Positions 1 through 64,000 of a stretch of DNA of 64,000 bases are shown one piece after another. Location of the stretch: the NCBI GenBank assembly GCA_900471815.1, contig UICE01000007.1, forward strand, positions 372,001 to 436,000. The letters are read 5' to 3'. The stretch comes from Hyphomicrobiales bacterium. Its GTDB lineage: Bacteria > Pseudomonadota > Alphaproteobacteria > Rhizobiales > Rhizobiaceae. Position numbers and translations under genes: made by a program. The notes under the pieces are model-generated. The model saw only the letters and a list, made by a program, of their open reading frames with translations. It made no database searches and was not told the origin of the DNA. Position 1 is the stretch's first letter. The number at the start of each line of letters is the position of its first letter.

Positions 1-1
1 T

Positions 2-376
2 CCATTGCCGCTCTATTTGAAAATCGGCCTTTTCCAGTGCTTTGCCATGATCCCTGGCACGTCGCGTTCTGGCTCGACCATTGTCGGAGCTTTGCTTTTG
101 GGCGCTGACAAGCGTTCGGCGGCTGAGTTCTCGTTCTTTCTTGCCATGCCCACCATGGCAGGCGCTTTTGCCCTCGACCTTTTCAAGAACCGCAATATCC
201 TGACATTCGATGATGTGACGTTGATCGGCGTCGGCTTCCTTGCAGCCTTTATCTCCGCCGTGCTCGTAGTGCGTTATCTGTTGGGTTACGTATCTCGCCA
301 CGGTTATGGCCTTTTTGCCTGGTGGCGGCTTGTTGTCGGTACGGTGGGCCTGCTCGCTTTGATATTGATGCGCTAA
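2..376 (+). CDS. uppP: Undecaprenyl-diphosphatase UppP/BacA, 3' part (cut by window start)
   Basis: Integral membrane phosphatase that recycles undecaprenyl pyrophosphate to the monophosphate carrier lipid for peptidoglycan and O-antigen synthesis. Only about the last 124 residues are present; the frame is open to the window edge, so the real start lies upstream. The family motif [10 protein letters not shown] is visible about 18 residues in, followed by three hydrophobic helices and a short basic end (LILMR). The gene reads towards the ABC operon that begins about 240 bp downstream, but that gap contains its own promoter-like sequences, so co-transcription is unlikely. Identification is firm from the motif and the membrane pattern. 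Confidence 0.93.
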
Positions 377-438
377 GTCACGGCTTTTCCATAGACTGAA
401 GACAGCCAATGGGCGGAATATTTCCGCCCGCCAGAGGT

Positions 439-556
439 TTTTTGCAAAGTATAGATGAATTATTATTCACGTGATGAATTTTATTGACAGTCTCTTTTCT
501 TTGAGATTAGTTACCCATGCTGGCATTCGAGGAGGAGTGCCAGTTTTCGCAAAGTA
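439..556 (+). promoter_or_regulatory. Putative promoter/operator region of the ABC-polyol operon
   Basis: The 377-617 gap holds several repeats. TTTTTGCAAAGTA (439-451) recurs as TTTTCGCAAAGTA (544-556). GATGAATT occurs at 454-461 and 473-480, and TGAAT-TATT-ATTCA (456-469) overlaps the imperfect palindrome ATTCACGTGATGAAT (465-479). A -35-like TTGACA lies at 484-489 with only a weak -10 candidate near 507-512. Such repeats would fit binding of the SorC-family regulator encoded in the operon, but this is inference from layout only. Confidence 0.4.
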
Positions 557-617
557 AAGTGGCTGCATTCGAAGCGCCGCGGACAAATGGGAGGGGCTTC
601 GGCCTCGAGGAGGACAC

Positions 618-1646
618 TTGCGTACTTTTTTGGGCACGACCGCGATGGCGGTCCTTGCAGCAACATTATTTGCATCGCCAGCCAAGGCTGAAACGGAATC
701 GCCGTTTCGCTGCAAGCCGGGCGAAAAATATGTCATGAACGTCATGGTGTCGGGTGTCGAATACTGGTTCCCGGTTTATGAGATGTTCAAGCAGGCAGGC
801 AAGCAGCTTGGCTGCGAGACGGCCTATACCGGAACACCGGAATATGACGTCAACAAGCAGATCGCCAGTTTTGATCAGGCATTGGCACAGAACCCGGCAG
901 GCATTCTGGTTCACCCAATGAACTCGGATCCCTTCATCGAGCCAATCAACCGCGCTATCGGTCAGGGAACGGCAGTCGTGACATTTGCGGCGGACTCGCC
1001 ATTGTCAAAACGCATATCGTTCATCACTTCGGATAATATTCGTGAAGGCACCTATGCGGCTGATGCCATAGCCAACAAGCTTGGTGGCAAGGGCGAATAT
1101 GCGGTGCTGGAAAATCCAGGTCAGGATAATCACGACAAGCGTGTAACGGCATTTGTTGACCGCATGAAGGAAAAGTGGCCGGATATGAAATTGGTTGGCC
1201 GCGCTGCCTCCAATCAGGACCCGACAAAAGCCTATCAAGGCTTGATGAGTATCGTGCAGGCCAATCCTAATCTTGGTGCAGTGTTCATGCCGGAGGCCAA
1301 TTCGGCAATCGGAGCGGCTCAGGCAAATAAGGAAAGCGGCGGTAAAATCCTCGTCATGTGCGCGGACGTTAACGCCAATATTCTCGACATGATCAAAGCC
1401 GGTGAAGTCTTTGGCTCTATCAACCCCAATCAGGGCATGCAGGGCTATATGGGTTTCATGCTGCTCTGGTTGGCCAAGCATCCGGAACTGATCGATCCTA
1501 TGAACGATGCCAAGCGGGCAGGGTTCAACCCGATGAGCATTCCATTCGTTGACAATGGCCTGTCCATCGTAACAGCGGAAAATGCGGATGATTTCTTCTG
1601 GGACAAGTACCTGAAGCGTCGCGGTACCAAAGGGATCGAGGAGTAG
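618..1646 (+). CDS. Sugar ABC transporter substrate-binding protein (RbsB-like)
   Basis: Periplasmic binding protein of the ribose/galactose class (Peripla_BP_4 type) that delivers a sugar or polyol to the importer encoded next. 342 residues. The start is TTG at 618, preceded by GAGGAGG (607-613); it gives a normal signal peptide of about 24 residues ending FASPAKA. The mature part shows the two-lobe pattern with the typical DQALAQNPAGILVHP and PEANSAIGAA segments. First gene of the operon, 72 bp before the ATPase. The ligand cannot be read from sequence; the catabolic genes downstream suggest a polyol, pentose or related compound. Confidence 0.9.
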   Translation: MRTFLGTTAMAVLAATLFASPAKAETESPFRCKPGEKYVMNVMVSGVEYWFPVYEMFKQAGKQLGCETAYTGTPEYDVNKQIASFDQALAQNPAGILVHPMNSDPFIEPINRAIGQGTAVVTFAADSPLSKRISFITSDNIREGTYAADAIANKLGGKGEYAVLENPGQDNHDKRVTAFVDRMKEKWPDMKLVGRAASNQDPTKAYQGLMSIVQANPNLGAVFMPEANSAIGAAQANKESGGKILVMCADVNANILDMIKAGEVFGSINPNQGMQGYMGFMLLWLAKHPELIDPMNDAKRAGFNPMSIPFVDNGLSIVTAENADDFFWDKYLKRRGTKGIEE

Positions 1647-1718
1647 ACTTCGCAATCCGCTATCCGGATTTGCAAAGTCCGGGTAGCGTCTTGTGAAGTA
1701 TTGGGGAGGAGCGTCATC

Positions 1719-3257
1719 ATGCCGAAACCGGTTCTGGACATCCACAACGTCACAAAGCACTTCGGTGCGGTAAAGGCGTTGACGAATGTAAGTTTCAGCC
1801 TCCATCGCGGGGAAATTCACGCGATCTGCGGCGAAAACGGAGCCGGCAAATCGACGCTGATGAATATCATTGCCGGTGTGCTGCAACCGGATGAGGGTGA
1901 AATCCTCGTGGAAGGTGAGGCGGTGAAAATCGCCTCTCCTTCAATAGCCCAATCATTTGGTCTGGGGCTTGTGCACCAGGAAATCGCGCTTTGTCCTGAT
2001 GCAAGCATAGCGGAAAATATCTTCATGGCCGCGACGAGCCGCCAGCGATCGTTCCTGATGGACTATCGTAAACTGGAACGTAAGGCGCAGGAAGTCATGA
2101 ACCGGCTTGCACCGATCGACGTGCGCCGAAAGGTTGCGGATCTGTCCATTTCCAGCCAACAGCTGGTGGAGATCGCCAAGGCTCTGACGCTGGATTGCCG
2201 GGTACTGATCTTTGACGAACCAACAGCTGCATTGACCGAAGCCGAAACCCGCATATTGTTCGATATTATTCGGGATCTGAAAGCGAACGGCATTTCCATT
2301 ATTTACATCAGTCATCGAATGGCTGAGATTTTCTCGCTCTGCGACCGTGTCACGGTTCTGCGCGACGGCCGATATGTGTCCACGGAGAGGGTGGCAGATG
2401 TGACGCCCGATGATGTTGTCCGCCGTATGGTGGGCCGTGAAATAACCCAGCTCTATCCGCCTAAACAGCAAAGCGCTGAGGTGTCAGGCGAGACAATCCT
2501 TTCGGTTCGTGGCCTTGGTGACAGAAGCCGCTTCCTTGATATCAATATCGAGTTGAACAAAGGCGAGATACTAGGCATTGGCGGTCTGATCGGCTCTGGC
2601 CGCACGGAGATTGCCGAGGGCATTTGCGGTCTGCGGGCGATCACGGATGGCGAAATCCGCTTGCACGGTCAGGTACAGGCAATCAAGACTTACACGGATG
2701 CCGTAGAGGCTGGCATCGTCTATCTTTCCGAGGACCGCAAAGGTTCTGGCGTTTTCCTCGACATGTCGATCGCCCAGAATATTTCCGTTCTCAATCTCAA
2801 GGCGCTGACGGGACATCTGGGGCTGATTAATGCGCGGGGCGAAGCACAGCTTGCCCACGCATTCGCGCAGCGGCTGAATATTCGTATGGCCAACATCGAC
2901 ACGCCTGTATCCGCGCTCAGTGGCGGCAATCAGCAAAAGGTCGCGATTGCCAAACAGCTCGCGGTGCAACCGAAGGTTATCCTGATGGATGAGCCGACAC
3001 GCGGCATTGATGTCGGCGCAAAATCCGAAATTCACCTGTTGCTTCGCGATCTGGCAAGGTCCGGCATCGGAATCATTGTCATCTCGTCAGAGCTGCCGGA
3101 ATTGCTTGGATTATGTGACCGGGTGCTGGTTATCCGGGAGGGAAAGATCGCGGGTGAACTCGGCGCAGATGAGATGACGGAGGAGGCGGTGATACGGCTG
3201 GCTTCCGGTGTCAATCAAAGCGAACAAACACGGTTGGCGACAGATCATGCTGCCTGA
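1719..3257 (+). CDS. Sugar ABC transporter ATP-binding protein (RbsA/XylG type, duplicated)
   Basis: Cytoplasmic energy-coupling subunit with two ABC modules in one chain, as in RbsA, MglA and XylG. 512 residues. The first module has Walker [10 protein letters not shown] (about 38-46) and Walker [11 protein letters not shown]; its signature is degenerate (LSISS), which is normal in this family. The second module has a weak Walker A (GSGRTE), a full signature LSGGNQQK and Walker [14 protein letters not shown]. The start is ATG 1719 with GGGGAGGA at 1703-1710; an in-frame TTG at 1701 lies within that ribosome site and is unlikely. The next gene starts 22 bp downstream. Confidence 0.95.
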
Positions 3258-3279
3258 AAAGTCTATGGGAGAAAATAAC

Positions 3280-4269
3280 ATGGTGGCTGAAACAATCGGA
3301 GTAAGTGCTACGCGGACACCGTCCTGGAAAAGGCTGGGTTCAATGCGGGAAGCTGGGCTGATCGCGATCATTCTGGCGCTGTGCATTGCCATGAGCTTTG
3401 CTTCACCGCATTTTCTGACCCTCGGCAATTTCCGCGCCATGCTGATGAGCTTTTCCGTTGAAGGCATTGTTGTGGTTGGCATGACAATTCTGCTCATCGT
3501 CGGCGGTATCGATCTGGCGGTGGGTTCCGTAGTCTGCTTCGCAATGGTGCTTTCAGGCTCGCTTTTCCTTGCGGGACTGGACCCGTGGAGCGCCTCTCTT
3601 ATCGGTATTCTGGCAAGCAGTCTGATTGGCTGCGTGATGGGCTTCTTTGTTACCGTTGTCGGACTTAATCACTTCATCACTTCGCTCGCCGGAATGGTGA
3701 TTGTACGTGGCCTTTGCCTTATAATCACCAAAGGAACGCCGCTCTCGCTCTTCACCCTACCCCCCGCGTTCAAGGCAATCGGGCAGGGCAGTTTCCACGG
3801 CGTGCCCTATGTCATCATAATTTTCATTGCTGTCGTTGTACTTTTCGACTTCCTGTTGCGGCGTGCAACAGCTTTGCGAAAAGTCTTCTATACCGGAAGC
3901 AATGAAAAGGCCGCTCTTTACTCAGGCATCAGGACCAATCAGGTCAAGTTCTGGGTGACTGTTCTCTGTTCCACGCTCGCCGGGGTGGCAGGCGTCATCT
4001 ATATGTCACGCTTCGGTGCGGCGACCCCTACATTCGGCGTCGGCATGGAGCTGAACATCATCGCAGCGGCTGTTATTGGCGGCGCGTCATTGAATGGCGG
4101 ATCGGGAACAATTCTTGGTGCGATCCTCGGCATTGCCCTGCTTTCGGTGGTCACAAGCTCGCTGGTTCTGCTTAATATATCGGTTTACTGGCAGGACATG
4201 ATCAAGGGTTGCATTCTACTCGGCGCAGTATCCATTGACCACTTTTTGCACAAGCGTAAGGCTTCCTGA
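3280..4269 (+). CDS. Sugar ABC transporter permease (RbsC/AraH family)
   Basis: Membrane channel subunit of the importer. About 329 residues from ATG 3280, which has GGGAGAA at 3267-3273; an ATG at 3265 is a less likely alternative. Eight or more hydrophobic segments are visible. Family features include SVEGIVVVGMT, GGIDLAVGSVV near residue 75 and a GGASLNGGSGTILGA stretch near the C-terminus, the conserved loop of the BPD_transp_2 family. Its stop is one base before the start of the regulator gene, so the two are probably translationally coupled. Confidence 0.95.
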   Translation: MVAETIGVSATRTPSWKRLGSMREAGLIAIILALCIAMSFASPHFLTLGNFRAMLMSFSVEGIVVVGMTILLIVGGIDLAVGSVVCFAMVLSGSLFLAGLDPWSASLIGILASSLIGCVMGFFVTVVGLNHFITSLAGMVIVRGLCLIITKGTPLSLFTLPPAFKAIGQGSFHGVPYVIIIFIAVVVLFDFLLRRATALRKVFYTGSNEKAALYSGIRTNQVKFWVTVLCSTLAGVAGVIYMSRFGAATPTFGVGMELNIIAAAVIGGASLNGGSGTILGAILGIALLSVVTSSLVLLNISVYWQDMIKGCILLGAVSIDHFLHKRKAS

Positions 4270-4270
4270 T

Positions 4271-5281
4271 ATGACTGTCGTCAGACTCAACGCAAAACTA
4301 TCTCCGGCACCACGCGAGGAGATTGTCATTGCCAGGCAAATGCATCAGGCATTGGTATTGCACTTCGTGGAAGGCCTGACACAAGCGCAGATCGCCGATC
4401 AGCTCGGGGTATCACAGCCGACAGTCAATCGCCTCATTAAACGCGGGCGTCAGCTCGGATTGGTCGAAATCAAGATCAAGTCACCTGTTGAACCGCTTAT
4501 CGATCTGGAAGAACGGTTGCTGGCGCTGGGGGGTATCAATCGGGCTGTCGTGGTGCCCACAGTGTCGGACAATCCGCAAACAGCATTGCAGGCGGTTGGT
4601 GAAGCGGCGGCTAGGTTGCTCCTGCAGCAAATCTCCGATGGCGATACGATTTGTATCACAGGCGGCAAGGGTGTCAGTGCCGTTGTTGCCGGGCTGCAGG
4701 TGCCGCGGCCGTTCAATATCGAGGTTGTGCCCGCAACTGGCTGTGTCCAGGGCAAGCATTACACTGATGTCAATCACGTTTCGACATTGTTGGCCGACAA
4801 GCTCGGCGGACGGGCTTATCAAATTCATGCGCCACTCTTTGCAGATACGGCGGCAGAACGATCGATGCTTATCAATATGCGGTCGGTCGCGGATGTTTTT
4901 AAGCGTGCGCGGGAAGCCAAAGTCGCAGTTGTCGGTATTGGCTCCATCCTGACCGATGATTCGAGCTATTATGACTTGCACCCATCGTCGAGTACCGACC
5001 GGGAAGCGATTGAGCGCTCCGGTGCAAGCTGTGAACTGCTGGCCCATCTGCTGGACGACCGGGGGCAGGTTTGCGGCTACAGCTTAAACGATTCCCTCGT
5101 TTCACTCACCTTGAGTGAATTCGCCTCGATTCCAACAAAGATTGGCGTGGCGAGTGGGCCGAACAAGGCAAAGCCAATTCTCAGCATTATGCGCGGCAAC
5201 CATCTGGATACGCTGGTGACGGATGAAGCAACGGGTATGCGTATTTTAGAAATTGCAGAGGCAGAAGGAAGCTGGGCATGA
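4271..5281 (+). CDS. SorC-family sugar-binding transcriptional regulator
   Basis: DNA-binding regulator with an N-terminal helix-turn-helix (residues about 36-57, LTQAQIADQLGVSQPTVNRL) and a C-terminal SorC/DeoR-like effector domain that normally senses a phosphorylated sugar intermediate. 336 residues, ATG 4271. EryD of the Brucella erythritol operon belongs to the same family, and the kinase plus GlpD-like pair here is also reminiscent of eryA-eryB. It sits inside the operon it probably controls, one base after the permease stop and overlapping the next gene by ATGA, so autoregulation is likely. The ligand is unknown. Confidence 0.9.
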   Translation: MTVVRLNAKLSPAPREEIVIARQMHQALVLHFVEGLTQAQIADQLGVSQPTVNRLIKRGRQLGLVEIKIKSPVEPLIDLEERLLALGGINRAVVVPTVSDNPQTALQAVGEAAARLLLQQISDGDTICITGGKGVSAVVAGLQVPRPFNIEVVPATGCVQGKHYTDVNHVSTLLADKLGGRAYQIHAPLFADTAAERSMLINMRSVADVFKRAREAKVAVVGIGSILTDDSSYYDLHPSSSTDREAIERSGASCELLAHLLDDRGQVCGYSLNDSLVSLTLSEFASIPTKIGVASGPNKAKPILSIMRGNHLDTLVTDEATGMRILEIAEAEGSWA

Positions 5282-6273
5282 ATAATGGGCAATTGATACG
5301 TGCCATTGGCAAGTCCGGTGTAAATGCCTCGGCTGTTGGCTTGGGGACATGGGCCATCGGCGGCTGGATGTGGGGTGGCACTGATGAAAATCAGTCCATA
5401 GCCGCAATACAGGCCTCCCTTGATGCCGGTGTCAGTTTAATTGACACAGCTCCCGCCTATGGCCTTGGGCGCTCGGAAGAGATCGTTGGCAGGGCGTTGA
5501 AGGGAAGGCGTGACAAGGCAATCATTGCCACCAAATGCGGGCTGGTCTGGCACACGCAGAAGGGACAGCATTTTTTCGATCAGGATGGAAAACCGGTTCA
5601 TCGCTATCTCGGGCGCGATGCGATTTTCCACGAGATCGATGAGAGTCTCAAAAGGCTGGGTACCGATTATATAGATCTGTATATCACGCATTGGCAGGAC
5701 CCGACGACGCCCATCGAGGAGACTGTACGGGCACTGGAAGATTTGCGCAGTGCCGGCAAAATCCGCGCAATCGGCGCAAGTAATCTTAGCCAGAACGAAC
5801 TCAAAGCCTATGTCGCAACCGGCTCGCTGGATGCCATACAGGAACGGTTCAGTATGATCGATCGCGAAATCGAGACGGATCTACTTCCGGTCACTCGAGA
5901 GCAAGGCGTATCTACACTGAGCTATTCTTCTTTGGCGCTTGGGCTCCTTGCCGGGACGATTGATCCGCATCGCGTGTTTTCGGGTGATGATCAACGCAAG
6001 GATAATCCCCGCTTTTCTACCAGCAATCTTTTGAAGGCCAAACAGTTTGCCGAGGCAATCCAGCCCGTAGCAGAAAAGCATCAGGCGAGTGTTGCCCAAG
6101 CGGTGATTGCATGGACGCTGGCACAACCCGGCGTGACATTTGCCCTGTGCGGTGCACGAAATCCGGAACAGGCTTTGGAAAATTCCAGAGCCGGAACAAT
6201 AAGACTTGATGAGCAAGACCTTGCGGCCCTTGACGCGGCCATCGCAGTGAAACTGACAAATATGGACAGGTAA
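5278..6273 (+). CDS. Aldo/keto reductase
   Basis: NAD(P)H-dependent carbonyl reductase with a TIM-barrel AKR fold. 331 residues. The catalytic tetrad can be placed at D56, Y61, K86 and H138 (in DTAPAYG, ATKCG and ITHWQD). The ATG overlaps the regulator stop (ATGA, 5278-5281), so it is part of the operon. Within a polyol or sugar pathway it could interconvert an aldehyde or ketone with the alcohol, for example by reducing the aldehyde released by the downstream aldolase; that role is inference. Nothing abnormal was seen. Confidence 0.9.
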   Translation: MNNGQLIRAIGKSGVNASAVGLGTWAIGGWMWGGTDENQSIAAIQASLDAGVSLIDTAPAYGLGRSEEIVGRALKGRRDKAIIATKCGLVWHTQKGQHFFDQDGKPVHRYLGRDAIFHEIDESLKRLGTDYIDLYITHWQDPTTPIEETVRALEDLRSAGKIRAIGASNLSQNELKAYVATGSLDAIQERFSMIDREIETDLLPVTREQGVSTLSYSSLALGLLAGTIDPHRVFSGDDQRKDNPRFSTSNLLKAKQFAEAIQPVAEKHQASVAQAVIAWTLAQPGVTFALCGARNPEQALENSRAGTIRLDEQDLAALDAAIAVKLTNMDR

Positions 6274-6284
6274 CGGGCTGCATC

Positions 6285-8093
6285 ATGAAGCGTGAAGAAG
6301 TATTTGACGGGCTTCGCCGGAGCCCGAAGGTGGACGTGTGTGTCATCGGCGGCGGAATAAATGGCCTCAGCGTGTTCCGTGAACTGGCGCTGCAGGGCAT
6401 CAATGTTCTGCTTGTCGAGAGGAATGATTATTGTTCGGGCGCCAGCTCAGCTCTTTCGCGCATGGTTCATGGCGGTCTTCGCTATCTCGAAAACGGTGAA
6501 TTCAATCTGGTGAAGGAATCACTGGTTGAACGCGACCGCCTGCTTCGCAACGCCCCACATATGGTCGCGCCCTTGCCTACGACCGTGCCGGTTTTCAGTT
6601 TATTCTCTGGCCTTGCCAACGGTGCTGTGCGTTTTCTTGGCCTGACCCGCAAACCAAGCAGGCGCGGCGCTCTCGCCATAAAGGCAGGCTTAAGCATTTA
6701 TGATTTTCTGACACGCAAGCGCGCTTTGATGCCCAAACATCAATTTCGCGGGCGGCAAGCCAGTCTTGGCAAATGGCCAGCGCTCAACCCAGCCATCAAA
6801 AGTTCGGCGACCTATCACGATGCTTGGGTCAGCCATCCAGAGCGAATAGGAATTGAACTGCTCCAGGACGGCATGTCAGCCAATGCTTCGGCCCGTGCGG
6901 TCAATTATGCCGAACTTCGCCGGGATGCGTCGGGCGTTTTTGCTGTCCATGACCATATCAGCGGAGCCGCCATAACCATAAAGCCAGACCTGATTGTCAA
7001 TGCGACGGGCGGCTGGATAGATATGGCCAACGCCACATTGTATCCAAAAAATGCCTTGTCTGCACCGCTCATGGGCGGCACCAAGGGATCTCACCTCATC
7101 ATCGACAATGCCGAGCTTCTGAAAGCCCTTGATGGCCATATGATCTATTACGAGAATGAGGATGGCCGCGTCTGCATTCTCTTTCCCTATCTTGGTAAAG
7201 TGCTGGTTGGCTCTACGGATATTCGGGTTGATAACCCGGAGAATGTCACCTGCACCCCGGAGGAACGAGACTACATTCTGCAATCCTTGGCCTTCGTGCT
7301 GCCAGGGATAAAAATACAGCGACACGAAATCATCTATCAGTTTTCCGGTGTGCGTCCGCTGCCTGCGAGCAAGGACCAGTTTACAGGGCGCATTCCGCGA
7401 GATCATTTTTGCACCTTTATCGAACTGGATAAAAGTGGCCCGCCTGTCCTTTGCATGATCGGCGGCAAATGGACAACGTTCCGTTCCTTTGGTGAACTGG
7501 CTGCCGATATGGCTCTGTCCAAGCTTGGCCGTGAACGCCGCGTGGTAACAGAGGATCGCGCCATCGGCGGAGGCCGCGCTTTCCCGGCGAATAGTGATGA
7601 ATGGATATCGCGTGTCGCTGCCCTGACCGGCCTTGAGGAACAGCGTATTGATCAATTGTTCCAACGATATGGAACAGATGCTGAAGTGCTCGCACAATTC
7701 ATTGCTGCGGGGAACGATGAAGCAATGCCGCATCCAGGCTACTCAAGGCGGGAGATTCTGTTCCTGATCAGAAACGAAGCGGTTGAGCATCTGGACGACA
7801 TCCTGCTGCGGCGCACCACCTTGGCGATCAGCGGAGAGCTCTCACTGTCGATGACAGACGCGGTTCTGGGCCTGCTCGCCGCTGAAAAGGAATGGTCTGT
7901 TGCACGCCGCAATGATGAGCGAGCCAAGTTTTTATGCCTGCTCTCAGAGCGGCATGGCGCTGATATCGCCGCACAAAGCGCACGAAATGAAGAAGGAGAC
8001 TATCATGAGAAACAACAGCAAGGTTCGGATGAACCGTCTTTTCGGCAAGGGGCGCTGCCTCGACGTGGCGATCGATCACGGAGTGTGCAATGA
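6285..8093 (+). CDS. FAD-dependent polyol-phosphate dehydrogenase (GlpD/EryB-like)
   Basis: Flavoprotein of the glycerol-3-phosphate dehydrogenase family. The FAD-binding motif VCVIGGGINGLSVFRE is near residue 16, followed by the GlpD-typical SRMVHGGLRYLENGEF, GSTDIRVD and GGKWTTFRSFGE. 602 residues, longer than most relatives (about 500-570). The last ~30 residues are encoded inside the next gene: the frame runs 89 nt past the aldolase start, as if an earlier stop had been lost. With the kinase downstream it probably oxidises a phosphorylated polyol to a ketose phosphate and feeds electrons to quinone, as GlpD and EryB do. The substrate is unknown. Confidence 0.88.
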   Translation: MKREEVFDGLRRSPKVDVCVIGGGINGLSVFRELALQGINVLLVERNDYCSGASSALSRMVHGGLRYLENGEFNLVKESLVERDRLLRNAPHMVAPLPTTVPVFSLFSGLANGAVRFLGLTRKPSRRGALAIKAGLSIYDFLTRKRALMPKHQFRGRQASLGKWPALNPAIKSSATYHDAWVSHPERIGIELLQDGMSANASARAVNYAELRRDASGVFAVHDHISGAAITIKPDLIVNATGGWIDMANATLYPKNALSAPLMGGTKGSHLIIDNAELLKALDGHMIYYENEDGRVCILFPYLGKVLVGSTDIRVDNPENVTCTPEERDYILQSLAFVLPGIKIQRHEIIYQFSGVRPLPASKDQFTGRIPRDHFCTFIELDKSGPPVLCMIGGKWTTFRSFGELAADMALSKLGRERRVVTEDRAIGGGRAFPANSDEWISRVAALTGLEEQRIDQLFQRYGTDAEVLAQFIAAGNDEAMPHPGYSRREILFLIRNEAVEHLDDILLRRTTLAISGELSLSMTDAVLGLLAAEKEWSVARRNDERAKFLCLLSERHGADIAAQSARNEEGDYHEKQQQGSDEPSFRQGALPRRGDRSRSVQ

Positions 8094-8847
8094 GCCGACC
8101 TTCCTGAATGGTCTGGAGGATATGGAATCTGTCGTGAAGGCATTGGTTGCTGCAGCTCCAGACGCCATACAGATGAATTACGGCCAAGCCGATCTTTTGC
8201 AAAACGTGGACGGGAAAGATAAGCCCGCATTGGTCATGCGTATCGACATGGGCAATCCCTACAACCCGTTTCGTCACCGCAATATGTGGGCGGTTTTGCA
8301 GAATGAAGCCGAGCCACTGATTGGCGCGATCGAAATGGATGCAGCCTGCGTCGTCGTCAATCTGTTCATGCTGCCCGATGAGCCGGACCTGTTTCGGCAA
8401 TGTGTTCAAAACATTTCACGCGTGCGCGCCGATTGCGACAAATACGGGTTGCCATTGATGATTGAGCCGCTGGTCATGCAGCCGGTCACCGAGCGAGGAG
8501 GCTATATGGTTGATGGCGATGCGGATAAGATTGTAACGCTGACACGGCTTGCCCGCGAGATGGGGGCCGATATCGTCAAGGCTGATCCGACAACCAATGC
8601 AGAGGATTTTCATCGCGTTGTTGAAGCTGCCCGCTGCCCGGTTCTTGTGCGCGGTGGCGGCAAAGAAGACTTGAAGAACGTGTTCGTCAAATCGGCCGCT
8701 TTAATGCAGCAGGGCGCGATGGGTATGGTCTATGGCCGCAATATCTACCAGCATGCAAATCCGGGCGCTGTGGTTCGTGGACTAATGGCCATAATCCATG
8801 ACGATGCCAGCGGCGAGGATGCCTACGCGCTTTATCAAGAGGGCTGA
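8005..8847 (+). CDS. Class I aldolase of the DhnA/DeoC-LacD superfamily
   Basis: Schiff-base aldolase similar to archaeal-type fructose-bisphosphate aldolase and LsrF. 280 residues. Landmarks: AIDHGV near residue 22, QMNYGQ near 56, the likely Schiff-base Lys192 in DIVKADPTT, and the phosphate-binding VRGGG. The start is ATG 8005, with AAGAAGGAG at 7989-7997; this lies inside the 3' end of the flavoprotein gene (89 nt overlap, different frame). In the operon it would cleave the ketose phosphate made by the GlpD-like enzyme, plausibly into a triose phosphate and a short aldehyde. That step is inferred. Confidence 0.85.
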   Translation: MRNNSKVRMNRLFGKGRCLDVAIDHGVCNEPTFLNGLEDMESVVKALVAAAPDAIQMNYGQADLLQNVDGKDKPALVMRIDMGNPYNPFRHRNMWAVLQNEAEPLIGAIEMDAACVVVNLFMLPDEPDLFRQCVQNISRVRADCDKYGLPLMIEPLVMQPVTERGGYMVDGDADKIVTLTRLAREMGADIVKADPTTNAEDFHRVVEAARCPVLVRGGGKEDLKNVFVKSAALMQQGAMGMVYGRNIYQHANPGAVVRGLMAIIHDDASGEDAYALYQEG

Positions 8848-8879
8848 GCATAAGCATAGAACCTGAGGAGGGGTTCCGG

Positions 8880-10409
8880 ATGGGAGAATATCTATTAGGG
8901 CTCGATGCTGGCAACACGATCATCAAGGCGGTGATCTTTGACAGGCAAGGCCGTGAAATCGCTTCAGCTGCACAGGAAGGGCACAGTGCGATGCCCTTTC
9001 CCGGGCATGTGGAGCGGGGTCTCGGGGAACTTTGGGAGAATGCCAAGCTTGTCATCAGAACCTGCATCGAACAGGCCGGGATCGAGCCTGAAGATATCGC
9101 AGCAATCGGCTGTGCGGGACATGGCAATGGGCTTTATACGCTGGATCATTCCGGTGAACCATTGTTTGCAATCCAGTCGCTGGACACACGTGCAGCACCA
9201 CTTGTCGAGTCATTATTGGCTGAAGGCGTCGGAGATCGCACCTATCCGATAGGTTTGCAACGTCCCTGGCCATCCCAAACCCCAACCCTGCTGGCGTGGA
9301 TCAAGCGTAATCGCCCGGAAACCTTTCGCAAGATCGGGACAGTGTTTCTGTGCAAGGATTTCGTGGTCAATCGCTTGACGGGCGCGCGCGTCAGTGAAGT
9401 GTCCGACATGACCGGCTGCGGATTGTTGAATGTTGCCGAACGCCGCTATGACCAAGACCTTCTGGACGCGTTCGGTTTGGGCGACTGCATGGACATGCTG
9501 CCGCCTTTGATCGAAAGTGCGGACATTGCGGGAACGGTCACAGCGAAGGCGGCTGCTGAAACCGGATTGTCCGCTGGAACGCCAGTCATTGGCGGATTCT
9601 TTGACGTGATCGCTTCCGCCATCGGGTCCGGGGTCACGCGCACGGGTGCCGCTTCCATCATTGCTGGAACATGGAGTATTAACCAGGTGATCATTGATCG
9701 CCCGCGCCTGGAAGGCCCGGTGTTCATGTCATCGACCTTTGATCGCGATCGCTATATGGCGATTGAATCGAGTGCTACTTCAGCAGCCAATCTTGAATGG
9801 CTGGTGCGTGAATTCTTCCATGGTGAGCAGCCGGATGGTCAATCACCATTCGATGTCTGCTGCGAATTGGCATCATCAATTGAGCCAGCGGCAAATGATC
9901 CAATCTACCATCCCTTTCTTTATGGCGCGCAACAGGACGGTAATGCGCGGGCGGGATTCTACGGTGTTGCAGGCTGGCATACAAAAGGTCATATGGTTCG
10001 AGCATTGCTGGAAGGCGTAGCTTTCGGCCATCGCCAGCACATCGAAATGATGCGCGCCGCCGGAGCGAGCTTCAACGAGGCCGTGCTTTCCGGTGGCGGT
10101 TCGCGCAGCTTGATCTGGCCGCAAATATTCGCCGATGTGCTGGGTTTACCTGTATCCATTGCCCGCTCAAGCCAAACGGGTGCGCTGGGGGCTGCCATCG
10201 CGGCAGGAACGGGAATTGGCATATTCGCAGATTTTTCTGCTGGTGCTGAAGCAATGGTCACCAGTGAGCGGCACTACAAGCCCGATGCAAAACGAGCAAA
10301 GCATTATGAACGTCGCTACCAATTATACCTCGAGATTGCCGCAGCTATGGCTCCAATCTGGCGGCAAATGGCGGAAAGCGATGCAGCCGCGACCGAGGTG
10401 GCAGCGTGA
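8880..10409 (+). CDS. FGGY-family carbohydrate kinase
   Basis: ATP-dependent sugar or polyol kinase (xylulokinase/erythritol kinase superfamily), 509 residues. The N-terminal FGGY domain opens with [16 protein letters not shown] and contains [13 protein letters not shown], a pattern shared with L-xylulose/erythritol-type kinases. The C-terminal domain has [22 protein letters not shown] and [12 protein letters not shown] 8880 with GAGGAGGG at 8865-8872. It probably phosphorylates the imported substrate before the GlpD-like dehydrogenase acts. Specificity cannot be assigned; erythritol kinase (EryA) is one possible relative, but eryC/eryH/eryI-type genes are absent here. Confidence 0.9.
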
Positions 10410-12034
10410 ATATGCATCGCACCGAGCAAGCCTTCGATGAGGGCGTCTACGACTTTATCATCGTCGGGGCTGGTTCAGCAGGATGCGTTCTTGCCAACAG
10501 GCTTTCGGCCAATCCAAAACATCGTGTTCTCTTGCTCGAAGCGGGAGGAAGCGATCGATATCACTGGATACATGTTCCAATCGGCTATCTGTTTTGCATG
10601 GGAAACCCCAGAACCGACTGGATGATGAAGACCGCTGCTGAACCAGGTTTGAATGGCCGGACGCTACCCTATCCACGCGGCAAGGTGCTGGGTGGCTGCT
10701 CGTCGATCAATGGCATGATTTATATGCGCGGACAGGCAGCCGATTACGATGGCTGGCGTCAGGCAGGCAATACTGGCTGGGGCTGGGATGACGTGCTGCC
10801 CTATTTTCTCAAGTCTGAAGACAATTATCGTGGAAAGTCCGCCTTGCATGGAGCTGGCGGTGAATGGCGGGTGGAACGTCAAAGATTATCCTGGCCCATT
10901 CTCGATGCATTTCGGGATGCGGCGGAAGAGCTTGGCATTCCCAAAACGGAAGATTTTAATACCGGCGATAATGAAGGCTCGGGCTATTTCGAAGTTAATC
11001 AGCGTGGCGGTTTACGCTGGAATACCACCAAGGCGTTTCTTCGCCCTGCCATGAAGCGACGCAACTTGCGGGTCGTGACCGGGGCAGAAGTGGAGCGGGT
11101 GGAATTCAAAGGCAAGCGGGCCGTGCGGATCGGTTATCGTTTGCAGGGCCGAGCCTGCATTGCACGCGCTTCGGGCGAAATCATTCTGTCGGCAGGCGCA
11201 ATCAACTCTCCGAAAATCCTGGAACTGTCCGGCATCGGAAACCCTGCCATTTTGAAACATGCAGGCGCTGCGCCCTTGCACGATCTGCTTGGGGTGGGTG
11301 AAAATCTGCAGGACCATCTTCAAATCCGCACAGTGTTTCGCATCGAAGGTGCGCGAACATTGAACCAACTTTATCACAATCTCTTCTCGCGAGCTGCCAT
11401 GGGGTTCGAATATGCGCTACGCCGCTCAGGACCTTTGTCCATGGCCCCGAGTCAGCTCGGCATTTTTGCAAAAAGCGATCCCGGACTCCTAACGCCTGAT
11501 ATTGAATACCACGTGCAACCGCTCAGCACAGATCGGCTGGGCGAACCTCTGCATCGCTATCCCGCTGTTACCGTCTCGGTTTGCAATTTGCGGCCCGAAA
11601 GCAGAGGTACAGTCCATATAAGCAAGGCTGATTCCAGCCTTCCACCCGATATCAAGCCGAACTACCTGTCGACGGTGGGCGACAGGCTGCTTGCAGCCCG
11701 GTCAATTCGTCATGCCCGAAATCTGATGGCGACCAAGGCTGCAATGAAATACCAACCACAGGAAATGTTGCCTGGAACGCAATATCAAAGCGATGACGAG
11801 TTAATTCATCGCGCAGGTGATATTGCGACGACGATTTTTCATCCGGTTGGTACGTGCCGGATGGGCCGTGACAATATGGCGGTCGTCAATACGGACTTGC
11901 AGGTGCATGGGCTGGAAAGGTTGCGGATTGTGGATGCATCGGTGATGCCATCCATCGTCTCTGGCAATACAAACTCGCCGGTTATCATGATCGCAGAAAA
12001 AGCTGCCGACCTAATTCTGACAGCAGCCCGCTAG
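10406..12034 (+). CDS. GMC-family FAD oxidoreductase (choline/alcohol dehydrogenase-like)
   Basis: Glucose-methanol-choline family flavoenzyme, 542 residues. FAD motif [18 protein letters not shown] (about residue 17), GMC signature 1 [17 protein letters not shown] (about 92), signature 2 [15 protein letters not shown] (about 265), and the C-terminal catalytic region with HPVGTCRMG and [20 protein letters not shown] at 10406 overlaps the kinase stop; ATG 10412 is an alternative. No signal peptide, so probably cytoplasmic. It is the last gene of the operon and probably oxidises an alcohol group of the substrate or a side product. The acceptor and substrate are unknown. Confidence 0.92.
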
Positions 12035-12050
12035 GGCAAATTTTGCTCTA
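12032..12050. terminator. Possible bidirectional terminator hairpin
   Basis: Arms TAGGGCA and TGCTCTA (one G-T pair) enclose a 5-nt AT loop, starting at the stop codon of the GMC gene and ending 2 bp before the convergent NDUFA9-like gene. The stem is short, so this is only a weak candidate for ending both transcripts. Confidence 0.35.
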
Positions 12051-12051
12051 A

Positions 12052-13020
12052 TCAAGCAGGCTTCTGGCTGGAATACTGACCCTGCACGCGGAAGCGCCAA
12101 AGATATGACGGCAAAATCGTCTCAATGGTTTGCGGACGAATGCCGAGGCCTTCAAGCGTGCGCCCTTCTGCCTTTGCTTGTTCGGAAACGACATTGTCAT
12201 TTCTAAGCTGGATCACCTGATCGGAAGTAATCATCGGCTTTGGCAATAGCCCAAGGATCGAGCCTTGTATGGATGCTACCCAGAATGGAATGGGGAGGAA
12301 TGCCCGCTTGCGGCCAATAACACGGAGCATTTCTTCCATGCACTGGCGGAACGTCAGAACTTCTCCGCCGCCTAATTCGTAAATTCTGCCCTGCTGCAAG
12401 GCACCGTCGACAGAACGCGCGATCACCTCGGCCACATCGCCGACATAAACCGGTTGAAACTTTGTATGACCACCGCCGACCAATGGCAGGAACGGGGATA
12501 TGCGCGCCATGCCGGCAAACTTGTTGAAGAATCCATCCTCTGGTCCAAAAATAACGGACGGGCGGATAATATACGCCTCCGGCAGAATTTTCAGAACGGC
12601 TTCTTCAGCACGCCCTTTCGTACTGGCATATGCGGATTGCGATTGCGAATGAGCACCCAGCGCCGACATATGGGTGAGGGGAACGCCTGCTGCACGGGCT
12701 GCTTCAGCAACAGCACGCGCGCCAAAATCATGTACCGTGCTGAAACGCTGGCTGCCTCCCTCATAAAGGATGCCAACCAGATTGATGACATGGTCAGAAC
12801 CGGCGACTGCGCGATCCACCGACCAACGGTAGCGCAGATTGGCTTGAACTGCCTGAATTTGACCAACGCCACCCAATGGCTGCAGATGAAATGCAAGATC
12901 AGGGCGTCGAACCGCGACCCGAACCCGGTAGCCGCGTTTGGCGAGCGCGCGAACCACGTGACGACCGACAAAGCCAGAGCCTCCAAAAACAGTAACCAGT
13001 TTTGGTTTGGTGATTGTCAT
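12052..13020 (-). CDS. Complex I NDUFA9-subunit-like NAD(P)-binding protein
   Basis: Atypical short-chain dehydrogenase of the NmrA/NDUFA9 group, 322 residues. The N-terminal Rossmann motif VFGGSGFVGRHVVRAL is intact; later landmarks are SALGAHSQSQSAYASTKGRAEE, with the YxxxK-like position kept as YASTKG, and RPSVIFGPEDGFFNKFA. The start is at 13020 (MTITKPK) with GGAGAG just upstream. In alphaproteobacteria this gene is annotated as complex I NDUFA9 family; its role in assembly or quinone biology is not settled. It converges with the GMC gene and is probably transcribed alone. Confidence 0.9.
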   Translation of the reverse strand: MTITKPKLVTVFGGSGFVGRHVVRALAKRGYRVRVAVRRPDLAFHLQPLGGVGQIQAVQANLRYRWSVDRAVAGSDHVINLVGILYEGGSQRFSTVHDFGARAVAEAARAAGVPLTHMSALGAHSQSQSAYASTKGRAEEAVLKILPEAYIIRPSVIFGPEDGFFNKFAGMARISPFLPLVGGGHTKFQPVYVGDVAEVIARSVDGALQQGRIYELGGGEVLTFRQCMEEMLRVIGRKRAFLPIPFWVASIQGSILGLLPKPMITSDQVIQLRNDNVVSEQAKAEGRTLEGLGIRPQTIETILPSYLWRFRVQGQYSSQKPA

Positions 13021-13151
13021 TGAACTCTCCTGAGCAGTCAAAACGTACAACAGCTATTTCTATGCTGTTTAATGCGTTTTGATGTCGACGCAAAGGCCTG
13101 TTGTCTCACGAATCTCGCGGCGCGTTGCCGCGCTTTGAACCATATAGATCG

Positions 13152-14180
13152 TCAGGCCGACATGCGCAGCATGATTTCGGCGTTTAAAAGAATGCGCTCA
13201 TTTGCCGGTAATACTGTTTTGGTGTCACGCGTTTCGCCGAGCTTCTGAAACATCAATTCGACCGCCAGCCGACCGATTTCCTTATGGTTTTGCGCAACAG
13301 TGGTGAGCGGCGGGCACATATAACGAGCAAAGGGCTGGTCATCGTGCCCTGCCAAGCGAAGGTCATCATTCTGACGCCGGCCAATCTTCAGTCCCGCTTG
13401 ATAGGCCGCGGCCGAAAGGCCTGCCGCTATGCGGTCATTGCCGCATAGCACGGTCTTGGTCGGAAAAGATCCGTTTCGCAGGATTCGAACAGCGGCATCA
13501 AAGGCGAATTTTTCAAGGTTCCACGTGTTCTCTGGATCTACGGGCACAAAAAGCGGCTCCAAGCCCAGATCATCCATTGCCGCGACATAGGCGCTCCTGC
13601 GACCCTGCACATTATTGTTAAGCGGCGGCATGCCAAAATAACATGGAGCGTCGCCTGATCTGGTTAGATAATCCACGATGAGCTTGACGCTCTGCCTGTT
13701 ATCGGTTCCCACGAAGGGGGACGTATCATCAAGCGAGGAGTCAATATACACAATGGGTACTGACTCAGCGGCTTTTGCCAGTTTTTCCTGATGTGATGAC
13801 GAGCCGAGCGCGCCTATGATAACGCCAGCTACATTCATGGATTGGAATGTTTCAAGCGCGCGCTGCTCAAGCTCCGGTCGTCCTTCGGAGCTTTGCATGA
13901 AAACCATATAGCCTGCCAAACCCGCCAAATCCTGTATGCGACGTGTCAGCGACATATAGAATGGATCGTTGGAATTAGGCACGATCACGCCAAGAATATG
14001 CGTTCTTCGATTGCTGGCAAAAAGGTTGGGCTTGTAACCGGAGCGAAGGATCGCGGCTTCGACAATTTTGCGCGTGCTTTTGCGGACAGACGATGGATCG
14101 TTAAAGTATTTCGACACTGTCGGGCGCGAAAGACCAGCAAATTCGGAAAAGTCTTCCATAGTTTTGATGTCTTTGGGCAT
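13152..14180 (-). CDS. LacI-family transcriptional regulator
   Basis: 342-residue repressor. The N-terminal LacI helix-turn-helix reads FAGLSRPTVSKYFNDPSSVR with hinge region KPNLFASNRRTHILGVIVPN, followed by a periplasmic-binding-protein-like effector domain (VPNSNDPFYMSLTRRI, GNDRIAAGLSAAAY, LAGHDDQPFARYMCPPLTTV). The start is at 14180 with AAGGAA upstream. A perfect palindrome lies 83 bp upstream (14263-14283) and may be its own operator. No metabolic gene is directly beside it; the nearest sugar operon has its own SorC regulator, so its regulon is unclear. Confidence 0.92.
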   Translation of the reverse strand: MPKDIKTMEDFSEFAGLSRPTVSKYFNDPSSVRKSTRKIVEAAILRSGYKPNLFASNRRTHILGVIVPNSNDPFYMSLTRRIQDLAGLAGYMVFMQSSEGRPELEQRALETFQSMNVAGVIIGALGSSSHQEKLAKAAESVPIVYIDSSLDDTSPFVGTDNRQSVKLIVDYLTRSGDAPCYFGMPPLNNNVQGRRSAYVAAMDDLGLEPLFVPVDPENTWNLEKFAFDAAVRILRNGSFPTKTVLCGNDRIAAGLSAAAYQAGLKIGRRQNDDLRLAGHDDQPFARYMCPPLTTVAQNHKEIGRLAVELMFQKLGETRDTKTVLPANERILLNAEIMLRMSA

Positions 14181-14262
14181 CGGTTAAATTCCTTTTTGGA
14201 CCACAGGCAATCCGAAAAAAAGAATTGCAGGCTGAGTCCTGATAAATGAATGAGGTCAAAAC

Positions 14263-14283
14263 TGTGCAACTTTCAGTTGCACA
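14263..14283. promoter_or_regulatory. Perfect inverted repeat upstream of the LacI regulator
   Basis: TGTGCAAC (14263-14270), 5-nt spacer, GTTGCACA (14276-14283). Perfect 8-bp arms. It lies 83 bp upstream of the LacI-family gene and about 225 bp upstream of the small peptide on the other strand. Size and position fit a repressor operator, although the usual central CG of LacI operators is absent. The rest of 14181-14508 is AT-rich with no other clear feature. Confidence 0.55.
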
Positions 14284-14508
14284 AATATTCGTAAAAGTAG
14301 CAATTAAGCGTATAGTGAGATGATATTCATTTGCTAAAGATCTAATGTTAATTCATTGATTGCAAAAAACCATATAAATACTTTTCCAGCCGATTAATGC
14401 ACGTATCTGAACCAATAGGTTTTAATAATCTATGCTGGAATAAATTTCTAGCTGCCAGATTCGATATTGTTGAAATAGTATTCAAATCCAGACTGCTAAG
14501 GAGTGAAT

Positions 14509-14580
14509 ATGACATTTGCGCCCATACCATCGCAGCACTACGCAAATGTCGATTTCGTAGAGACATGGCATGGAGATTGA
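14509..14580 (+). CDS. Possible 23-residue leader peptide
   Basis: Short open frame starting ATG at 14509, with AAGGAG at 14498-14503 at good spacing, encoding about 23 residues beginning MTFAPIPSQHY and ending WHGD before TGA at 14578-14580. The stop is only three bases before the ATG of the membrane-protein gene, so translation of the two could be coupled. No known family. The support is the strong ribosome site and tight spacing; without comparison to relatives it remains a candidate only. Confidence 0.4.
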   Translation: MTFAPIPSQHYANVDFVETWHGD

Positions 14581-14583
14581 CTG

Positions 14584-15171
14584 ATGGAAGGCGCAATACC
14601 AAATCCGGAAGTATTCACACACGTACGGGTCATCATAGGCATTATTCTCGGACTCAGCGTATCGCGTCTGCTTACCGGTGTTGCCCGGATCATCCAGCAT
14701 CCGCAGCACAGAAATATCTATGTCGTTCATTTGGGCTGGGTGCTTTTTACCCTGCTTACGGTGGTCCATTTCTGGTGGTTTGAGTTCTATCTTCACCAGC
14801 TGGTGCTATGGAAATTTGAGGCCTATCTCTTCGTCATCTTTTTCGCCAGCTTGCACTTTCTGGCATGCGCTATGCTGTTTCCGGACAGTATGGAGGGCTA
14901 TGACGGCTATGAAGATTACTTCATGTCCCGCAGAGCCTGGTTTTTCGGCATTATGATATCGATATTTGTTTTCGATTTTATCGATACCGCAATGAAGGGG
15001 CACGCCCACTTCCTCTCTCTCGGGCCTGAATATCCCTTGCGTAATCTGGCGCTGATAGGGCTGCTCAGTGCCGGGATTTACTTCAGCAACCGAAGAGCCC
15101 GACTTGCAATTCTGGTCGCAGCTCTAATCATTCAAATGGCTTTCATCCTCGTTCAGTTCGATACGATCTAG
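14584..15171 (+). CDS. Hypothetical multi-pass membrane protein
   Basis: 195 residues that I do not recognise as a characterised family. About five to six hydrophobic segments are visible: around residues 15-35, 46-66, 78-100, 118-137, 152-168 and 172-192. The second loop is rich in aromatic and acidic residues (SMEGYDGYEDYFMS). ATG 14584 has GGAG at 14572-14575, inside the preceding 23-residue frame. The gene ends 22 bp before a strong bidirectional terminator that separates it from rpsA. Function unknown; a small integral membrane protein is all that can be said. Confidence 0.75.
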   Translation: MEGAIPNPEVFTHVRVIIGIILGLSVSRLLTGVARIIQHPQHRNIYVVHLGWVLFTLLTVVHFWWFEFYLHQLVLWKFEAYLFVIFFASLHFLACAMLFPDSMEGYDGYEDYFMSRRAWFFGIMISIFVFDFIDTAMKGHAHFLSLGPEYPLRNLALIGLLSAGIYFSNRRARLAILVAALIIQMAFILVQFDTI

Positions 15172-15193
15172 TTTAGGAACAAGCCCTTGCAAC

Positions 15194-15225
15194 AAAAAAC
15201 CCGCCGGCGAACCGGCGGGTTTTTT
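15194..15225. terminator. Strong bidirectional Rho-independent terminator
   Basis: GC-rich stem CCCGCCGG (15200-15207), loop CGAA, CCGGCGGG (15212-15219), with an A-run on the left and a T-run on the right. It lies between the convergent membrane-protein gene and rpsA and can serve both strands. Confidence 0.92.
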
Positions 15226-15246
15226 AACTCAAGTCCGAAAGTGGAC

Positions 15247-16947
15247 TTAGTTCTTTTCGCGGTTCTTCAGGGCTGCGCCGAGAATGTCGCCGAGCGAAGC
15301 GCCGGAGTCTGTCGAACCATACTGGGCAACAGCTTCCTTCTCTTCAGCGATTTCAAGCGCCTTGATGGAAACCTGCAGCTTGCGGGTCTTCTTGTCGAAA
15401 GCGATGACGCGCGCGTCTGCCTTCTGACCAACAGTGAAGCGCTCTGGACGCTGTTCGTCGCGGTCACGGGACAGATCAGCACGGCGGATGAAGGTGTCGA
15501 GGTCGTGATCGACCAGACGCACTTCAAGGCCACCATCGGTGATCGCCGTAACTTCTACGGTTACAACGGCGTTCTTGCGCAATTCACCCGAAGTCGCTGC
15601 TTCGCCGACCTTGTCGCCGGTAAGCTGCTTGATGCCAAGCGAGATGCGCTCTTTCTCGACGTCAACGTCGAGAACTTGCGCCTTGACCATGTCACCCTTG
15701 TTGTACTCTTCGATGACCTGTTCGCCTGGACGATTCCAGTCGAGATCGGAGAGGTGAACCATGCCGTCTACATCGCCATCGAGGCCAATGAACAGGCCAA
15801 ACTCGGTCTTGTTCTTGACTTCGCCTTCGACGATCGTACCGACAGGGAACTTTTCAGCAAAAGTGGTCCAAGGATTGTCGAGTGTCTGTTTGAGACCGAG
15901 GGAGATGCGGCGCTTGACCGGATCCACTTCGAGAACAACGACTTCGACTTCCTGTGTTGTCGAGAGCAGCTTGCCCGGATGCACGTTCTTCTTTGTCCAG
16001 GACATTTCAGAAACGTGGATAAGGCCTTCGATGCCTGGCTCGATCTCAACGAATGCACCGTAATCAGTGATGTTGGTAACCGTACCGGTGATCTTTTTGC
16101 CGATTGGGTACTTCGCACCGATACCATCCCAAGGATCGCTTTCGAGCTGCTTCATGCCGAGCGAAATACGATGTGTTTCCTGGTTGATACGGATGATTTG
16201 AACCTTGACCGTCTGGCCAATGCTCAGGATCTCCGAAGGATGGTTCACACGGCGCCATGCCATGTCTGTTACGTGCAGAAGACCGTCAATACCGCCGAGG
16301 TCAACGAACGCACCGTAATCGGTGATGTTCTTGACAACGCCTTCAACGACCTGACCTTCTTCGAGGTTCTGGACGATTTCAGAACGCTGTTCCGCACGGC
16401 TCTCTTCGAGAACTGTACGACGCGATACAACGATGTTGCCGCGACGCTTGTCCATCTTGAGGATTTCGAAGGGCTGCGGATTGTGCATAAGCGGGGTAAC
16501 ATCGCGGATCGGACGGATGTCAACCTGTGAGCGCGGCAGGAAGGCTACGGCGCCATCGAGATCGACAGTGAAACCACCCTTGACCTGATTGAAGATCACG
16601 CCATCGACACGTTCGCCGCGGTTGAACTTCTCTTCCAGGCGAACCCAGCTCTCTTCGCGGCGTGCTTTTTCGCGCGACAGAACAGCTTCACCCAGCGCAT
16701 TTTCGATGCGCTCAACATAAACTTCAACGATATCGCCTGGCTTGAGCGAACCGTCCTTGGCTTTCGCGCCGAATTCCTTCAGCGGAACGCGGCCTTCAAC
16801 CTTGAGACCGGCATCAATGATCGCCATGTCTTTTTCGATGGCAACAACACGGCCCTTTACAACATAACCTTCTGCAAGGTCGTTGGTGGCAAAGGACTCG
16901 GCGAGAAGAGCTTCGAAATCTTCGCGCGATGGATTGGCTTGAGACAT
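15247..16947 (-). CDS. rpsA: 30S ribosomal protein S1
   Basis: RNA-binding ribosomal protein that helps mRNA bind the 30S subunit. 566 residues with a series of S1 (OB-fold) repeats; clear repeat cores include GVVKNITDYGAFVDLGGIDG, GTVTNITDYGAFVEIEPGIEG and GEVKNKTEFGLFIGLDGDVD, each followed by the HVSEMSW or HLSDLDW type segment. Start at 16947 (MSQANPSREDF) with AGGAG just upstream; the in-frame upstream extension is not needed. It is the last gene of an aroA-membrane protein-cmk-rpsA series and ends at the strong terminator. Confidence 0.97.
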   Translation of the reverse strand: MSQANPSREDFEALLAESFATNDLAEGYVVKGRVVAIEKDMAIIDAGLKVEGRVPLKEFGAKAKDGSLKPGDIVEVYVERIENALGEAVLSREKARREESWVRLEEKFNRGERVDGVIFNQVKGGFTVDLDGAVAFLPRSQVDIRPIRDVTPLMHNPQPFEILKMDKRRGNIVVSRRTVLEESRAEQRSEIVQNLEEGQVVEGVVKNITDYGAFVDLGGIDGLLHVTDMAWRRVNHPSEILSIGQTVKVQIIRINQETHRISLGMKQLESDPWDGIGAKYPIGKKITGTVTNITDYGAFVEIEPGIEGLIHVSEMSWTKKNVHPGKLLSTTQEVEVVVLEVDPVKRRISLGLKQTLDNPWTTFAEKFPVGTIVEGEVKNKTEFGLFIGLDGDVDGMVHLSDLDWNRPGEQVIEEYNKGDMVKAQVLDVDVEKERISLGIKQLTGDKVGEAATSGELRKNAVVTVEVTAITDGGLEVRLVDHDLDTFIRRADLSRDRDEQRPERFTVGQKADARVIAFDKKTRKLQVSIKALEIAEEKEAVAQYGSTDSGASLGDILGAALKNREKN

Positions 16948-17085
16948 ATATACTCCTGAAGTGTCCGGCTTTCCGCTTTTAGGAAAGGTTTTTGGACACA
17001 GGCACCGGTGGTTCGAGTTACGGATCATTCACATGCCAACCCGCCCTATGAGGGCAATCCGGTGCGAGGGCTGACTGCAAATGTA

Positions 17086-18066
17086 TTACTTGGTATTACG
17101 GGCTTCCCGCGCCAAGGCCTGATCGATCAGAGTTTTGGCATTAAGAAACGCGGTCTCTATATCCATTTCTGTCGTATCAAGCAAGTGCGCGTCCGCTGCC
17201 GGCTTCAACGGAGAGTCTGTGCGCCCCATGTCACGCGCGTCACGGCGGGTAAGGTCGTCGAGAACATCCTGATAATTTACGTCCTTGCCGCTGGCTTTGA
17301 TTTCATCATGCCGCCGCTTGGCCCGCGCTTCCGGCGAGGCAGTAATGTAAAGCTTCACGGGAGCATCAGGGCAGACAACGGTACCGATATCGCGCCCATC
17401 CAGCACTGCACCCGGCGATAGCAAGGCAAATCCCTGCTGTGCCGAGACTAGCGCCCGGCGTACGGCCGGCATGATGGCGACTTTTGATGCTGCTTCACCA
17501 ACATCGTGTGCGGACAGAACGGTACGATCCAATGTCGACAGATCGATTGAACGTGCGGCTTTCTCGGCCAAAAACTCATCGTCGAGCGGCATGCCCTGAT
17601 CCAGCAAGGTTTTGGCCACCGCGCGGTAGGTAAGACCCGTGTCAAGATGATGATATCCGTAAAATTGGGCGAGACGCCGTGCAAGCGTGCCCTTGCCTGA
17701 GGCCGCTGGACCATCAATGGCGATGGTGAAATGTTTCGGCGGCGATAATTCGAGTTCATCCTTGTCGAAGAACCACTGCCAGAGCGCAAAAAGCAGATAG
17801 GCTGCGGCCAGAACCAGCGTGATGAGCGGTGTAATGCCGATGGTTACAAAGGCAAAGCCGCCAAGCGTCGTCATCATCGATTCGAGCCACTCGGGCAGAT
17901 AGGTGGCCAGATTTTGCAGGAATGTATCAATTGCGAGGATGAGAAACAGCTGGAAAACAAATAGCCAGAATAGCAGCGCGAACAGCCCGAAGCGAACTTT
18001 GAGTCCGATGCGCTCTATAGCGTAGGGGATAGCCGTAATCGCAATTGATGCCAGCAGGAAATACAT
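17086..18066 (-). CDS. cmk: Cytidylate kinase fused to an N-terminal membrane domain
   Basis: CMP/dCMP kinase of the nucleotide pool. The kinase domain begins near residue 111 with [18 protein letters not shown] (P-loop about 119-127) and continues through [26 protein letters not shown] and [17 protein letters not shown], a complete Cmk. Unusually, it is preceded in frame by about 100 residues with roughly three transmembrane helices (about 2-15, 28-47, 67-100). There is no stop and no in-frame ATG, GTG or TTG between the last helix and the kinase. ATG 18066 shares one base with the stop of the upstream small membrane gene. Known Cmk proteins are about 210-230 residues; this is 326. Confidence 0.88.
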
Positions 18067-18383
18067 CAGTTGGTTGTCCTGTTGCCTGTAAAGAACCCTA
18101 TACCGTAACCGGCTATCGACCCAAGTGCTGGTGGCAGCAGGAGAAACTGGTAAGGCATCCACTCGCTCGCAACCGCAGCTTCGGAGATGTTCCACGCATA
18201 GAGGAAGATCAGCAGTAAAGGAAGAACGATACGAAAAATCGTACAGCTTATACCCGGCCACCGCCGGTCGGACCTGCTGGCGAGCGTGCCGGCATGGGCA
18301 CCCTTTGCGGCCCACACGATGAATGGGATACTGGACATTCCGTAAAGCCCATAAACTGTAATAGCCGAAAAAAATGAATTCAT
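18066..18383 (-). CDS. Small membrane protein between aroA and cmk
   Basis: About 105 residues from ATG 18383 (a TTG at 18407 inside the aroA end would add 8). Three hydrophobic stretches are visible, near residues 5-22, 48-64 and 80-98, with a short polar tail (GNRTTN). No family recognised. Its TGA shares a base with the ATG of the membrane-domain/Cmk fusion, and it begins 8 bp after the aroA stop, so it is embedded in the aroA-cmk-rpsA operon. The tight coupling to another membrane segment suggests the two may work as a pair; this is inference. Confidence 0.7.
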
Positions 18384-18390
18384 TGGGTCG

Positions 18391-19755
<1,365 letters not shown>

Positions 19756-19861
19756 TCAATCGCGAAAAATAGGGTGGGCGGGGCAAACTCGGTAGGCTCT
19801 AACACAGCTTGGTTCCTTGGTCATCTTGCAAATTCAATCCTCACGCAGTGCTTTTTTCGCT

Positions 19862-19890
19862 TTGACAAATGCGGCGAATTGCGTTTATGG
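19862..19890 (+). promoter_or_regulatory. Putative promoter for the FYDLN gene
   Basis: TTGACA (19862-19867) is followed about 17 bp later by TTATGG (19885-19890), about 200 bp before the GTG start. The long leader contains a short palindrome around 19956-19977 (arms CCAAAAATCGA/TCGATTTTGG). The rest of the 344-bp gap between aroA and this gene shows nothing else I can name. Confidence 0.4.
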
Positions 19891-20090
19891 GACCACGAAT
19901 TTTTTTATGAGGTGCGGTCGGAAAAGCTGCGTCTTCAGGAAACAAGCGTATAACCCCAAAAATCGATTCGATTTTGGATAAGGATTATGCGCCAATACAA
20001 AGTGTTATTGCGTGCACGTGGGTCCCTGGGAGCACATGGCGCAATGATTGTCAGCCGAATGCAGGCAAGCGCAGCAAGACGAGGCAGAAC

Positions 20091-20471
20091 GTGGCTAATC
20101 CAAAACTTGGCACCAAGCGTGTTGACCCGGAAACCGGGCAGAAATTTTATGACCTGAACCGCGACCCTATTGTTTCGCCGTTCACAGGCAAGACCTATCC
20201 GCTCAGCTATTTTGAGACGACGGTCTCTGCCCGGGAGGAAGAGGAAGAAGTAGAAACTGAAGAGCTGGATGTAGCATTGGAGAAGCCGGAATTCGTGGCT
20301 CTCGAAGAAGCTGATGGCGACACAGACAGTGATGTTCCGGATTTGGGCGACGATGTTGAAGTCGATGATTCGGACGATGACGATACATTCCTCGCGACCG
20401 ACGAAGAAGACGAAGATGACGACGTCACTGACATTCTTGGCGGCGGCATAGGCGACGACGACGAGAATTGA
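20091..20471 (+). CDS. TIGR02300 (FYDLN acid) family protein
   Basis: Small alphaproteobacterial protein of unknown function, 126 residues. The conserved N-terminal core reads LGTKRVDPETGQKFYDLNRD followed by PIVSPFTGKTYP; the C-terminal half is very acidic, with long runs of D and E, which is typical of the family. GTG 20091 gives the family start (VANPKLGTKRV) with GAGG just upstream; the longer frame from 19974 has no family similarity. Location between aroA and tRNA-Ala matches the order seen in related genomes. Confidence 0.9.
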   Translation: MANPKLGTKRVDPETGQKFYDLNRDPIVSPFTGKTYPLSYFETTVSAREEEEEVETEELDVALEKPEFVALEEADGDTDSDVPDLGDDVEVDDSDDDDTFLATDEEDEDDDVTDILGGGIGDDDEN

Positions 20472-20486
20472 TTCTAAAAATAAGTT

Positions 20487-20515
20487 CCGTTCGCCGAGAA
20501 ATAAGCGGCGAACGG
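20487..20515 (+). terminator. Hairpin after the FYDLN gene, probable terminator
   Basis: Perfect 10-bp stem CCGTTCGCCG/CGGCGAACGG with a 9-nt loop, 16 bp after the stop codon. There is no T-run behind it, so termination efficiency is uncertain. Confidence 0.5.
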
Positions 20516-20636
20516 GGCTTGATCTTCGCGTGAGCGGAAGCTAATAACCCGCCATCTTCGGATGGCAGAACAAGGTTACCAGTCCTTGTTGAATATGAGC
20601 CGGTTTACCGGCACGGCCCAATGGGTCGATTGGAAT

Positions 20637-20712
<76 letters not shown>

Positions 20713-20723
20713 AATTTCTCAAT

Positions 20724-21461
20724 TTACCGCAATAATGAACCGGCAGTCGGTTTCAATCGCGCAGTAACGAGCGGTGCGATAAGCCAAGTCGCAAGTCTGG
20801 CCTGGTCAAAATCCATGCGGTCAGCCAAAGCACGATCAAAATCTGCCTCCTCCGCAGCAGAATCAAACCGCGAGACGCTGACGAGGACATTCTCTCCGAG
20901 ACGCACCGGGAGGCGGGTGAAGCTGTTTTCACTGTGTTCAGAAGCCAGAAGAGCGATCCGTCTATCGCCAGAATCGTCAAGAATAGGTGCGAGCTCAGTC
21001 TTGTAGAATTCGAGAAAACCTGTCTCCGCGGGGGCTCGGAGTTTGTATGTTGCGATCCGGAATATGCTTGAAGCAGGTGCGGCCTTTTGATTTGCATTGC
21101 GGCTCACAGGCAGCTCGAAATCCGAGCCGTCATAAGCAGGATGCAGCAACAGGACATCATCTGAATCCACCATCGTTGCATTGGCCATATGGCGATGCTC
21201 GCTCCAGACTGGTCCGTCGTAGAACGCGGTCAGGGCCTTCTGCCTTGCCCGCATATCATCAAACCCACGAAACCAGACAAACGCATCAGGATCGTCCATA
21301 TCTGTAAACTGACCAATGATCTTCATGCCGCAATGCTCTTGGCCTTCAAGGAAATGCTCATCGAAAACGCCAATCAGCTCGTCGCGCCGGTTGGGATGAA
21401 GTGTATAGCGCCGCAGCTCGATAATGGGGCTGTAGTTCGATGTCTTTGCTGGTTCAGTCAT
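20724..21461 (-). CDS. NIPSNAP-family protein
   Basis: 245 residues with two ferredoxin-like NIPSNAP repeats: the first around IIELRRYTLHPNRRDELIGV and FVWFRGFDDMRARQKAL, the second around IFRIATYKLRAPAETGFLEFY. The family's biochemical role in bacteria is unclear. The start is at 21461 (MTEPAKTS) with GGAGAAGG upstream. Divergent from a TetR-family gene, with two palindromes between them that overlap the probable promoters, so the TetR protein probably represses this gene. Confidence 0.85.
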   Translation of the reverse strand: MTEPAKTSNYSPIIELRRYTLHPNRRDELIGVFDEHFLEGQEHCGMKIIGQFTDMDDPDAFVWFRGFDDMRARQKALTAFYDGPVWSEHRHMANATMVDSDDVLLLHPAYDGSDFELPVSRNANQKAAPASSIFRIATYKLRAPAETGFLEFYKTELAPILDDSGDRRIALLASEHSENSFTRLPVRLGENVLVSVSRFDSAAEEADFDRALADRMDFDQARLATWLIAPLVTARLKPTAGSLLR

Positions 21462-21473
21462 CGCCTTCTCCAA

Positions 21474-21518
21474 AAACAGGTCAATCATCCTGTTTAATAA
21501 AACCGGTTGTCCTGTTTT
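21474..21518. promoter_or_regulatory. Two palindromes between NIPSNAP and TetR genes, probable TetR operators
   Basis: AAACAGG-8 nt-CCTGTTT (21474-21495) is perfect, and AAAACCGG-TTGT-CCTGTTTT (21499-21518) has one mismatch. Both share the CCTGTTT half-site and begin 25 bp apart. They lie just upstream of the NIPSNAP start and within the divergent control region, the normal place for a TetR-family operator. Confidence 0.55.
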
Positions 21519-21605
21519 GTCAATCTGATAGTCTGGAACGAAGAATCACGGAGCCGTCCGAATCCGGTCACAGCGATTGAAATTTGCGCGCAGTGAGAGC
21601 TTTTG

Positions 21606-22202
21606 ATGCAGAAAGAGAAGCCGAAAAGAACTAACAATCCGCTGGCCATGCGAGCGCGGATTTTGGACGTGGCTGCCGCTCTTTTTCAACAAAACGGATA
21701 TAATGGTACTAGCATTCAGGATGTGGTGCAGGCGGCGACAACCACCGGTGGGGCCTTGCACCATCATTTCGCGACAAAGAAAGCGCTCGGCCTGGCGGTG
21801 ATTGCCGAGCGTGTTGCGGCAGAGGTTCAGGAAACTGCAATCAAGCCAGTCTCGACAGCCGCATCGGTCGGCGAGGGTGTCGCGACTTTTCTCGATAATG
21901 TCGCCACGACTTTGGATCGCAATCAGGTGGTGTCCGGCTGTCCGCTTAACAATCTGGCTCTGGAGCTCTCCTTGGCTGATAGTGATTTTCGCCAAGCGGT
22001 GAGCACGGTGTTCGATGAATGGCGCGAGGCGATTGTCGTGCGGCTTAAAACCGACAGGCCGGCAATGAGTGCATCTGATGCGCAAGATTTGGCGACGCTG
22101 GTCGTTGCCAGCTATTCGGGTGCAATGGCGATGGCAAAGGCGAGCCAGAGTGCGGAGCCGCTGCGTGCCAGCGCCCGGCAATTGGCCCTAGTTCTTGCTT
22201 GA
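21606..22202 (+). CDS. TetR/AcrR-family transcriptional regulator
   Basis: 198-residue regulator. The N-terminal helix-turn-helix spans about residues 15-60: ARILDVAAALFQQNGYNGTS, then IQDVVQAATTTGGALHHHFA and TKKALGLAV, followed by an all-helical ligand domain (CPLNNLALELS near residue 116). ATG 21606 is chosen over TTG 21603. It is divergent from the NIPSNAP gene and likely regulates it and itself. Its last 15 bp overlap the end of a convergent small membrane-protein gene. The inducer is unknown. Confidence 0.9.
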   Translation: MQKEKPKRTNNPLAMRARILDVAAALFQQNGYNGTSIQDVVQAATTTGGALHHHFATKKALGLAVIAERVAAEVQETAIKPVSTAASVGEGVATFLDNVATTLDRNQVVSGCPLNNLALELSLADSDFRQAVSTVFDEWREAIVVRLKTDRPAMSASDAQDLATLVVASYSGAMAMAKASQSAEPLRASARQLALVLA

Positions 22203-22559
22203 GAAAACCACAACCGCGAAGAGTAGAACGCCGGCAAACACGATCAATGAGCCTATGCCTACGAGGGGCTCCAAAGCTGCGTTTCCCAGTGCCATGAAAT
22301 AGAGCGAGGGGATCATCACCACGATCCCGGTCGTGTAGACAGCAAACTGCCACATCACCAGTTTCCCCTCTGCCTTCTTGGGGTTAAGGGCGTAGTAGGT
22401 TGCAAAGATGGCGCTGCTTACCCAACCTAAAAGATTAAGGTGGGCATGCGCGGGGAAAGGGCTGTGATCACCAGAAAAACCCATATGAAGCCCCATCATG
22501 ACTCCAATGATGAAGAAAATCGTCGCCGATTTGAAAAAGAGCTGAGAAATCTTAGGCAT
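22188..22559 (-). CDS. Small membrane protein resembling cytochrome oxidase subunit I
   Basis: 123 residues with four hydrophobic helices. The segment GLHMGFSGDHSPFPAHAHLNLLGW, given here in pieces GLHMGFSGDH and PFPAHAHLNLLGW (about residues 26-49), looks like the heme-copper oxidase/NnrS-type pattern, and similar small proteins are often annotated as cbb3-type subunit I-like. It is far too short to be an oxidase, and no partner subunits are nearby. The start is at 22559 with a G-rich site upstream. Overlaps the TetR gene tail by 15 bp. Function unknown; haem binding by the histidines is possible but unproven. Confidence 0.7.
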   Translation of the reverse strand: MPKISQLFFKSATIFFIIGVMMGLHMGFSGDHSPFPAHAHLNLLGWVSSAIFATYYALNPKKAEGKLVMWQFAVYTTGIVVMIPSLYFMALGNAALEPLVGIGSLIVFAGVLLFAVVVFSSKN

Positions 22560-22752
22560 AATTGTCCCCCCGGAAGCCCAAGCCAAGAACATACTCTCAA
22601 ATCAAAAACCATTCCAGCCAGCCAATTGAGCGTATTCTAAGCAATTCGGTCGGGATTCTTCGTAGCCAAAAGCAAAAGTGGCGTTTTTATACTGGATTGA
22701 AAGCCGAAAATGGCTCAGAGCTTGGACAAAAGACTTAATTCAGGAAATGCTC

Positions 22753-23703
22753 ATGCCCTCGACTCCGGTAACCGTAGCCCACTCTCCCGAAGCATCAACA
22801 GCACGTACCGGGATATTGCTCATGTTGCTTGGCATGTTAATGTTTTCGCTTAATGACGTCATGGGAAAGTGGTTGGTTTCGACTTATTCGGTTGGGCAAG
22901 TTGTATTCATTCGCAGCATTGCCGCCTTGGTCGTGCTGGCGCCATTTATATGGTTCAATGGCCCCAAGAAGATCGTGCAGGTCGACCAACCATGGACACA
23001 GGCAGCGCGGGTCATTCTTTCGACGGCTGAAGTTTTCGCATTCTACTTCGCAGTCATTTATTTGCCCTTGGCCGATGTCATGACCTACTGGCTCGCTGCG
23101 CCAATCTATGTGGCGGCGATCTCTCCCTTCATTTTGAAAGAGCCGGTTGGCTGGCGGCGCTGGAGCGCTATCATTCTTGGCTTTGTCGGGGTGATAATTG
23201 CACTTGAACCATCGTCGCAGGCACTTACGCCGCAGGCGGTCATTTCGATATTTGGCAGTATTGCCTTTGCGTTCATGCTGCTGCTGGGCCGCACATTGCG
23301 CAGCACGCCGGATACGACTTTGGTGTTCTGGCAGATTATTGGAGCAGGGTTGGCGGGACTCGCCTGGATTTGTTTCGAGTGGACACCGGTGACGATGCGC
23401 GATCTATTATTGCTCGGACTACTGGGGATTGTCGCCATGCTTGCCCATGTGCTGGTCAACCGGGCATTGAAACTTGCCGATGCAGCCACGGTAGCGCCGC
23501 TGCAATATACGTTGCTCTTCTGGGCCATCCTGTTTGGTTGGATGGTGTTTGGCGACGTACCGCGCATGTCGATGCTCGTCGGCTCTGGATTCATCATCGC
23601 ATCAGGCCTGTTCATCTTCTTCCGCGAACAGCAATTAAAGCGGCAAGGCCGGATGAAGCAACCAGCAGAAGCAGTTGTGGCCGGTTCAGGCGACGGTGCC
23701 TGA
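22753..23703 (+). CDS. DMT-family (EamA) transporter
   Basis: About 316 residues with ten hydrophobic helices in two EamA halves (first from about residue 20, second from about 165). Landmarks: MFSLNDVMGKWLVSTYSVGQ, PLADVMTYWLAAPIYVAA and a C-terminal half with APLQYTLLFWAILFGWMVFG. Members export metabolites or amino acids; the substrate here is unknown. ATG 22753 has CAGGAA at 22741-22746 at suitable spacing; ATG 22747 is possible. It stands alone between oppositely oriented neighbours. Confidence 0.9.
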   Translation: MPSTPVTVAHSPEASTARTGILLMLLGMLMFSLNDVMGKWLVSTYSVGQVVFIRSIAALVVLAPFIWFNGPKKIVQVDQPWTQAARVILSTAEVFAFYFAVIYLPLADVMTYWLAAPIYVAAISPFILKEPVGWRRWSAIILGFVGVIIALEPSSQALTPQAVISIFGSIAFAFMLLLGRTLRSTPDTTLVFWQIIGAGLAGLAWICFEWTPVTMRDLLLLGLLGIVAMLAHVLVNRALKLADAATVAPLQYTLLFWAILFGWMVFGDVPRMSMLVGSGFIIASGLFIFFREQQLKRQGRMKQPAEAVVAGSGDGA

Positions 23704-23713
23704 ACCAATAAGA

Positions 23714-23911
23714 TCAGAGACTTTCATGCCGGCGATGGACCAGTTCCGTGTCGAAGTGGTTGATTGCTTTTTCGAATTTGTCCCGGCAGCCAGGATTGCA
23801 GAAGCCGACAACGGCTCCATTATAAAGCGTCAGGCTGTCTTCCTTGATGGCATCGCCCGACCAAGGACAGGTCGTGTTTATCGCGTCCGCGATCTTGAGT
23901 TCGGTGTGCAT
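23714..23911 (-). CDS. Small cysteine-containing YHS/TRASH-like protein
   Basis: 65 residues. The core NTTCPWSGDAIKEDSLTLY and GAVVGFCNPGCRDKFEKAIN has one early Cys and a CNPGC pair, like short metal-binding TRASH/YHS modules seen at the start of the CopA protein further along this window. Such proteins are sometimes mis-annotated as glutathione S-transferase. It lies 22 bp downstream of the OsmC gene on the same strand, probably one transcript. Metal binding is inferred from the cysteines only. Confidence 0.75.
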   Translation of the reverse strand: MHTELKIADAINTTCPWSGDAIKEDSLTLYNGAVVGFCNPGCRDKFEKAINHFDTELVHRRHESL

Positions 23912-23933
23912 TATATTCCTCCAACGTCAACGG

Positions 23934-24395
23934 TCAGGCAGGTTCAACATCGACTTTTGTAATCACTGAATTGGCAATAAAACATTGCTCATGGGCCGCG
24001 TGGTGAAATTCCGCTTCGGCGGCTTTGTCCGGTGACTGTCCGGCATAGGTCACATGCGGACGCAGAACCACGTGGCTGATATAGACTTTCCCCTTTTCGT
24101 TCTTTGCCAGTTCGCCTTGCGCCTCATCGCGGTATTCATCAATGACAAATCCGGCTTTTGCCGCACCGGCAAGAAAGAACAGCATGTGGCAACTCGAAAT
24201 CGAGGCAACGAAGGCCTCCTCAGGATCGACATTCTCGGCCACGGAATAGGGCAGGCGCACAATATGCGGTGAAGACGAGGCTGGGACCTCTGCGCCGCCA
24301 TCGAATTGCCAGAGATGGGCCCGGCTATATTTGTTGTCGGTGAAAGCAGTGCCTTCATCCCTATTCCATAAAATAGTCGCTCCGAATGTTGCCAT
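23934..24395 (-). CDS. OsmC-family peroxide-stress protein
   Basis: 153 residues. OsmC/Ohr proteins reduce organic hydroperoxides with two conserved cysteines; here these are in SISSCHMLFFLAGAAKAGF (about residue 68) and HEQCFIANSV (about 137). The N-terminus (MATFGATILWNRDEG) and VRLPYSVAENVDPEEAFVAS fit the YhfA/OsmC group rather than Ohr. Probably in one transcript with the small YHS-like gene. Divergent from the SDR gene; the 95-bp gap shows no clear operator. Confidence 0.92.
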   Translation of the reverse strand: MATFGATILWNRDEGTAFTDNKYSRAHLWQFDGGAEVPASSSPHIVRLPYSVAENVDPEEAFVASISSCHMLFFLAGAAKAGFVIDEYRDEAQGELAKNEKGKVYISHVVLRPHVTYAGQSPDKAAEAEFHHAAHEQCFIANSVITKVDVEPA

Positions 24396-24490
24396 GATCT
24401 GATTCCCGGGTTTGATCTGCGTTGCGGGAGCTTGTCAAAGCATGCCGGAATTGTCGATAAGGGATCATCGATAATAAGGATGGTAATGGT

Positions 24491-25273
24491 ATGGATCTGG
24501 GTATCAAGGGAAGGCGCGCAATTGTTTGCGCAAGTTCGAAGGGGCTTGGCCGGGGTGTTGCTGAGAAGCTGGCAGAAGCAGGTGTCAATCTCACGCTTAA
24601 TGCCCGCACGGAATCGACCTTGCGCGCCACAGCGGATGAAATCGCAGGAAGGTATGGCGTTGCGGTTCAGATTGTTGCGGAGGATGTAACAACGGAAGCA
24701 GGGCGCTTGGCCCTGTTGCGGGCGGAACCCAACGCTGACATTCTGATAAACAATGCGGGTGGCCCGCCTCCCGGTGTCTGGTCTGATTGGGGCGAAGAAG
24801 AATGGCTGCAGGCCGTCAATAATAATATGCTGACGCCGATCCTGCTCATGAACGCAATTTTACCCGGCATGATCGAACGCAAATGGGGCCGCGTCGTCAA
24901 TATTACGTCGGGCTCGGTGAAATCGCCTATCGCACAGCTTGGCTTGTCCAACGCAGCGCGCAGCGGCCTCACCGGTTTCGTCGCGGGAACTGCAAGGCAG
25001 GTCGCCCGACACGGTGTCATCATCAACAATTTGTTGCCCGGATCTCACGATACCGATCGGACCAAAGGCTTTATCGAGCGCACCGCCGCTGCCAAGAAAA
25101 TTTCCTTGGAGGAAGCTCGCGCTGAAGCATATGCGGGAAATCCGACTGGGCGTTACGGTACTGCAGAAGAGTTCGGCGCTGCTGCCGCCTTTCTGTGCAG
25201 CCAGTTCTCCGGCTTCATTGTAGGCCAAAATCTTTTGCTGGATGGCGGGGCGTTCAACTCAACCTTGGGCTAG
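24491..25273 (+). CDS. SDR-family oxidoreductase lacking the usual YxxxK pair
   Basis: 260-residue Rossmann protein. The nucleotide motif RRAIVCASSKGLGRGVAEKL and the NNAGGPPPG segment are present, and the C-terminal GQNLLLDGGAFNSTLG is typical. The active-site region reads LGLSNAARSGLTGF, where classical SDRs have YSASKAGL: Tyr and Lys are replaced by Ser and Arg. The upstream Ser (ITSGSVKSP) is kept. It therefore belongs to an atypical SDR branch that is usually annotated 3-oxoacyl-ACP reductase-like; the actual reaction is unknown and catalytic loss is possible. Confidence 0.88.
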   Translation: MDLGIKGRRAIVCASSKGLGRGVAEKLAEAGVNLTLNARTESTLRATADEIAGRYGVAVQIVAEDVTTEAGRLALLRAEPNADILINNAGGPPPGVWSDWGEEEWLQAVNNNMLTPILLMNAILPGMIERKWGRVVNITSGSVKSPIAQLGLSNAARSGLTGFVAGTARQVARHGVIINNLLPGSHDTDRTKGFIERTAAAKKISLEEARAEAYAGNPTGRYGTAEEFGAAAAFLCSQFSGFIVGQNLLLDGGAFNSTLG

Positions 25274-25334
25274 GGTCTGGACCCTAGAACCTATCGGGGT
25301 CACGGCGAGCATCGTGCAAACGAAGTCGTGACCC
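25270..25334. repeat. Palindromic intergenic element
   Basis: CTAGGGTC-TG-GACCCTAG (25270-25287) is a perfect palindrome at the SDR stop, followed by GGGTCACG (25297-25304) and CGTGACCC (25327-25334), a second 8-bp stem. It may act as a terminator for the SDR gene or be a dispersed short repeat; only one copy was noticed in this window. Confidence 0.5.
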
Positions 25335-25434
25335 ACTCCATCAACTTTGAGACCAACCTGCGACAGCGCATCTATTGACGGGCGGGGGTCAGATATGAAA
25401 AGTCCTGCGCAATCCATTGCATCAGGAAACAGCT

Positions 25435-25725
25435 ATGATCCGCCATATTGTATTCTTCAGCGCCCGTAACAAAGATGATGTTGAAGCAATCATCACCGGG
25501 CTGAAACAGCTTGGTGAAATACCGCACTCAACCGCCTTCGAGGTGATGAAGAACACAAAGGTAGATCCGGTTTCCGATGAGATCGATGTCGTCGTCTATG
25601 GCGAGTTTGAGGACGCCGCCGCGCTCGCAGCCTACAAGGCCCACCCCATATATTCGGCAACGACCGCGCTGGTAAAACCCATGCGCGAGCTGCGCATCTC
25701 TGCGGATGTCGTGTCGACGCTTTAG
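25435..25725 (+). CDS. Dabb-family (stress-responsive alpha/beta barrel) protein
   Basis: 96 residues starting MIRHIVFFSARNKDDVEAI, the standard opening of the Dabb domain, with the conserved EFEDAAALAAYKAHP segment. Dabb proteins form dimeric ferredoxin-like barrels with varied or unknown roles. ATG 25435 is chosen over the TTG/ATG extension upstream because it matches the family start. It ends 2 bp before the convergent cueR gene. Confidence 0.88.
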   Translation: MIRHIVFFSARNKDDVEAIITGLKQLGEIPHSTAFEVMKNTKVDPVSDEIDVVVYGEFEDAAALAAYKAHPIYSATTALVKPMRELRISADVVSTL

Positions 25726-25727
25726 CT

Positions 25728-26117
25728 TTAAGCTTCGCCTGAAATATTTTCGAGTATCGGACAGTCTGGCCTCTGGTCGCCATGGCAATGGGCGACCAGA
25801 TGGTTCAGCGTATGCTGCAATTCACGAAGTTCAGTGATCTTACGCTCAACTTCCTGGAGTTTGGATTGCGCCATTGATTTGACATCGGCGCTGGCACGAT
25901 CCTTATCCTCGTATAATGCCAGCAACTGGCGGCACTCTTCCACAGAAAATCCAAGCCCCCGCGAACGTTGCAAAAAGCGCAGCTTGTGGACGTCGGACAT
26001 TGAGTAGTCGCGATAGCCATTATCGGCCCGGTCTGGTTTTAGCAGGCCGATATCCTCGTAATACCGGATTGTCTTTGCCGGCAGGCCGGAGCGTTCGGAA
26101 GCGTTGCCAATATTCAT
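25728..26117 (-). CDS. cueR: Cu(I)-responsive MerR-family regulator CueR
   Basis: 129 residues. N-terminal winged helix ASERSGLPAKTIRYYEDIGL, dimerisation helix, and the copper loop CHGDQRPDCPILENIS near the C-terminus, with two cysteines eight residues apart as in CueR. In the presence of copper this protein activates copA by realigning a promoter with an overlong spacer. It lies 7 bp downstream of copA on the same strand, and the copA promoter carries a matching operator (28657-28687). Start at 26117 fits the family. Confidence 0.94.
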   Translation of the reverse strand: MNIGNASERSGLPAKTIRYYEDIGLLKPDRADNGYRDYSMSDVHKLRFLQRSRGLGFSVEECRQLLALYEDKDRASADVKSMAQSKLQEVERKITELRELQHTLNHLVAHCHGDQRPDCPILENISGEA

Positions 26118-26124
26118 GGAAACC

Positions 26125-28620
26125 TCACAGTTTGATAGTGCGTAACCGCAACGCATTGGCGATTACGGAAACAGAGGAAAGACTCATCGCTGCGGCAGCG
26201 AGCATCGGCGATAATAGGAGGCCGAAAACCGGATAGAGCACGCCGGCCGCTACAGGTACGCCAAGCACATTGTAGATGAAGGCGAAGAACAGGTTTTGCT
26301 TGATATTGCGAATGGTGGACGTAGCCAGCGTCCGGGCGCGAACGATACCGTTGAGGTCTCCTTTTACCAAGGTTATTCCGGCGCTTTGCATTGCGACATC
26401 TGCTCCGGTTCCCATTGCGATGCCAACATCGGCGGCTGCCAGCGCAGGAGAATCATTCACGCCATCACCCGCCATGGCGACCTTCGATCCCTTGGCATGC
26501 AATTCGTCGATTAACTTTTTTTTGGTCTCGGGCAGCATATCGGCGCGAACCTCATCAATGCCTAGCTCTTTGGCGACCGCCAGCGCTGTCACCTTGTTAT
26601 CGCCCGTCGCCATAATGATGCGAAGTCCTGCATCATGCAGTTTTCGTATGGCCTCGATGGTCGTTGATTTGATGGGATCGGCGACCGCAAGAATACCAGC
26701 GGCCTTGCCGTCGACGGCAATAAAGAGCGCGCTTTTGCCCGCTGCTCTCAGGGCATCAGCCTGTTGGGTAAGGGCAGCGATATCGACGCCGATATCCTGC
26801 ATCATGGCAAGGTTACCAAGCGCAACATTGCTGGTGCCGATTTTGCCCGATATGCCTTTGCCGGTGACAGCATTGAAGTCAGCCGCGTTCTGAACCGTCA
26901 GATTTCGTGCTTTTGCACCTTCAATAATGGCTTCGGCCAAAGGATGCTCGGAGCCCTTTTCAAGGCTTGCCGCAAAGCCGAGCAAATCATTTTCGGAAAT
27001 GCCACCGACGGTTACAATATCCGTCAATTTCGGTTTCCCCTCCGTCAGTGTTCCGGTTTTATCGACAATGAGCGTGTCAACATTGGCAAAGCGTTCAAGC
27101 GCTTCTGCGTCTTTGATGAGAACGCCGGCCTGGGCACCGCGCCCTGTGGCAGTCATAATTGACATTGGCGTTGCCAGCCCAAGCGCACAGGGACAGGCTA
27201 TGATAAGCACCGAAACGGCTGCAACGAGGCCATAGATCATGCCAGGTTCTGGTCCGATGAGAGCCCAGACAGCGAATGCGACGAGAGCAACAACAACCAC
27301 GGCAGGAACGAAGTAACTGGCGACACGGTCTGCCATGCCCTGAATCGGCGCACGCGAGCGCTGTGCCGACGCGACCATGCCAACGATCTGGGACAGAACA
27401 GTATCCGCCCCCACCTTTTCCGCTGTGATCAGCAAAGTGCCATTCCGATTGAGCGTGCCGCCTGTGACAGTGTCCTCGACGTTCTTTTCAACTGGAAGCG
27501 GTTCGCCGGTCAGCATGGATTCGTCAATTGACGAACGGCCCTCAACAACAATGCCATCCACCGGCACGCTTTCGCCGGGGCGAACACGAAGACGATCACC
27601 CACCATCACGTCATCCAGCGGGACATCTGTTTCCGTGCCATCCTTGGCAAGGCGTCTGGCAGTCTTTGGCGCAAGGTCAAGCAGGGCACGGATCGCCGAG
27701 CCGGTTCGCTCGCGCGCCTTTAATTCAAGAATTTGACCAAGGAAAACAAGCGTAACGATAACCGCTGCCGCTTCAAAGTAAACCGGCACCGAACCGCCAT
27801 GCATGCGGAAGGAATGGGGAAAAATATCCGGCAGAAATGTTGCGACGACACTGAACGCATAGGCCGCACCAACGCCAATGGCGATAAGCGTCCACATGTT
27901 CGGGCTGCGATGGACGAAGGACGACCAGGCGCGTTCGAAGAAGGGGATTGCCGCCCAAAGGACGACTGGCGTTGCCAAAGCAAATTCCAGCCAGATTGCA
28001 AGTTCCTCTCCAATCCATGATCGCAAGGGCAAGCCAAGCATTGGCCCCATTGTCATGAGCAAAAGCGGCACTGAACAAAATGCACTGATCCAGAAGCGCT
28101 TGGTAAAATCGACAAGTTCGGGATTGGGTCCCTCATCACCCGTCGGTATTCCCATTGGCTCCAGAGCCATTCCACAAAGCGGGCAAGAGCCGGGAACATC
28201 GCTGATGATTTCCGGATGCATAGGGCAGGTATATTGCGTTCCGGCAGGCATTGGCTTCGGCGCAGGGCGGTCACCAAGATAATCTTGCGGGGCCTTTTCA
28301 AACTTCGCCATACAGCTGGCTGAGCAGAAATAATATTTCTCGCCCTCATGCCGCAGAAAATGTTTGGCGCTGGCGCGGTCGACCTTCATACCGCAAACAG
28401 GGTCTGTGGCTTCAAGATAGTTTGCCGGCTCTTTTGTGAATTTTGCATGGCAAGATGCGGAGCAGAAATGAAACACCCGTCCGCCATGCGTGGCCGACAG
28501 TTTGCCAGCATTCGGGTCCACAATCATTCCGCAAACGGGATCGCGTATAACCGCATCCAATGGAGGCTGAGATCCTCCGCAGCAGGAGTGATTATGATGA
28601 TGGCTATGATCGTATTTCAT
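26125..28620 (-). CDS. copA: Copper-exporting P1B-type ATPase with twin YHS domains
   Basis: 831-residue heavy-metal pump of the inner membrane. In order: His/Cys-rich start ([12 protein letters not shown]), two YHS/TRASH domains (about 24-68 and 72-116, each DPVCGM with a CSASC pair), a CPMHPEI heavy-metal-binding motif (about 132), membrane helices, LTGEPLPV actuator loop, CPC in helix 6 ([15 protein letters not shown]), [11 protein letters not shown] phosphorylation site, SEHPLAEAI and [14 protein letters not shown]. There is no classical N-terminal HMA domain with CxxC. The promoter upstream has the CueR layout, and cueR follows in the same operon. Confidence 0.95.
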
Positions 28621-28656
28621 GATGCAGCTTTCGGTTAGAAACCAGATAGTGCATCA

Positions 28657-28687
28657 AAGATAATCTTTCCAGTAACTGGAAGGTCAA
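28657..28687 (-). promoter_or_regulatory. CueR-type copA promoter and operator
   Basis: On the minus strand: -35 TTGACC (28687-28682), 19-bp spacer, -10 TATCTT (28662-28657). The spacer carries the dyad TTCCAGT-TACTGGAA. The long 19-bp spacing with a central dyad is the standard MerR/CueR arrangement. It begins 37 bp upstream of the copA ATG. Confidence 0.85.
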
Positions 28688-28717
28688 GGGCAGGATGACC
28701 GGGAATTGCTTAATTCG

Positions 28718-29617
28718 TCATCCTGCTTGGCTTATCTCTTCTCCGGTGCCAAGCTGCCCTGCCTCCCAGCCAAGAATTGCCCGCTTGCGGGTAAGGCCCC
28801 AATGATAACCCGTCAAAGCTCCGGATTTCCCCACTGCCCGATGGCAAGGCACGACGAAGGAAACCGGATTGGCTCCTACCGCCGCGCCAACGGCGCGCGA
28901 TGCTTTGGGTGATCCGATATCGGCAGCAATGTCGGAATAGGCAACGCATTTGCCCATGGGAATCTTTAACAGCGCTTCCCAAACGCGAAGTTGAAAGTCC
29001 GTACCGATGGTTACGACCTTTAGGGGTTTGTCGGCGCGCCATTCTGACGGATTGAAAACACGTGCCGCATATGGGGCCGTCGCGGCAAGGTCTTCCACAT
29101 AGGTGGCGTTGGGCCAGCGCGAAGACATATCGGCGAGAGCATCCCGTTCCTTGCCAGGATCGGCAAAGGCCAGACCGGCCAATCCCCTTTCGGTCACCAT
29201 GATCAGAGCCTGACCAAAGGGTGAGATGAGGAAACCGTAACGAATGGTAAGTCCTGCACCGCGCGATTTGTAATCACCGGGCGACATGCCTTCATGGGTT
29301 ACGAACAGATCATGCAGGCGACCTGGTCCTGAAAGGCCGGTTTCATACGCTGTTTCCAGCAGAGGCATGCCCTCATCAAGCAGGCGCCGGGCGTGATCGA
29401 TTGTTACCGCCTGCAGAAACCCTTTTGGCGAGAGGCCTGCCCATCGCGTAAAAAGCTTTTGCAGACCAGTTGGTGACAAGCCAGTATCGCGCGCCAGCGT
29501 CTCAAGGGAAGGCTGATCGCGATAATCCTTGCTGATACGTTCGATGATACGGCTCACAATGGCATAATCATCGCCGCCCGGCGTGATGTCTTTTTGAAGT
29601 ATGGCATGTGGTTTCAT
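28718..29617 (-). CDS. Ada-like AraC/methylated-DNA cysteine methyltransferase
   Basis: 299 residues: an AraC-type DNA-binding domain (about 15-100, SLETLARDTGLSPTGLQKLF) followed by an O6-methylguanine-DNA methyltransferase domain with the acceptor site NPVSFVVPCHRAVG near residue 256 and GLTRKRAILGWE. The N-terminal zinc/phosphotriester domain of E. coli Ada is absent, so this is the shorter Ada form common in alphaproteobacteria. Start at 29617 with GAGGT upstream; the in-frame extension to 29755 overlaps the neighbour's end region and is rejected. Confidence 0.93.
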   Translation of the reverse strand: MKPHAILQKDITPGGDDYAIVSRIIERISKDYRDQPSLETLARDTGLSPTGLQKLFTRWAGLSPKGFLQAVTIDHARRLLDEGMPLLETAYETGLSGPGRLHDLFVTHEGMSPGDYKSRGAGLTIRYGFLISPFGQALIMVTERGLAGLAFADPGKERDALADMSSRWPNATYVEDLAATAPYAARVFNPSEWRADKPLKVVTIGTDFQLRVWEALLKIPMGKCVAYSDIAADIGSPKASRAVGAAVGANPVSFVVPCHRAVGKSGALTGYHWGLTRKRAILGWEAGQLGTGEEISQAG

Positions 29618-29693
29618 GGTTCTGTACCTCGTTGTTGAGGCTATATGACCATTGATAAGCCTTTGCCGCCACCCGATTCTTGCACGCTCTGCA

Positions 29694-30200
29694 CTACCGG
29701 CTTTTGGCGGTCGCCAGCGCCCTTTGAAAAGCGGAAGCAAAGCTTTCGCGATCATCCGGATTAAGGAATGAGCCTATGGTCAAAGCTTTACCACGGCTCT
29801 CGACCCGCATCGATGTAATACCAATCTCCGAGTGACGAGACACGAGAAACCTTGTCCAGAAGGGGTTGAACTCATGCAACTTGCTTCGCCCTGATGGCGC
29901 AACCTGACGGACCTGCAAAGCGATGCGCGAAATGCTCACTTCCTCATGTGCACGCGCAGACCGGTAGTTCAGACGGAACGCAATATAGACGAGCAGAACA
30001 TCAAGACCGAAAAACCCGAATACCGGCCAAGCGCCCAGCATCAGGAAGAAAATACCGGTTACAAAGCTGCTGATCCCCAGCGCTCCCATAACCACGAGAA
30101 ACCCCATTTTTCCGAGCGAACGGTGCGGCACCAGAAGAGCGCGAAAAATCTCTTCTTCGTTGTGGGCGCCAGCGTCAATTGGGTCGATTGTTTGGCTCAT
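29694..30200 (-). CDS. DUF2244 membrane protein
   Basis: 168 residues. Two adjacent transmembrane helices (about 30-75, GKMGFLVVMGALGISSFVTG and FFLMLGAWPVFGFFGLDVLL) are followed by a soluble basic region containing FNPFWTRFLVSRH and LTIGSFLNPDDRESFASAFQ, the DUF2244 pattern. Function unknown; the gene is frequently next to nth in alphaproteobacteria, as here (divergent, 22 bp between starts). The start at 30200 (MSQTIDPID) is favoured because it matches the family length. Confidence 0.85.
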   Translation of the reverse strand: MSQTIDPIDAGAHNEEEIFRALLVPHRSLGKMGFLVVMGALGISSFVTGIFFLMLGAWPVFGFFGLDVLLVYIAFRLNYRSARAHEEVSISRIALQVRQVAPSGRSKLHEFNPFWTRFLVSRHSEIGITSMRVESRGKALTIGSFLNPDDRESFASAFQRALATAKSR

Positions 30201-30222
30201 GGTGTATAAGTATAGAAGGCAA

Positions 30223-30981
30223 ATGGAAAATCCCAAGCATAAAATTGATCAGATTAGCGTGAGTAGCCCTGTATCAGCCAAGCCTCGCCGCGTGGCTGGT
30301 ACGAGCTATACTGCAGCGGAAATCCATGAAATTTTCAGGCGGTTTGCGGTTCAGAGGCCAGAACCAAAGGGAGAGCTTGAGCACGTCAATCCCTTTACGC
30401 TGCTTGTTGCTGTGGTGCTTTCGGCACAAGCGACGGATGTCGGTGTAAACAAGGCGACGCGTGCGCTGTTCAAAATTGCCGATACGCCTGAAAAGATGCT
30501 GGCGCTTGGCGAAGAAAAAGTGGGCGAATATATCCGAACAATAGGCCTTTGGCGTAACAAGGCAAAGAACGTCATTACGCTCTCACAAACGCTGATCACC
30601 AAATATGGCAGTGTTGTTCCGAATGACAGGGATGAACTGGTCAAGCTGCCGGGTGTAGGGCGCAAAACCGCTAATGTCGTGCTTTCAATGGCTTTCGGTC
30701 AGGCAACGATGGCGGTCGATACCCATATTTTCCGCATAGGCAATCGCCTTGGTCTGGCACCCGGCAAAACCCCTGAACAGGTGGAAGACAAACTGATGAA
30801 GATTATTCCTGCGGAATATCTTTATCATGCTCATCACTGGCTTATTCTGCACGGGCGATACACTTGCAAGGCCCGCAAACCGGAATGCCCTGCCTGTGTC
30901 ATCGCCGATATCTGCAAGGCCGCCGAAAAGACGTCGGAAATACCCGCACCCCTGGTGCCTCTGCCGCCACAGGTTTTCTAA
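30223..30981 (+). CDS. nth: Endonuclease III
   Basis: DNA glycosylase/AP lyase for oxidised pyrimidines in base-excision repair. 252 residues. Helix-hairpin-helix LPGVGRKTANVVLSMAFG with the catalytic Lys, followed by VDTHIFRIGNRLGL with the catalytic Asp, and a C-terminal [4Fe-4S] loop with cysteines in CKARKPECPACVIADIC. ATG 30223 with AGAAGGC just upstream. An N-terminal stretch of about 35 residues precedes the conserved core. The 3' end overlaps the CysZ-like gene by 4 bp. Confidence 0.96.
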   Translation: MENPKHKIDQISVSSPVSAKPRRVAGTSYTAAEIHEIFRRFAVQRPEPKGELEHVNPFTLLVAVVLSAQATDVGVNKATRALFKIADTPEKMLALGEEKVGEYIRTIGLWRNKAKNVITLSQTLITKYGSVVPNDRDELVKLPGVGRKTANVVLSMAFGQATMAVDTHIFRIGNRLGLAPGKTPEQVEDKLMKIIPAEYLYHAHHWLILHGRYTCKARKPECPACVIADICKAAEKTSEIPAPLVPLPPQVF

Positions 30982-31694
30982 CTCACCGCCGCAGGAGGCT
31001 CGGACTGTGCAACGGCCTTGTGCAGATGCACCATCATTGCTGCTGCAAACAAGGGTGTCAGCAGATTCAAAATCGGAATGGCCATGAAAGCCGCAATCAC
31101 CAATCCTGCCAGAAATACCGTGGTCGAATGTTTGGAGCGCAAAGCCTTTGCTTCCATTTCAGGGCGGAATCGCATGGCGGCAAATTCAAAGAATTCTCGG
31201 CCCAGCAAATAGCCGTTCACCATGAAGAACGCGATGATGTTGACGCCAGGGATCAGCAGCAGAAGCAATGCAATGAAATTGCCGACGATGACGACACCCA
31301 GAAACTTTGCCGAAAGAATAAAAGAGCGCAATGCCGGAAGAGGCTTTCCCTTGGGATCAAGCGGGTAATCTTCTTTTTCCACGACTTCAGCAACATCATC
31401 GAGAAACAGGCCTGCAACGATGGCGGTCACTGACGCGATCAACAAGGCCAGTCCGAGAGCCAGTCCCAGACTCGCCAGAATCCCAGCGATAAAACCGATC
31501 CAGCCAGCCCAGGAAGGCAGGTCCGGCATCATTTGGTCAACAAATGGCCAAGCCAGAATTTCAAAGAGTTCGCGCAAGCCAAACCACACGCCAGCAAGCA
31601 GCAGAACTGTCAGTCCGATCGATTTCCACAGCACGGAGCGGAACTCCGGCCTGAATAGATGCCCAGCAGCAGCGCGAGCGCTTTCGAGTATCAT
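30978..31694 (-). CDS. CysZ/EI24-like integral membrane protein
   Basis: 238 residues with four to six hydrophobic segments, including a long glycine-rich one (IGFIAGILASLGLALGLALL) and the EI24-domain features FLDDVAEVVEKEDYPLD and IPGVNIIAFFMVNGYLLGREFFE. CysZ is a sulfate permease in E. coli; alphaproteobacterial members are only assumed to do this. No other sulfur gene is adjacent (the cys operon is 9 kb away). Convergent with nth, overlapping by 4 bp. Confidence 0.85.
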   Translation of the reverse strand: MILESARAAAGHLFRPEFRSVLWKSIGLTVLLLAGVWFGLRELFEILAWPFVDQMMPDLPSWAGWIGFIAGILASLGLALGLALLIASVTAIVAGLFLDDVAEVVEKEDYPLDPKGKPLPALRSFILSAKFLGVVIVGNFIALLLLLIPGVNIIAFFMVNGYLLGREFFEFAAMRFRPEMEAKALRSKHSTTVFLAGLVIAAFMAIPILNLLTPLFAAAMMVHLHKAVAQSEPPAAVS

Positions 31695-31867
31695 GGCGTT
31701 CCGTGCTCCAGTTGTTCCTATATAGGGGACATAGGTTCGGTAATGGTTGATGACAAGGCAACATGCAACGGAGGGGGTGGTAAAGCCGTTGCTGACGCGC
31801 TACCAAGTGCTCCGGAATATTCACTTAAGGTGTAATCGCCGCTAAGGCCTCGCAATCCGGAGAATTC

Positions 31868-32860
31868 ATGTCCAGCTATGACGTGCTTTGCATCGGCAAC
31901 GCTATTGTCGATATCATTGCCCGCACCGATGACGATTTCATCGTGAAGAACGGCATCATCAAAAATGCAATGAACCTCATTGATGCCGAGCGTGCGGAAT
32001 TTCTCTACGGGCGTATGGGCCCCGCGATCGAAGCTTCGGGCGGAAGTGCCGGCAATACCGCCGCTGGCATCGCTAGCCTTGGAGGCCGTGCTGCTTATTT
32101 TGGCAAGGTTGCCGATGATCAGCTTGGCCATATTTTTACCCATGATATCCGCTCGCAAGGCGTAGCATTCGACACGCGCGTGTTACAGGCGCCGCCCCCC
32201 ACGGCCAGATCCATGATCTTTGTAACGCCCGATGGCGAACGTTCGATGAATACCTATCTCGGCGCCTGCATTGAGCTTGGACCGGAAGATGTCGAAAGCT
32301 CGAAAGTTTCTGAAGCAAAGGTAACCTATTTCGAAGGCTACCTTTGGGACCCGCCCCGCGCGAAGGAAGCGATCCGGCTTTCCGCAAAAATCGCCCACGA
32401 ATATGGCCGCGAAGTATCGATGACGCTTTCGGATCCATTCTGTGTAGACAGATATCGTGACGAATTTCTTGATTTGATGCGTTCAGGCACGGTCGACATA
32501 GTCTTTGCCAATGAAGCCGAGTTGAAATCATTGTACCAAACCGATGATTTCGAAACCGGTTTGGAGTTGATCCGCAAGGATTGCAAGCTGGCTGCGATCA
32601 CACGCTCCGAAAGAGGCTCGGTCGTCGTGTCGGGGGATGTAACCGTTTCAGTTCCGGCAATAGCAATTGAAGAACTGGTTGATACAACCGGGGCAGGTGA
32701 TCTTTATGCTGCGGGCTTTCTGTTTGGTTATACCAGCGGCCGGTCATTGACCGACTGTGCAAAACTTGGCTCGCTGACAGCTGGACTCGTAATCCAGCAG
32801 ATCGGTCCTCGCCCTCAACAAAATCTGAAGACGGCAGCTGAACAGGCGGGGTTGCTATAA
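31868..32860 (+). CDS. Adenosine kinase (PfkB family)
   Basis: 330-residue ribokinase-superfamily enzyme that likely phosphorylates adenosine. Landmarks: DVLCIGNAIVDIIARTDDDF at the start, GGSAGNTAAGIASLGGRAAY near residue 58, and the C-terminal catalytic DTTGAGDLYAAGFLFGY with the anion hole and catalytic Asp. The length and N-terminus match alphaproteobacterial adenosine kinases. It is preceded by a 173-bp gap with no obvious element and ends 2 bp from the convergent TRIC gene. Confidence 0.9.
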   Translation: MSSYDVLCIGNAIVDIIARTDDDFIVKNGIIKNAMNLIDAERAEFLYGRMGPAIEASGGSAGNTAAGIASLGGRAAYFGKVADDQLGHIFTHDIRSQGVAFDTRVLQAPPPTARSMIFVTPDGERSMNTYLGACIELGPEDVESSKVSEAKVTYFEGYLWDPPRAKEAIRLSAKIAHEYGREVSMTLSDPFCVDRYRDEFLDLMRSGTVDIVFANEAELKSLYQTDDFETGLELIRKDCKLAAITRSERGSVVVSGDVTVSVPAIAIEELVDTTGAGDLYAAGFLFGYTSGRSLTDCAKLGSLTAGLVIQQIGPRPQQNLKTAAEQAGLL

Positions 32861-32862
32861 AC

Positions 32863-33516
32863 CTATTCCGAGCGGATATATCCGTCCCGTTTGAGTTCCT
32901 CATCGGTGCGGCCGGGCTTGTGATAGTTGGGTAATATCCAGCCGAAATATAGCGCTCCGCCGCGAACGGCAAAAGCGGCGAGCGCGGCTGCAACTGCTGC
33001 GATCTCGGGAGCAACGGAGAGTTTGTACAAAAGCGTATACGCGCTGGAACCAGCCAATGCCGCCGTGACGTAAATCTCGCGGCGCATGAGCACCGACGGT
33101 TCGCCAGAAACGATATCACGCAATATACCACCAAAGGTTGCGGTCAAAATTCCCGTTACAACTGCGATTGTGGAATCGAAGCCCAGAGCCAGTCCTTTGG
33201 CAGCACCAAGAACACTATAGGCCGCAAGGCCCATCGCATCGAGCCACAACAGCAAGCGATAGCGCGACTCCAGTAAGTTTGCCGAGAAGTAGACAATGAA
33301 GGCAGCTGCCATGCAGACGAGCAAATTGCCCGGGTCCTCAACCCAAAACACCGGAACGCCCAAAATGAGATCGCGTAACGTGCCACCGCCGATCCCGGTA
33401 ACAGCAGCCAGAAAGATGAAGGCTATGATATCGAGTTGTCGCCGGGAAGCGGCAAGCGCGCCCGTGGCAGCAAACACAAACACGCCCGCATAATTGAATA
33501 TCTGAATCATGGTCAT
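32863..33516 (-). CDS. TRIC-type (YadS/UPF0126) cation channel protein
   Basis: Trimeric intracellular cation channel family protein, 217 residues with seven hydrophobic helices. Two repeated halves each show the family motif: GIGGGTLRDLILGVPVFWV near residue 40 and ATFGGILRDIVSGEPSVLMR near 120. Bacterial members conduct monovalent cations; the physiological role is unclear. The start is taken at 33516 with GGAG upstream; an ATG two codons later is also possible. Confidence 0.9.
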   Translation of the reverse strand: MTMIQIFNYAGVFVFAATGALAASRRQLDIIAFIFLAAVTGIGGGTLRDLILGVPVFWVEDPGNLLVCMAAAFIVYFSANLLESRYRLLLWLDAMGLAAYSVLGAAKGLALGFDSTIAVVTGILTATFGGILRDIVSGEPSVLMRREIYVTAALAGSSAYTLLYKLSVAPEIAAVAAALAAFAVRGGALYFGWILPNYHKPGRTDEELKRDGYIRSE

Positions 33517-33573
33517 GGGCAGTGCTCCGCGCATTTATCTGGCTGGAAGATACAGCACGCAGCGGCCAAAATG

Positions 33574-33607
33574 AAAAGAGCCGCGTCCCTTGGGAACGCG
33601 GCTCTTT
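33574..33607 (-). terminator. Rho-independent terminator of grpE
   Basis: Arms AAAGAGCCGCGT and ACGCGGCTCTTT (long stem, slightly bulged near the CCC-TT-GGG tip), 17 bp after the grpE stop on the minus strand, with a T-run on the minus-strand side (CTCTTTTCATTTT). Confidence 0.88.
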
Positions 33608-33624
33608 CAATCACTCAGATTGGC

Positions 33625-34338
33625 TCAGGCGTCTTTTTCCGCTTGTGGATTAATTGGGCCGGGTTCAGGTTGACCTTCAGCCGCGGCCTGCTTGGGGCCA
33701 CCTTTGGAAACGCCAACCAGAGCCGGGCGCAGCATGCGGTCGCCAATAACGAAACCGGACTGTGCTACCTGCAACACTGTATTATGCGGTACGTCAGCAT
33801 TGGGAATTTCAAACATTGCCTGATGGAAATTCGGGTCAAATTTTTGGCCCTGCGGTTCAATCTTCTTGACGCCGTGGCGCTCCAGAGCCGACATCAGCGA
33901 GCGTTCGGTAATTTCCACACCCTCTGCCAGTGCCTTGAAGCCAGCATCCCCCTGCGCCAGCGCATCAGCGGGAATCGCCTCCAGCGCGCGCTTCAGATTG
34001 TCTGAAACCGAGAGTACATCGCGCGCAAAGTTTGCAACCGAATAGCTGCGCGCATCATGCACGTCACGAGCGGTGCGCTTGCGCAAATTTTCCATGTCGG
34101 CGGCAAGGCGGAGAAGCTGATCTTTCAGGTCGCCATTTTCCGCGCGCAGCTTGTCCAGCTCGGCCCAGTTTTGAGCATTTGTCTCGACTTCGTCTTCATT
34201 GGCCAGAGCATATTCCTCTGCCTTGCGTGATTTCAGAAAATCATCGGCAGCGCGTTTCAGCGCATCGCGATCACGCGGATTTTTCAGATCGCGCTGATCG
34301 AGATCAGGTGTGTCGTGATTGTTCTTTTCGTCAGTCAT
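33625..34338 (-). CDS. grpE: Nucleotide exchange factor GrpE
   Basis: Co-chaperone that releases ADP from DnaK. 237 residues: charged N-terminal region, long coiled-coil helix (about 55-105, [20 protein letters not shown] then [14 protein letters not shown]), and the C-terminal beta domain with [17 protein letters not shown] and [20 protein letters not shown]. It follows hrcA on the same strand, 76 bp apart, and ends at a strong terminator. A sigma32-like promoter sits in the gap. Confidence 0.96.
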
Positions 34339-34374
34339 CTATCCAGTCCGTCCTATATTCGTAAGTTGCGCTGG

Positions 34375-34403
34375 ATATCGAGGTTTAGCGTCCGAAAATC
34401 AAG
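34375..34403 (-). promoter_or_regulatory. Possible sigma32 (RpoH) promoter of grpE
   Basis: On the minus strand CTTGAT (34403-34398), 17 bp, CGATAT (34380-34375), 37 bp before the grpE ATG. The -35 resembles the RpoH CTTGAA element; the -10 is a weaker match. Fits heat-shock control of grpE, but is tentative. Confidence 0.35.
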
Positions 34404-34414
34404 TGCAAACCGCG

Positions 34415-35482
34415 CTAACGCAAGAGTCTTGAGACAAGTTGTGCCGTATAGTCCACCATCGGTACGATGCGGGCATAGTTCAACCGGGTCGGACCAATGA
34501 CACCAAGCGCACCGATGATACGCTGTTCGGAATCCCGATAGGGCGCAATTACCAAAGAGGAGCCGGATAGCGAAAACAGCTTGTTTTCTGAACCGATGAA
34601 AATACGCACACCAGGTCCGGCTTCGGCCAGATCGAGCAGTTGCAGCGTGCCTTCCTTGGTTTCCAGATCATCGAAAAGATGGCGCAGACGTTCCAGATCG
34701 GCTTCCGCATGGATGGAATCGAGCAGATTACCCCGGCCCCGGACGATCAGGCGTGCCGGCTGGCCAGCTCCGTCACCACCCCAGATAGCCAGACCCTGCT
34801 GCACCAGATGCTGCGAAAGACTATCGAGAGCCTGTTGCGTCTCATCCTTCAGGCGGGCGATTTCCTGCCTTGCCTCGGTAATGGTACGCCCCTGAATATG
34901 CGCATTGAGAAAGTTGGATGCTTCGATCAGTTGTGAGGGCGTGACACCGATTGGCAGGTCAATGACACGGTTTTCCACATCGCCATTCTGCGTCACGAGA
35001 ACCGCCAGGGCTTTGGTTGGTTCCAGCCGCACGAATTCGATGTGTTTCAACGCGCCTTCCACCTTCGTCGCGAGCACAAGGCCCGCGCCGCGCGACATGC
35101 CGGACAGGATCTGGCTGGCCTGTGTCAGGACGTTCTCGGCGGTCTGCGCATCACCTGCACGAACCTGCGCCTCAATGGAATTGCGTTCGGAAGATGAAAG
35201 ATCGCCGACCTCCATGAAGGCATCCACGAAAAAACGCAGCCCAAGCTGTGTGGGCAGGCGTCCTGCGGAAATATGCGGCGCATAAACGAGACCGAGATGT
35301 TCAAGATCGCTCATCACATTGCGAATCGTTGCCGGCGACAAGGCGACGGGCAATATGCGGGACAGGTTTCTCGATCCGACAGGTTCACCGTCGCCCAGAT
35401 AACTTTCGACGATGCGCCGGAAAATATCGCGTGATCTCTGATCGAGCGATTGGAGTGCTTCCGGGGCGACTGCTTTGTTCAT
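34415..35482 (-). CDS. hrcA: Heat-inducible transcription repressor HrcA
   Basis: 355-residue repressor of CIRCE-controlled chaperone genes. N-terminal winged helix with [39 protein letters not shown] and [20 protein letters not shown], and a C-terminal domain ending with [20 protein letters not shown]. Upstream of grpE on the same strand and divergent from rph. No CIRCE element was found in the 124-bp gap upstream, so hrcA itself does not appear autoregulated here; a TTGATG-17 bp-TATATC promoter candidate lies near 35543-35515. Confidence 0.96.
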
Positions 35483-35606
35483 TATGCCTCATCTATCTCA
35501 TGACTGTGCCATAGATATAAGCATTGTTAGAGCAATCATCAAAGCCTTTGCTTCATAACATCATCGCGGTTAAAAGGCGGAAAGCTTATCAACAAGAGGT
35601 CTATCC

Positions 35607-36323
35607 ATGCGTCACTCCAAACGAGCCCCCGACGAAATGCGCGCCATTTCCTTTGAGCGCGGCATTTCAAAACATGCCGAGGGCTCGTGCCTGGTTAAAT
35701 TTGGCGATACCCATGTTTTGTGCACAGCCAGCCTTGAGGAAAAAGTACCGGGTTGGATGCGTAATACCGGCAAGGGCTGGGTGACAGCGGAATATGGCAT
35801 GCTGCCCCGTTCGACTGGTGATCGCATGCGCCGTGAGGCATCTTCGGGTAAACAGGGCGGCCGCACGCTTGAGATTCAGCGGCTGATCGCGCGTTCCTTG
35901 CGTGCAGTCATTGATCTGCAGGCGCTGGGCGAAGTGCAGATCACTGTCGACTGCGATGTGATTCAGGCCGATGGCGGCACGCGAACTGCGGCAATCACCG
36001 GCGGCTGGGTTGCCTTGCATGAATGCTTGCGCTGGATGGAAGCGCGCCAGATGCTAAAGGTGGAAAAGGTGCTGAAAGACCATGTTGCTGCAATATCATG
36101 CGGTATTTCCAACGGAACGCCCGTCATTGATCTGGACTATCTGGAAGATTCCACCGCGCAAACTGACGCCAATTTTGTCATGACCGGTAAGGGTGGAATT
36201 GTTGAGGTGCAGGGTACTGCCGAAGGTGAACCGTTCTCGCAGGAAGAATTGCTGGCGCTGATGGATTTGGCCCGTAATGGCATTACGCGGCTGGTTTCAC
36301 TGCAAAAAATGGCCGTTAGCTAA
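35607..36323 (+). CDS. rph: Ribonuclease PH
   Basis: 3'-5' phosphorolytic exoribonuclease trimming tRNA 3' ends. 238 residues. Family landmarks: [57 protein letters not shown] and [22 protein letters not shown] 35607 with AAGAGG about 10 bp upstream. Divergent from hrcA, the order usual in this group. The downstream VOC gene begins 11 bp later, so rph probably leads a transcript running through rdgB and hemW. Confidence 0.96.
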
Positions 36324-36334
36324 GGGTAATGACC

Positions 36335-36742
36335 ATGCAGCCATCATCCATTCTGGAAACAGCGCTTTATGTTGATGACGTCGAGGCCGCGGCGCAGTTC
36401 TATAGTGGCGTTCTCGGGCTTGAGTGCATTTTGCGGGCAGGGGAAGAATCTGCATTCTTCGTCTGCGGGGCTGGTGTGCTCATTGTTTTCAACGTGGAAA
36501 AGTTGCAAGAGCGGCCTGCTGGTGGGCTGCCTATTCCAAAGCATGGGGCGGAAGGTCCGGGTCATGTGTGTTTTCGCGCCACACGGGATGAAATTGCTGC
36601 ATGGAAATCCCATCTTGAGAAACATGGCATTGCCATCGAAAGCGAATTCGATTGGCCAAGCGGCGCACATTCGCTTTATTTTCGTGACCCCGCCGGTAAT
36701 TCGGTCGAGTTCGCCGAACCAAAATTATGGAATCTGAAATGA
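36335..36742 (+). CDS. VOC-family (glyoxalase-like) protein
   Basis: 135-residue vicinal-oxygen-chelate fold protein with two paired beta-alpha-beta modules: [20 protein letters not shown] at the N-terminus and [20 protein letters not shown] at the C-terminus; a metal-type Glu is present near the end. The substrate is unknown. ATG 36335 has AAGGG at 36322-36326; ATG 36329 is too close to it. Its TGA overlaps the rdgB ATG, so the pair is coupled. Confidence 0.88.
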
Positions 36743-37386
36743 GAACACTCGAAAAGGGCAAGCTGCTGGTTGCCAGCCACAATCAGGGTAAGATCAACGA
36801 AATGATTGATCTGCTTGGTCCTTTTGGTTTTGAGGTCGTCTCTGCCGCAGAGCTAGGTCTGCCCGAGCCGGATGAGACAGGCACGACCTTTGAAGAGAAT
36901 GCCTATATCAAGGCCTTTGCTGCGGCCAAAGCCACGGGGCTTGTGGCGCTTTCTGACGATTCAGGCCTGTGCGTCGATGCTTTGGGCGGCAATCCAGGCG
37001 TCTACACGGCCAATTGGGCTGAATTACCCGATGGCAAGCGCGACTTTGCGCATGGTATGCAGAAGGTCGAAACGGCGCTTCAGGATGCGGGTGTGACCAA
37101 GGCTGAAGACCGTAGCGGTCGATTTGTTTCTGTCATTTGCCTTGCTTGGCCCGATGGCGAAGCAAATTATTATCGCGGTGAAGTGGAAGGCGAAATCGTC
37201 TGGCCGCCGCGTGGCACAGCTGGCTTCGGCTTCGATCCCGTTTTCAGGCCGGAAGGCTACGACACAACATTCGGTGAAATGACCGCAGAACAAAAACATG
37301 GCTGGAAACCTGGCGATGAATTGGCGCTCTCCCACCGTGCCCGCGCCTTTCAGCTATTTGCCAAAGATTGTCTGGACGTTGCATGA
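36739..37386 (+). CDS. rdgB: dITP/XTP pyrophosphatase RdgB
   Basis: Ham1-family house-cleaning enzyme that hydrolyses non-canonical purine NTPs. 215 residues. Landmarks: [49 protein letters not shown] and [20 protein letters not shown] with the terminal [11 protein letters not shown] 36739 overlaps the VOC stop as ATGA; the gene itself overlaps hemW the same way, indicating a tight operon. Confidence 0.95.
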
Positions 37387-38549
37387 GTCATAGCGACCAT
37401 AGGTCCGAATCCGGCTTCGGGATCTATGTCCACTGGCCCTTTTGTATGGCGAAATGCCCCTATTGCGATTTCAACTCGCATGTCCGGCATCAAGCTGTCG
37501 ACCAGCCACGCTTTGCAGCGGCATTTGCCCGCGAAATGGCAACCATGCGCGAGCGTACGGGCCAGCGCAAAGTCTCCAGCATATTTTTGGGTGGTGGCAC
37601 ACCATCATTGATGCAGCCGGAAACCGTAGCCTCTGTCCTGAACGAGATCGCGCGCAACTGGCATGTGCCGGACGATATTGAAATTACGCTGGAGGCTAAT
37701 CCAACCAGCGTTGAGGCGGATCGTTTTCGTGGCTATCGCGCGGCTGGTGTCAATCGGGTGTCCTTGGGGGTTCAGGCGCTGAATGATCCTGATCTGCGTC
37801 GTCTTGGCCGCATGCATAATGTTGACGAAGCGCTGGTTGCGATCAAGCTTGCGCGGGAGATTTTTCCAAGGCTCTCATTTGATCTGATCTATGCAAGACC
37901 GGACCAGACCATCGAAGCGTGGCGGGACGAGCTTGCCAAAGCAATTTCCTATGCGGCAGATCATCTGTCGCTTTACCAGCTGACAATTGAAGAGGGCACG
38001 CCTTTCTACAATCTATGGAAGGCAGGAAAACTGATAACGCCCGACGGCGACCACGCGGCGGCACTTTACGCTGAAACGCAAGAAGTCACTGCAAAGCATG
38101 GTCTGCCAGCCTATGAGATTTCAAACCATGCCGCGCCGGGCGCAGAATCCCAGCATAATCTCGTTTATTGGCGCTATGGTGAATATGTTGGAGTTGGTCC
38201 AGGCGCCCATGGGCGTTTTATCGAAAATGGTACGCGTGCTGTAACCATCACCGAGCGTCATCCTGAAACATGGATGCAGAAGGTCGAGGCGGATGGCCAT
38301 GGCATTGTCGAAGAAGAGTTTCTGACGGGCGAGCAGGAGGGAGACGAGTTTCTGCTGATGGGCCTGCGTCTGGTAGAGGGTATTGATCTTTCCCGTTATG
38401 AGCGCCTGACCGGCCATGGTGTCAAGGAAAGCCGTGTAATCTCTTTGGCGGAACAGGGGCTTATCGAATATATCGGTAATAGTCGCATCCGCACAACACC
38501 CGAAGGCGCTATCGTGCTCAATGCCGTTATCGCTGATCTCGCAGCTTGA
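37383..38549 (+). CDS. hemW: Radical SAM haem chaperone HemW
   Basis: 388-residue radical SAM protein related to coproporphyrinogen III oxidase (HemN) but acting in haem delivery. N-terminal [20 protein letters not shown] contains the CxxxCxxC cluster motif; later [27 protein letters not shown] and the HemW-type [23 protein letters not shown] 37383 overlaps the rdgB stop (ATGA). It is followed by rsmI after 9 bp. Confidence 0.94.
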
Positions 38550-38558
38550 GGATAAAGC

Positions 38559-39467
38559 GTGTCTGAGGCCCACCAATCTGATGAAAAGGACCGGAGCTAC
38601 CAGATTGGCAGTTCGTCCTATCGTGCGCGGCCTCTTGAGCCTGCGCTCTACATCGTGGCGACACCCATAGGCAATCTTGGCGACATGACCCTTCGCGGTA
38701 TTGAGACCTTGGCGGCAGCCGACATTATCGCTTGCGAGGACACGCGCGTCAGCCGCGTCCTGCTTGATCGCTATGGTATTTCCCGCCGTCCCTACGCCTA
38801 TCACGAGCACAATGCCGAGATGGCAGGGCCCAAAATTATCGAGGCACTCCTTGCCGGAAAGAGCGTTGCACTCATTTCCGATGCCGGTACGCCGCTGGTT
38901 TCAGACCCAGGCGGGCGGCTTGTTCCTGAAGCCAAAGCGGCTGGCATTCGTGTCGTGCCAATCCCTGGCGCATCCTCTGTCCTTGCAGCCTTGACTGCTT
39001 CTGGCCTGTTCAAGGATGCGTTTTACTTTGCCGGATTCCTTTCCTCCAAACAGGGCCAGCGCCGGGCAAAGCTGGAACAGTTAAAGACATTGGATGCCGC
39101 GCTGGTGTTCTTTGAATCGCCCAATCGCGCCGCAGCGACCCTGGCCGATATGGTTGAGATTTTTGGACCTGAGCGCCAAGGCTCGCTGTGCCGCGAGTTG
39201 ACCAAGGCATATGAGACTGTGACTACCTTGCCTTTAAAAGAACTCGCTGCGGAGTTCGATGGTGAAGACCGTATTCGCGGTGAGGTTGTTCTGGTGATCG
39301 GACCACCACGGCAAGATGAACATGTGGCGCGCAGCGATGAGGATATTGACGCATTGCTGAAAGCCCTCAGTCAGGAAATGTCGCCTGCAAAGGCGGCGGG
39401 GGAAGCCTCCCGCATGACAGGCCGCCCAAAAGGCGAGCTTTACCAACGTTTGCTGGCGATGAAGTAG
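38559..39467 (+). CDS. rsmI: 16S rRNA (cytidine-1402-2'-O)-methyltransferase
   Basis: SAM-dependent tetrapyrrole-methylase-fold enzyme methylating C1402 of 16S rRNA. 302 residues. Landmarks: [55 protein letters not shown] and [18 protein letters not shown], with [12 protein letters not shown] later. GTG 38559. The next gene, yraN, starts 2 bp after its stop. This rsmI-yraN pairing is widespread. Confidence 0.96.
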
Positions 39468-39469
39468 GA

Positions 39470-39841
39470 ATGCCGATGGGCGCGAAGGACAAGCGTCATA
39501 AAGCTTACCGTCGCGGCCACTCTGCCGAACGCCTCGCTGCATTTGCTGTGGTTCTGAAAGGCTATCGGATTGTGGATCGCCGCTATCGCACGAAGCTCGG
39601 AGAAATCGATCTGATTGCGCGACGCGGCAATATTGTCCTCATCATTGAGGTCAAAGCGCGGCGTACGCTTCAGCAGGCGATGGATTCGGTCAATCCGATC
39701 GCCATGCGCCGAATAGAGGCTGCCGCTGACCAATGGCTGGCCCGTCAGCCGGATCATGACCGCCTTTCGCTTCGCTTTGATCTGGTTGCGATCTTGCCTT
39801 GGCGTTGGCCCGTTCATGTTCCGGCTATATTTACTGCCTGA
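39470..39841 (+). CDS. YraN family protein (UPF0102)
   Basis: 123-residue protein with the nuclease-like UPF0102 fold: [40 protein letters not shown] and [17 protein letters not shown] contain the conserved E, D and EVK positions of a restriction-endonuclease-like core. Function not established. In many relatives gshB follows; here a convergent VOC gene follows instead, after a strong hairpin. Confidence 0.92.
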
Positions 39842-39903
39842 TACCAAGGCGCTGAGATGCTGACGCATCACGCCTTGAAGATGTTCAAGCGCCACACGGG
39901 CTT

Positions 39904-39942
39904 TACCAAAATGCGAAGAGTCAAGATTATCGCATTTTGGTA
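39904..39942. terminator. Long perfect hairpin between yraN and VOC genes
   Basis: 13-bp perfect arms TACCAAAATGCGA/TCGCATTTTGGTA with a 13-nt loop, between two convergent genes and 6 bp from the VOC stop. It may terminate both transcripts or be a dispersed palindromic element; it lacks a clean T-run. Confidence 0.55.
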
Positions 39943-39948
39943 TGAGCA

Positions 39949-40347
39949 TCATTGGGCTTGCGGCACCATGTGGACGATTTCCCAGACATGGCCGTCAATA
40001 TCCTGAAAGCTGCATCCATACATGAAGCCTTCATAGTCTTGCTTTGGCTTCCATTCCTTGCCCCCCGCAGCAATTGCCTTTGCAAAAGTCTCATCGACTT
40101 CTTCCTTGCTTGCTGCCGAAAGCGCAATAAGCACTTCCTGAGATTTCGTTGCGTCGCTAATGCCGTTATTGATGAAGTCCTTGAAGCGGTCTTCTTCCAT
40201 CAACATTGCAAAAATATTCTCTTCGATAATCATGCAGGTTGTTTTCTCGTCAGAGAAGTCCGGATTGAAGCTAAACCCCAAAGCCGCAAAAAAGGCTTTT
40301 GAAGCAGCAAGATTCTTGATCGGCAGGTTCACGAAAATCATACGCAT
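39949..40347 (-). CDS. VOC-family (PhnB/glyoxalase-like) protein
   Basis: 132 residues. The start MRMIFVNLPIKNLAASKAFF and the end FMYGCSFQDIDGHVWEIVHM are typical of the PhnB-like VOC group, whose members have varied or unknown chemistry. The characteristic GxVWE end is present. Independent of the yraN operon and convergent with it. No partner gene is nearby. Confidence 0.88.
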   Translation of the reverse strand: MRMIFVNLPIKNLAASKAFFAALGFSFNPDFSDEKTTCMIIEENIFAMLMEEDRFKDFINNGISDATKSQEVLIALSAASKEEVDETFAKAIAAGGKEWKPKQDYEGFMYGCSFQDIDGHVWEIVHMVPQAQ

Positions 40348-40551
40348 CGGGATAAAATCCTCTCTGTTTGATAACTCACTTCCGAATGACGAATAGAATT
40401 GTCAGATCCCGACAGTCATGAAAAAATAAAAAACAACTTGCAATCGAATTTAAACCCGATAAGAATGGTCGTGTATCGAGCGCCGTTCATTTGCGGCTGC
40501 GTTCCTTTGGCCTTTCCCATCTCCTTTTATGAAGCGAGGGGAGGTGCAACT

Positions 40552-40665
40552 ATGTATGGCGCAGAAAGAGAATCCGATTACCTTCGGTTTTTCAGAAATT
40601 ATATGCTCCTGCGCGTGAAACGGCGCATTTCTGTTTCTTATAATCAGGTCATTGATATCGGATAA
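40552..40665 (+). CDS. Small basic peptide upstream of cysG (candidate)
   Basis: 37-residue frame starting MYGAERESDYLRFFRNYMLL and ending QVIDIG. A strong ribosome site (GGGGAGG, about 40538-40544) precedes ATG 40552. Codon use looks like a real gene, and the stop is 30 bp before cysG, so it could be a small protein or a leader affecting the cys operon. It has no cysteine. No family recognised. The rest of 40348-40551 is AT-rich with no clear element. Confidence 0.45.
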   Translation: MYGAERESDYLRFFRNYMLLRVKRRISVSYNQVIDIG

Positions 40666-40695
40666 TTCCCATAGCCATTGGGATACCCACGATTC

Positions 40696-42156
40696 ATGCC
40701 TATTCGTTCCAACCAGCTATCTGTCTTTCCAGCCTTCTTCCGTGTTCGGAACGAGGTGCTTGTGGTTATAGGCAATGGGGAAGAGGCCTTGAACAAGGCT
40801 CGTCTTCTGACACAAACCAGTGCCACCATCCGCATAGTCGCTGCCGAACCGGAACCAGAACTTGCCGCCTTTTTGCGGAGCGGCAACTACGACCATATTG
40901 TAGAAAAATTTGCTCCCAAGCATCTGACCGGCGCAAAGCTGGTCTTTGTCGCCACTGGCGATGAAGATCAGGATATTGCCATTGCCGATGAAGCGCGCCG
41001 CCAGAATATTCCTGTTAATGTCGTTGACCGTCCTGATCTGTGTGACTTCTACACACCTGCCATTGTCAATCGCGCGCCTATCGCCATTGCCATAGGCTCT
41101 GAGGGTACAGGCCCTGTACTGACCCAGCTCATCCGTGCGCGCATTGATGCGGCTTTCTCCCCGCGTCTCGGGGATCTGGCCCGTCTCGCCAATGCCTACC
41201 GGCCTGCCGTTGAACGGCTGGTGAAAAAGGGACTGTCGCGGCGCATTTTCTGGCGCTCATTCTTTTCGGGCGATGTAGCAAGCAATGTTTATAAGAATGA
41301 TCTGATCGGAGCCCATGACGCTGCCGCAAATCTGCTCGAAAATCAGGGTTCTCCCAAAGGCTATGTCTGGTTGGTTGGGGCGGGTCCGGGCGTTGAGGAT
41401 TTGCTGACCTTGCGTGCGCACCGCGTCCTGATGGAAGCTGATGTGATTGTTTATGATGCGCTGGTGCCAGAGGCTGTTGTTGCCATGGGCCGCCGCGATG
41501 CCACGAGACTGTCTGTGGGCAAGCGCAAGGGTTGCCATTCCAAGAGCCAAAGCGAGATCAATGATCTTCTTGTAACGCTTGGCCGCGAAGGCAAGCGCGT
41601 CGTTCGATTGAAATCTGGTGATCCGCTGGTTTATGGTCGCGCTGGCGAAGAAATGGCCGCTTTGCGCGATGCCGGTATCGCCTTTGAGATTGTGCCTGGT
41701 ATTACATCTGCCTTCGCTGCCGCAGCAGATATGCAGCTTCCGCTCACATTGCGCGGCGTTGCATCCTCGCTGGTCTTTACCACTGGCCACGATATGACGG
41801 GCGATATACTGCCGGATTGGGCACGCCTGGCTATTTCCGGTGCAACCATCGCCGTTTATATGGGCCGGAGTGTTGCTGCTTCCGTTGCCAATCGCCTGAT
41901 TGAGGCGGGCCTTCATGCGGATACCGGCGTTGCTGTGATTGAAAACGCCGGACGTGCGGAACGTCGCATGTTCCACGGGACATTGAAAGATTTGCCAGCA
42001 CTTGAACAACGCAGCGATCTGGAGGGGCCGGTCATGGTTGTCATTGGCGATGCTGTCGCCGGTGCCGCCATTCATCTGGCAGAACCGCTTTCTGCAACAA
42101 AGACAAAGTTTGAAGATTTCGTGGCTGAGCGCCACATGGCAGCGCATGCTGTCTGA
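40696..42156 (+). CDS. cysG: Siroheme synthase CysG
   Basis: Trifunctional enzyme making the sirohaem of sulfite reductase: uroporphyrinogen III methylation, precorrin-2 oxidation and ferrochelation. 486 residues. N-terminal dehydrogenase/chelatase domain (LVVIGNGEEALNKARLL, VVDRPDLCDFYTPAIVNR) and C-terminal methyltransferase (VWLVGAGPGVEDLLTLRAHR, RLKSGDPLVYGRAGEEMAAL). ATG 40696. A short hairpin (TCCCA/TGGGA) lies just before the start. First large gene of a sulfate-assimilation operon. Confidence 0.96.
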   Translation: MPIRSNQLSVFPAFFRVRNEVLVVIGNGEEALNKARLLTQTSATIRIVAAEPEPELAAFLRSGNYDHIVEKFAPKHLTGAKLVFVATGDEDQDIAIADEARRQNIPVNVVDRPDLCDFYTPAIVNRAPIAIAIGSEGTGPVLTQLIRARIDAAFSPRLGDLARLANAYRPAVERLVKKGLSRRIFWRSFFSGDVASNVYKNDLIGAHDAAANLLENQGSPKGYVWLVGAGPGVEDLLTLRAHRVLMEADVIVYDALVPEAVVAMGRRDATRLSVGKRKGCHSKSQSEINDLLVTLGREGKRVVRLKSGDPLVYGRAGEEMAALRDAGIAFEIVPGITSAFAAAADMQLPLTLRGVASSLVFTTGHDMTGDILPDWARLAISGATIAVYMGRSVAASVANRLIEAGLHADTGVAVIENAGRAERRMFHGTLKDLPALEQRSDLEGPVMVVIGDAVAGAAIHLAEPLSATKTKFEDFVAERHMAAHAV

Positions 42157-42174
42157 ACCGCAAGGATGATGATC

Positions 42175-42489
42175 ATGAGTGTCAAAGTTTTAACAGCGAA
42201 CCGCCTGACCGATGGCGAAGCAGTTTGGCTTGGTGCCAATGGTGAGTGGCTCGACCATATTGATGGTGCCCTTGTCGCACGTCATGCCGAGGCTGTGGCA
42301 GCGCTTGAGGAAGCCGGTAAAGCCGCGATAAAGTCCAATCTCGTCATCGACGTTAATGTCATTGATGTTGAGGAACGCGGTACAAACCTATATCCGCTAC
42401 GCCTGCGCGAACGTATCCGCCAGCTCGGCCCGACAATCCGTCTTGATCTTGGCAAGCAAGCCGAGAAAACCAGCGCCAACGCCGCCTAA
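42175..42489 (+). CDS. DUF2849 protein
   Basis: 104-residue protein of unknown function, conserved between cysG and cysI in alphaproteobacteria. Visible pattern: VKVLTANRLTDGEAVWLGAN, then VDVEERG-type VIDVEERGTNLYPLRLRERI. ATG 42175 has AAGG at about 42163-42166. Given its fixed position it probably assists sulfite reduction, for example in electron or sirohaem handling, but this is inference. Confidence 0.9.
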   Translation: MSVKVLTANRLTDGEAVWLGANGEWLDHIDGALVARHAEAVAALEEAGKAAIKSNLVIDVNVIDVEERGTNLYPLRLRERIRQLGPTIRLDLGKQAEKTSANAA

Positions 42490-42509
42490 TTTCTGAAGGT
42501 CCGCATAGA

Positions 42510-44180
42510 ATGTATCGTTACGATGAGTTTGATCACGCGTTTGTCTCTGCCCGCGTCGAGCAGTTCAAGGATCAGGTTGAGCGGCGTCTTGCTGGCGAGC
42601 TGACTGAAGAGCAGTTCCGCCCGCTGCGTTTGATGAATGGTGTCTATCTTCAGCTGCATGCCTATATGCTGCGTGTTGCGATCCCCTATGGCACATTGTC
42701 AGGTCGGCAGATGCATAAATTGGCGCATATTGCGCGCCGTTATGATCGCGGTTATGGCCATTTCACCACACGACAGAATATCCAGTATAATTGGCCGGCT
42801 TTGAGCGATATGCCAGCGGTGCTTGATGAATTGGCCTCTGTCGAAATGCATGCTTTGCAGACATCGGGCAATTGCATCCGCAATGTCACAGCCGATCATT
42901 TTGCCGGTGCCGCCGCTGATGAGGTTGCCGATCCGCGTCCCTATGCGGAGATTCTCCGTCAGTGGTCGTCAATGCACCCGGAATTTTCCTATCTGCCGCG
43001 TAAGTTCAAGATCGCAGTCACTGGTGCTGATCGGGATCGCGCAGCCATTCAGGTCCATGATATCGGGCTTCATCTGAAGAAGAATGAAGCCGGCGAACTC
43101 GGCTTTGCGGTCTATATTGGCGGCGGTCAGGGCCGCACGCCGATGGTAGCCAAAAAGATCCGGGATTTTCTGCCCATTGAGGACTTGCTGACCTACACGA
43201 CGGCAATCGTGCGTGTGTATAATCTGCATGGCCGCCGCGATAACAAATACAAGGCACGTATTAAAATCCTAGTGCATGAAACCGGCACCGAGGAAATTAC
43301 CCGTCAGGTCGAGGCTGAATGGCAGGCAATCAAGGATACCGACTTGAAGATGCCGCAACAGGATGTTGATGCCATCGACAATTATTTCCGCATGCCAAAC
43401 CTGCCGCAGCGTCCCGAAGGCTGGTCGCAGCTTGCGATCTCGCGTAAGGCCGATCCTTCCTTTGCGCGCTGGGTCGATCAAAATGTAACGCCGCACAAGA
43501 ATCCGGACTACGGGGTCGTCACAATCTCCTTGAAGCCGATTGGTGGTATTCCAGGTGACGCAACAGACGCGCAGATGGATCTGGTGGCAGATATCGCCGA
43601 GAAGTTCTCGAATGATGAGATCCGCGTCAGCCATGAGCAAAATCTGGTTCTGCCGCATGTAGCCATTGCTGACTTGCGCATTGTCTATGACCTGCTGCTG
43701 ACAGACGGCTTGGCGACAGCCAATGCCGGGCTGATCACGGATATTATTGCCTGCCCCGGTCTCGATTATTGCGCTTTGGCCAATGCCCGATCCATTCCCG
43801 TAGCACAGCGCATTTCAGAGCGTTTCGGCCAGCCGGAACGTCAGGCGGATATTGGTGAACTCAAGATCAAGATTTCCGGTTGCATCAATGCCTGCGGCCA
43901 TCACCATGTCGGCCATATCGGTATTCTCGGCGTCGAGAAGAAGGGCGAAGAGCTTTATCAGATTTCGCTGGGCGGTTCCGGTGATGAGATTTGCACGATT
44001 GGCGATATTACCGGTCGCGGCTTCTCTTCCGAAGAAATCGTTGATGCGGTGGAAACCATAGTTGACCGCTATCTTCAGGTGCGGACAGACAAGGAAGAAA
44101 ACTTCCTTGCAACCTATCGCCGTCTGGGCGCTGCACCGTTCAAGGACGCGCTTTATAACGAGACTGCAAATGCTGCTTGA
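42510..44180 (+). CDS. cysI: Sulfite reductase (sirohaem/[4Fe-4S], ferredoxin or NADPH type)
   Basis: 556 residues reducing sulfite to sulfide. Two ferredoxin-like half domains and two sirohaem/iron-sulfur domains: GYGHFTTRQNIQYNWPALSD, TSGNCIRNVTADHFAGAAAD, ACPGLDYCALANARS and KISGCINACGHHHVGHIGIL supply the four cluster cysteines. Such single-chain enzymes usually take electrons from ferredoxin; the operon encodes a ferredoxin reductase and a [2Fe-2S] ferredoxin downstream. It overlaps cysH by 11 bp. Confidence 0.92.
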   Translation: MYRYDEFDHAFVSARVEQFKDQVERRLAGELTEEQFRPLRLMNGVYLQLHAYMLRVAIPYGTLSGRQMHKLAHIARRYDRGYGHFTTRQNIQYNWPALSDMPAVLDELASVEMHALQTSGNCIRNVTADHFAGAAADEVADPRPYAEILRQWSSMHPEFSYLPRKFKIAVTGADRDRAAIQVHDIGLHLKKNEAGELGFAVYIGGGQGRTPMVAKKIRDFLPIEDLLTYTTAIVRVYNLHGRRDNKYKARIKILVHETGTEEITRQVEAEWQAIKDTDLKMPQQDVDAIDNYFRMPNLPQRPEGWSQLAISRKADPSFARWVDQNVTPHKNPDYGVVTISLKPIGGIPGDATDAQMDLVADIAEKFSNDEIRVSHEQNLVLPHVAIADLRIVYDLLLTDGLATANAGLITDIIACPGLDYCALANARSIPVAQRISERFGQPERQADIGELKIKISGCINACGHHHVGHIGILGVEKKGEELYQISLGGSGDEICTIGDITGRGFSSEEIVDAVETIVDRYLQVRTDKEENFLATYRRLGAAPFKDALYNETANAA

Positions 44181-44925
44181 GACAAATGAACGTACCGTGG
44201 CGGACGAAGCGCGCGCGCTTCAGGCCCGCTATGGGAATCTTGAACCGGCCGATATTATCGAGCTGGCGATAGATCATTTGTTCAATGAAGAAATTGCTGT
44301 TGTCTCCTCTTTTGGCGCGGAATCTTCTGTGCTTTTGCACCTAATCGCGCAGGTGGATCGTGCTACGCCGGTTCTGTTTCTGGAAACGGGCAAACATTTT
44401 CCGGCAACCTTGCGTTATCGTGACGAGCTTGTTGGCGAATTGGGCATGACCGATGTTCATGACATCCACCCCTTGCAGCAGACGCTCAAGGATGAGGATC
44501 CCTATGGCGCCATGTCGATGACCAATAAGGATCGCTGCTGCTATATCCGTAAAGTGGAGCCGATGGCGCGGGCCGTTGCGCCTTATCGGGCATGGATGAC
44601 CGGTCGCAAACAGTTTCAGGCATCGACGCGTAATGCATTACCCGTGTTTGAATCGGTGGGTGAGCGTATTCGCATCAACCCGCTGGCCCAATGGACATCG
44701 GCTGATCTGCAAAACTATATGGTCGCGCACCACTTGCCTGCGCATCCGCTGGTGGCAGAAGGCTATCGTTCGATCGGCTGCATGCCCTGCACGCAGCCGG
44801 TGAAAGAAGGTGAAGATGCGCGTTCCGGTCGTTGGGCTGGCAGCGACAAAACAGAATGCGGTATCCACCTGACGGGACTTACCGATCAATTGAGCAATAT
44901 TTCCCTGACGGATTCGAGCCTATGA
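44170..44925 (+). CDS. cysH: APS/PAPS reductase CysH
   Basis: Reduces adenylylated sulfate to sulfite. 251 residues. SFGAESSVLLHL is the PP-loop and LFLETGKHFPATLRYRDEL follows. The cysteines in KDRCCYIRK, GYRSIGCMPCTQPV and the tail KTECGIHL indicate the [4Fe-4S] type that prefers APS, as in most alphaproteobacteria. ATG 44170 lies inside the cysI end. The ATGA overlap with the next gene shows tight coupling. Confidence 0.94.
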   Translation: MLLETNERTVADEARALQARYGNLEPADIIELAIDHLFNEEIAVVSSFGAESSVLLHLIAQVDRATPVLFLETGKHFPATLRYRDELVGELGMTDVHDIHPLQQTLKDEDPYGAMSMTNKDRCCYIRKVEPMARAVAPYRAWMTGRKQFQASTRNALPVFESVGERIRINPLAQWTSADLQNYMVAHHLPAHPLVAEGYRSIGCMPCTQPVKEGEDARSGRWAGSDKTECGIHLTGLTDQLSNISLTDSSL

Positions 44926-45458
44926 GTGACATTTCTGAAAGCGTAGCTGGTGAACTTTGGGGTCGCGAAGGATTTCGTGAAGATCCTTACATTGCCGCTG
45001 AGACACTCGAAGAAACAGGTGATGCGCCGGCTGTAATTCTTCCTCTGGCTGCATGGCTGGGCCTGGATGAGAGCATCCGCAACAATACCAACCGCAAGAT
45101 CGGGGTATCGGTCGCGCCGGGCGAAAGCATCGACCCTCTTCTGCCATTGCTGGATACAATACCGCTTATTGCGCTGCAGTTTCCGGCTTTCAACGATGGC
45201 CGCTCTTATTCGAAGGCGGACATTTTGAAAAACCAACATCAGTTCAAGGGAGAGCTGCGTGCGGTGGGCGATGTACTGATCGATCAGGTCGCCTACATGT
45301 TGCGTACCGGTTTCGATACGATGAAGGTTACACATGCCGTAACGCTGACACGCCTTGCGGAGCACAATCTGCATGATGCACCCGGCTATTATCAGCCCGG
45401 TAGAGGTTCGCACACCGTACCGGGCGCCTATAGCTGGCGCCGGGTTCCGGGCGCCTGA
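44922..45458 (+). CDS. DUF934 protein
   Basis: 178 residues. DUF934 is conserved beside cysH; the C-terminal part contains LDTIPLIALQFPAFNDGRSY and DVLIDQVAYMLRTGFDTMKV, with a thioredoxin-like flavour but no obvious catalytic pair. Role in sulfate assimilation is inferred from position alone. ATG 44922 overlaps the cysH stop as ATGA. Confidence 0.9.
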   Translation: MSDISESVAGELWGREGFREDPYIAAETLEETGDAPAVILPLAAWLGLDESIRNNTNRKIGVSVAPGESIDPLLPLLDTIPLIALQFPAFNDGRSYSKADILKNQHQFKGELRAVGDVLIDQVAYMLRTGFDTMKVTHAVTLTRLAEHNLHDAPGYYQPGRGSHTVPGAYSWRRVPGA

Positions 45459-46526
<1,068 letters not shown>

Positions 46527-46871
46527 GTGTCTGATTCTCTTTACATCCACGTCACCGATCAGAAGGGCGAACGTCATACGCTGGAGGCCCTGGAAGGCTT
46601 CCGTGTCATGGAAGTCATTCGGGATTGGGGCCTCGACATCAAGGCGGAATGCGGCGGCGCTGCTGCTTGCGGCACCTGCCATTGCTATGTCGAGCAGGAA
46701 TGGACTGAGAAGCTTTTTGCACCGCTGGATGAAGAAATCGATCAGCTCGATGTGACATTTCACGTCGAGGAGAACTCCCGCCTCTCATGCCAGCTGATCA
46801 TGACGGAAGAACTGAATGGCCTGGAGATTACTCTCGCTCCAGGCACTCAGAAGGACAGCGTTGCAGCCTGA
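46527..46871 (+). CDS. [2Fe-2S] ferredoxin, adrenodoxin type
   Basis: 114 residues. Cluster cysteines in ECGGAAACGTCHCYV follow the C-x5-C-x2-C spacing, with the fourth in LSCQL about 35 residues later, as in adrenodoxin/putidaredoxin-type ferredoxins. GTG 46527 starts directly after the fpr stop. A dedicated ferredoxin at the end of the cys operon suggests it carries electrons from Fpr to CysI, although adrenodoxin-type ferredoxins usually serve P450s or Fe-S assembly. Convergent with the next gene, 1 bp away. Confidence 0.93.
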   Translation: MSDSLYIHVTDQKGERHTLEALEGFRVMEVIRDWGLDIKAECGGAAACGTCHCYVEQEWTEKLFAPLDEEIDQLDVTFHVEENSRLSCQLIMTEELNGLEITLAPGTQKDSVAA

Positions 46872-46872
46872 T

Positions 46873-47811
46873 TTATGGCAGCGTTGCTATGCGGGTGGTC
46901 AAAAGCTCGAAGAAGCCATCAGAATCCACGTTCCGAATGTAAAAAGCATTCTTCGGGCGGTCAGTAATCCCCCACCAGTCAACCACCGTCATGCCGAACG
47001 TCAATTCGTTGGCTGCGTCCACTTCGACATTGCAGTGACGCCCCGTATAGAGCTCCGGCTTGAGCAAATAAGCGATCACATTGGGATCATGCAAAGGTCC
47101 GCCATCGCTGCCATATTTTTCTTCGTCGAAGCGCTCGAAGAACTCCAGCAGTGCGACCGAGGCGTCGCCGCATCTGGTGCCCAAAGCGCGGAACCGATCG
47201 ATGCGTTTGGCAGTGGTCAGGGCCTGGTGTGTCACATCCAACGGCAGGATCACGGTTGGAACGCCTGACTGCAACACGATTTGCGCAGCCTGTGGGTCGA
47301 CATAGATATTGAACTCGGCAGTCGGCGTTATGTTGCCACCCTCAAAAAAGCCACCGCCCATCAGGACGATTTCCATGATCCTCGGTGCAAGTTCTGGCGC
47401 GCGCAACAGAACATGGGCGATATTGGTAAGTGGTCCAAGCACGCAAAGCGTGACAGTTCCCGCCGGTTCACTGCGTAAAGTCTCGATAATGAAATCGACC
47501 GCATGCTGATCCTGCAAAGGCATGGACGGTTCAGGCAGGTCGGGACCATCAAGGCCGGTCTTGCCGTGAACATGTTCGGCCGTGATCAAGGGGCGCATCA
47601 ACGGACGATCCGCACCGGCAAAGACACGCGTATCGGAGCGCCCGGCCAATTCGGAGATTTTACGCGCATTCACTTCGGTCAAGGTAAGCGGCACATTGCC
47701 GGCAACGGCTGTAATACCCAGCACATCCAGTTCCGGGCTGGCAAAAGCCAAAAGAATCGCGAGAGCGTCGTCCTGCCCCGGATCTGTATCGATTATGATT
47801 TTACGTGCCAT
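46873..47811 (-). CDS. Inosine-uridine-type nucleoside hydrolase
   Basis: 312-residue calcium-dependent ribohydrolase that splits nucleosides to base and ribose. Start KIIIDTDPGQDDALAILLAF contains the DxDxxxDD metal site; also VTLCVLGPLTNIAHVLLRAP and GGGFFEGGNITPTAEFNIYVD (a 21-residue span quoted only by its ends: GGGFFEGG...FNIYVD). The start at 47811 matches the family. It is not part of an obvious operon. Confidence 0.92.
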   Translation of the reverse strand: MARKIIIDTDPGQDDALAILLAFASPELDVLGITAVAGNVPLTLTEVNARKISELAGRSDTRVFAGADRPLMRPLITAEHVHGKTGLDGPDLPEPSMPLQDQHAVDFIIETLRSEPAGTVTLCVLGPLTNIAHVLLRAPELAPRIMEIVLMGGGFFEGGNITPTAEFNIYVDPQAAQIVLQSGVPTVILPLDVTHQALTTAKRIDRFRALGTRCGDASVALLEFFERFDEEKYGSDGGPLHDPNVIAYLLKPELYTGRHCNVEVDAANELTFGMTVVDWWGITDRPKNAFYIRNVDSDGFFELLTTRIATLP

Positions 47812-47844
47812 TGGTCGGTTTCTCTCATCTATATGCCGCACTCT

Positions 47845-47873
47845 CTTGAAGTCTCAAGGTCGATAGACCATAT
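47845..47873 (+). promoter_or_regulatory. Sigma32 (RpoH)-type promoter of hsp20
   Basis: CTTGAA (47845-47850), 17 bp, CCATAT (47868-47873), about 70 bp upstream of hsp20. The -35 is a perfect match to the RpoH element and the -10 resembles CCATNT/CYTATNT, fitting heat-shock control of the small heat-shock gene. Confidence 0.6.
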
Positions 47874-47944
47874 CTGAGTACAGGAGCGAAATGCTGTTGA
47901 ATTACGGGTTTTGCTTTAGGTCGCTTTACTAAAGGACTGCTTGG

Positions 47945-48367
47945 ATGACACGAATGACACCTTTTTCAAGCCCATTGCTGCTTGGATTCGATTCGATGGA
48001 AAAGACGTTGGAGCGTATCGCCAAATCCGGCGACGGCTACCCGCCATATAATATCGAGCGTATCCGTTGCAATAACGATCGTGAGCAGTTGCGTATTATT
48101 CTCGCCGTGGCGGGATTTTCCAGCGACGATCTCGAAGTTACCACTGAAGATAACCAGCTGATTATTCGCGGTCGCCAGACCGATGAAGAAACGCGCGAAT
48201 ATTTGCATCGCGGCATCGCGGCCCGCCAGTTCCAGCGCATATTTGTTCTTGCCGATGGAATGCGGGTCAGCAATGCCACTTTGAAGAATGGGCTACTGTC
48301 GATCGACCTCGACCGGCCGGAACCTGAACGATTGGTCAAGCGCATCAATATTGCGGTCGAAGACTGA
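47945..48367 (+). CDS. Small heat-shock protein Hsp20
   Basis: 140-residue alpha-crystallin-domain chaperone (IbpA-like) that holds unfolded proteins. N-terminal PFSSPLLLGFDSMEKTLERI, crystallin core YNIERIRCNNDREQLRIILA and AVAGFSSDDLEVTTEDNQLI with RRLERFQRIF-type edge (FQRIFVLADGMRVSNATLKN) and the short C-terminal IxI-like tail. ATG 47945. A DUF1150 gene follows after 55 bp, the usual arrangement in this group. Confidence 0.95.
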   Translation: MTRMTPFSSPLLLGFDSMEKTLERIAKSGDGYPPYNIERIRCNNDREQLRIILAVAGFSSDDLEVTTEDNQLIIRGRQTDEETREYLHRGIAARQFQRIFVLADGMRVSNATLKNGLLSIDLDRPEPERLVKRINIAVED

Positions 48368-48422
48368 TCAGGGCTCTAACAGGACAGGGCTCACCAGAGA
48401 CTGTCCAAATAAGGAGGCTATA

Positions 48423-48668
48423 ATGCAAACGAATCCTTTTACCGAACTTGAATTCTCCCGTCTCGGCGCCGGTCAGGTAGCTTATCTGCGCAAAGTAAAG
48501 ACCGATGATCTCGCCACCAGCTTTCCGGCTCTTCCGCCGATGGCGCCTGGTGTTGAGCTTTGGGCGCTCTTTGCAGCCAATGGAGATCCTATTGTGCTTT
48601 CCGATGAACGCGAAAACGTTCTTGTCGGCGCGCAGGAGCATGAATTGCGCACGGTGATGCTGCAGTAG
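48423..48668 (+). CDS. DUF1150 protein
   Basis: 81-residue protein of unknown function, regularly found directly after hsp20 in Rhizobiales. Visible: QVAYLRKVKTDDLATSFPA and LWALFAANGDPIVLSDERE, the DUF1150 pattern. ATG 48423 has AAGGAGG (48412-48418) at ideal spacing. Co-transcription with hsp20 implies a heat-stress role; this is inferred. Confidence 0.9.
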   Translation: MQTNPFTELEFSRLGAGQVAYLRKVKTDDLATSFPALPPMAPGVELWALFAANGDPIVLSDERENVLVGAQEHELRTVMLQ

Positions 48669-48676
48669 TTGTAAAA

Positions 48677-48720
48677 GCAAGCTCAGGAAAAGTGGGCACC
48701 GGTTTTCCGTTCGAGCTTGC
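48677..48720. repeat. Palindromic intergenic repeat
   Basis: Outer arms GCAAGCTC (48677-48684) and GAGCTTGC (48713-48720) enclose an inner palindrome AGGAAAA...TTTTCC. The inner sequence (GGAAAAGTGGGCACCGGT) matches a short repeat I recall as common between genes in Rhizobiales. It sits between DUF1150 and pncB, and a second 10-bp stem GATCGCGTGG/CCACGCGATC (48730-48739, 48761-48770) overlaps the pncB 3' end. Confidence 0.6.
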
Positions 48721-48741
48721 AAAGCCAATCGATCGCGTGGG

Positions 48742-50049
48742 TCAGACTTTTACAGTCTGTTCCACGCGATCTTCCGCGCCAAAAATCTCCAAATATCGTT
48801 TTATCTCTGCAGGCTCGCCAGTGGCTTTCTTGGGATTATCCGAAAGCTTTACAGCCGGGCGGCCATTGGCGTAGCTGACTTTGCACACCAGCGAAATCGC
48901 ATTTAACTGGTCGTTGAACCGTGGCGCACAATCTTCGAAATCATTGGTGAGATTGGTGCCCCAGCCGAAGCTCATACGCACTTTCCCATCGAAGTGGCGA
49001 TAGGTTTCCTCAATCGTATCGACGTCAAGCCCATCGGAAAACACCAGCAATTTTTCGCGCGGGTCCTTACCCTTGGCTTTCCACCAAGCAAGGATTTTCT
49101 CGCCGCCTTCAATGGGCGGCGCGCTATCGGGTCGAAAGCCCGTCCAGTCTGCAACCCAATCCGGCGCATCGCGCAGAAACGCCGCTGTACCGAAGGCGTC
49201 GGGAAGTACTATCAAAAGATTACCGCCATAATAGCGGTTCCAGTCCTGAAGCACCTTATAGGGCGATGCCAGAAGTTCTTCCTTGGTTTTGCTCAGTGCT
49301 GCCAGAACCATCGGTAGTTCGTGAGCGTTTGTTCCAAGCGCTTCCAGATCATTATCCATCGCCATCAACACATTACTCGTGCCGGTAAATGAAGCGCCAA
49401 TGCCTTCCTTCAATGCCTCAACACACCAGCGCTGCCACAGAAATGAGTGGCGGCGTCGGGTGCCGAAATCGGAAATTCTGATGTCGGGGAGAGCTTGCAA
49501 GCGCTCGACCTTAGTCCACATTTTGGCCTTCGCACGGGCATAAAGCACATCAAGCTCAAACCGCCCCAAACGCTTCATCGCCGCGCGGGAGCGCAATTCG
49601 TTGATGATTGTAAGCGCGGGAATTTCCCACATGGTGGTGTACATCCACGGCCCGTGAAAATTGAGTTCATATTGGCCATCGCGCTTGATCAGCTCATATT
49701 CGGGTAGTTGGAAATTTGCCAGCCAACTCAGGAAATCCGGCTCGAATATCTGGCGCTTGCCGTAGAACGTGTTACCGCCGAGCCAGATCATCTCTTTCTT
49801 TGTGAAACGCACTTCCCGCGCGTGATCAAGCTGTTCGCGTAATTCCTGCTCGTCAATCTCGTCGCTCAGCCGCACTTTAGTGGTGCGGTTGATGAGCGTG
49901 AAGGTGGCATCCACTTTGGGATAAACGCCCCAAATCATCTGAAGCATCAGGAGTTTGTAAAAATCCGTGTCGAGCAGGCTGCGGACGATGGGGTCCAATT
50001 TCCACGTATGGTTGAAAACACGCCGCGCTATATCGGTTTTGGTCGCCAT
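48742..50049 (-). CDS. pncB: Nicotinate phosphoribosyltransferase
   Basis: Salvages nicotinate into NAD synthesis (nicotinate + PRPP to NaMN). 435 residues. Landmarks: [20 protein letters not shown] near the N-terminus, the catalytic region [20 protein letters not shown] (about 200), [20 protein letters not shown] and [20 protein letters not shown]. Start at 50049. Monocistronic by position: a palindromic element lies at its 3' end and the RND genes run divergently from its 5' end across a 265-bp gap with no obvious element. Confidence 0.95.
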
Positions 50050-50314
50050 CGAATGCTATCCTTACGAATATGTCGCCCGCCATGTTGCACGGCAGACCCC
50101 ACTCATCAAGAAGAGCGACGGAGAAACTTCATTTCACGGGCAAAGTTGATTTGGACCGTTCAATTAAATCTTTGTAATCTCACCGATTTGTCATTAACGG
50201 CGACATCAAAGCGCTTTATTCTCTGCAACAGATAGAGTTGCTCTCTGCGGATCGCAGATGCACTTGACGAAAGTATTCGCTGGCTCCTTACCGGAACCGG
50301 CCTTGGAGTGTTGG

Positions 50315-51484
50315 ATGAAGGCCTGGAAACAAATTCTGATTGCCATATTGGTTCTGGTTGGTGCTGGAGCTGGCTGGTTCTATTTTTCCCCAGGTTCCAA
50401 TGAGCTGTTAAAGAAGGCCGGAGTTGTTCCGCCCTCCAATGCAACCGCCGAAACCGCGGCAGGCTCCGGCAGGCGGGGTGGCGGACAGAGTTTGCCGCTT
50501 GTCGTTGTGAAAACGGCAACTGAAGCCAAGATCAATGACCGGCTTTCAGCAATCGGTACCGGAAAAGCCAAAAGCTCCGTTTCAGTTACACCATTTGCAG
50601 CTGGCAGAATGACGGAATTGCTTGTCCAGTCCGGGTCAAAAGTCATGGCCGGTGACGTCATCGCCAAGCTTGATTCAGAAGCCGAGACGATTATTGCGGA
50701 AAAGGCTAGAAGTGCGCTCAAAGACGCGCAAAACAAGCTGAAGCGCGCTGAAAACCTCAGTACAACCAATACGGTGTCGGCTGTTCAGGTCTCTGATGCC
50801 GAACTTGCGGTGGAGAACGCGGCATTGGATTTGCGCGAGGCAGAGCTGGCCTTGGACCGGCGCGATATCAAAGCGCCCATCAGCGGCATAATCGGTATTC
50901 TACCTGTCAATGCGGGCAATTATATTACCGTTTCTACGCAGGTCGCTACGATTGACGACCGCTCAGAAGTTCTTGTCGACTTCTGGGTTCCGGAGCGTTT
51001 TGCGCCGTTGATTGCCGTTGGCGCTCCCGTATCTGCGAACTCAATTGCGCGCCCCGGGGAAACATTTCAAGGCTCGGTAAGCGCGATCGACAGCAGGGTT
51101 GATCCCGCCAGCCGTACCCTGCACGTGCAGGCACGCATCACCAATCCGAAAGATACGCTACGCGAAGGCATGGCTTTCCAGATATCCATTGCATTCCCGG
51201 GCGACATTTATGCTGCGGTGGACCCACTCTCGATCCAGTGGGGCACTGACGGTGCCTATGTCTGGAAGATTGCAGACGACAAAGCTAGCCGCGTTCCGGT
51301 TCGTATTGTCCAGCGCAATGCCGCCAATGTTCTGGTTGATGCGAATATTAAGCTGGGCGACGCGATTGTTACCGAAGGTGTCCAGTCGGTCCGCGAAGGT
51401 GGCACCGTTCACATTAAAGGGCAACCTGCGCCCAAACAAAACAGCGAAGAAGGTCCTCTCGCCTCCGCCGGCAAAGCTGGCTGA
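50315..51484 (+). CDS. RND efflux periplasmic adaptor (HlyD/AcrA family)
   Basis: 389-residue membrane-fusion protein bridging the inner-membrane pump to an outer-membrane channel. One N-terminal membrane anchor (residues about 8-27, ILIAILVLVGAGAGWFYFS), then a biotinyl-lipoyl-like domain (VLVQSGSKVMAGDVIAKLDS), coiled-coil hairpin (EKARSALKDAQNKLKRAENL) and beta-barrel (DVWVPERFAPLIAVGAPV-like VDFWVPERFAPLIAVG). ATG 50315 with GGAG at 50305-50308. The pump gene starts 7 bp downstream. Confidence 0.92.
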   Translation: MKAWKQILIAILVLVGAGAGWFYFSPGSNELLKKAGVVPPSNATAETAAGSGRRGGGQSLPLVVVKTATEAKINDRLSAIGTGKAKSSVSVTPFAAGRMTELLVQSGSKVMAGDVIAKLDSEAETIIAEKARSALKDAQNKLKRAENLSTTNTVSAVQVSDAELAVENAALDLREAELALDRRDIKAPISGIIGILPVNAGNYITVSTQVATIDDRSEVLVDFWVPERFAPLIAVGAPVSANSIARPGETFQGSVSAIDSRVDPASRTLHVQARITNPKDTLREGMAFQISIAFPGDIYAAVDPLSIQWGTDGAYVWKIADDKASRVPVRIVQRNAANVLVDANIKLGDAIVTEGVQSVREGGTVHIKGQPAPKQNSEEGPLASAGKAG

Positions 51485-51491
51485 GGACGTC

Positions 51492-54400
51492 ATGACAAAA
51501 CAGAACGACAATCTCGATACAAGTTTTACCGCCCTTTTCATTCGCCGTCCGGTCATGGCGCTGGTGCTCAATGCCTTGATCGTGGTGGCTGGTTTGGCCG
51601 CCTATTATGGCGTTGACGTCCGCGAGCTTCCCGATGTGGACAGGCCGGTGGTCACCGTCTCCACAATATTTGAATCGGCTGCCGCCGAAACAGTTGACCG
51701 GGAACTGACCTCTGCAATCGAAGGCGCCGTGTCACGTGTCTCCGGTGTTAAATCCATCTCCTCGAGTTCTTCGTTCGGTAGCAGCCGCGTCACAGTCGAA
51801 TTCAATGATGGCGTTGATCTGAACGTTGCCGCTGCCGACATGCGCGACGCAATCAGCCGTATCACCAACACGCTGCCCGAACAGGCCGATCCTCCGCAGA
51901 TCGTCAAGGCGGATGCGAATTCCGATGCAGTTATGCGGCTTGCCGTGACTTCCGATACGATGGCGGTTGAGGATATGACAGTGCTGGTCGAAGATCAGAT
52001 CGAAGATGTGCTGGCCTCTGTCCCCGGCGTTGCCGATGTGCAAATCAACGGCGATCGCAACAAGATTTTCCGGATCGATATCGATCAGGGCAAGCTTGCA
52101 AGCCTTGGCATGAACGTCGCCGACATCCGCAATGCGCTGACGACCATGGCCTTTGATACTCCGGCAGGCCAGCTGAACAGCAATGACCAAAGCATTGTTG
52201 TGCGGGCGACCGCACCCGTTACCACGCCTGAAGAGTTCGAAAACATCATCATCAAAGGCCGCACGAAAATACGTGACGTTGCCACGGTGACACTTGGCCC
52301 CGACATTGGCACGTCAAGTTTGCGTGCCAATGGCAAGACCGGTATCGGCCTTGGTATTATCCGCCAGGCACAGTCCAATACGCTGGATATTTCGACAGGT
52401 GTCCGCGCCGCAGTCGCTCAGCTTCAGCAGACCCTGCCGGAAGGTGTTGATATTCGCGTTACCAGCGATGATGCAGATTTCATCAACGGCGCTGTCCATG
52501 AGGTGGAAATAGCGCTGGGCGTTTCGGTTATCATCATTATCGCCATCATCTACCTGTTCCTGTGGGACATCAGGGCGACTTTGATTCCGGCGGTCAGCAT
52601 GCCAGTTGCATTGATCGGCACAATATCGGCGATCTATCTGGCAGGTTTTTCCATCAATATTCTTACGCTTTTGGCTCTGGTTCTGGCGACAGGTCTTGTG
52701 GTGGATGATGCGATTGTCGTGCTGGAAAATATTGTCCGCCGCCGTAATCAGGGCATGGGCCCACGCGCCGCTGCTGTTCTTGGCACGCAGGAAGTGTTCT
52801 TCGCGGTCATCGCGACAACGGTCACATTGGCGGCGGTGTTTGTGCCATTGTCGTTCCTTCCCGGCCAGACAGGCGGTCTGTTTCGCGAATTCGGCTTTGT
52901 TCTGGCCATCTGCGTGCTTCTCTCGGCGGTCGTGGCGCTTACGCTGTGTCCCATGCTCGCATCCCGTCTGCTGAGCGCGAGCGAGGCAAGTCATCATGAA
53001 GTTGCCCATGCACCGGGTGTGGTTGGCCGTATGGGCAATCGCTTTGGCGGCTGGTACAAATGGTTGCTGCATGCCTGTCTTGCTGCGCCCTGGATCGTGG
53101 TCATCGTGTCGATCCTTTTTGCCGGTGCCGCCTTTGGTGCATTCTCCCTGCTCAAACAGGAGCTGACGCCGACAGAAGATCGTGCGGCGACCTTCCTGCG
53201 CATAACGGCGCCCCAAGGTGTCAGTCTCGAATATCTCAATGATGAGATGCGCCAGATCGAAACATTGATCCAGCCTTTGCGTGATTCGGGAGAAATCGAG
53301 AATACGTTCTCCATTGCCGGGCAGAATGGCAACACCAATCGCGGCTTCATGGTGCTCAGCCTTGCCAAATGGAATGAGCGTACAAGGACGCAGCAAGAGA
53401 TCGTGGCCGATGTTTCCAAGCGTGTGCGCGCAGTGCCGGGCATTCAGGTTTTTGCCTCGCAACCCAATTCGCTCGGTATTCGCGGCGCAGGCAACGGTCT
53501 CCAGTTTGCTGTCGTGGGAACCAGCTACGCCGAATTGGGCACGACTGCCGCCAAGATCGTTTCCGAACTGGAAAAAGATCCAAGATTTGACAGGCCGCGT
53601 CTGACAAATGAACCAACCCAGCCGCAATTGGCTGTTACGATAGACCGCGAGCGGGCCTCGGATCTTGGCATAGACATCACAGGTCTGGCACAAGCATTGC
53701 AGTCGGTACTGGACGGCTACAAGATCGGTTCCGTATACATCGAGGATCGCAGCTTCGACGTCAAACTCGTCTCCACCACTGATCCGATCAATGATCCAAC
53801 CGATCTGGAAAATGTGTTCTTGCGAACCCAGGATGGCCGCTTTGTACCGATGTCGACGATTGCGCGACTGACGGAAGTCGCTGTGCCGCCCGCACTGACC
53901 CGTGAACAGCAAATGCGATCCGTAGCCATCACGGCAAGCCTGTCGCCTTCTTTCGCCCTTGGCGATGCCTATGCGCAGGCGCAGGCAATTGCCGAGCCAT
54001 TGCTGCCAGCTGGATATCGTCTCATTCCTCTGGCCGAAGCTGCCACACTTGGCGAAAACTCCTCAAGCATGATCATCACATTTGGCTTCGCCATCCTGAT
54101 CATCCTTCTGGTGCTCGCCGCCCAGTTCGAAAGCTTCATCAGCGCTGTGATCGTTATGGCCACAGTTCCGCTTGGGCTTGCCTGCGCGGTGTTTGCCATG
54201 GTGATCACGGGGACCAGCATGAACGTCTATAGTCAGATCGGCTTGGTGCTGCTTGTCGGTATCATGGCAAAGAATGGTATTCTTATCGTCGAGTTTGCCA
54301 ACCATCTGCGTGATCAGGGCCGCAATGTCCGGCAGGCCATTGAGGAAGCGGCAACGATCCGTCTTCGCCCCGTCGTCATGACAATGCTCTGCGCGATTCT

Positions 54401-54629
54401 TGGCGGTGTCCCGCTGGTTCTCGCCAGCGGTGCCGGCGCGGAAGCCCGTATTGCGCTCGGTTGGGTCATCGTCGGTGGCCTTGGTCTGGCTACAGCCTCA
54501 ACGCTGTTTCTCACACCAGTCGCTTATCTTCTTCTGGCGGGGTTCTCCAAGCCAAAGGCCGAGGAAGAGGCAAGGCTCCAGCGTGAATTGCTGCAGGTCA
54601 GTACAAAAGCACAACTCCCTGCCGAGTAA
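51492..54629 (+). CDS. RND multidrug-type efflux pump (AcrB/MdtB family)
   Basis: 1045-residue proton-driven pump with two repeats of one plus five transmembrane helices and large periplasmic loops, the hydrophobe/amphiphile efflux-1 pattern: N-terminal FIRRPVMALVLNALIVVAGL, the TM4 acidic pair in ATGLVVDDAIVVLENIVRRR, and the second-half LVGIMAKNGILIVEFANHLR. ATG 51492 with GAGGA at 51483-51487; the frame upstream is not part of it. No outer-membrane factor gene is in the window, so it probably uses a shared channel. The substrate is unknown. Confidence 0.94.
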   Translation: MTKQNDNLDTSFTALFIRRPVMALVLNALIVVAGLAAYYGVDVRELPDVDRPVVTVSTIFESAAAETVDRELTSAIEGAVSRVSGVKSISSSSSFGSSRVTVEFNDGVDLNVAAADMRDAISRITNTLPEQADPPQIVKADANSDAVMRLAVTSDTMAVEDMTVLVEDQIEDVLASVPGVADVQINGDRNKIFRIDIDQGKLASLGMNVADIRNALTTMAFDTPAGQLNSNDQSIVVRATAPVTTPEEFENIIIKGRTKIRDVATVTLGPDIGTSSLRANGKTGIGLGIIRQAQSNTLDISTGVRAAVAQLQQTLPEGVDIRVTSDDADFINGAVHEVEIALGVSVIIIIAIIYLFLWDIRATLIPAVSMPVALIGTISAIYLAGFSINILTLLALVLATGLVVDDAIVVLENIVRRRNQGMGPRAAAVLGTQEVFFAVIATTVTLAAVFVPLSFLPGQTGGLFREFGFVLAICVLLSAVVALTLCPMLASRLLSASEASHHEVAHAPGVVGRMGNRFGGWYKWLLHACLAAPWIVVIVSILFAGAAFGAFSLLKQELTPTEDRAATFLRITAPQGVSLEYLNDEMRQIETLIQPLRDSGEIENTFSIAGQNGNTNRGFMVLSLAKWNERTRTQQEIVADVSKRVRAVPGIQVFASQPNSLGIRGAGNGLQFAVVGTSYAELGTTAAKIVSELEKDPRFDRPRLTNEPTQPQLAVTIDRERASDLGIDITGLAQALQSVLDGYKIGSVYIEDRSFDVKLVSTTDPINDPTDLENVFLRTQDGRFVPMSTIARLTEVAVPPALTREQQMRSVAITASLSPSFALGDAYAQAQAIAEPLLPAGYRLIPLAEAATLGENSSSMIITFGFAILIILLVLAAQFESFISAVIVMATVPLGLACAVFAMVITGTSMNVYSQIGLVLLVGIMAKNGILIVEFANHLRDQGRNVRQAIEEAATIRLRPVVMTMLCAILGGVPLVLASGAGAEARIALGWVIVGGLGLATASTLFLTPVAYLLLAGFSKPKAEEEARLQRELLQVSTKAQLPAE

Positions 54630-54680
54630 ATATTTCGTCCAGTGCCCACAAACTTTAACTTTGACTGCAGGATGGCGTTG

Positions 54681-54800
54681 TGCGTGGTTCGACGGGCTCA
54701 CCATGAGGAATGTTTTGCTCGCAAGATAGTCGCTAGCTCGCCGAGCCTGGTTCCTTAACATCTATTATCTTCCTCATGGTGAGCTTGTCGAACCAAGCAC
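54681..54800. repeat. Palindromic repeat, copy 1
   Basis: Left arm TGCGTGGTTCGACGGGCTCA onward (54681-54709) and right arm ending TGGTGAGCTTGTCGAACCAA (to 54800) are inverted copies, about 120 bp overall. The same arms occur at 57811-57936. Similar GTTCGACAAGCTCACCATGAGG elements are dispersed in Brucella-type genomes. It precedes preT. Confidence 0.8.
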
Positions 54801-54847
54801 AGTAGGAGTGTAGTGAGACCGACAACACCCTCATAAGAATATGATTC

Positions 54848-54883
54848 TTGACCATTTGATAAAAAATTTGACCTTTTGTAAAA
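54848..54883 (+). promoter_or_regulatory. Two tandem RutR-like sites upstream of preT
   Basis: TTGACCATTTGATAAA (54848-54863) and TTGACCTTTTGTAAAA (54868-54883) begin exactly 20 bp apart, two helical turns, about 105-140 bp before preT. Each has a good left half of the RutR consensus TTGACCA-2 nt-TGGTCAA and a degenerate right half. A 7-bp hairpin GAGCCGG/CCGGCTC (54906-54924) follows in the leader. No other feature was seen in the 54801-54987 gap. Confidence 0.5.
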
Positions 54884-54987
54884 ATATGCCATTCTTTCCA
54901 TAACGGAGCCGGACGAACCGGCTCATCTGCAAATGGCTGTGATCCACGGGAACCGGACGCTGCCACAGATATGGGAGATGCCATTTC

Positions 54988-56445
54988 ATGGGATCGATGG
55001 ATTCAGGAATCCGTGACGTCAGGGCTGGCCGGCTCGCGAGCAGTGAGTATAGCGAGGTCTTTTCCGATCTGCATCCGCCGCTTTCGCGGCATGAGGCTTT
55101 CGTTGAGTCTGACCGTTGCTACTTCTGCTACGATGCGCCTTGCATGAATGCCTGCCCCACGGGGATAGACATTCCGCTTTTCATTCGCGAGATCGCCGCG
55201 GGAAATCCCACCGGATCGGCCAAGACTATCCTGAGCGAGAATATTCTTGGTGGTATGTGCGCCCGCGTATGTCCGACAGAGACCCTTTGCGAGCAGGCCT
55301 GTGTGCGTGAAGTGGCCGAAGGAAAGCCTGTAAAGATCGGCCTGCTGCAGCGTTACGCAACAGATTACCTGATGGAAAACGGCCAGCACCCTTTCACCCG
55401 CGCGGCTCCTACCGGCAAGTCTGTGGCAGTGGTCGGCGCAGGTCCGGCAGGGCTTTCTGCCGCTCATCGTCTGGCCATGCATGGCCATGATGTGACGATT
55501 TTCGAGGCCCGCCCAAAGGCTGGCGGCCTCAATGAATATGGTATCGCCGCCTATAAGAGCGTCGATGATTTCGCCCAGAAAGAACTGGATTTTATTCTGG
55601 AGATTGGCGGTATCACCATTCAGAACGACAAGGCACTTGGCAGGGATATCAGCCTTGATGCGTTGCGTGCCGGTTTTGATGCTGTTTTCCTTGGAGTGGG
55701 TTTGCCGGGTGTCAATGAGCTTGGCCTTGATGGCGAGGATGCCGCAGGCTGCATCGATGCTGTCGATTACATCTCTGTTCTGCGTCAGAGCAACGACCTT
55801 TCGGAAATCGCCGTTGGACGGGATGTCGTCGTCATCGGTGGTGGCATGACTGCCATCGACGTTGCAGTCCAGACGAAGCTGCTCGGCGCGGAGAACGTCA
55901 TCATTGCCTACAGACGCGGTCCGGAAAGCATGAATGCCAGCGAGTTCGAACAGGAACTTGCATTGAAGAATGGCGTGATTATCCGCCATTGGCTGCAGCC
56001 GCGCGCATTGACACGCAATGAACGTGGCGAGGTTTGTGGCATCACCCTCGACTACACGACCATGAATGATGGCAGGCTGGAAACAACCGGCGAAAGCGTC
56101 ACATTGGCCAGCGATCAGATTTTCAAGGCAATCGGCCAAATGCCCGCGGAAAAAATTCTTGCAGAAGCAGGTATGGCGCTTTCGCGTGGCCGTATCAGTG
56201 TCGATGAGGAGCGCCGTACATCAATTCCAGGAATTTGGGCGGGCGGCGATTGTATTGCCGGTGGTCAGGATTTGACCGTTGCAGGTGTGCAGGATGGCAA
56301 ACTTGCAGCCGAGTCAATTCACCGCGCTTTATCGATGCAGCCGGAAAAAGTCAGCGGCTTTGCCGAGGCAGTCATTGCCAGCAATTCCGAACCCGCGACC
56401 ACCTCTGCGCAACACACTGCCAATCCAGGCCACATTAGCGGCTAA
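54988..56445 (+). CDS. preT: Dihydropyrimidine dehydrogenase subunit PreT
   Basis: NAD(P)H-accepting subunit of uracil/thymine reduction. 485 residues. N-terminal iron-sulfur region with CYFCYDAPCMNACPTGID and CARVCPTETLCEQACV, then an FAD-binding domain (VAVVGAGPAGLSAAHRLAMH) and an NAD-binding domain (VVVIGGGMTAIDVAVQTKLL). It is related to GltD-type subunits; the pairing with preA 11 bp downstream identifies it. ATG 54988 with GGGAG upstream. Its control region carries RutR-like half-sites. Confidence 0.95.
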   Translation: MGSMDSGIRDVRAGRLASSEYSEVFSDLHPPLSRHEAFVESDRCYFCYDAPCMNACPTGIDIPLFIREIAAGNPTGSAKTILSENILGGMCARVCPTETLCEQACVREVAEGKPVKIGLLQRYATDYLMENGQHPFTRAAPTGKSVAVVGAGPAGLSAAHRLAMHGHDVTIFEARPKAGGLNEYGIAAYKSVDDFAQKELDFILEIGGITIQNDKALGRDISLDALRAGFDAVFLGVGLPGVNELGLDGEDAAGCIDAVDYISVLRQSNDLSEIAVGRDVVVIGGGMTAIDVAVQTKLLGAENVIIAYRRGPESMNASEFEQELALKNGVIIRHWLQPRALTRNERGEVCGITLDYTTMNDGRLETTGESVTLASDQIFKAIGQMPAEKILAEAGMALSRGRISVDEERRTSIPGIWAGGDCIAGGQDLTVAGVQDGKLAAESIHRALSMQPEKVSGFAEAVIASNSEPATTSAQHTANPGHISG

Positions 56446-56456
56446 AGGAAACCATC

Positions 56457-57767
56457 ATGGCTGATCTTTCATCGAATTTCCTTGGTATCAAATCTCCAAA
56501 TCCATTCTGGCTGGCCTCTGCGCCACCGACGGACAAAGCATATAATGTCGAGCGCGCCTTTAAAGCAGGATGGGGCGGTGTTGTCTGGAAAACCCTTGGT
56601 GAAGAAGGGCCTCCTGTCGTCAATGTCAACGGCCCGCGTTATGGCGCAATCCATGGTCCCGACCGGCGCTTGCTTGGTCTCAATAATATCGAACTGATCA
56701 CGGACCGCCCACTGGAGGTCAATTTGCGCGAGATGACCGAGGTCAAGAAGAAGTGGCCGGATCGTGCGTTGATTGCATCTATCATGGTGCCTTGTGAGGA
56801 AGAGGCTTGGAAGGCCATCCTTCCACGTGTCGAAGAAACCGGATGCGATGGGATTGAGTTGAATTTCGGCTGTCCGCACGGCATGTCCGAGCGTGGCATG
56901 GGCGCTGCGGTTGGGCAGGTACCGGAATATATCGAGATGGTGGTGCGCTGGTGCAAGCAATATACGCGCATGCCCGTCATCACCAAGCTTACGCCAAATA
57001 TCACCGACGTGCGTAAGCCAGCCCGTGCTGCCAAATCTGGCGGAACCGATGCCGTCTCGCTGATCAATACGATCAACTCCATCGTGTCGGTCGATCTTGA
57101 TACATTTGCGCCCAATCCATCCATTGATGGACGCGGTTCGCATGGTGGCTATTGTGGCCCGGCAGTCAAACCGATTGCCCTGAATATGGTTGCGGAAATT
57201 GCTCGTGATGCGGAGACGCGTGGCCTGCCTATCTCGGGGATTGGCGGCATCACCACATGGCGCGATGCGGCAGAATTCATCGCGCTCGGCTGTGGCAATG
57301 TGCAGGTCTGTACCGCTGCCATGACCTATGGCTTCAAGGTTGTGCAGGAGATGATTTCGGGCCTGTCCGACTGGATGGATTCACGCGGCTTCCGCTCCAT
57401 CGAAGATTTCCGCGGTATGGCTGTGCCCAATGTCACCGATTGGCAATATCTAAATCTGAACTACATCACCAAGGCACAGATCGATCAGGACCTATGCATC
57501 AAATGTGGTCGTTGTCACATCGCCTGCGAAGACACATCGCATCAGGCGATTACATCCATGGTCGATGGTGTGAGGCACTTCGAAGTCATTGATGAAGAGT
57601 GTGTTGGATGTAATCTGTGTGTGAATGTCTGCCCTGTAGAGAACTGCATCGATATGGTGCCTATGCTCTCGGGAGTCGATCCGCGCACCAAAACACCGGT
57701 TCAGCCAGACTATGCCAACTGGACGACGCACCCTAACAATCCAATGGCAAAGGTTGCGGCGGAGTGA
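56457..57767 (+). CDS. preA: Dihydropyrimidine dehydrogenase subunit PreA
   Basis: Catalytic subunit reducing uracil and thymine to dihydropyrimidines. 436 residues: FMN-binding DHOD-like barrel (LGIKSPNPFWLASAPPTDKA, GWGGVVWKTLGEEGPPVVNV, ELNFGCPHGMSERGMGAAVG) and a C-terminal 2x[4Fe-4S] ferredoxin domain (CIKCGRCHIACEDTS, CVGCNLCVNVCPVENC). Together with PreT it forms the NAD-dependent enzyme. Followed by a palindromic repeat and the convergent rutR-like gene. Confidence 0.96.
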   Translation: MADLSSNFLGIKSPNPFWLASAPPTDKAYNVERAFKAGWGGVVWKTLGEEGPPVVNVNGPRYGAIHGPDRRLLGLNNIELITDRPLEVNLREMTEVKKKWPDRALIASIMVPCEEEAWKAILPRVEETGCDGIELNFGCPHGMSERGMGAAVGQVPEYIEMVVRWCKQYTRMPVITKLTPNITDVRKPARAAKSGGTDAVSLINTINSIVSVDLDTFAPNPSIDGRGSHGGYCGPAVKPIALNMVAEIARDAETRGLPISGIGGITTWRDAAEFIALGCGNVQVCTAAMTYGFKVVQEMISGLSDWMDSRGFRSIEDFRGMAVPNVTDWQYLNLNYITKAQIDQDLCIKCGRCHIACEDTSHQAITSMVDGVRHFEVIDEECVGCNLCVNVCPVENCIDMVPMLSGVDPRTKTPVQPDYANWTTHPNNPMAKVAAE

Positions 57768-57810
57768 TGGGTTAGCCGTAGTTCTATTTAAACTTATGGC
57801 AACCCAGTTT

Positions 57811-57936
57811 GTGCGTGGTTCGACAAGCTCACCACGAGGAAAGTCGTAATTGGCAAGGGAGCCCAGCTCTGTTGCGATGAAGGCTGGCTTTGCAGCACCT
57901 AAAACTTTCCTCATGGTGAGCTTGTCGAATCATGCA
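57811..57936. repeat. Palindromic repeat, copy 2
   Basis: Second copy of the element at 54681-54800: left arm GTGCGTGGTTCGACAAGCTC onward (57811-57840) and right arm ending in TCATGGTGAGCTTGTCGAAT (to about 57936), arms also extended by AAAGT/ACTTT. The two copies flank preT-preA. No gene is encoded in the gap 57768-57972. Confidence 0.82.
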
Positions 57937-57972
57937 GGAGAGCAATGCAATCGAACGCGGCACTATTTTATT

Positions 57973-58626
57973 TCAATCGCGCGGGCGGATGCCGTTGAGA
58001 ATTATGCTCAGAACTGCCTGCGCGGTTTGTTCGCGAAAGCCTGGACGGCCAACTTGGCTACCCATAATAGCGCGAACCTGTACGTCAAAATCCGCATAAT
58101 GCTGGGTGGTTGCCCAAATCATGAAAATCAAATGATAGGGGTCAACCGGAGCAAGTTTGCCTTCGCCAACCCAGCGCCGAATGACGACGGCCTTTTCGTC
58201 AACCAGCGGTTTCAAATGCTTGGCCAGAAAGTCACTGATCGCCGGTGCGCCATGCAGCACTTCATTGGCGAACAGACGCGATGCTTCCGGATGGCTTTCG
58301 GACATTTTGATTTTGAGCGTGATGTATTTGCGCAATTGCTCGATCGGGTCGCCCGCCGGATCAATATCAGCGAGCGGGGCAAGCCATTCCGTCAGCGTTT
58401 CTTCCAACAGCGTCACATAGATATTTTGCTTGCGTGGAAAATAATAAAGCAGATTGGGTTTTGACATGCCGGCCTTGTCGGCAATCTGGTCGATAGTCGT
58501 GCCGCGGAACCCATAAGTGGAAAAAACATCAAGCGCCGCATCAAGGATCAAACGGCGGTTTATTTCCTGGATACGGGTTGTTCGTTCCGGGCCGCCATTC
58601 GTTTTCTGCTTCGCAGCTTTCGCCAT
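57973..58626 (-). CDS. rutR: RutR-like TetR-family regulator
   Basis: 217 residues. N-terminal helix-turn-helix STYGFRGTTIDQIADKAGMS and KPNLLYYFPRKQNIYVTLLE is close to RutR, the regulator that senses uracil in enterobacteria; the C-terminal part has NEVLHGAPAISDFLAKHLKP. It stands between preTA and the genes for the later steps of pyrimidine degradation, divergent from the aminotransferase. A RutR-like palindrome (58740-58755) lies in the divergent gap, so it probably controls this cluster. Confidence 0.85.
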   Translation of the reverse strand: MAKAAKQKTNGGPERTTRIQEINRRLILDAALDVFSTYGFRGTTIDQIADKAGMSKPNLLYYFPRKQNIYVTLLEETLTEWLAPLADIDPAGDPIEQLRKYITLKIKMSESHPEASRLFANEVLHGAPAISDFLAKHLKPLVDEKAVVIRRWVGEGKLAPVDPYHLIFMIWATTQHYADFDVQVRAIMGSQVGRPGFREQTAQAVLSIILNGIRPRD

Positions 58627-58705
58627 TTGCTAATTGCTCCACCCACCCGCGACAAAATGGCAATTCCGCTTGTCCCGGCAACGGGTTGAAATGCCTATAA
58701 AGCGC

Positions 58706-58755
58706 TTGACCACCTAACTATGCTCTTCTAGCCTGCATTTTGACCAACTAGTCAA
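58706..58755. promoter_or_regulatory. RutR-like operator in the divergent gap
   Basis: TTGACCA-AC-TAGTCAA (58740-58755) matches the RutR consensus TTGACCA-2 nt-TGGTCAA at all but one position. A second, half-site only (TTGACCACCTAACTAT, 58706-58721), lies 34 bp upstream. Both are between the rutR-like gene and the aminotransferase gene. Confidence 0.7.
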
Positions 58756-58849
58756 GTTTTTGGCAATTGGTTTTTGAATCCCCTTAAAGGTTCAATCATT
58801 CGGGAACACAAAACAAGCGGTAATATCCGCAATCAGGAGGCTTCGTCAC

Positions 58850-60175
58850 ATGTCTAAAACGGCAATGGGGACAAACAATCTCGACGCGTTCTGGATGCCT
58901 TTTACGGCAAACAAGCAGTTCAAGCAAAACCCCCGCCTTCTCGTCAGTGCTAAAGACATGCACTATAAGTCTCATGATGGGCGCGAGATCCTCGATGGAA
59001 CTGCCGGTCTCTGGTGCTGCAATGCGGGCCATGGCCGCCCCAAGATCGTCGAAGCCGTTCAAAAGCAAGTTGCAGAGCTTGATTATGCGCCTGCATTCCA
59101 GATGGGGCATCCCAAGGCCTTTGAACTAGCCGCGCGCCTGGCTGCCATGCTGCCATCGCCGCTTGACCATGTGTTTTTCACCAATTCCGGTTCTGAATCG
59201 GTTGATACGGCGCTGAAGATCGCGCTAGCCTATCATCGCGCTAAAGGCAATGGCACCAAGGTCAAGCTGATTGGCCGCGAGCGCGGCTATCATGGCGTTG
59301 GCTTTGGCGGTATTTCCGTTGGTGGTATCTCCGGAAACCGTAAGACTTTCGGCAATGCGCTGAGCGGCATTGACCATATTCGCCATACGCATGATCTGGC
59401 GCGAAATGCCTATACGCGCGGCGAGCCTGAATATGGCGTTGAATTTGCCGATGATCTGGAAAAGGTCATTGCGCTGCACGACGCGTCAAATATTGCGGCC
59501 GTCATTGTAGAGCCGGTGGCGGGTTCGACTGGCGTTCTCATTCCGCCAAAGGGCTATCTCAAGCGCCTGCGCGAGATTTGCACCAAGCACGATATTCTCC
59601 TGATTTTCGATGAAGTAATCACCGGCTTCGGCCGTCTTGGTGCACCATTTGCGGTAGATTATTTCGGCGTGGTGCCTGATTTGGTGACAACCGCCAAGGG
59701 TATCACCAGTGGCGTTATTCCGATGGGCGCGGTTTTCGCTTCGTCGGACATCTATCAGGCCTTCATGAATGGTCCGGAAAATCTGATAGAGCTTTTCCAT
59801 GGCTACACTTATTCCGGCCATCCGGTCGCTTGCGCAGCGGCTCTCGCAACGCTCGACACCTATGAGGAAGAAGGCTTGTTAACCCGCGCATCGGAACTGT
59901 CCGATTATTGGGAGAATGCTCTGCATGCGCTGAAGGGACTGCCGAATGTCATAGACATTCGCAATCTCGGGTTGATTGGCGCCATCGAACTTCAACCCAT
60001 CGACGGCGCCCCGACAAAACGGGCATTCCAGGCTTTCCTCAATGCATACGAAAAGGGCGTGCTGATCCGCACGACTGGCGACATCATCGCCTTGTCTCCG
60101 CCTCTGACAATCAGCAAAGGACAGATCGATCATCTGTTCGATACGCTCGCCGATGTGTTGAAGAACTTGGCATAG
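58850..60175 (+). CDS. Beta-alanine-pyruvate aminotransferase (omega-transaminase)
   Basis: 441-residue PLP enzyme of the class III aminotransferases. N-terminal NLDAFWMPFTANKQFKQNPR and LDGTAGLWCCNAGHGRPKIV, FTNSGSESVDTALKIALAYH, and the PLP lysine in VTTAKGITSGVIPMGAVFAS. The pathway context (hydA and the beta-ureidopropionase follow) supports beta-alanine as amino donor, giving malonate semialdehyde. ATG 58850 with CAGGAGG just upstream. First gene of the downstream operon. Confidence 0.92.
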   Translation: MSKTAMGTNNLDAFWMPFTANKQFKQNPRLLVSAKDMHYKSHDGREILDGTAGLWCCNAGHGRPKIVEAVQKQVAELDYAPAFQMGHPKAFELAARLAAMLPSPLDHVFFTNSGSESVDTALKIALAYHRAKGNGTKVKLIGRERGYHGVGFGGISVGGISGNRKTFGNALSGIDHIRHTHDLARNAYTRGEPEYGVEFADDLEKVIALHDASNIAAVIVEPVAGSTGVLIPPKGYLKRLREICTKHDILLIFDEVITGFGRLGAPFAVDYFGVVPDLVTTAKGITSGVIPMGAVFASSDIYQAFMNGPENLIELFHGYTYSGHPVACAAALATLDTYEEEGLLTRASELSDYWENALHALKGLPNVIDIRNLGLIGAIELQPIDGAPTKRAFQAFLNAYEKGVLIRTTGDIIALSPPLTISKGQIDHLFDTLADVLKNLA

Positions 60176-60185
60176 GAGCGGGCAA

Positions 60186-61433
60186 ATGTCGCTGACAGGA
60201 AATCTTCGGATCAATGGCGACCGCCTTTGGGATAGCCTGATGGAGATGGCCAAAATCGGGCCGGGTCTGCGCGGTGGCAATAATCGCCAGACCCTGACCG
60301 ATGAGGATGGCGAGGGCCGCAGGCTGTTTCAATCCTGGTGTGAGAAAGCCGGCATGACCATGGGCGTAGACACCATGGGCAACATGTTTTTCACGCGTGA
60401 AGGAACTGACCCGGATGCGCTGCCGGTCTATGTCGGCAGCCACCTCGATACACAGCCGACGGGCGGAAAATATGATGGTGTGTTGGGGGTTCTCGGCGGA
60501 CTGGAACTGATCCGCACGCTCAACGATCTTAATATCAAGACCAAGCATCCTATTGTTGTTGTCAACTGGACCAATGAGGAAGGTACGCGCTTTGCCCCGG
60601 CCATGCTGGCTTCCGGTGTATTCGCCGGTATTCATGATGAGCAATGGGCCTATGTTCGCGAAGATGCCAAGGGCAAGAAGTTTGGCGACGAACTGGAGCG
60701 AATCGGCTGGAAGGGTGACGAGAAAGTCGGCGCCCGTAAGATCCATGCGCTGTTCGAACTGCATATTGAGCAGGGACCCATTCTGGAAGCTGAGGGCAAG
60801 GATATCGGCGTTGTCACCCATGGTCAGGGCCTGTGGTGGTTGCAGATCACATTGACGGGCAAGGAAAGCCACACAGGCTCAACCCCAATGCCTATGCGCA
60901 AGAATGCGGGCCTCGGCATGGCGCGCATTACCGAACTGGTTCACGCCGTCGCTATGGCCCACCAGCCAAATGCGGTAGGGGCAATCGGCCATGTCGATGT
61001 TTATCCCAATTCCCGCAATGTCATTCCGGGCAAAGTCGTGTTCACGGTTGATATCCGCTCGCCAGACCTTTCAACGCTTTCCGCAATGAAAGCGGAAATT
61101 GAGGCGAAGGCACCAAAGATTGCCAAGGAGCTTGGCCTCGGCATCGAGATTGAAGAAGCCGGGCATTTTGATCCCGTTACCTTCAACGAAGGCTGCGTCA
61201 CTGCCGTGCGCAATGCTGCGGAGCGGCTTGGCTACAGTCACCGCAATATTGTTTCCGGCGCCGGACATGATGCCTGCTGGATCAACCGCGTTGCGCCGAC
61301 GGCGATGGTAATGTGCCCTTGCGTGGATGGCCTCAGCCACAATGAGGATGAAGAGATTTCGAAGGAATGGGCTGCTGCCGGTACGGATGTCCTGTTGCAT
61401 GCGGTTCTGGAGACGGCGGAGATTCAAGCCTGA
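60186..61433 (+). CDS. N-carbamoyl-beta-alanine amidase (M20 family)
   Basis: 415-residue zinc amidohydrolase that removes CO2 and NH3 from N-carbamoyl-beta-alanine, the third step of reductive pyrimidine degradation. Metal-site segments: YVGSHLDTQPTGGKYDGVLG, VNWTNEEGTRFAPAMLASGV and NIVSGAGHDACWINRVAPTA; the dimerisation domain has SHTGSTPMPMRKNAGLGMAR. ATG 60186, 10 bp after the aminotransferase stop. Similar enzymes hydrolyse other N-carbamoyl amino acids; the context decides the name. Confidence 0.92.
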   Translation: MSLTGNLRINGDRLWDSLMEMAKIGPGLRGGNNRQTLTDEDGEGRRLFQSWCEKAGMTMGVDTMGNMFFTREGTDPDALPVYVGSHLDTQPTGGKYDGVLGVLGGLELIRTLNDLNIKTKHPIVVVNWTNEEGTRFAPAMLASGVFAGIHDEQWAYVREDAKGKKFGDELERIGWKGDEKVGARKIHALFELHIEQGPILEAEGKDIGVVTHGQGLWWLQITLTGKESHTGSTPMPMRKNAGLGMARITELVHAVAMAHQPNAVGAIGHVDVYPNSRNVIPGKVVFTVDIRSPDLSTLSAMKAEIEAKAPKIAKELGLGIEIEEAGHFDPVTFNEGCVTAVRNAAERLGYSHRNIVSGAGHDACWINRVAPTAMVMCPCVDGLSHNEDEEISKEWAAAGTDVLLHAVLETAEIQA

Positions 61434-61490
61434 CCTAGCAACCACATATGCAACATGTTCGGCAAAAGACCAAAAAGGGGAACGAACACA

Positions 61491-62957
61491 ATGCTTGCGA
61501 AACTGATCAAAGGCGGAACAATTATTGCCGCTGACCGCACTTATAAAGCGGATGTGCTGATTGATGGCGACAAGATCGCTGCCATCGGCTCAGATCTTTC
61601 CGGCCAGGACGCCAATTGCGAAATTATTGATGCAACCGGTTGCTTTCTCATGCCCGGCGGTATCGACCCGCATACGCATCTTGAAATGCCTTTCATGGGC
61701 ACCCACTCCAGCGATGATTTTGACACCGGCACCGCCGCGGCGCTGGCAGGTGGAACAACGATGGTTGTCGATTTTGTGCTCCCCGGCGAAGACGGGTTGC
61801 TTGCCGCCTTGCAGGACTGGTTCCAGAAGGCTGGCAAAGCGCGCACCGACTATTCCTTCCACATGGCGATAACCGGATGGAACAAGCAGATCTTCGACGA
61901 AATGCCCAAAGTCGTTGAACGCGGCATCAATACGTTCAAGCACTTCATGGCCTATAAGGGCGCATTGATGGTGGACGACGATGAAATGTTCGCCTCCTTT
62001 CTGCGCTGTGCCGAGATCGGCGCCATGCCGCTTGTCCACGCGGAAAATGGCGATGTGGTTGCCCATCTCCAGCAGAAGCTCCTCGCCGAAGGCAATACCG
62101 GACCGGAGGCTCACGGCTATTCGCGCCCGCCCGAAATAGAAGGTGAGGCGGCTAACCGCGCCATCATGATCGCCGATCAGGCAGGCGTGCCGCTCTATAT
62201 CGTGCATGTTTCCTGCGAACAGTCCCATGAAGCCATTCGCCGCGCGCGTGCCAAGGGTATGCGCGTCTATGGCGAACCTCTGATTCAGCACCTTGTTCTG
62301 GATGAGAGTGAATATAAAAATGAGGACTGGGACTATGCAGCGCGCCGGGTCATGTCGCCGCCTTTCCGTGACAAGATCAACCAAAATGGATTGTGGGCTG
62401 GCCTTGCATCGGGAAGTCTTCAGGTCGTGGCGACAGACCATTGCGCCTTTACCACCGGGCAGAAGCGTTTTGGTGTCGGCGACTTTACCAAAATCCCAAA
62501 CGGCACTGGTGGTCTGGAAGATCGTATGCCCGTGCTTTGGACCAAAGGCGTGCGCACCGGCCGCCTGACACCAAATGAGTTTGTCGCGGTAACGTCGACC
62601 AATATCGCCCAAATTCTCAATATCTACCCGCGCAAGGGAGCGATCTTGCCGGGTTCCGATGCGGATATTGTTATCTGGGACCCCAATGCAACCAAGGTCA
62701 TTTCTGCAAAGTCGCAGAAGTCGGCCATCGACTATAATGTCTTTGAGGGCATTGAAGTGACGGGCCTGCCGCGCATCACTATTTCGCGTGGAGAGATTGC
62801 CTATAGGGATGGCGAAGTGCTTGCGCCGACGGGCAGCGGACGCTTTGTCGAGCGTGAGGCTAACCCCTCTGCCAGCCGCGCACTTTCCACTTGGAAGGAA
62901 CTAACCGCACCGCGTAGAGTGGATCGCGATCCGAAGAACATTCCGGCAGGCGTATGA
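61491..62957 (+). CDS. hydA: Dihydropyrimidinase
   Basis: 488-residue cyclic amidohydrolase opening dihydrouracil/dihydrothymine to the N-carbamoyl beta-amino acid. The binuclear zinc site is visible: GGIDPHTHLEMPFMGTHSSD, the carboxylated Lys in FKHFMAYKGALMVDDDE, and LYIVHVSCEQSHEAIRRARA with VVATDHCAFTTGQKRFGVGD. ATG 61491 has AAAAGGGG (61473-61480); the in-frame codons upstream are not needed. It follows the amidase after 57 bp and overlaps the ABC ATPase by 4 bp. Confidence 0.95.
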   Translation: MLAKLIKGGTIIAADRTYKADVLIDGDKIAAIGSDLSGQDANCEIIDATGCFLMPGGIDPHTHLEMPFMGTHSSDDFDTGTAAALAGGTTMVVDFVLPGEDGLLAALQDWFQKAGKARTDYSFHMAITGWNKQIFDEMPKVVERGINTFKHFMAYKGALMVDDDEMFASFLRCAEIGAMPLVHAENGDVVAHLQQKLLAEGNTGPEAHGYSRPPEIEGEAANRAIMIADQAGVPLYIVHVSCEQSHEAIRRARAKGMRVYGEPLIQHLVLDESEYKNEDWDYAARRVMSPPFRDKINQNGLWAGLASGSLQVVATDHCAFTTGQKRFGVGDFTKIPNGTGGLEDRMPVLWTKGVRTGRLTPNEFVAVTSTNIAQILNIYPRKGAILPGSDADIVIWDPNATKVISAKSQKSAIDYNVFEGIEVTGLPRITISRGEIAYRDGEVLAPTGSGRFVEREANPSASRALSTWKELTAPRRVDRDPKNIPAGV

Positions 62958-63796
62958 TGACAGTCGTCGCGCTCCGACCCAAGGCGAAAATAATGGCTGA
63001 TGCGGCGCCAAAAAATGTAATTGATGTCAAAGACCTTTCGCTGGTCTTCCAGACCAATGATGGCCCCGTCAATGCTTTGTCGAACATCGACCTTGCAGTT
63101 AACAGCGGCGAGTTCGTTTCCTTTATCGGGCCTTCCGGTTGCGGAAAGACCACCTTGTTGCGCGTGATTGCCGATTTGGAGCAGCCCACCTCGGGTAGCA
63201 TATCGGTCAATGGGATGACGCCATCGCAGGCGCGCGAAAAACGTGCCTATGGATATGTTTTTCAAGCGGCCGCGCTCTATCCTTGGCGCACCATTGGCGG
63301 CAATATTTCCCTGCCACTGGAAGTGATGGGCATACCCAAGGAGGAGCGCAAGGCGCGGATCGCCAAGAATCTCGAGCTGGTTAATCTGGCCGGTTTTGAC
63401 AAGAAGTTTCCATGGCAATTATCAGGCGGCATGCAGCAACGCGCATCCATTGCCCGCGCCCTGTCTTTTGATCCCGATATGCTTTTAATGGATGAGCCCT
63501 TCGGTGCGCTGGATGAAATTGTCCGCGATCACCTCAACGAACAATTACTGAAGCTTTGGGCCAAAACGCAAAAGACAGTCATCTTTGTAACCCACTCGAT
63601 TCCCGAGGCAGTTTTTCTCTCGACAAAGATCGTTGTGATGAGTCCGCGTCCGGGCCGGATACACGAAATCATCGATTGCAATCTCGGCTCTGAGCGGACG
63701 TTGGATATTCGCGAAACACCGGAATTTCTGGAAATCGCTCACCGCGTACGTGAAGGCTTGCGGCACGGCCATTCCTATGATGAGGCTCATCTGTGA
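62954..63796 (+). CDS. ABC transporter ATP-binding protein (NitT/TauT type)
   Basis: 280-residue ATPase for import of a small organic solute. Walker A FIGPSGCGKTTLLRVIADLE, signature LSGGMQQRASIARALSFDPD and Walker B MLLMDEPFGALDE. The ATG at 62954 overlaps the hydA stop (ATGA); an ATG at 62993 (MADAAPK) is an alternative start. Position directly after the pyrimidine genes suggests uracil, thymine or a related base as substrate, with a permease starting at its stop. Confidence 0.9.
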   Translation: MMTVVALRPKAKIMADAAPKNVIDVKDLSLVFQTNDGPVNALSNIDLAVNSGEFVSFIGPSGCGKTTLLRVIADLEQPTSGSISVNGMTPSQAREKRAYGYVFQAAALYPWRTIGGNISLPLEVMGIPKEERKARIAKNLELVNLAGFDKKFPWQLSGGMQQRASIARALSFDPDMLLMDEPFGALDEIVRDHLNEQLLKLWAKTQKTVIFVTHSIPEAVFLSTKIVVMSPRPGRIHEIIDCNLGSERTLDIRETPEFLEIAHRVREGLRHGHSYDEAHL

Positions 63797-64000
63797 TGAA
63801 GGAGCGTCAAGGCCTTGCAGCCGTGCTCCACGACAGGGTGATCCCGGTCGGAACCATCCTTTTGGTCATCATCGCGCTCTGGTATGTTTTTGCCATCATT
63901 CTCAACGCGCCATTCGAACGCGACCAGGCGGCGCGTGCCAATACGACCATCTCCACGAGCCAGTTAGTTGCCAATACGATGGCGCAGGAGCGGCCGGTTT
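63796..64000 (+). CDS. ABC transporter permease, 5' part (cut by window end)
   Basis: Only the first 68 residues are present, beginning MKERQGLAAVLHDRVIPVGT with one transmembrane helix (about 17-35) and a periplasmic stretch (LNAPFERDQAARANTTIST). The ATG overlaps the ATPase stop (TGATG), so this is its partner permease in the pyrimidine-linked importer. No stop codon occurs before the window end. Confidence 0.85.
   Translation, partial: MKERQGLAAVLHDRVIPVGTILLVIIALWYVFAIILNAPFERDQAARANTTISTSQLVANTMAQERPV

Follow-up and report, generated by a model that had tools for sequence, protein, structure and literature searches.

Is the CMP kinase of Phyllobacterium a membrane protein? The question is raised by one gene in the window (the whole 64,000-nt stretch of DNA analysed here), whose genus of origin we take to be Phyllobacterium, a group of soil and plant bacteria. 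CMP kinase is a core enzyme of pyrimidine metabolism and the known bacterial cytidylate kinases (Cmk) are soluble, whereas in this gene the kinase appears to be read through from a hydrophobic N-terminal domain.

A CMP kinase gene fused to a membrane domain

The gene and its neighbours are arranged as follows:

18391..19746, minus strand: aroA, upstream of both the small gene and the fused gene; its homologues were used for synteny and for a tree
18066..18383, minus strand: gene for a small hydrophobic protein of ~105 aa, a separate ORF just upstream of the fused gene
17086..18066, minus strand: fused TM-Cmk gene as read from the ORF, 326 aa, with ATG at 18066-18064 and stop codon TAA at 17088-17086
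17755..18066, minus strand: N-terminal membrane domain (residues 1-104, extent of the profile) with three hydrophobic segments
17731..17769, minus strand: linker (residues 100-112), overlapping the end of the profile domain, variable, with length changes by whole codons only
17155..17724, minus strand: cytidylate kinase domain (residues 115-304), Pfam match
15247..16947, minus strand: rpsA (ribosomal protein S1), downstream of the fused gene, within ORF 15247..17028 and with its start inferred at MSQANPSRED

ORF 18391..19746 is presumably aroA, in keeping with the context of the NCBIfam AroA-Cmk family, and ORF 15247..17028 is presumably rpsA.

An earlier note, made from the letters of the window, had described a complete Cmk (from about residue 111) that continues in frame from about three transmembrane helices, with neither a stop codon nor an in-frame ATG, GTG or TTG to separate the two. 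The gene is as it was described, on a strand that the note had not given. A single minus-strand frame of 326 residues runs from 18066 to 17086, from ATG to TAA; the Pfam domain Cytidylate_kin spans residues 115-304 (E 5.5e-54); a simple hydropathy scan finds three hydrophobic stretches, at about residues 3-22, 19-55 and 64-101; and the last in-frame ATG, GTG or TTG ahead of the kinase are codons 64 and 65, which are situated at the beginning of the third hydrophobic stretch, so that none occurs from helix 3 to the P-loop. The fusion of a membrane domain and a CMP kinase in one frame is real.

Conservation of the fused frame in Phyllobacterium genomes

The full-length protein was used as a query against 59 genomes, including 20 of Phyllobacterium (the window's own among them). 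All 20 were matched over the full length, as they were in a search of the genus only, and identity to the window protein in the other 19 was 77-91%. In each of the 39 genomes outside Phyllobacterium the match begins only at query residue 103-114, so that the kinase part alone is matched. Named records gave 17 loci encoding the membrane domain: 16 from Phyllobacterium (one a Candidatus species) and one from a Rhizobiales isolate.

The frames of the 20 genus members are open from Met1 to residue 323-329; apparent internal stops in a few of them are the genes' own end stops. The DGP motif of the kinase starts at residue 118, 119 or 120, therefore differences in length before the kinase are whole codons. 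The earlier note had called for a check for a missed frameshift between the two parts, and this concern is removed because 20 genomes keep the frame. The same 20 genomes, public Phyllobacterium records among them, rule out a sequencing or assembly artefact that joined two genes, a candidate to which we assign next to no weight.

Median pairwise dN/dS was lowest for the kinase (0.057), followed by the membrane domain (0.098) and the linker (0.34); of 190 pairs, 182, 170 and 119, respectively, were usable. These values are rough, synonymous sites being close to saturation (mean pS ~0.6). Selection acts on both halves of the protein, the membrane part being under purifying selection, and the linker evolves faster than either. 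The retained frame, the whole-codon changes and the low ratio of the membrane part lie well outside what chance would give.

Kinase domain and gene copy number

The fused protein scores above the cut-offs of both kinase families, with 183.5 bits against 26 for PF02224 and 169.8 bits against 135.55 for TIGR00017. Residues 115-313 align residue by residue to 1cke_A, a solved bacterial CMP kinase, with the P-loop and the conserved segments present; the assignment of catalytic residues within this alignment is presumed. By these comparisons the window protein is a predicted member of the (d)CMP kinase family, and this assignment stands because solubility and a start just before the P-loop are typical of the family and are not required for catalysis. 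The score with the AroA-Cmk model NF008816 (180.5 bits, cut-off 943) comes from the Cmk part only; there is no AroA domain in the chain.

In a PF02224 scan of six Phyllobacterium genomes the fused gene alone scored over the cut-off, once per genome; the other eight matches in these six genomes are short and below the cut-off. With no second recognised CMP kinase in the genomes checked, phosphorylation of CMP and dCMP would take place at the membrane. PMC6609329 proposes, for a minimal cell in which cmk is only quasi-essential, that CMP may also be a substrate of UMP kinase (pyrH); because of this possible activity of pyrH, we consider cmk of Phyllobacterium no more than likely to be essential.

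Predicted topology of the membrane domain

Three hydropathy peaks precede the kinase in all 20 Phyllobacterium proteins (by the simple hydropathy scan, which is not a dedicated topology predictor), the strongest 19-residue window scoring 2.50-2.88. Helix 1 of the window protein is short and moderately hydrophobic, with a peak of 1.49. For comparison we used 40 outgroup loci, from the 39 genomes outside the genus and from G105, a genome described below. No hydrophobic extension was seen in outgroup cmk genes; of the 40 loci, 29 are open for 19 codons or more upstream, and in these the strongest window scores no higher than 1.04.

In all 20 proteins the first loop carries a net positive charge, and K and R are absent from the second. 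It is well established that positively charged loops lie on the cytoplasmic side (the positive-inside rule), and the loop charges favour an N-out, C-in topology with three crossings of the inner membrane and the kinase in the cytoplasm, which is where CMP and ATP are. This argument draws on the two loops only, because the stretch after helix 3, presumed to be inside, is acidic (net acidic in 18 of the 20 proteins).

An alignment of the membrane domains of the window protein, eight of the 19 other genus members and two unfused homologues (G105 and G352) has the pattern YxxER...FGxFAxxFWLFxxQ in common between fused and unfused proteins. Searches of Pfam and PHROGs with the domain from the window and from three unfused homologues gave no match below E 0.01 (best 0.011), and NCBIfam searched with the window proteins matched the kinase part and nothing in the membrane part.

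The CMP kinase of Phyllobacterium is thus predicted to be cytoplasmic and probably tethered to the inner membrane. Our main reading, to which we give a probability of roughly 0.77, is that a single fusion in the ancestor of Phyllobacterium gave rise to an N-out, C-in anchored enzyme. The ancestor would have carried a gene for a small three-helix membrane protein between aroA and cmk, which fused in frame with cmk to give a product of 323-329 residues; the N-terminus would be outside, three helices would cross the inner membrane and a short charged linker would hold a complete kinase on the cytoplasmic side. As the sole recognised CMP kinase, this protein would phosphorylate CMP and dCMP at the membrane, and may recycle the CMP released there by CDP-alcohol phosphatidyltransferases and the Kdo transferase. 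The full-length fused protein presumably accumulates.

Start codons and the linker

A soluble kinase could still be made from the fused gene if translation began within the linker. The earlier note stated that a standard Cmk starts just before the P-loop, and in line with this an ATG, GTG or TTG is present in all 40 outgroup loci no more than 30 codons ahead of the DGP motif. In 13 of the 20 Phyllobacterium genes the last 30 codons before DGP are free of all three codons; the other seven have at least one, and in a single case this is an ATG. No start codon common to all 20 genes was found in these 30 codons. A hidden standard start in the Phyllobacterium linker was considered and rejected as unlikely, the candidate codons not being conserved across the 20 genes. 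Met1 of the fused gene, for its part, is preceded by a site resembling a ribosome-binding site: the median anti-Shine-Dalgarno pairing is -6.0 in Phyllobacterium versus -6.25 for the best start of the 40 outgroup loci.

Some support for initiation within the linker, at a rare or near-cognate codon, comes from several genomes that have an in-frame candidate there with pairing of -4.7 to -6.0 (TTG110 in L012, ATG107 in L013, GTG110 in L018 and CTG107 in L002, L008, L010 and L011), while TTG99 recurs in four of the 20 loci (L009, L011, L018 and L020). Therefore a soluble form is possible in some species, as in-frame candidates occur in 7 of 20 genes, some with fair pairing, and it could be a minor internal product there. 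As the general source of a soluble kinase, internal initiation is improbable: no candidate is shared by all species, the majority of the genes are free of ATG, GTG and TTG in the stretch concerned, and the best near-cognate start in the window's own gene, CTG91, has a pairing of only -1.5. Slightly less improbable, and still unlikely, is cleavage of the full-length protein in or near the linker, which would release a soluble kinase from a small membrane protein. The rapid evolution of the linker (median dN/dS 0.34) and its variation in length by whole codons are what one would expect of an exposed stretch; a plain tether, however, would show equal variability, and the 20 genus members have no strictly conserved motif in the linker at which they might be cut. 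Anchoring of the intact fusion protein remains the reading that we prefer.

The result bears on annotation as well. If the start of such a gene were moved to its usual place, 13 of the 20 genomes would be left with no ATG, GTG or TTG among the last 30 codons before the motif.

Genomic context and origin of the fusion

In the window, the TGA of the small upstream gene shares one base with the ATG of the fused gene. A homologue of the small gene ends at most ~90 bases before the fused gene in all 20 Phyllobacterium genomes, the two genes being ~80 bases apart by match coordinates in some species (e.g. G011, G012 and G016). The small gene was matched in 23 of 99 genomes: all 20 Phyllobacterium genomes, G071, G079 and, weakly, G058 (E 0.0018). 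The distant homologues in G071 and G079 lie between aroA and cmk; the match in G058 is on a different contig from cmk. The small gene has no match in Pfam, NCBIfam or PHROGs, and its product has no similarity of note to the membrane domain of the fused protein (BLASTP E 0.70). Among the 40 outgroup loci, the aroA match ends at most 165 bases before the DGP motif in 28 and further off in three; in the remaining nine aroA was not found in the stretch examined. The gap between aroA and cmk is a site where small membrane genes lie.

Where does the membrane domain occur outside the fusion? A profile of the domain was run (E 0.01) against several sets of genomes, matches with E of 1e-4 to 1e-2 being counted as chance hydrophobic similarity; one of these, in G181, has no aroA, cmk or rpsA in its surroundings. 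In 394 genomes of the family 17 were matched: eight of Phyllobacterium, G105, G352 and seven weak ones. In 397 genomes of the order five were matched, the strong ones outside the genus being G352 and G626, and in 37 genomes of the genus of G626 two were matched, G626 itself and G1069. Five of 289 genomes of the class were matched, with the window's own as the only strong match, and another draw of 297 family genomes, which may overlap with that of 394, yielded G105 and four Phyllobacterium genomes and nothing new. No match was found in 72,556 plasmid records, a set from which records near the window's genome may be absent.

The strong matches outside the genus (G105, G352, G626 and G1069) have E-values of 4e-23 or better:

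G105, locus L066: unfused homologue of 117 aa, 34% identity, starting just after the aroA stop codon
G352, locus L065, 4612-4941: unfused homologue of 109 aa, 37% identity, converging on an alanine racemase-like ORF
G626, locus L089, 1554-1886: unfused homologue of 109 aa, near a terminase-like ORF at 1903-3393
G1069: profile match in an open frame of 109 aa

No kinase is fused to the homologues of G105, G352 and G626, and only in G105 does aroA adjoin the homologue. G105, the sole genome of its genus in the set searched, has a normal cmk ~3.7 kb beyond aroA and the unfused membrane gene, with other ORFs between (L066 4453-8766). Of the eight genomes of its genus (g97) that were listed, G352 was the only one matched. 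In L089 the homologue adjoins an ORF resembling a phage terminase large subunit. This neighbour hints that the domain may have spread via a mobile element. The alanine racemase-like (L065) and terminase large subunit-like (L089) ORFs were named by eye and not by search, and these names are our assumption.

A tree of AroA was made from 46 sequences; 12 of the 58 candidates (40 outgroup loci, 17 named loci and the window) had AroA absent or too short and were dropped. The 18 Phyllobacterium sequences form one group with support of 100/99, and G105 lies outside it. Since Phyllobacterium is a single group in this tree, one fusion suffices to explain the data, which are consistent with one origin. 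And since small membrane genes sit in the gap between aroA and cmk, fusion through the loss of a stop codon and of the cmk start would be the simplest history. In the genomes searched we did not find the intermediate expected from it, an unfused copy immediately upstream of cmk.

Possible role of membrane anchoring and comparison with known systems

Several well-known enzymes set CMP free at the membrane: the synthases of phosphatidylglycerophosphate, phosphatidylserine and phosphatidylcholine, and the Kdo transferase. Local recycling of this CMP beside the lipid-making enzymes is the reason for anchoring that we favour, tentatively. The sole CMP kinase, placed at the inner membrane, would work as a local station of CTP regeneration that takes up CMP from the phosphatidyltransferases and the Kdo transferase close to the CDP-diacylglycerol machinery, and the three-helix domain may attach itself to one of these enzymes or sense the membrane; in this full form the proposal is doubtful. 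Anchored conversion of CMP to CDP could keep the supply of CTP near CdsA. At least as plausible is that the kinase is anchored with no consequence for CMP metabolism, the membrane domain keeping a job of its own and the kinase having merely lost its start codon. This view shares its anatomy with our main reading and competes with CMP recycling about purpose only. The membrane domain occurs unfused elsewhere, beside the alanine racemase-like and terminase-like ORFs, and therefore presumably has a function without Cmk. Retention of the fusion in 20 of 20 genomes speaks against neutrality, though an irreversible fusion to an important gene would fit the same observation equally well, and we put neutral fusion at somewhat short of even odds.

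If the only recognised CMP kinase is indeed anchored, Phyllobacterium would be a natural experiment on whether the recycling of nucleotides is coupled in space to lipid and LPS synthesis. The fusion also ties an otherwise unnamed family of small membrane proteins to a known enzyme.

Like other bacterial Cmk proteins (TIGR00017, PF02224, 1cke), the fused protein has a complete kinase domain with the P-loop and the DGRD and RDxRD segments, and its gene lies by aroA, the usual arrangement in the outgroups examined (28 of 40 loci); unlike the known members, which begin just before the P-loop, it has ~104 membrane residues ahead of the kinase. Fusions of Cmk with another domain in one chain are already known, namely AroA-Cmk (NF008816), which also mirrors the aroA-cmk neighbourhood, PanC-Cmk (NF010004) and Cmk-Der (NF007071). 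Their partners are soluble enzymes or a GTPase, whereas here the partner is a predicted membrane domain; Pfam, NCBIfam and PHROGs hold no model for a fusion of this kind. The unfused three-helix proteins of G105, G352, G626 and G1069 are homologous to the membrane domain of the fusion. A literature search over titles and the beginnings of abstracts, with most subscription papers outside its range, found nothing on a membrane-fused Cmk. Two papers touch on cmk: a gene table in PMC8756737 has a 'cytidylate kinase-like' neighbour, and PMC9312162 deals with the presence of cmk in phytoplasmas.
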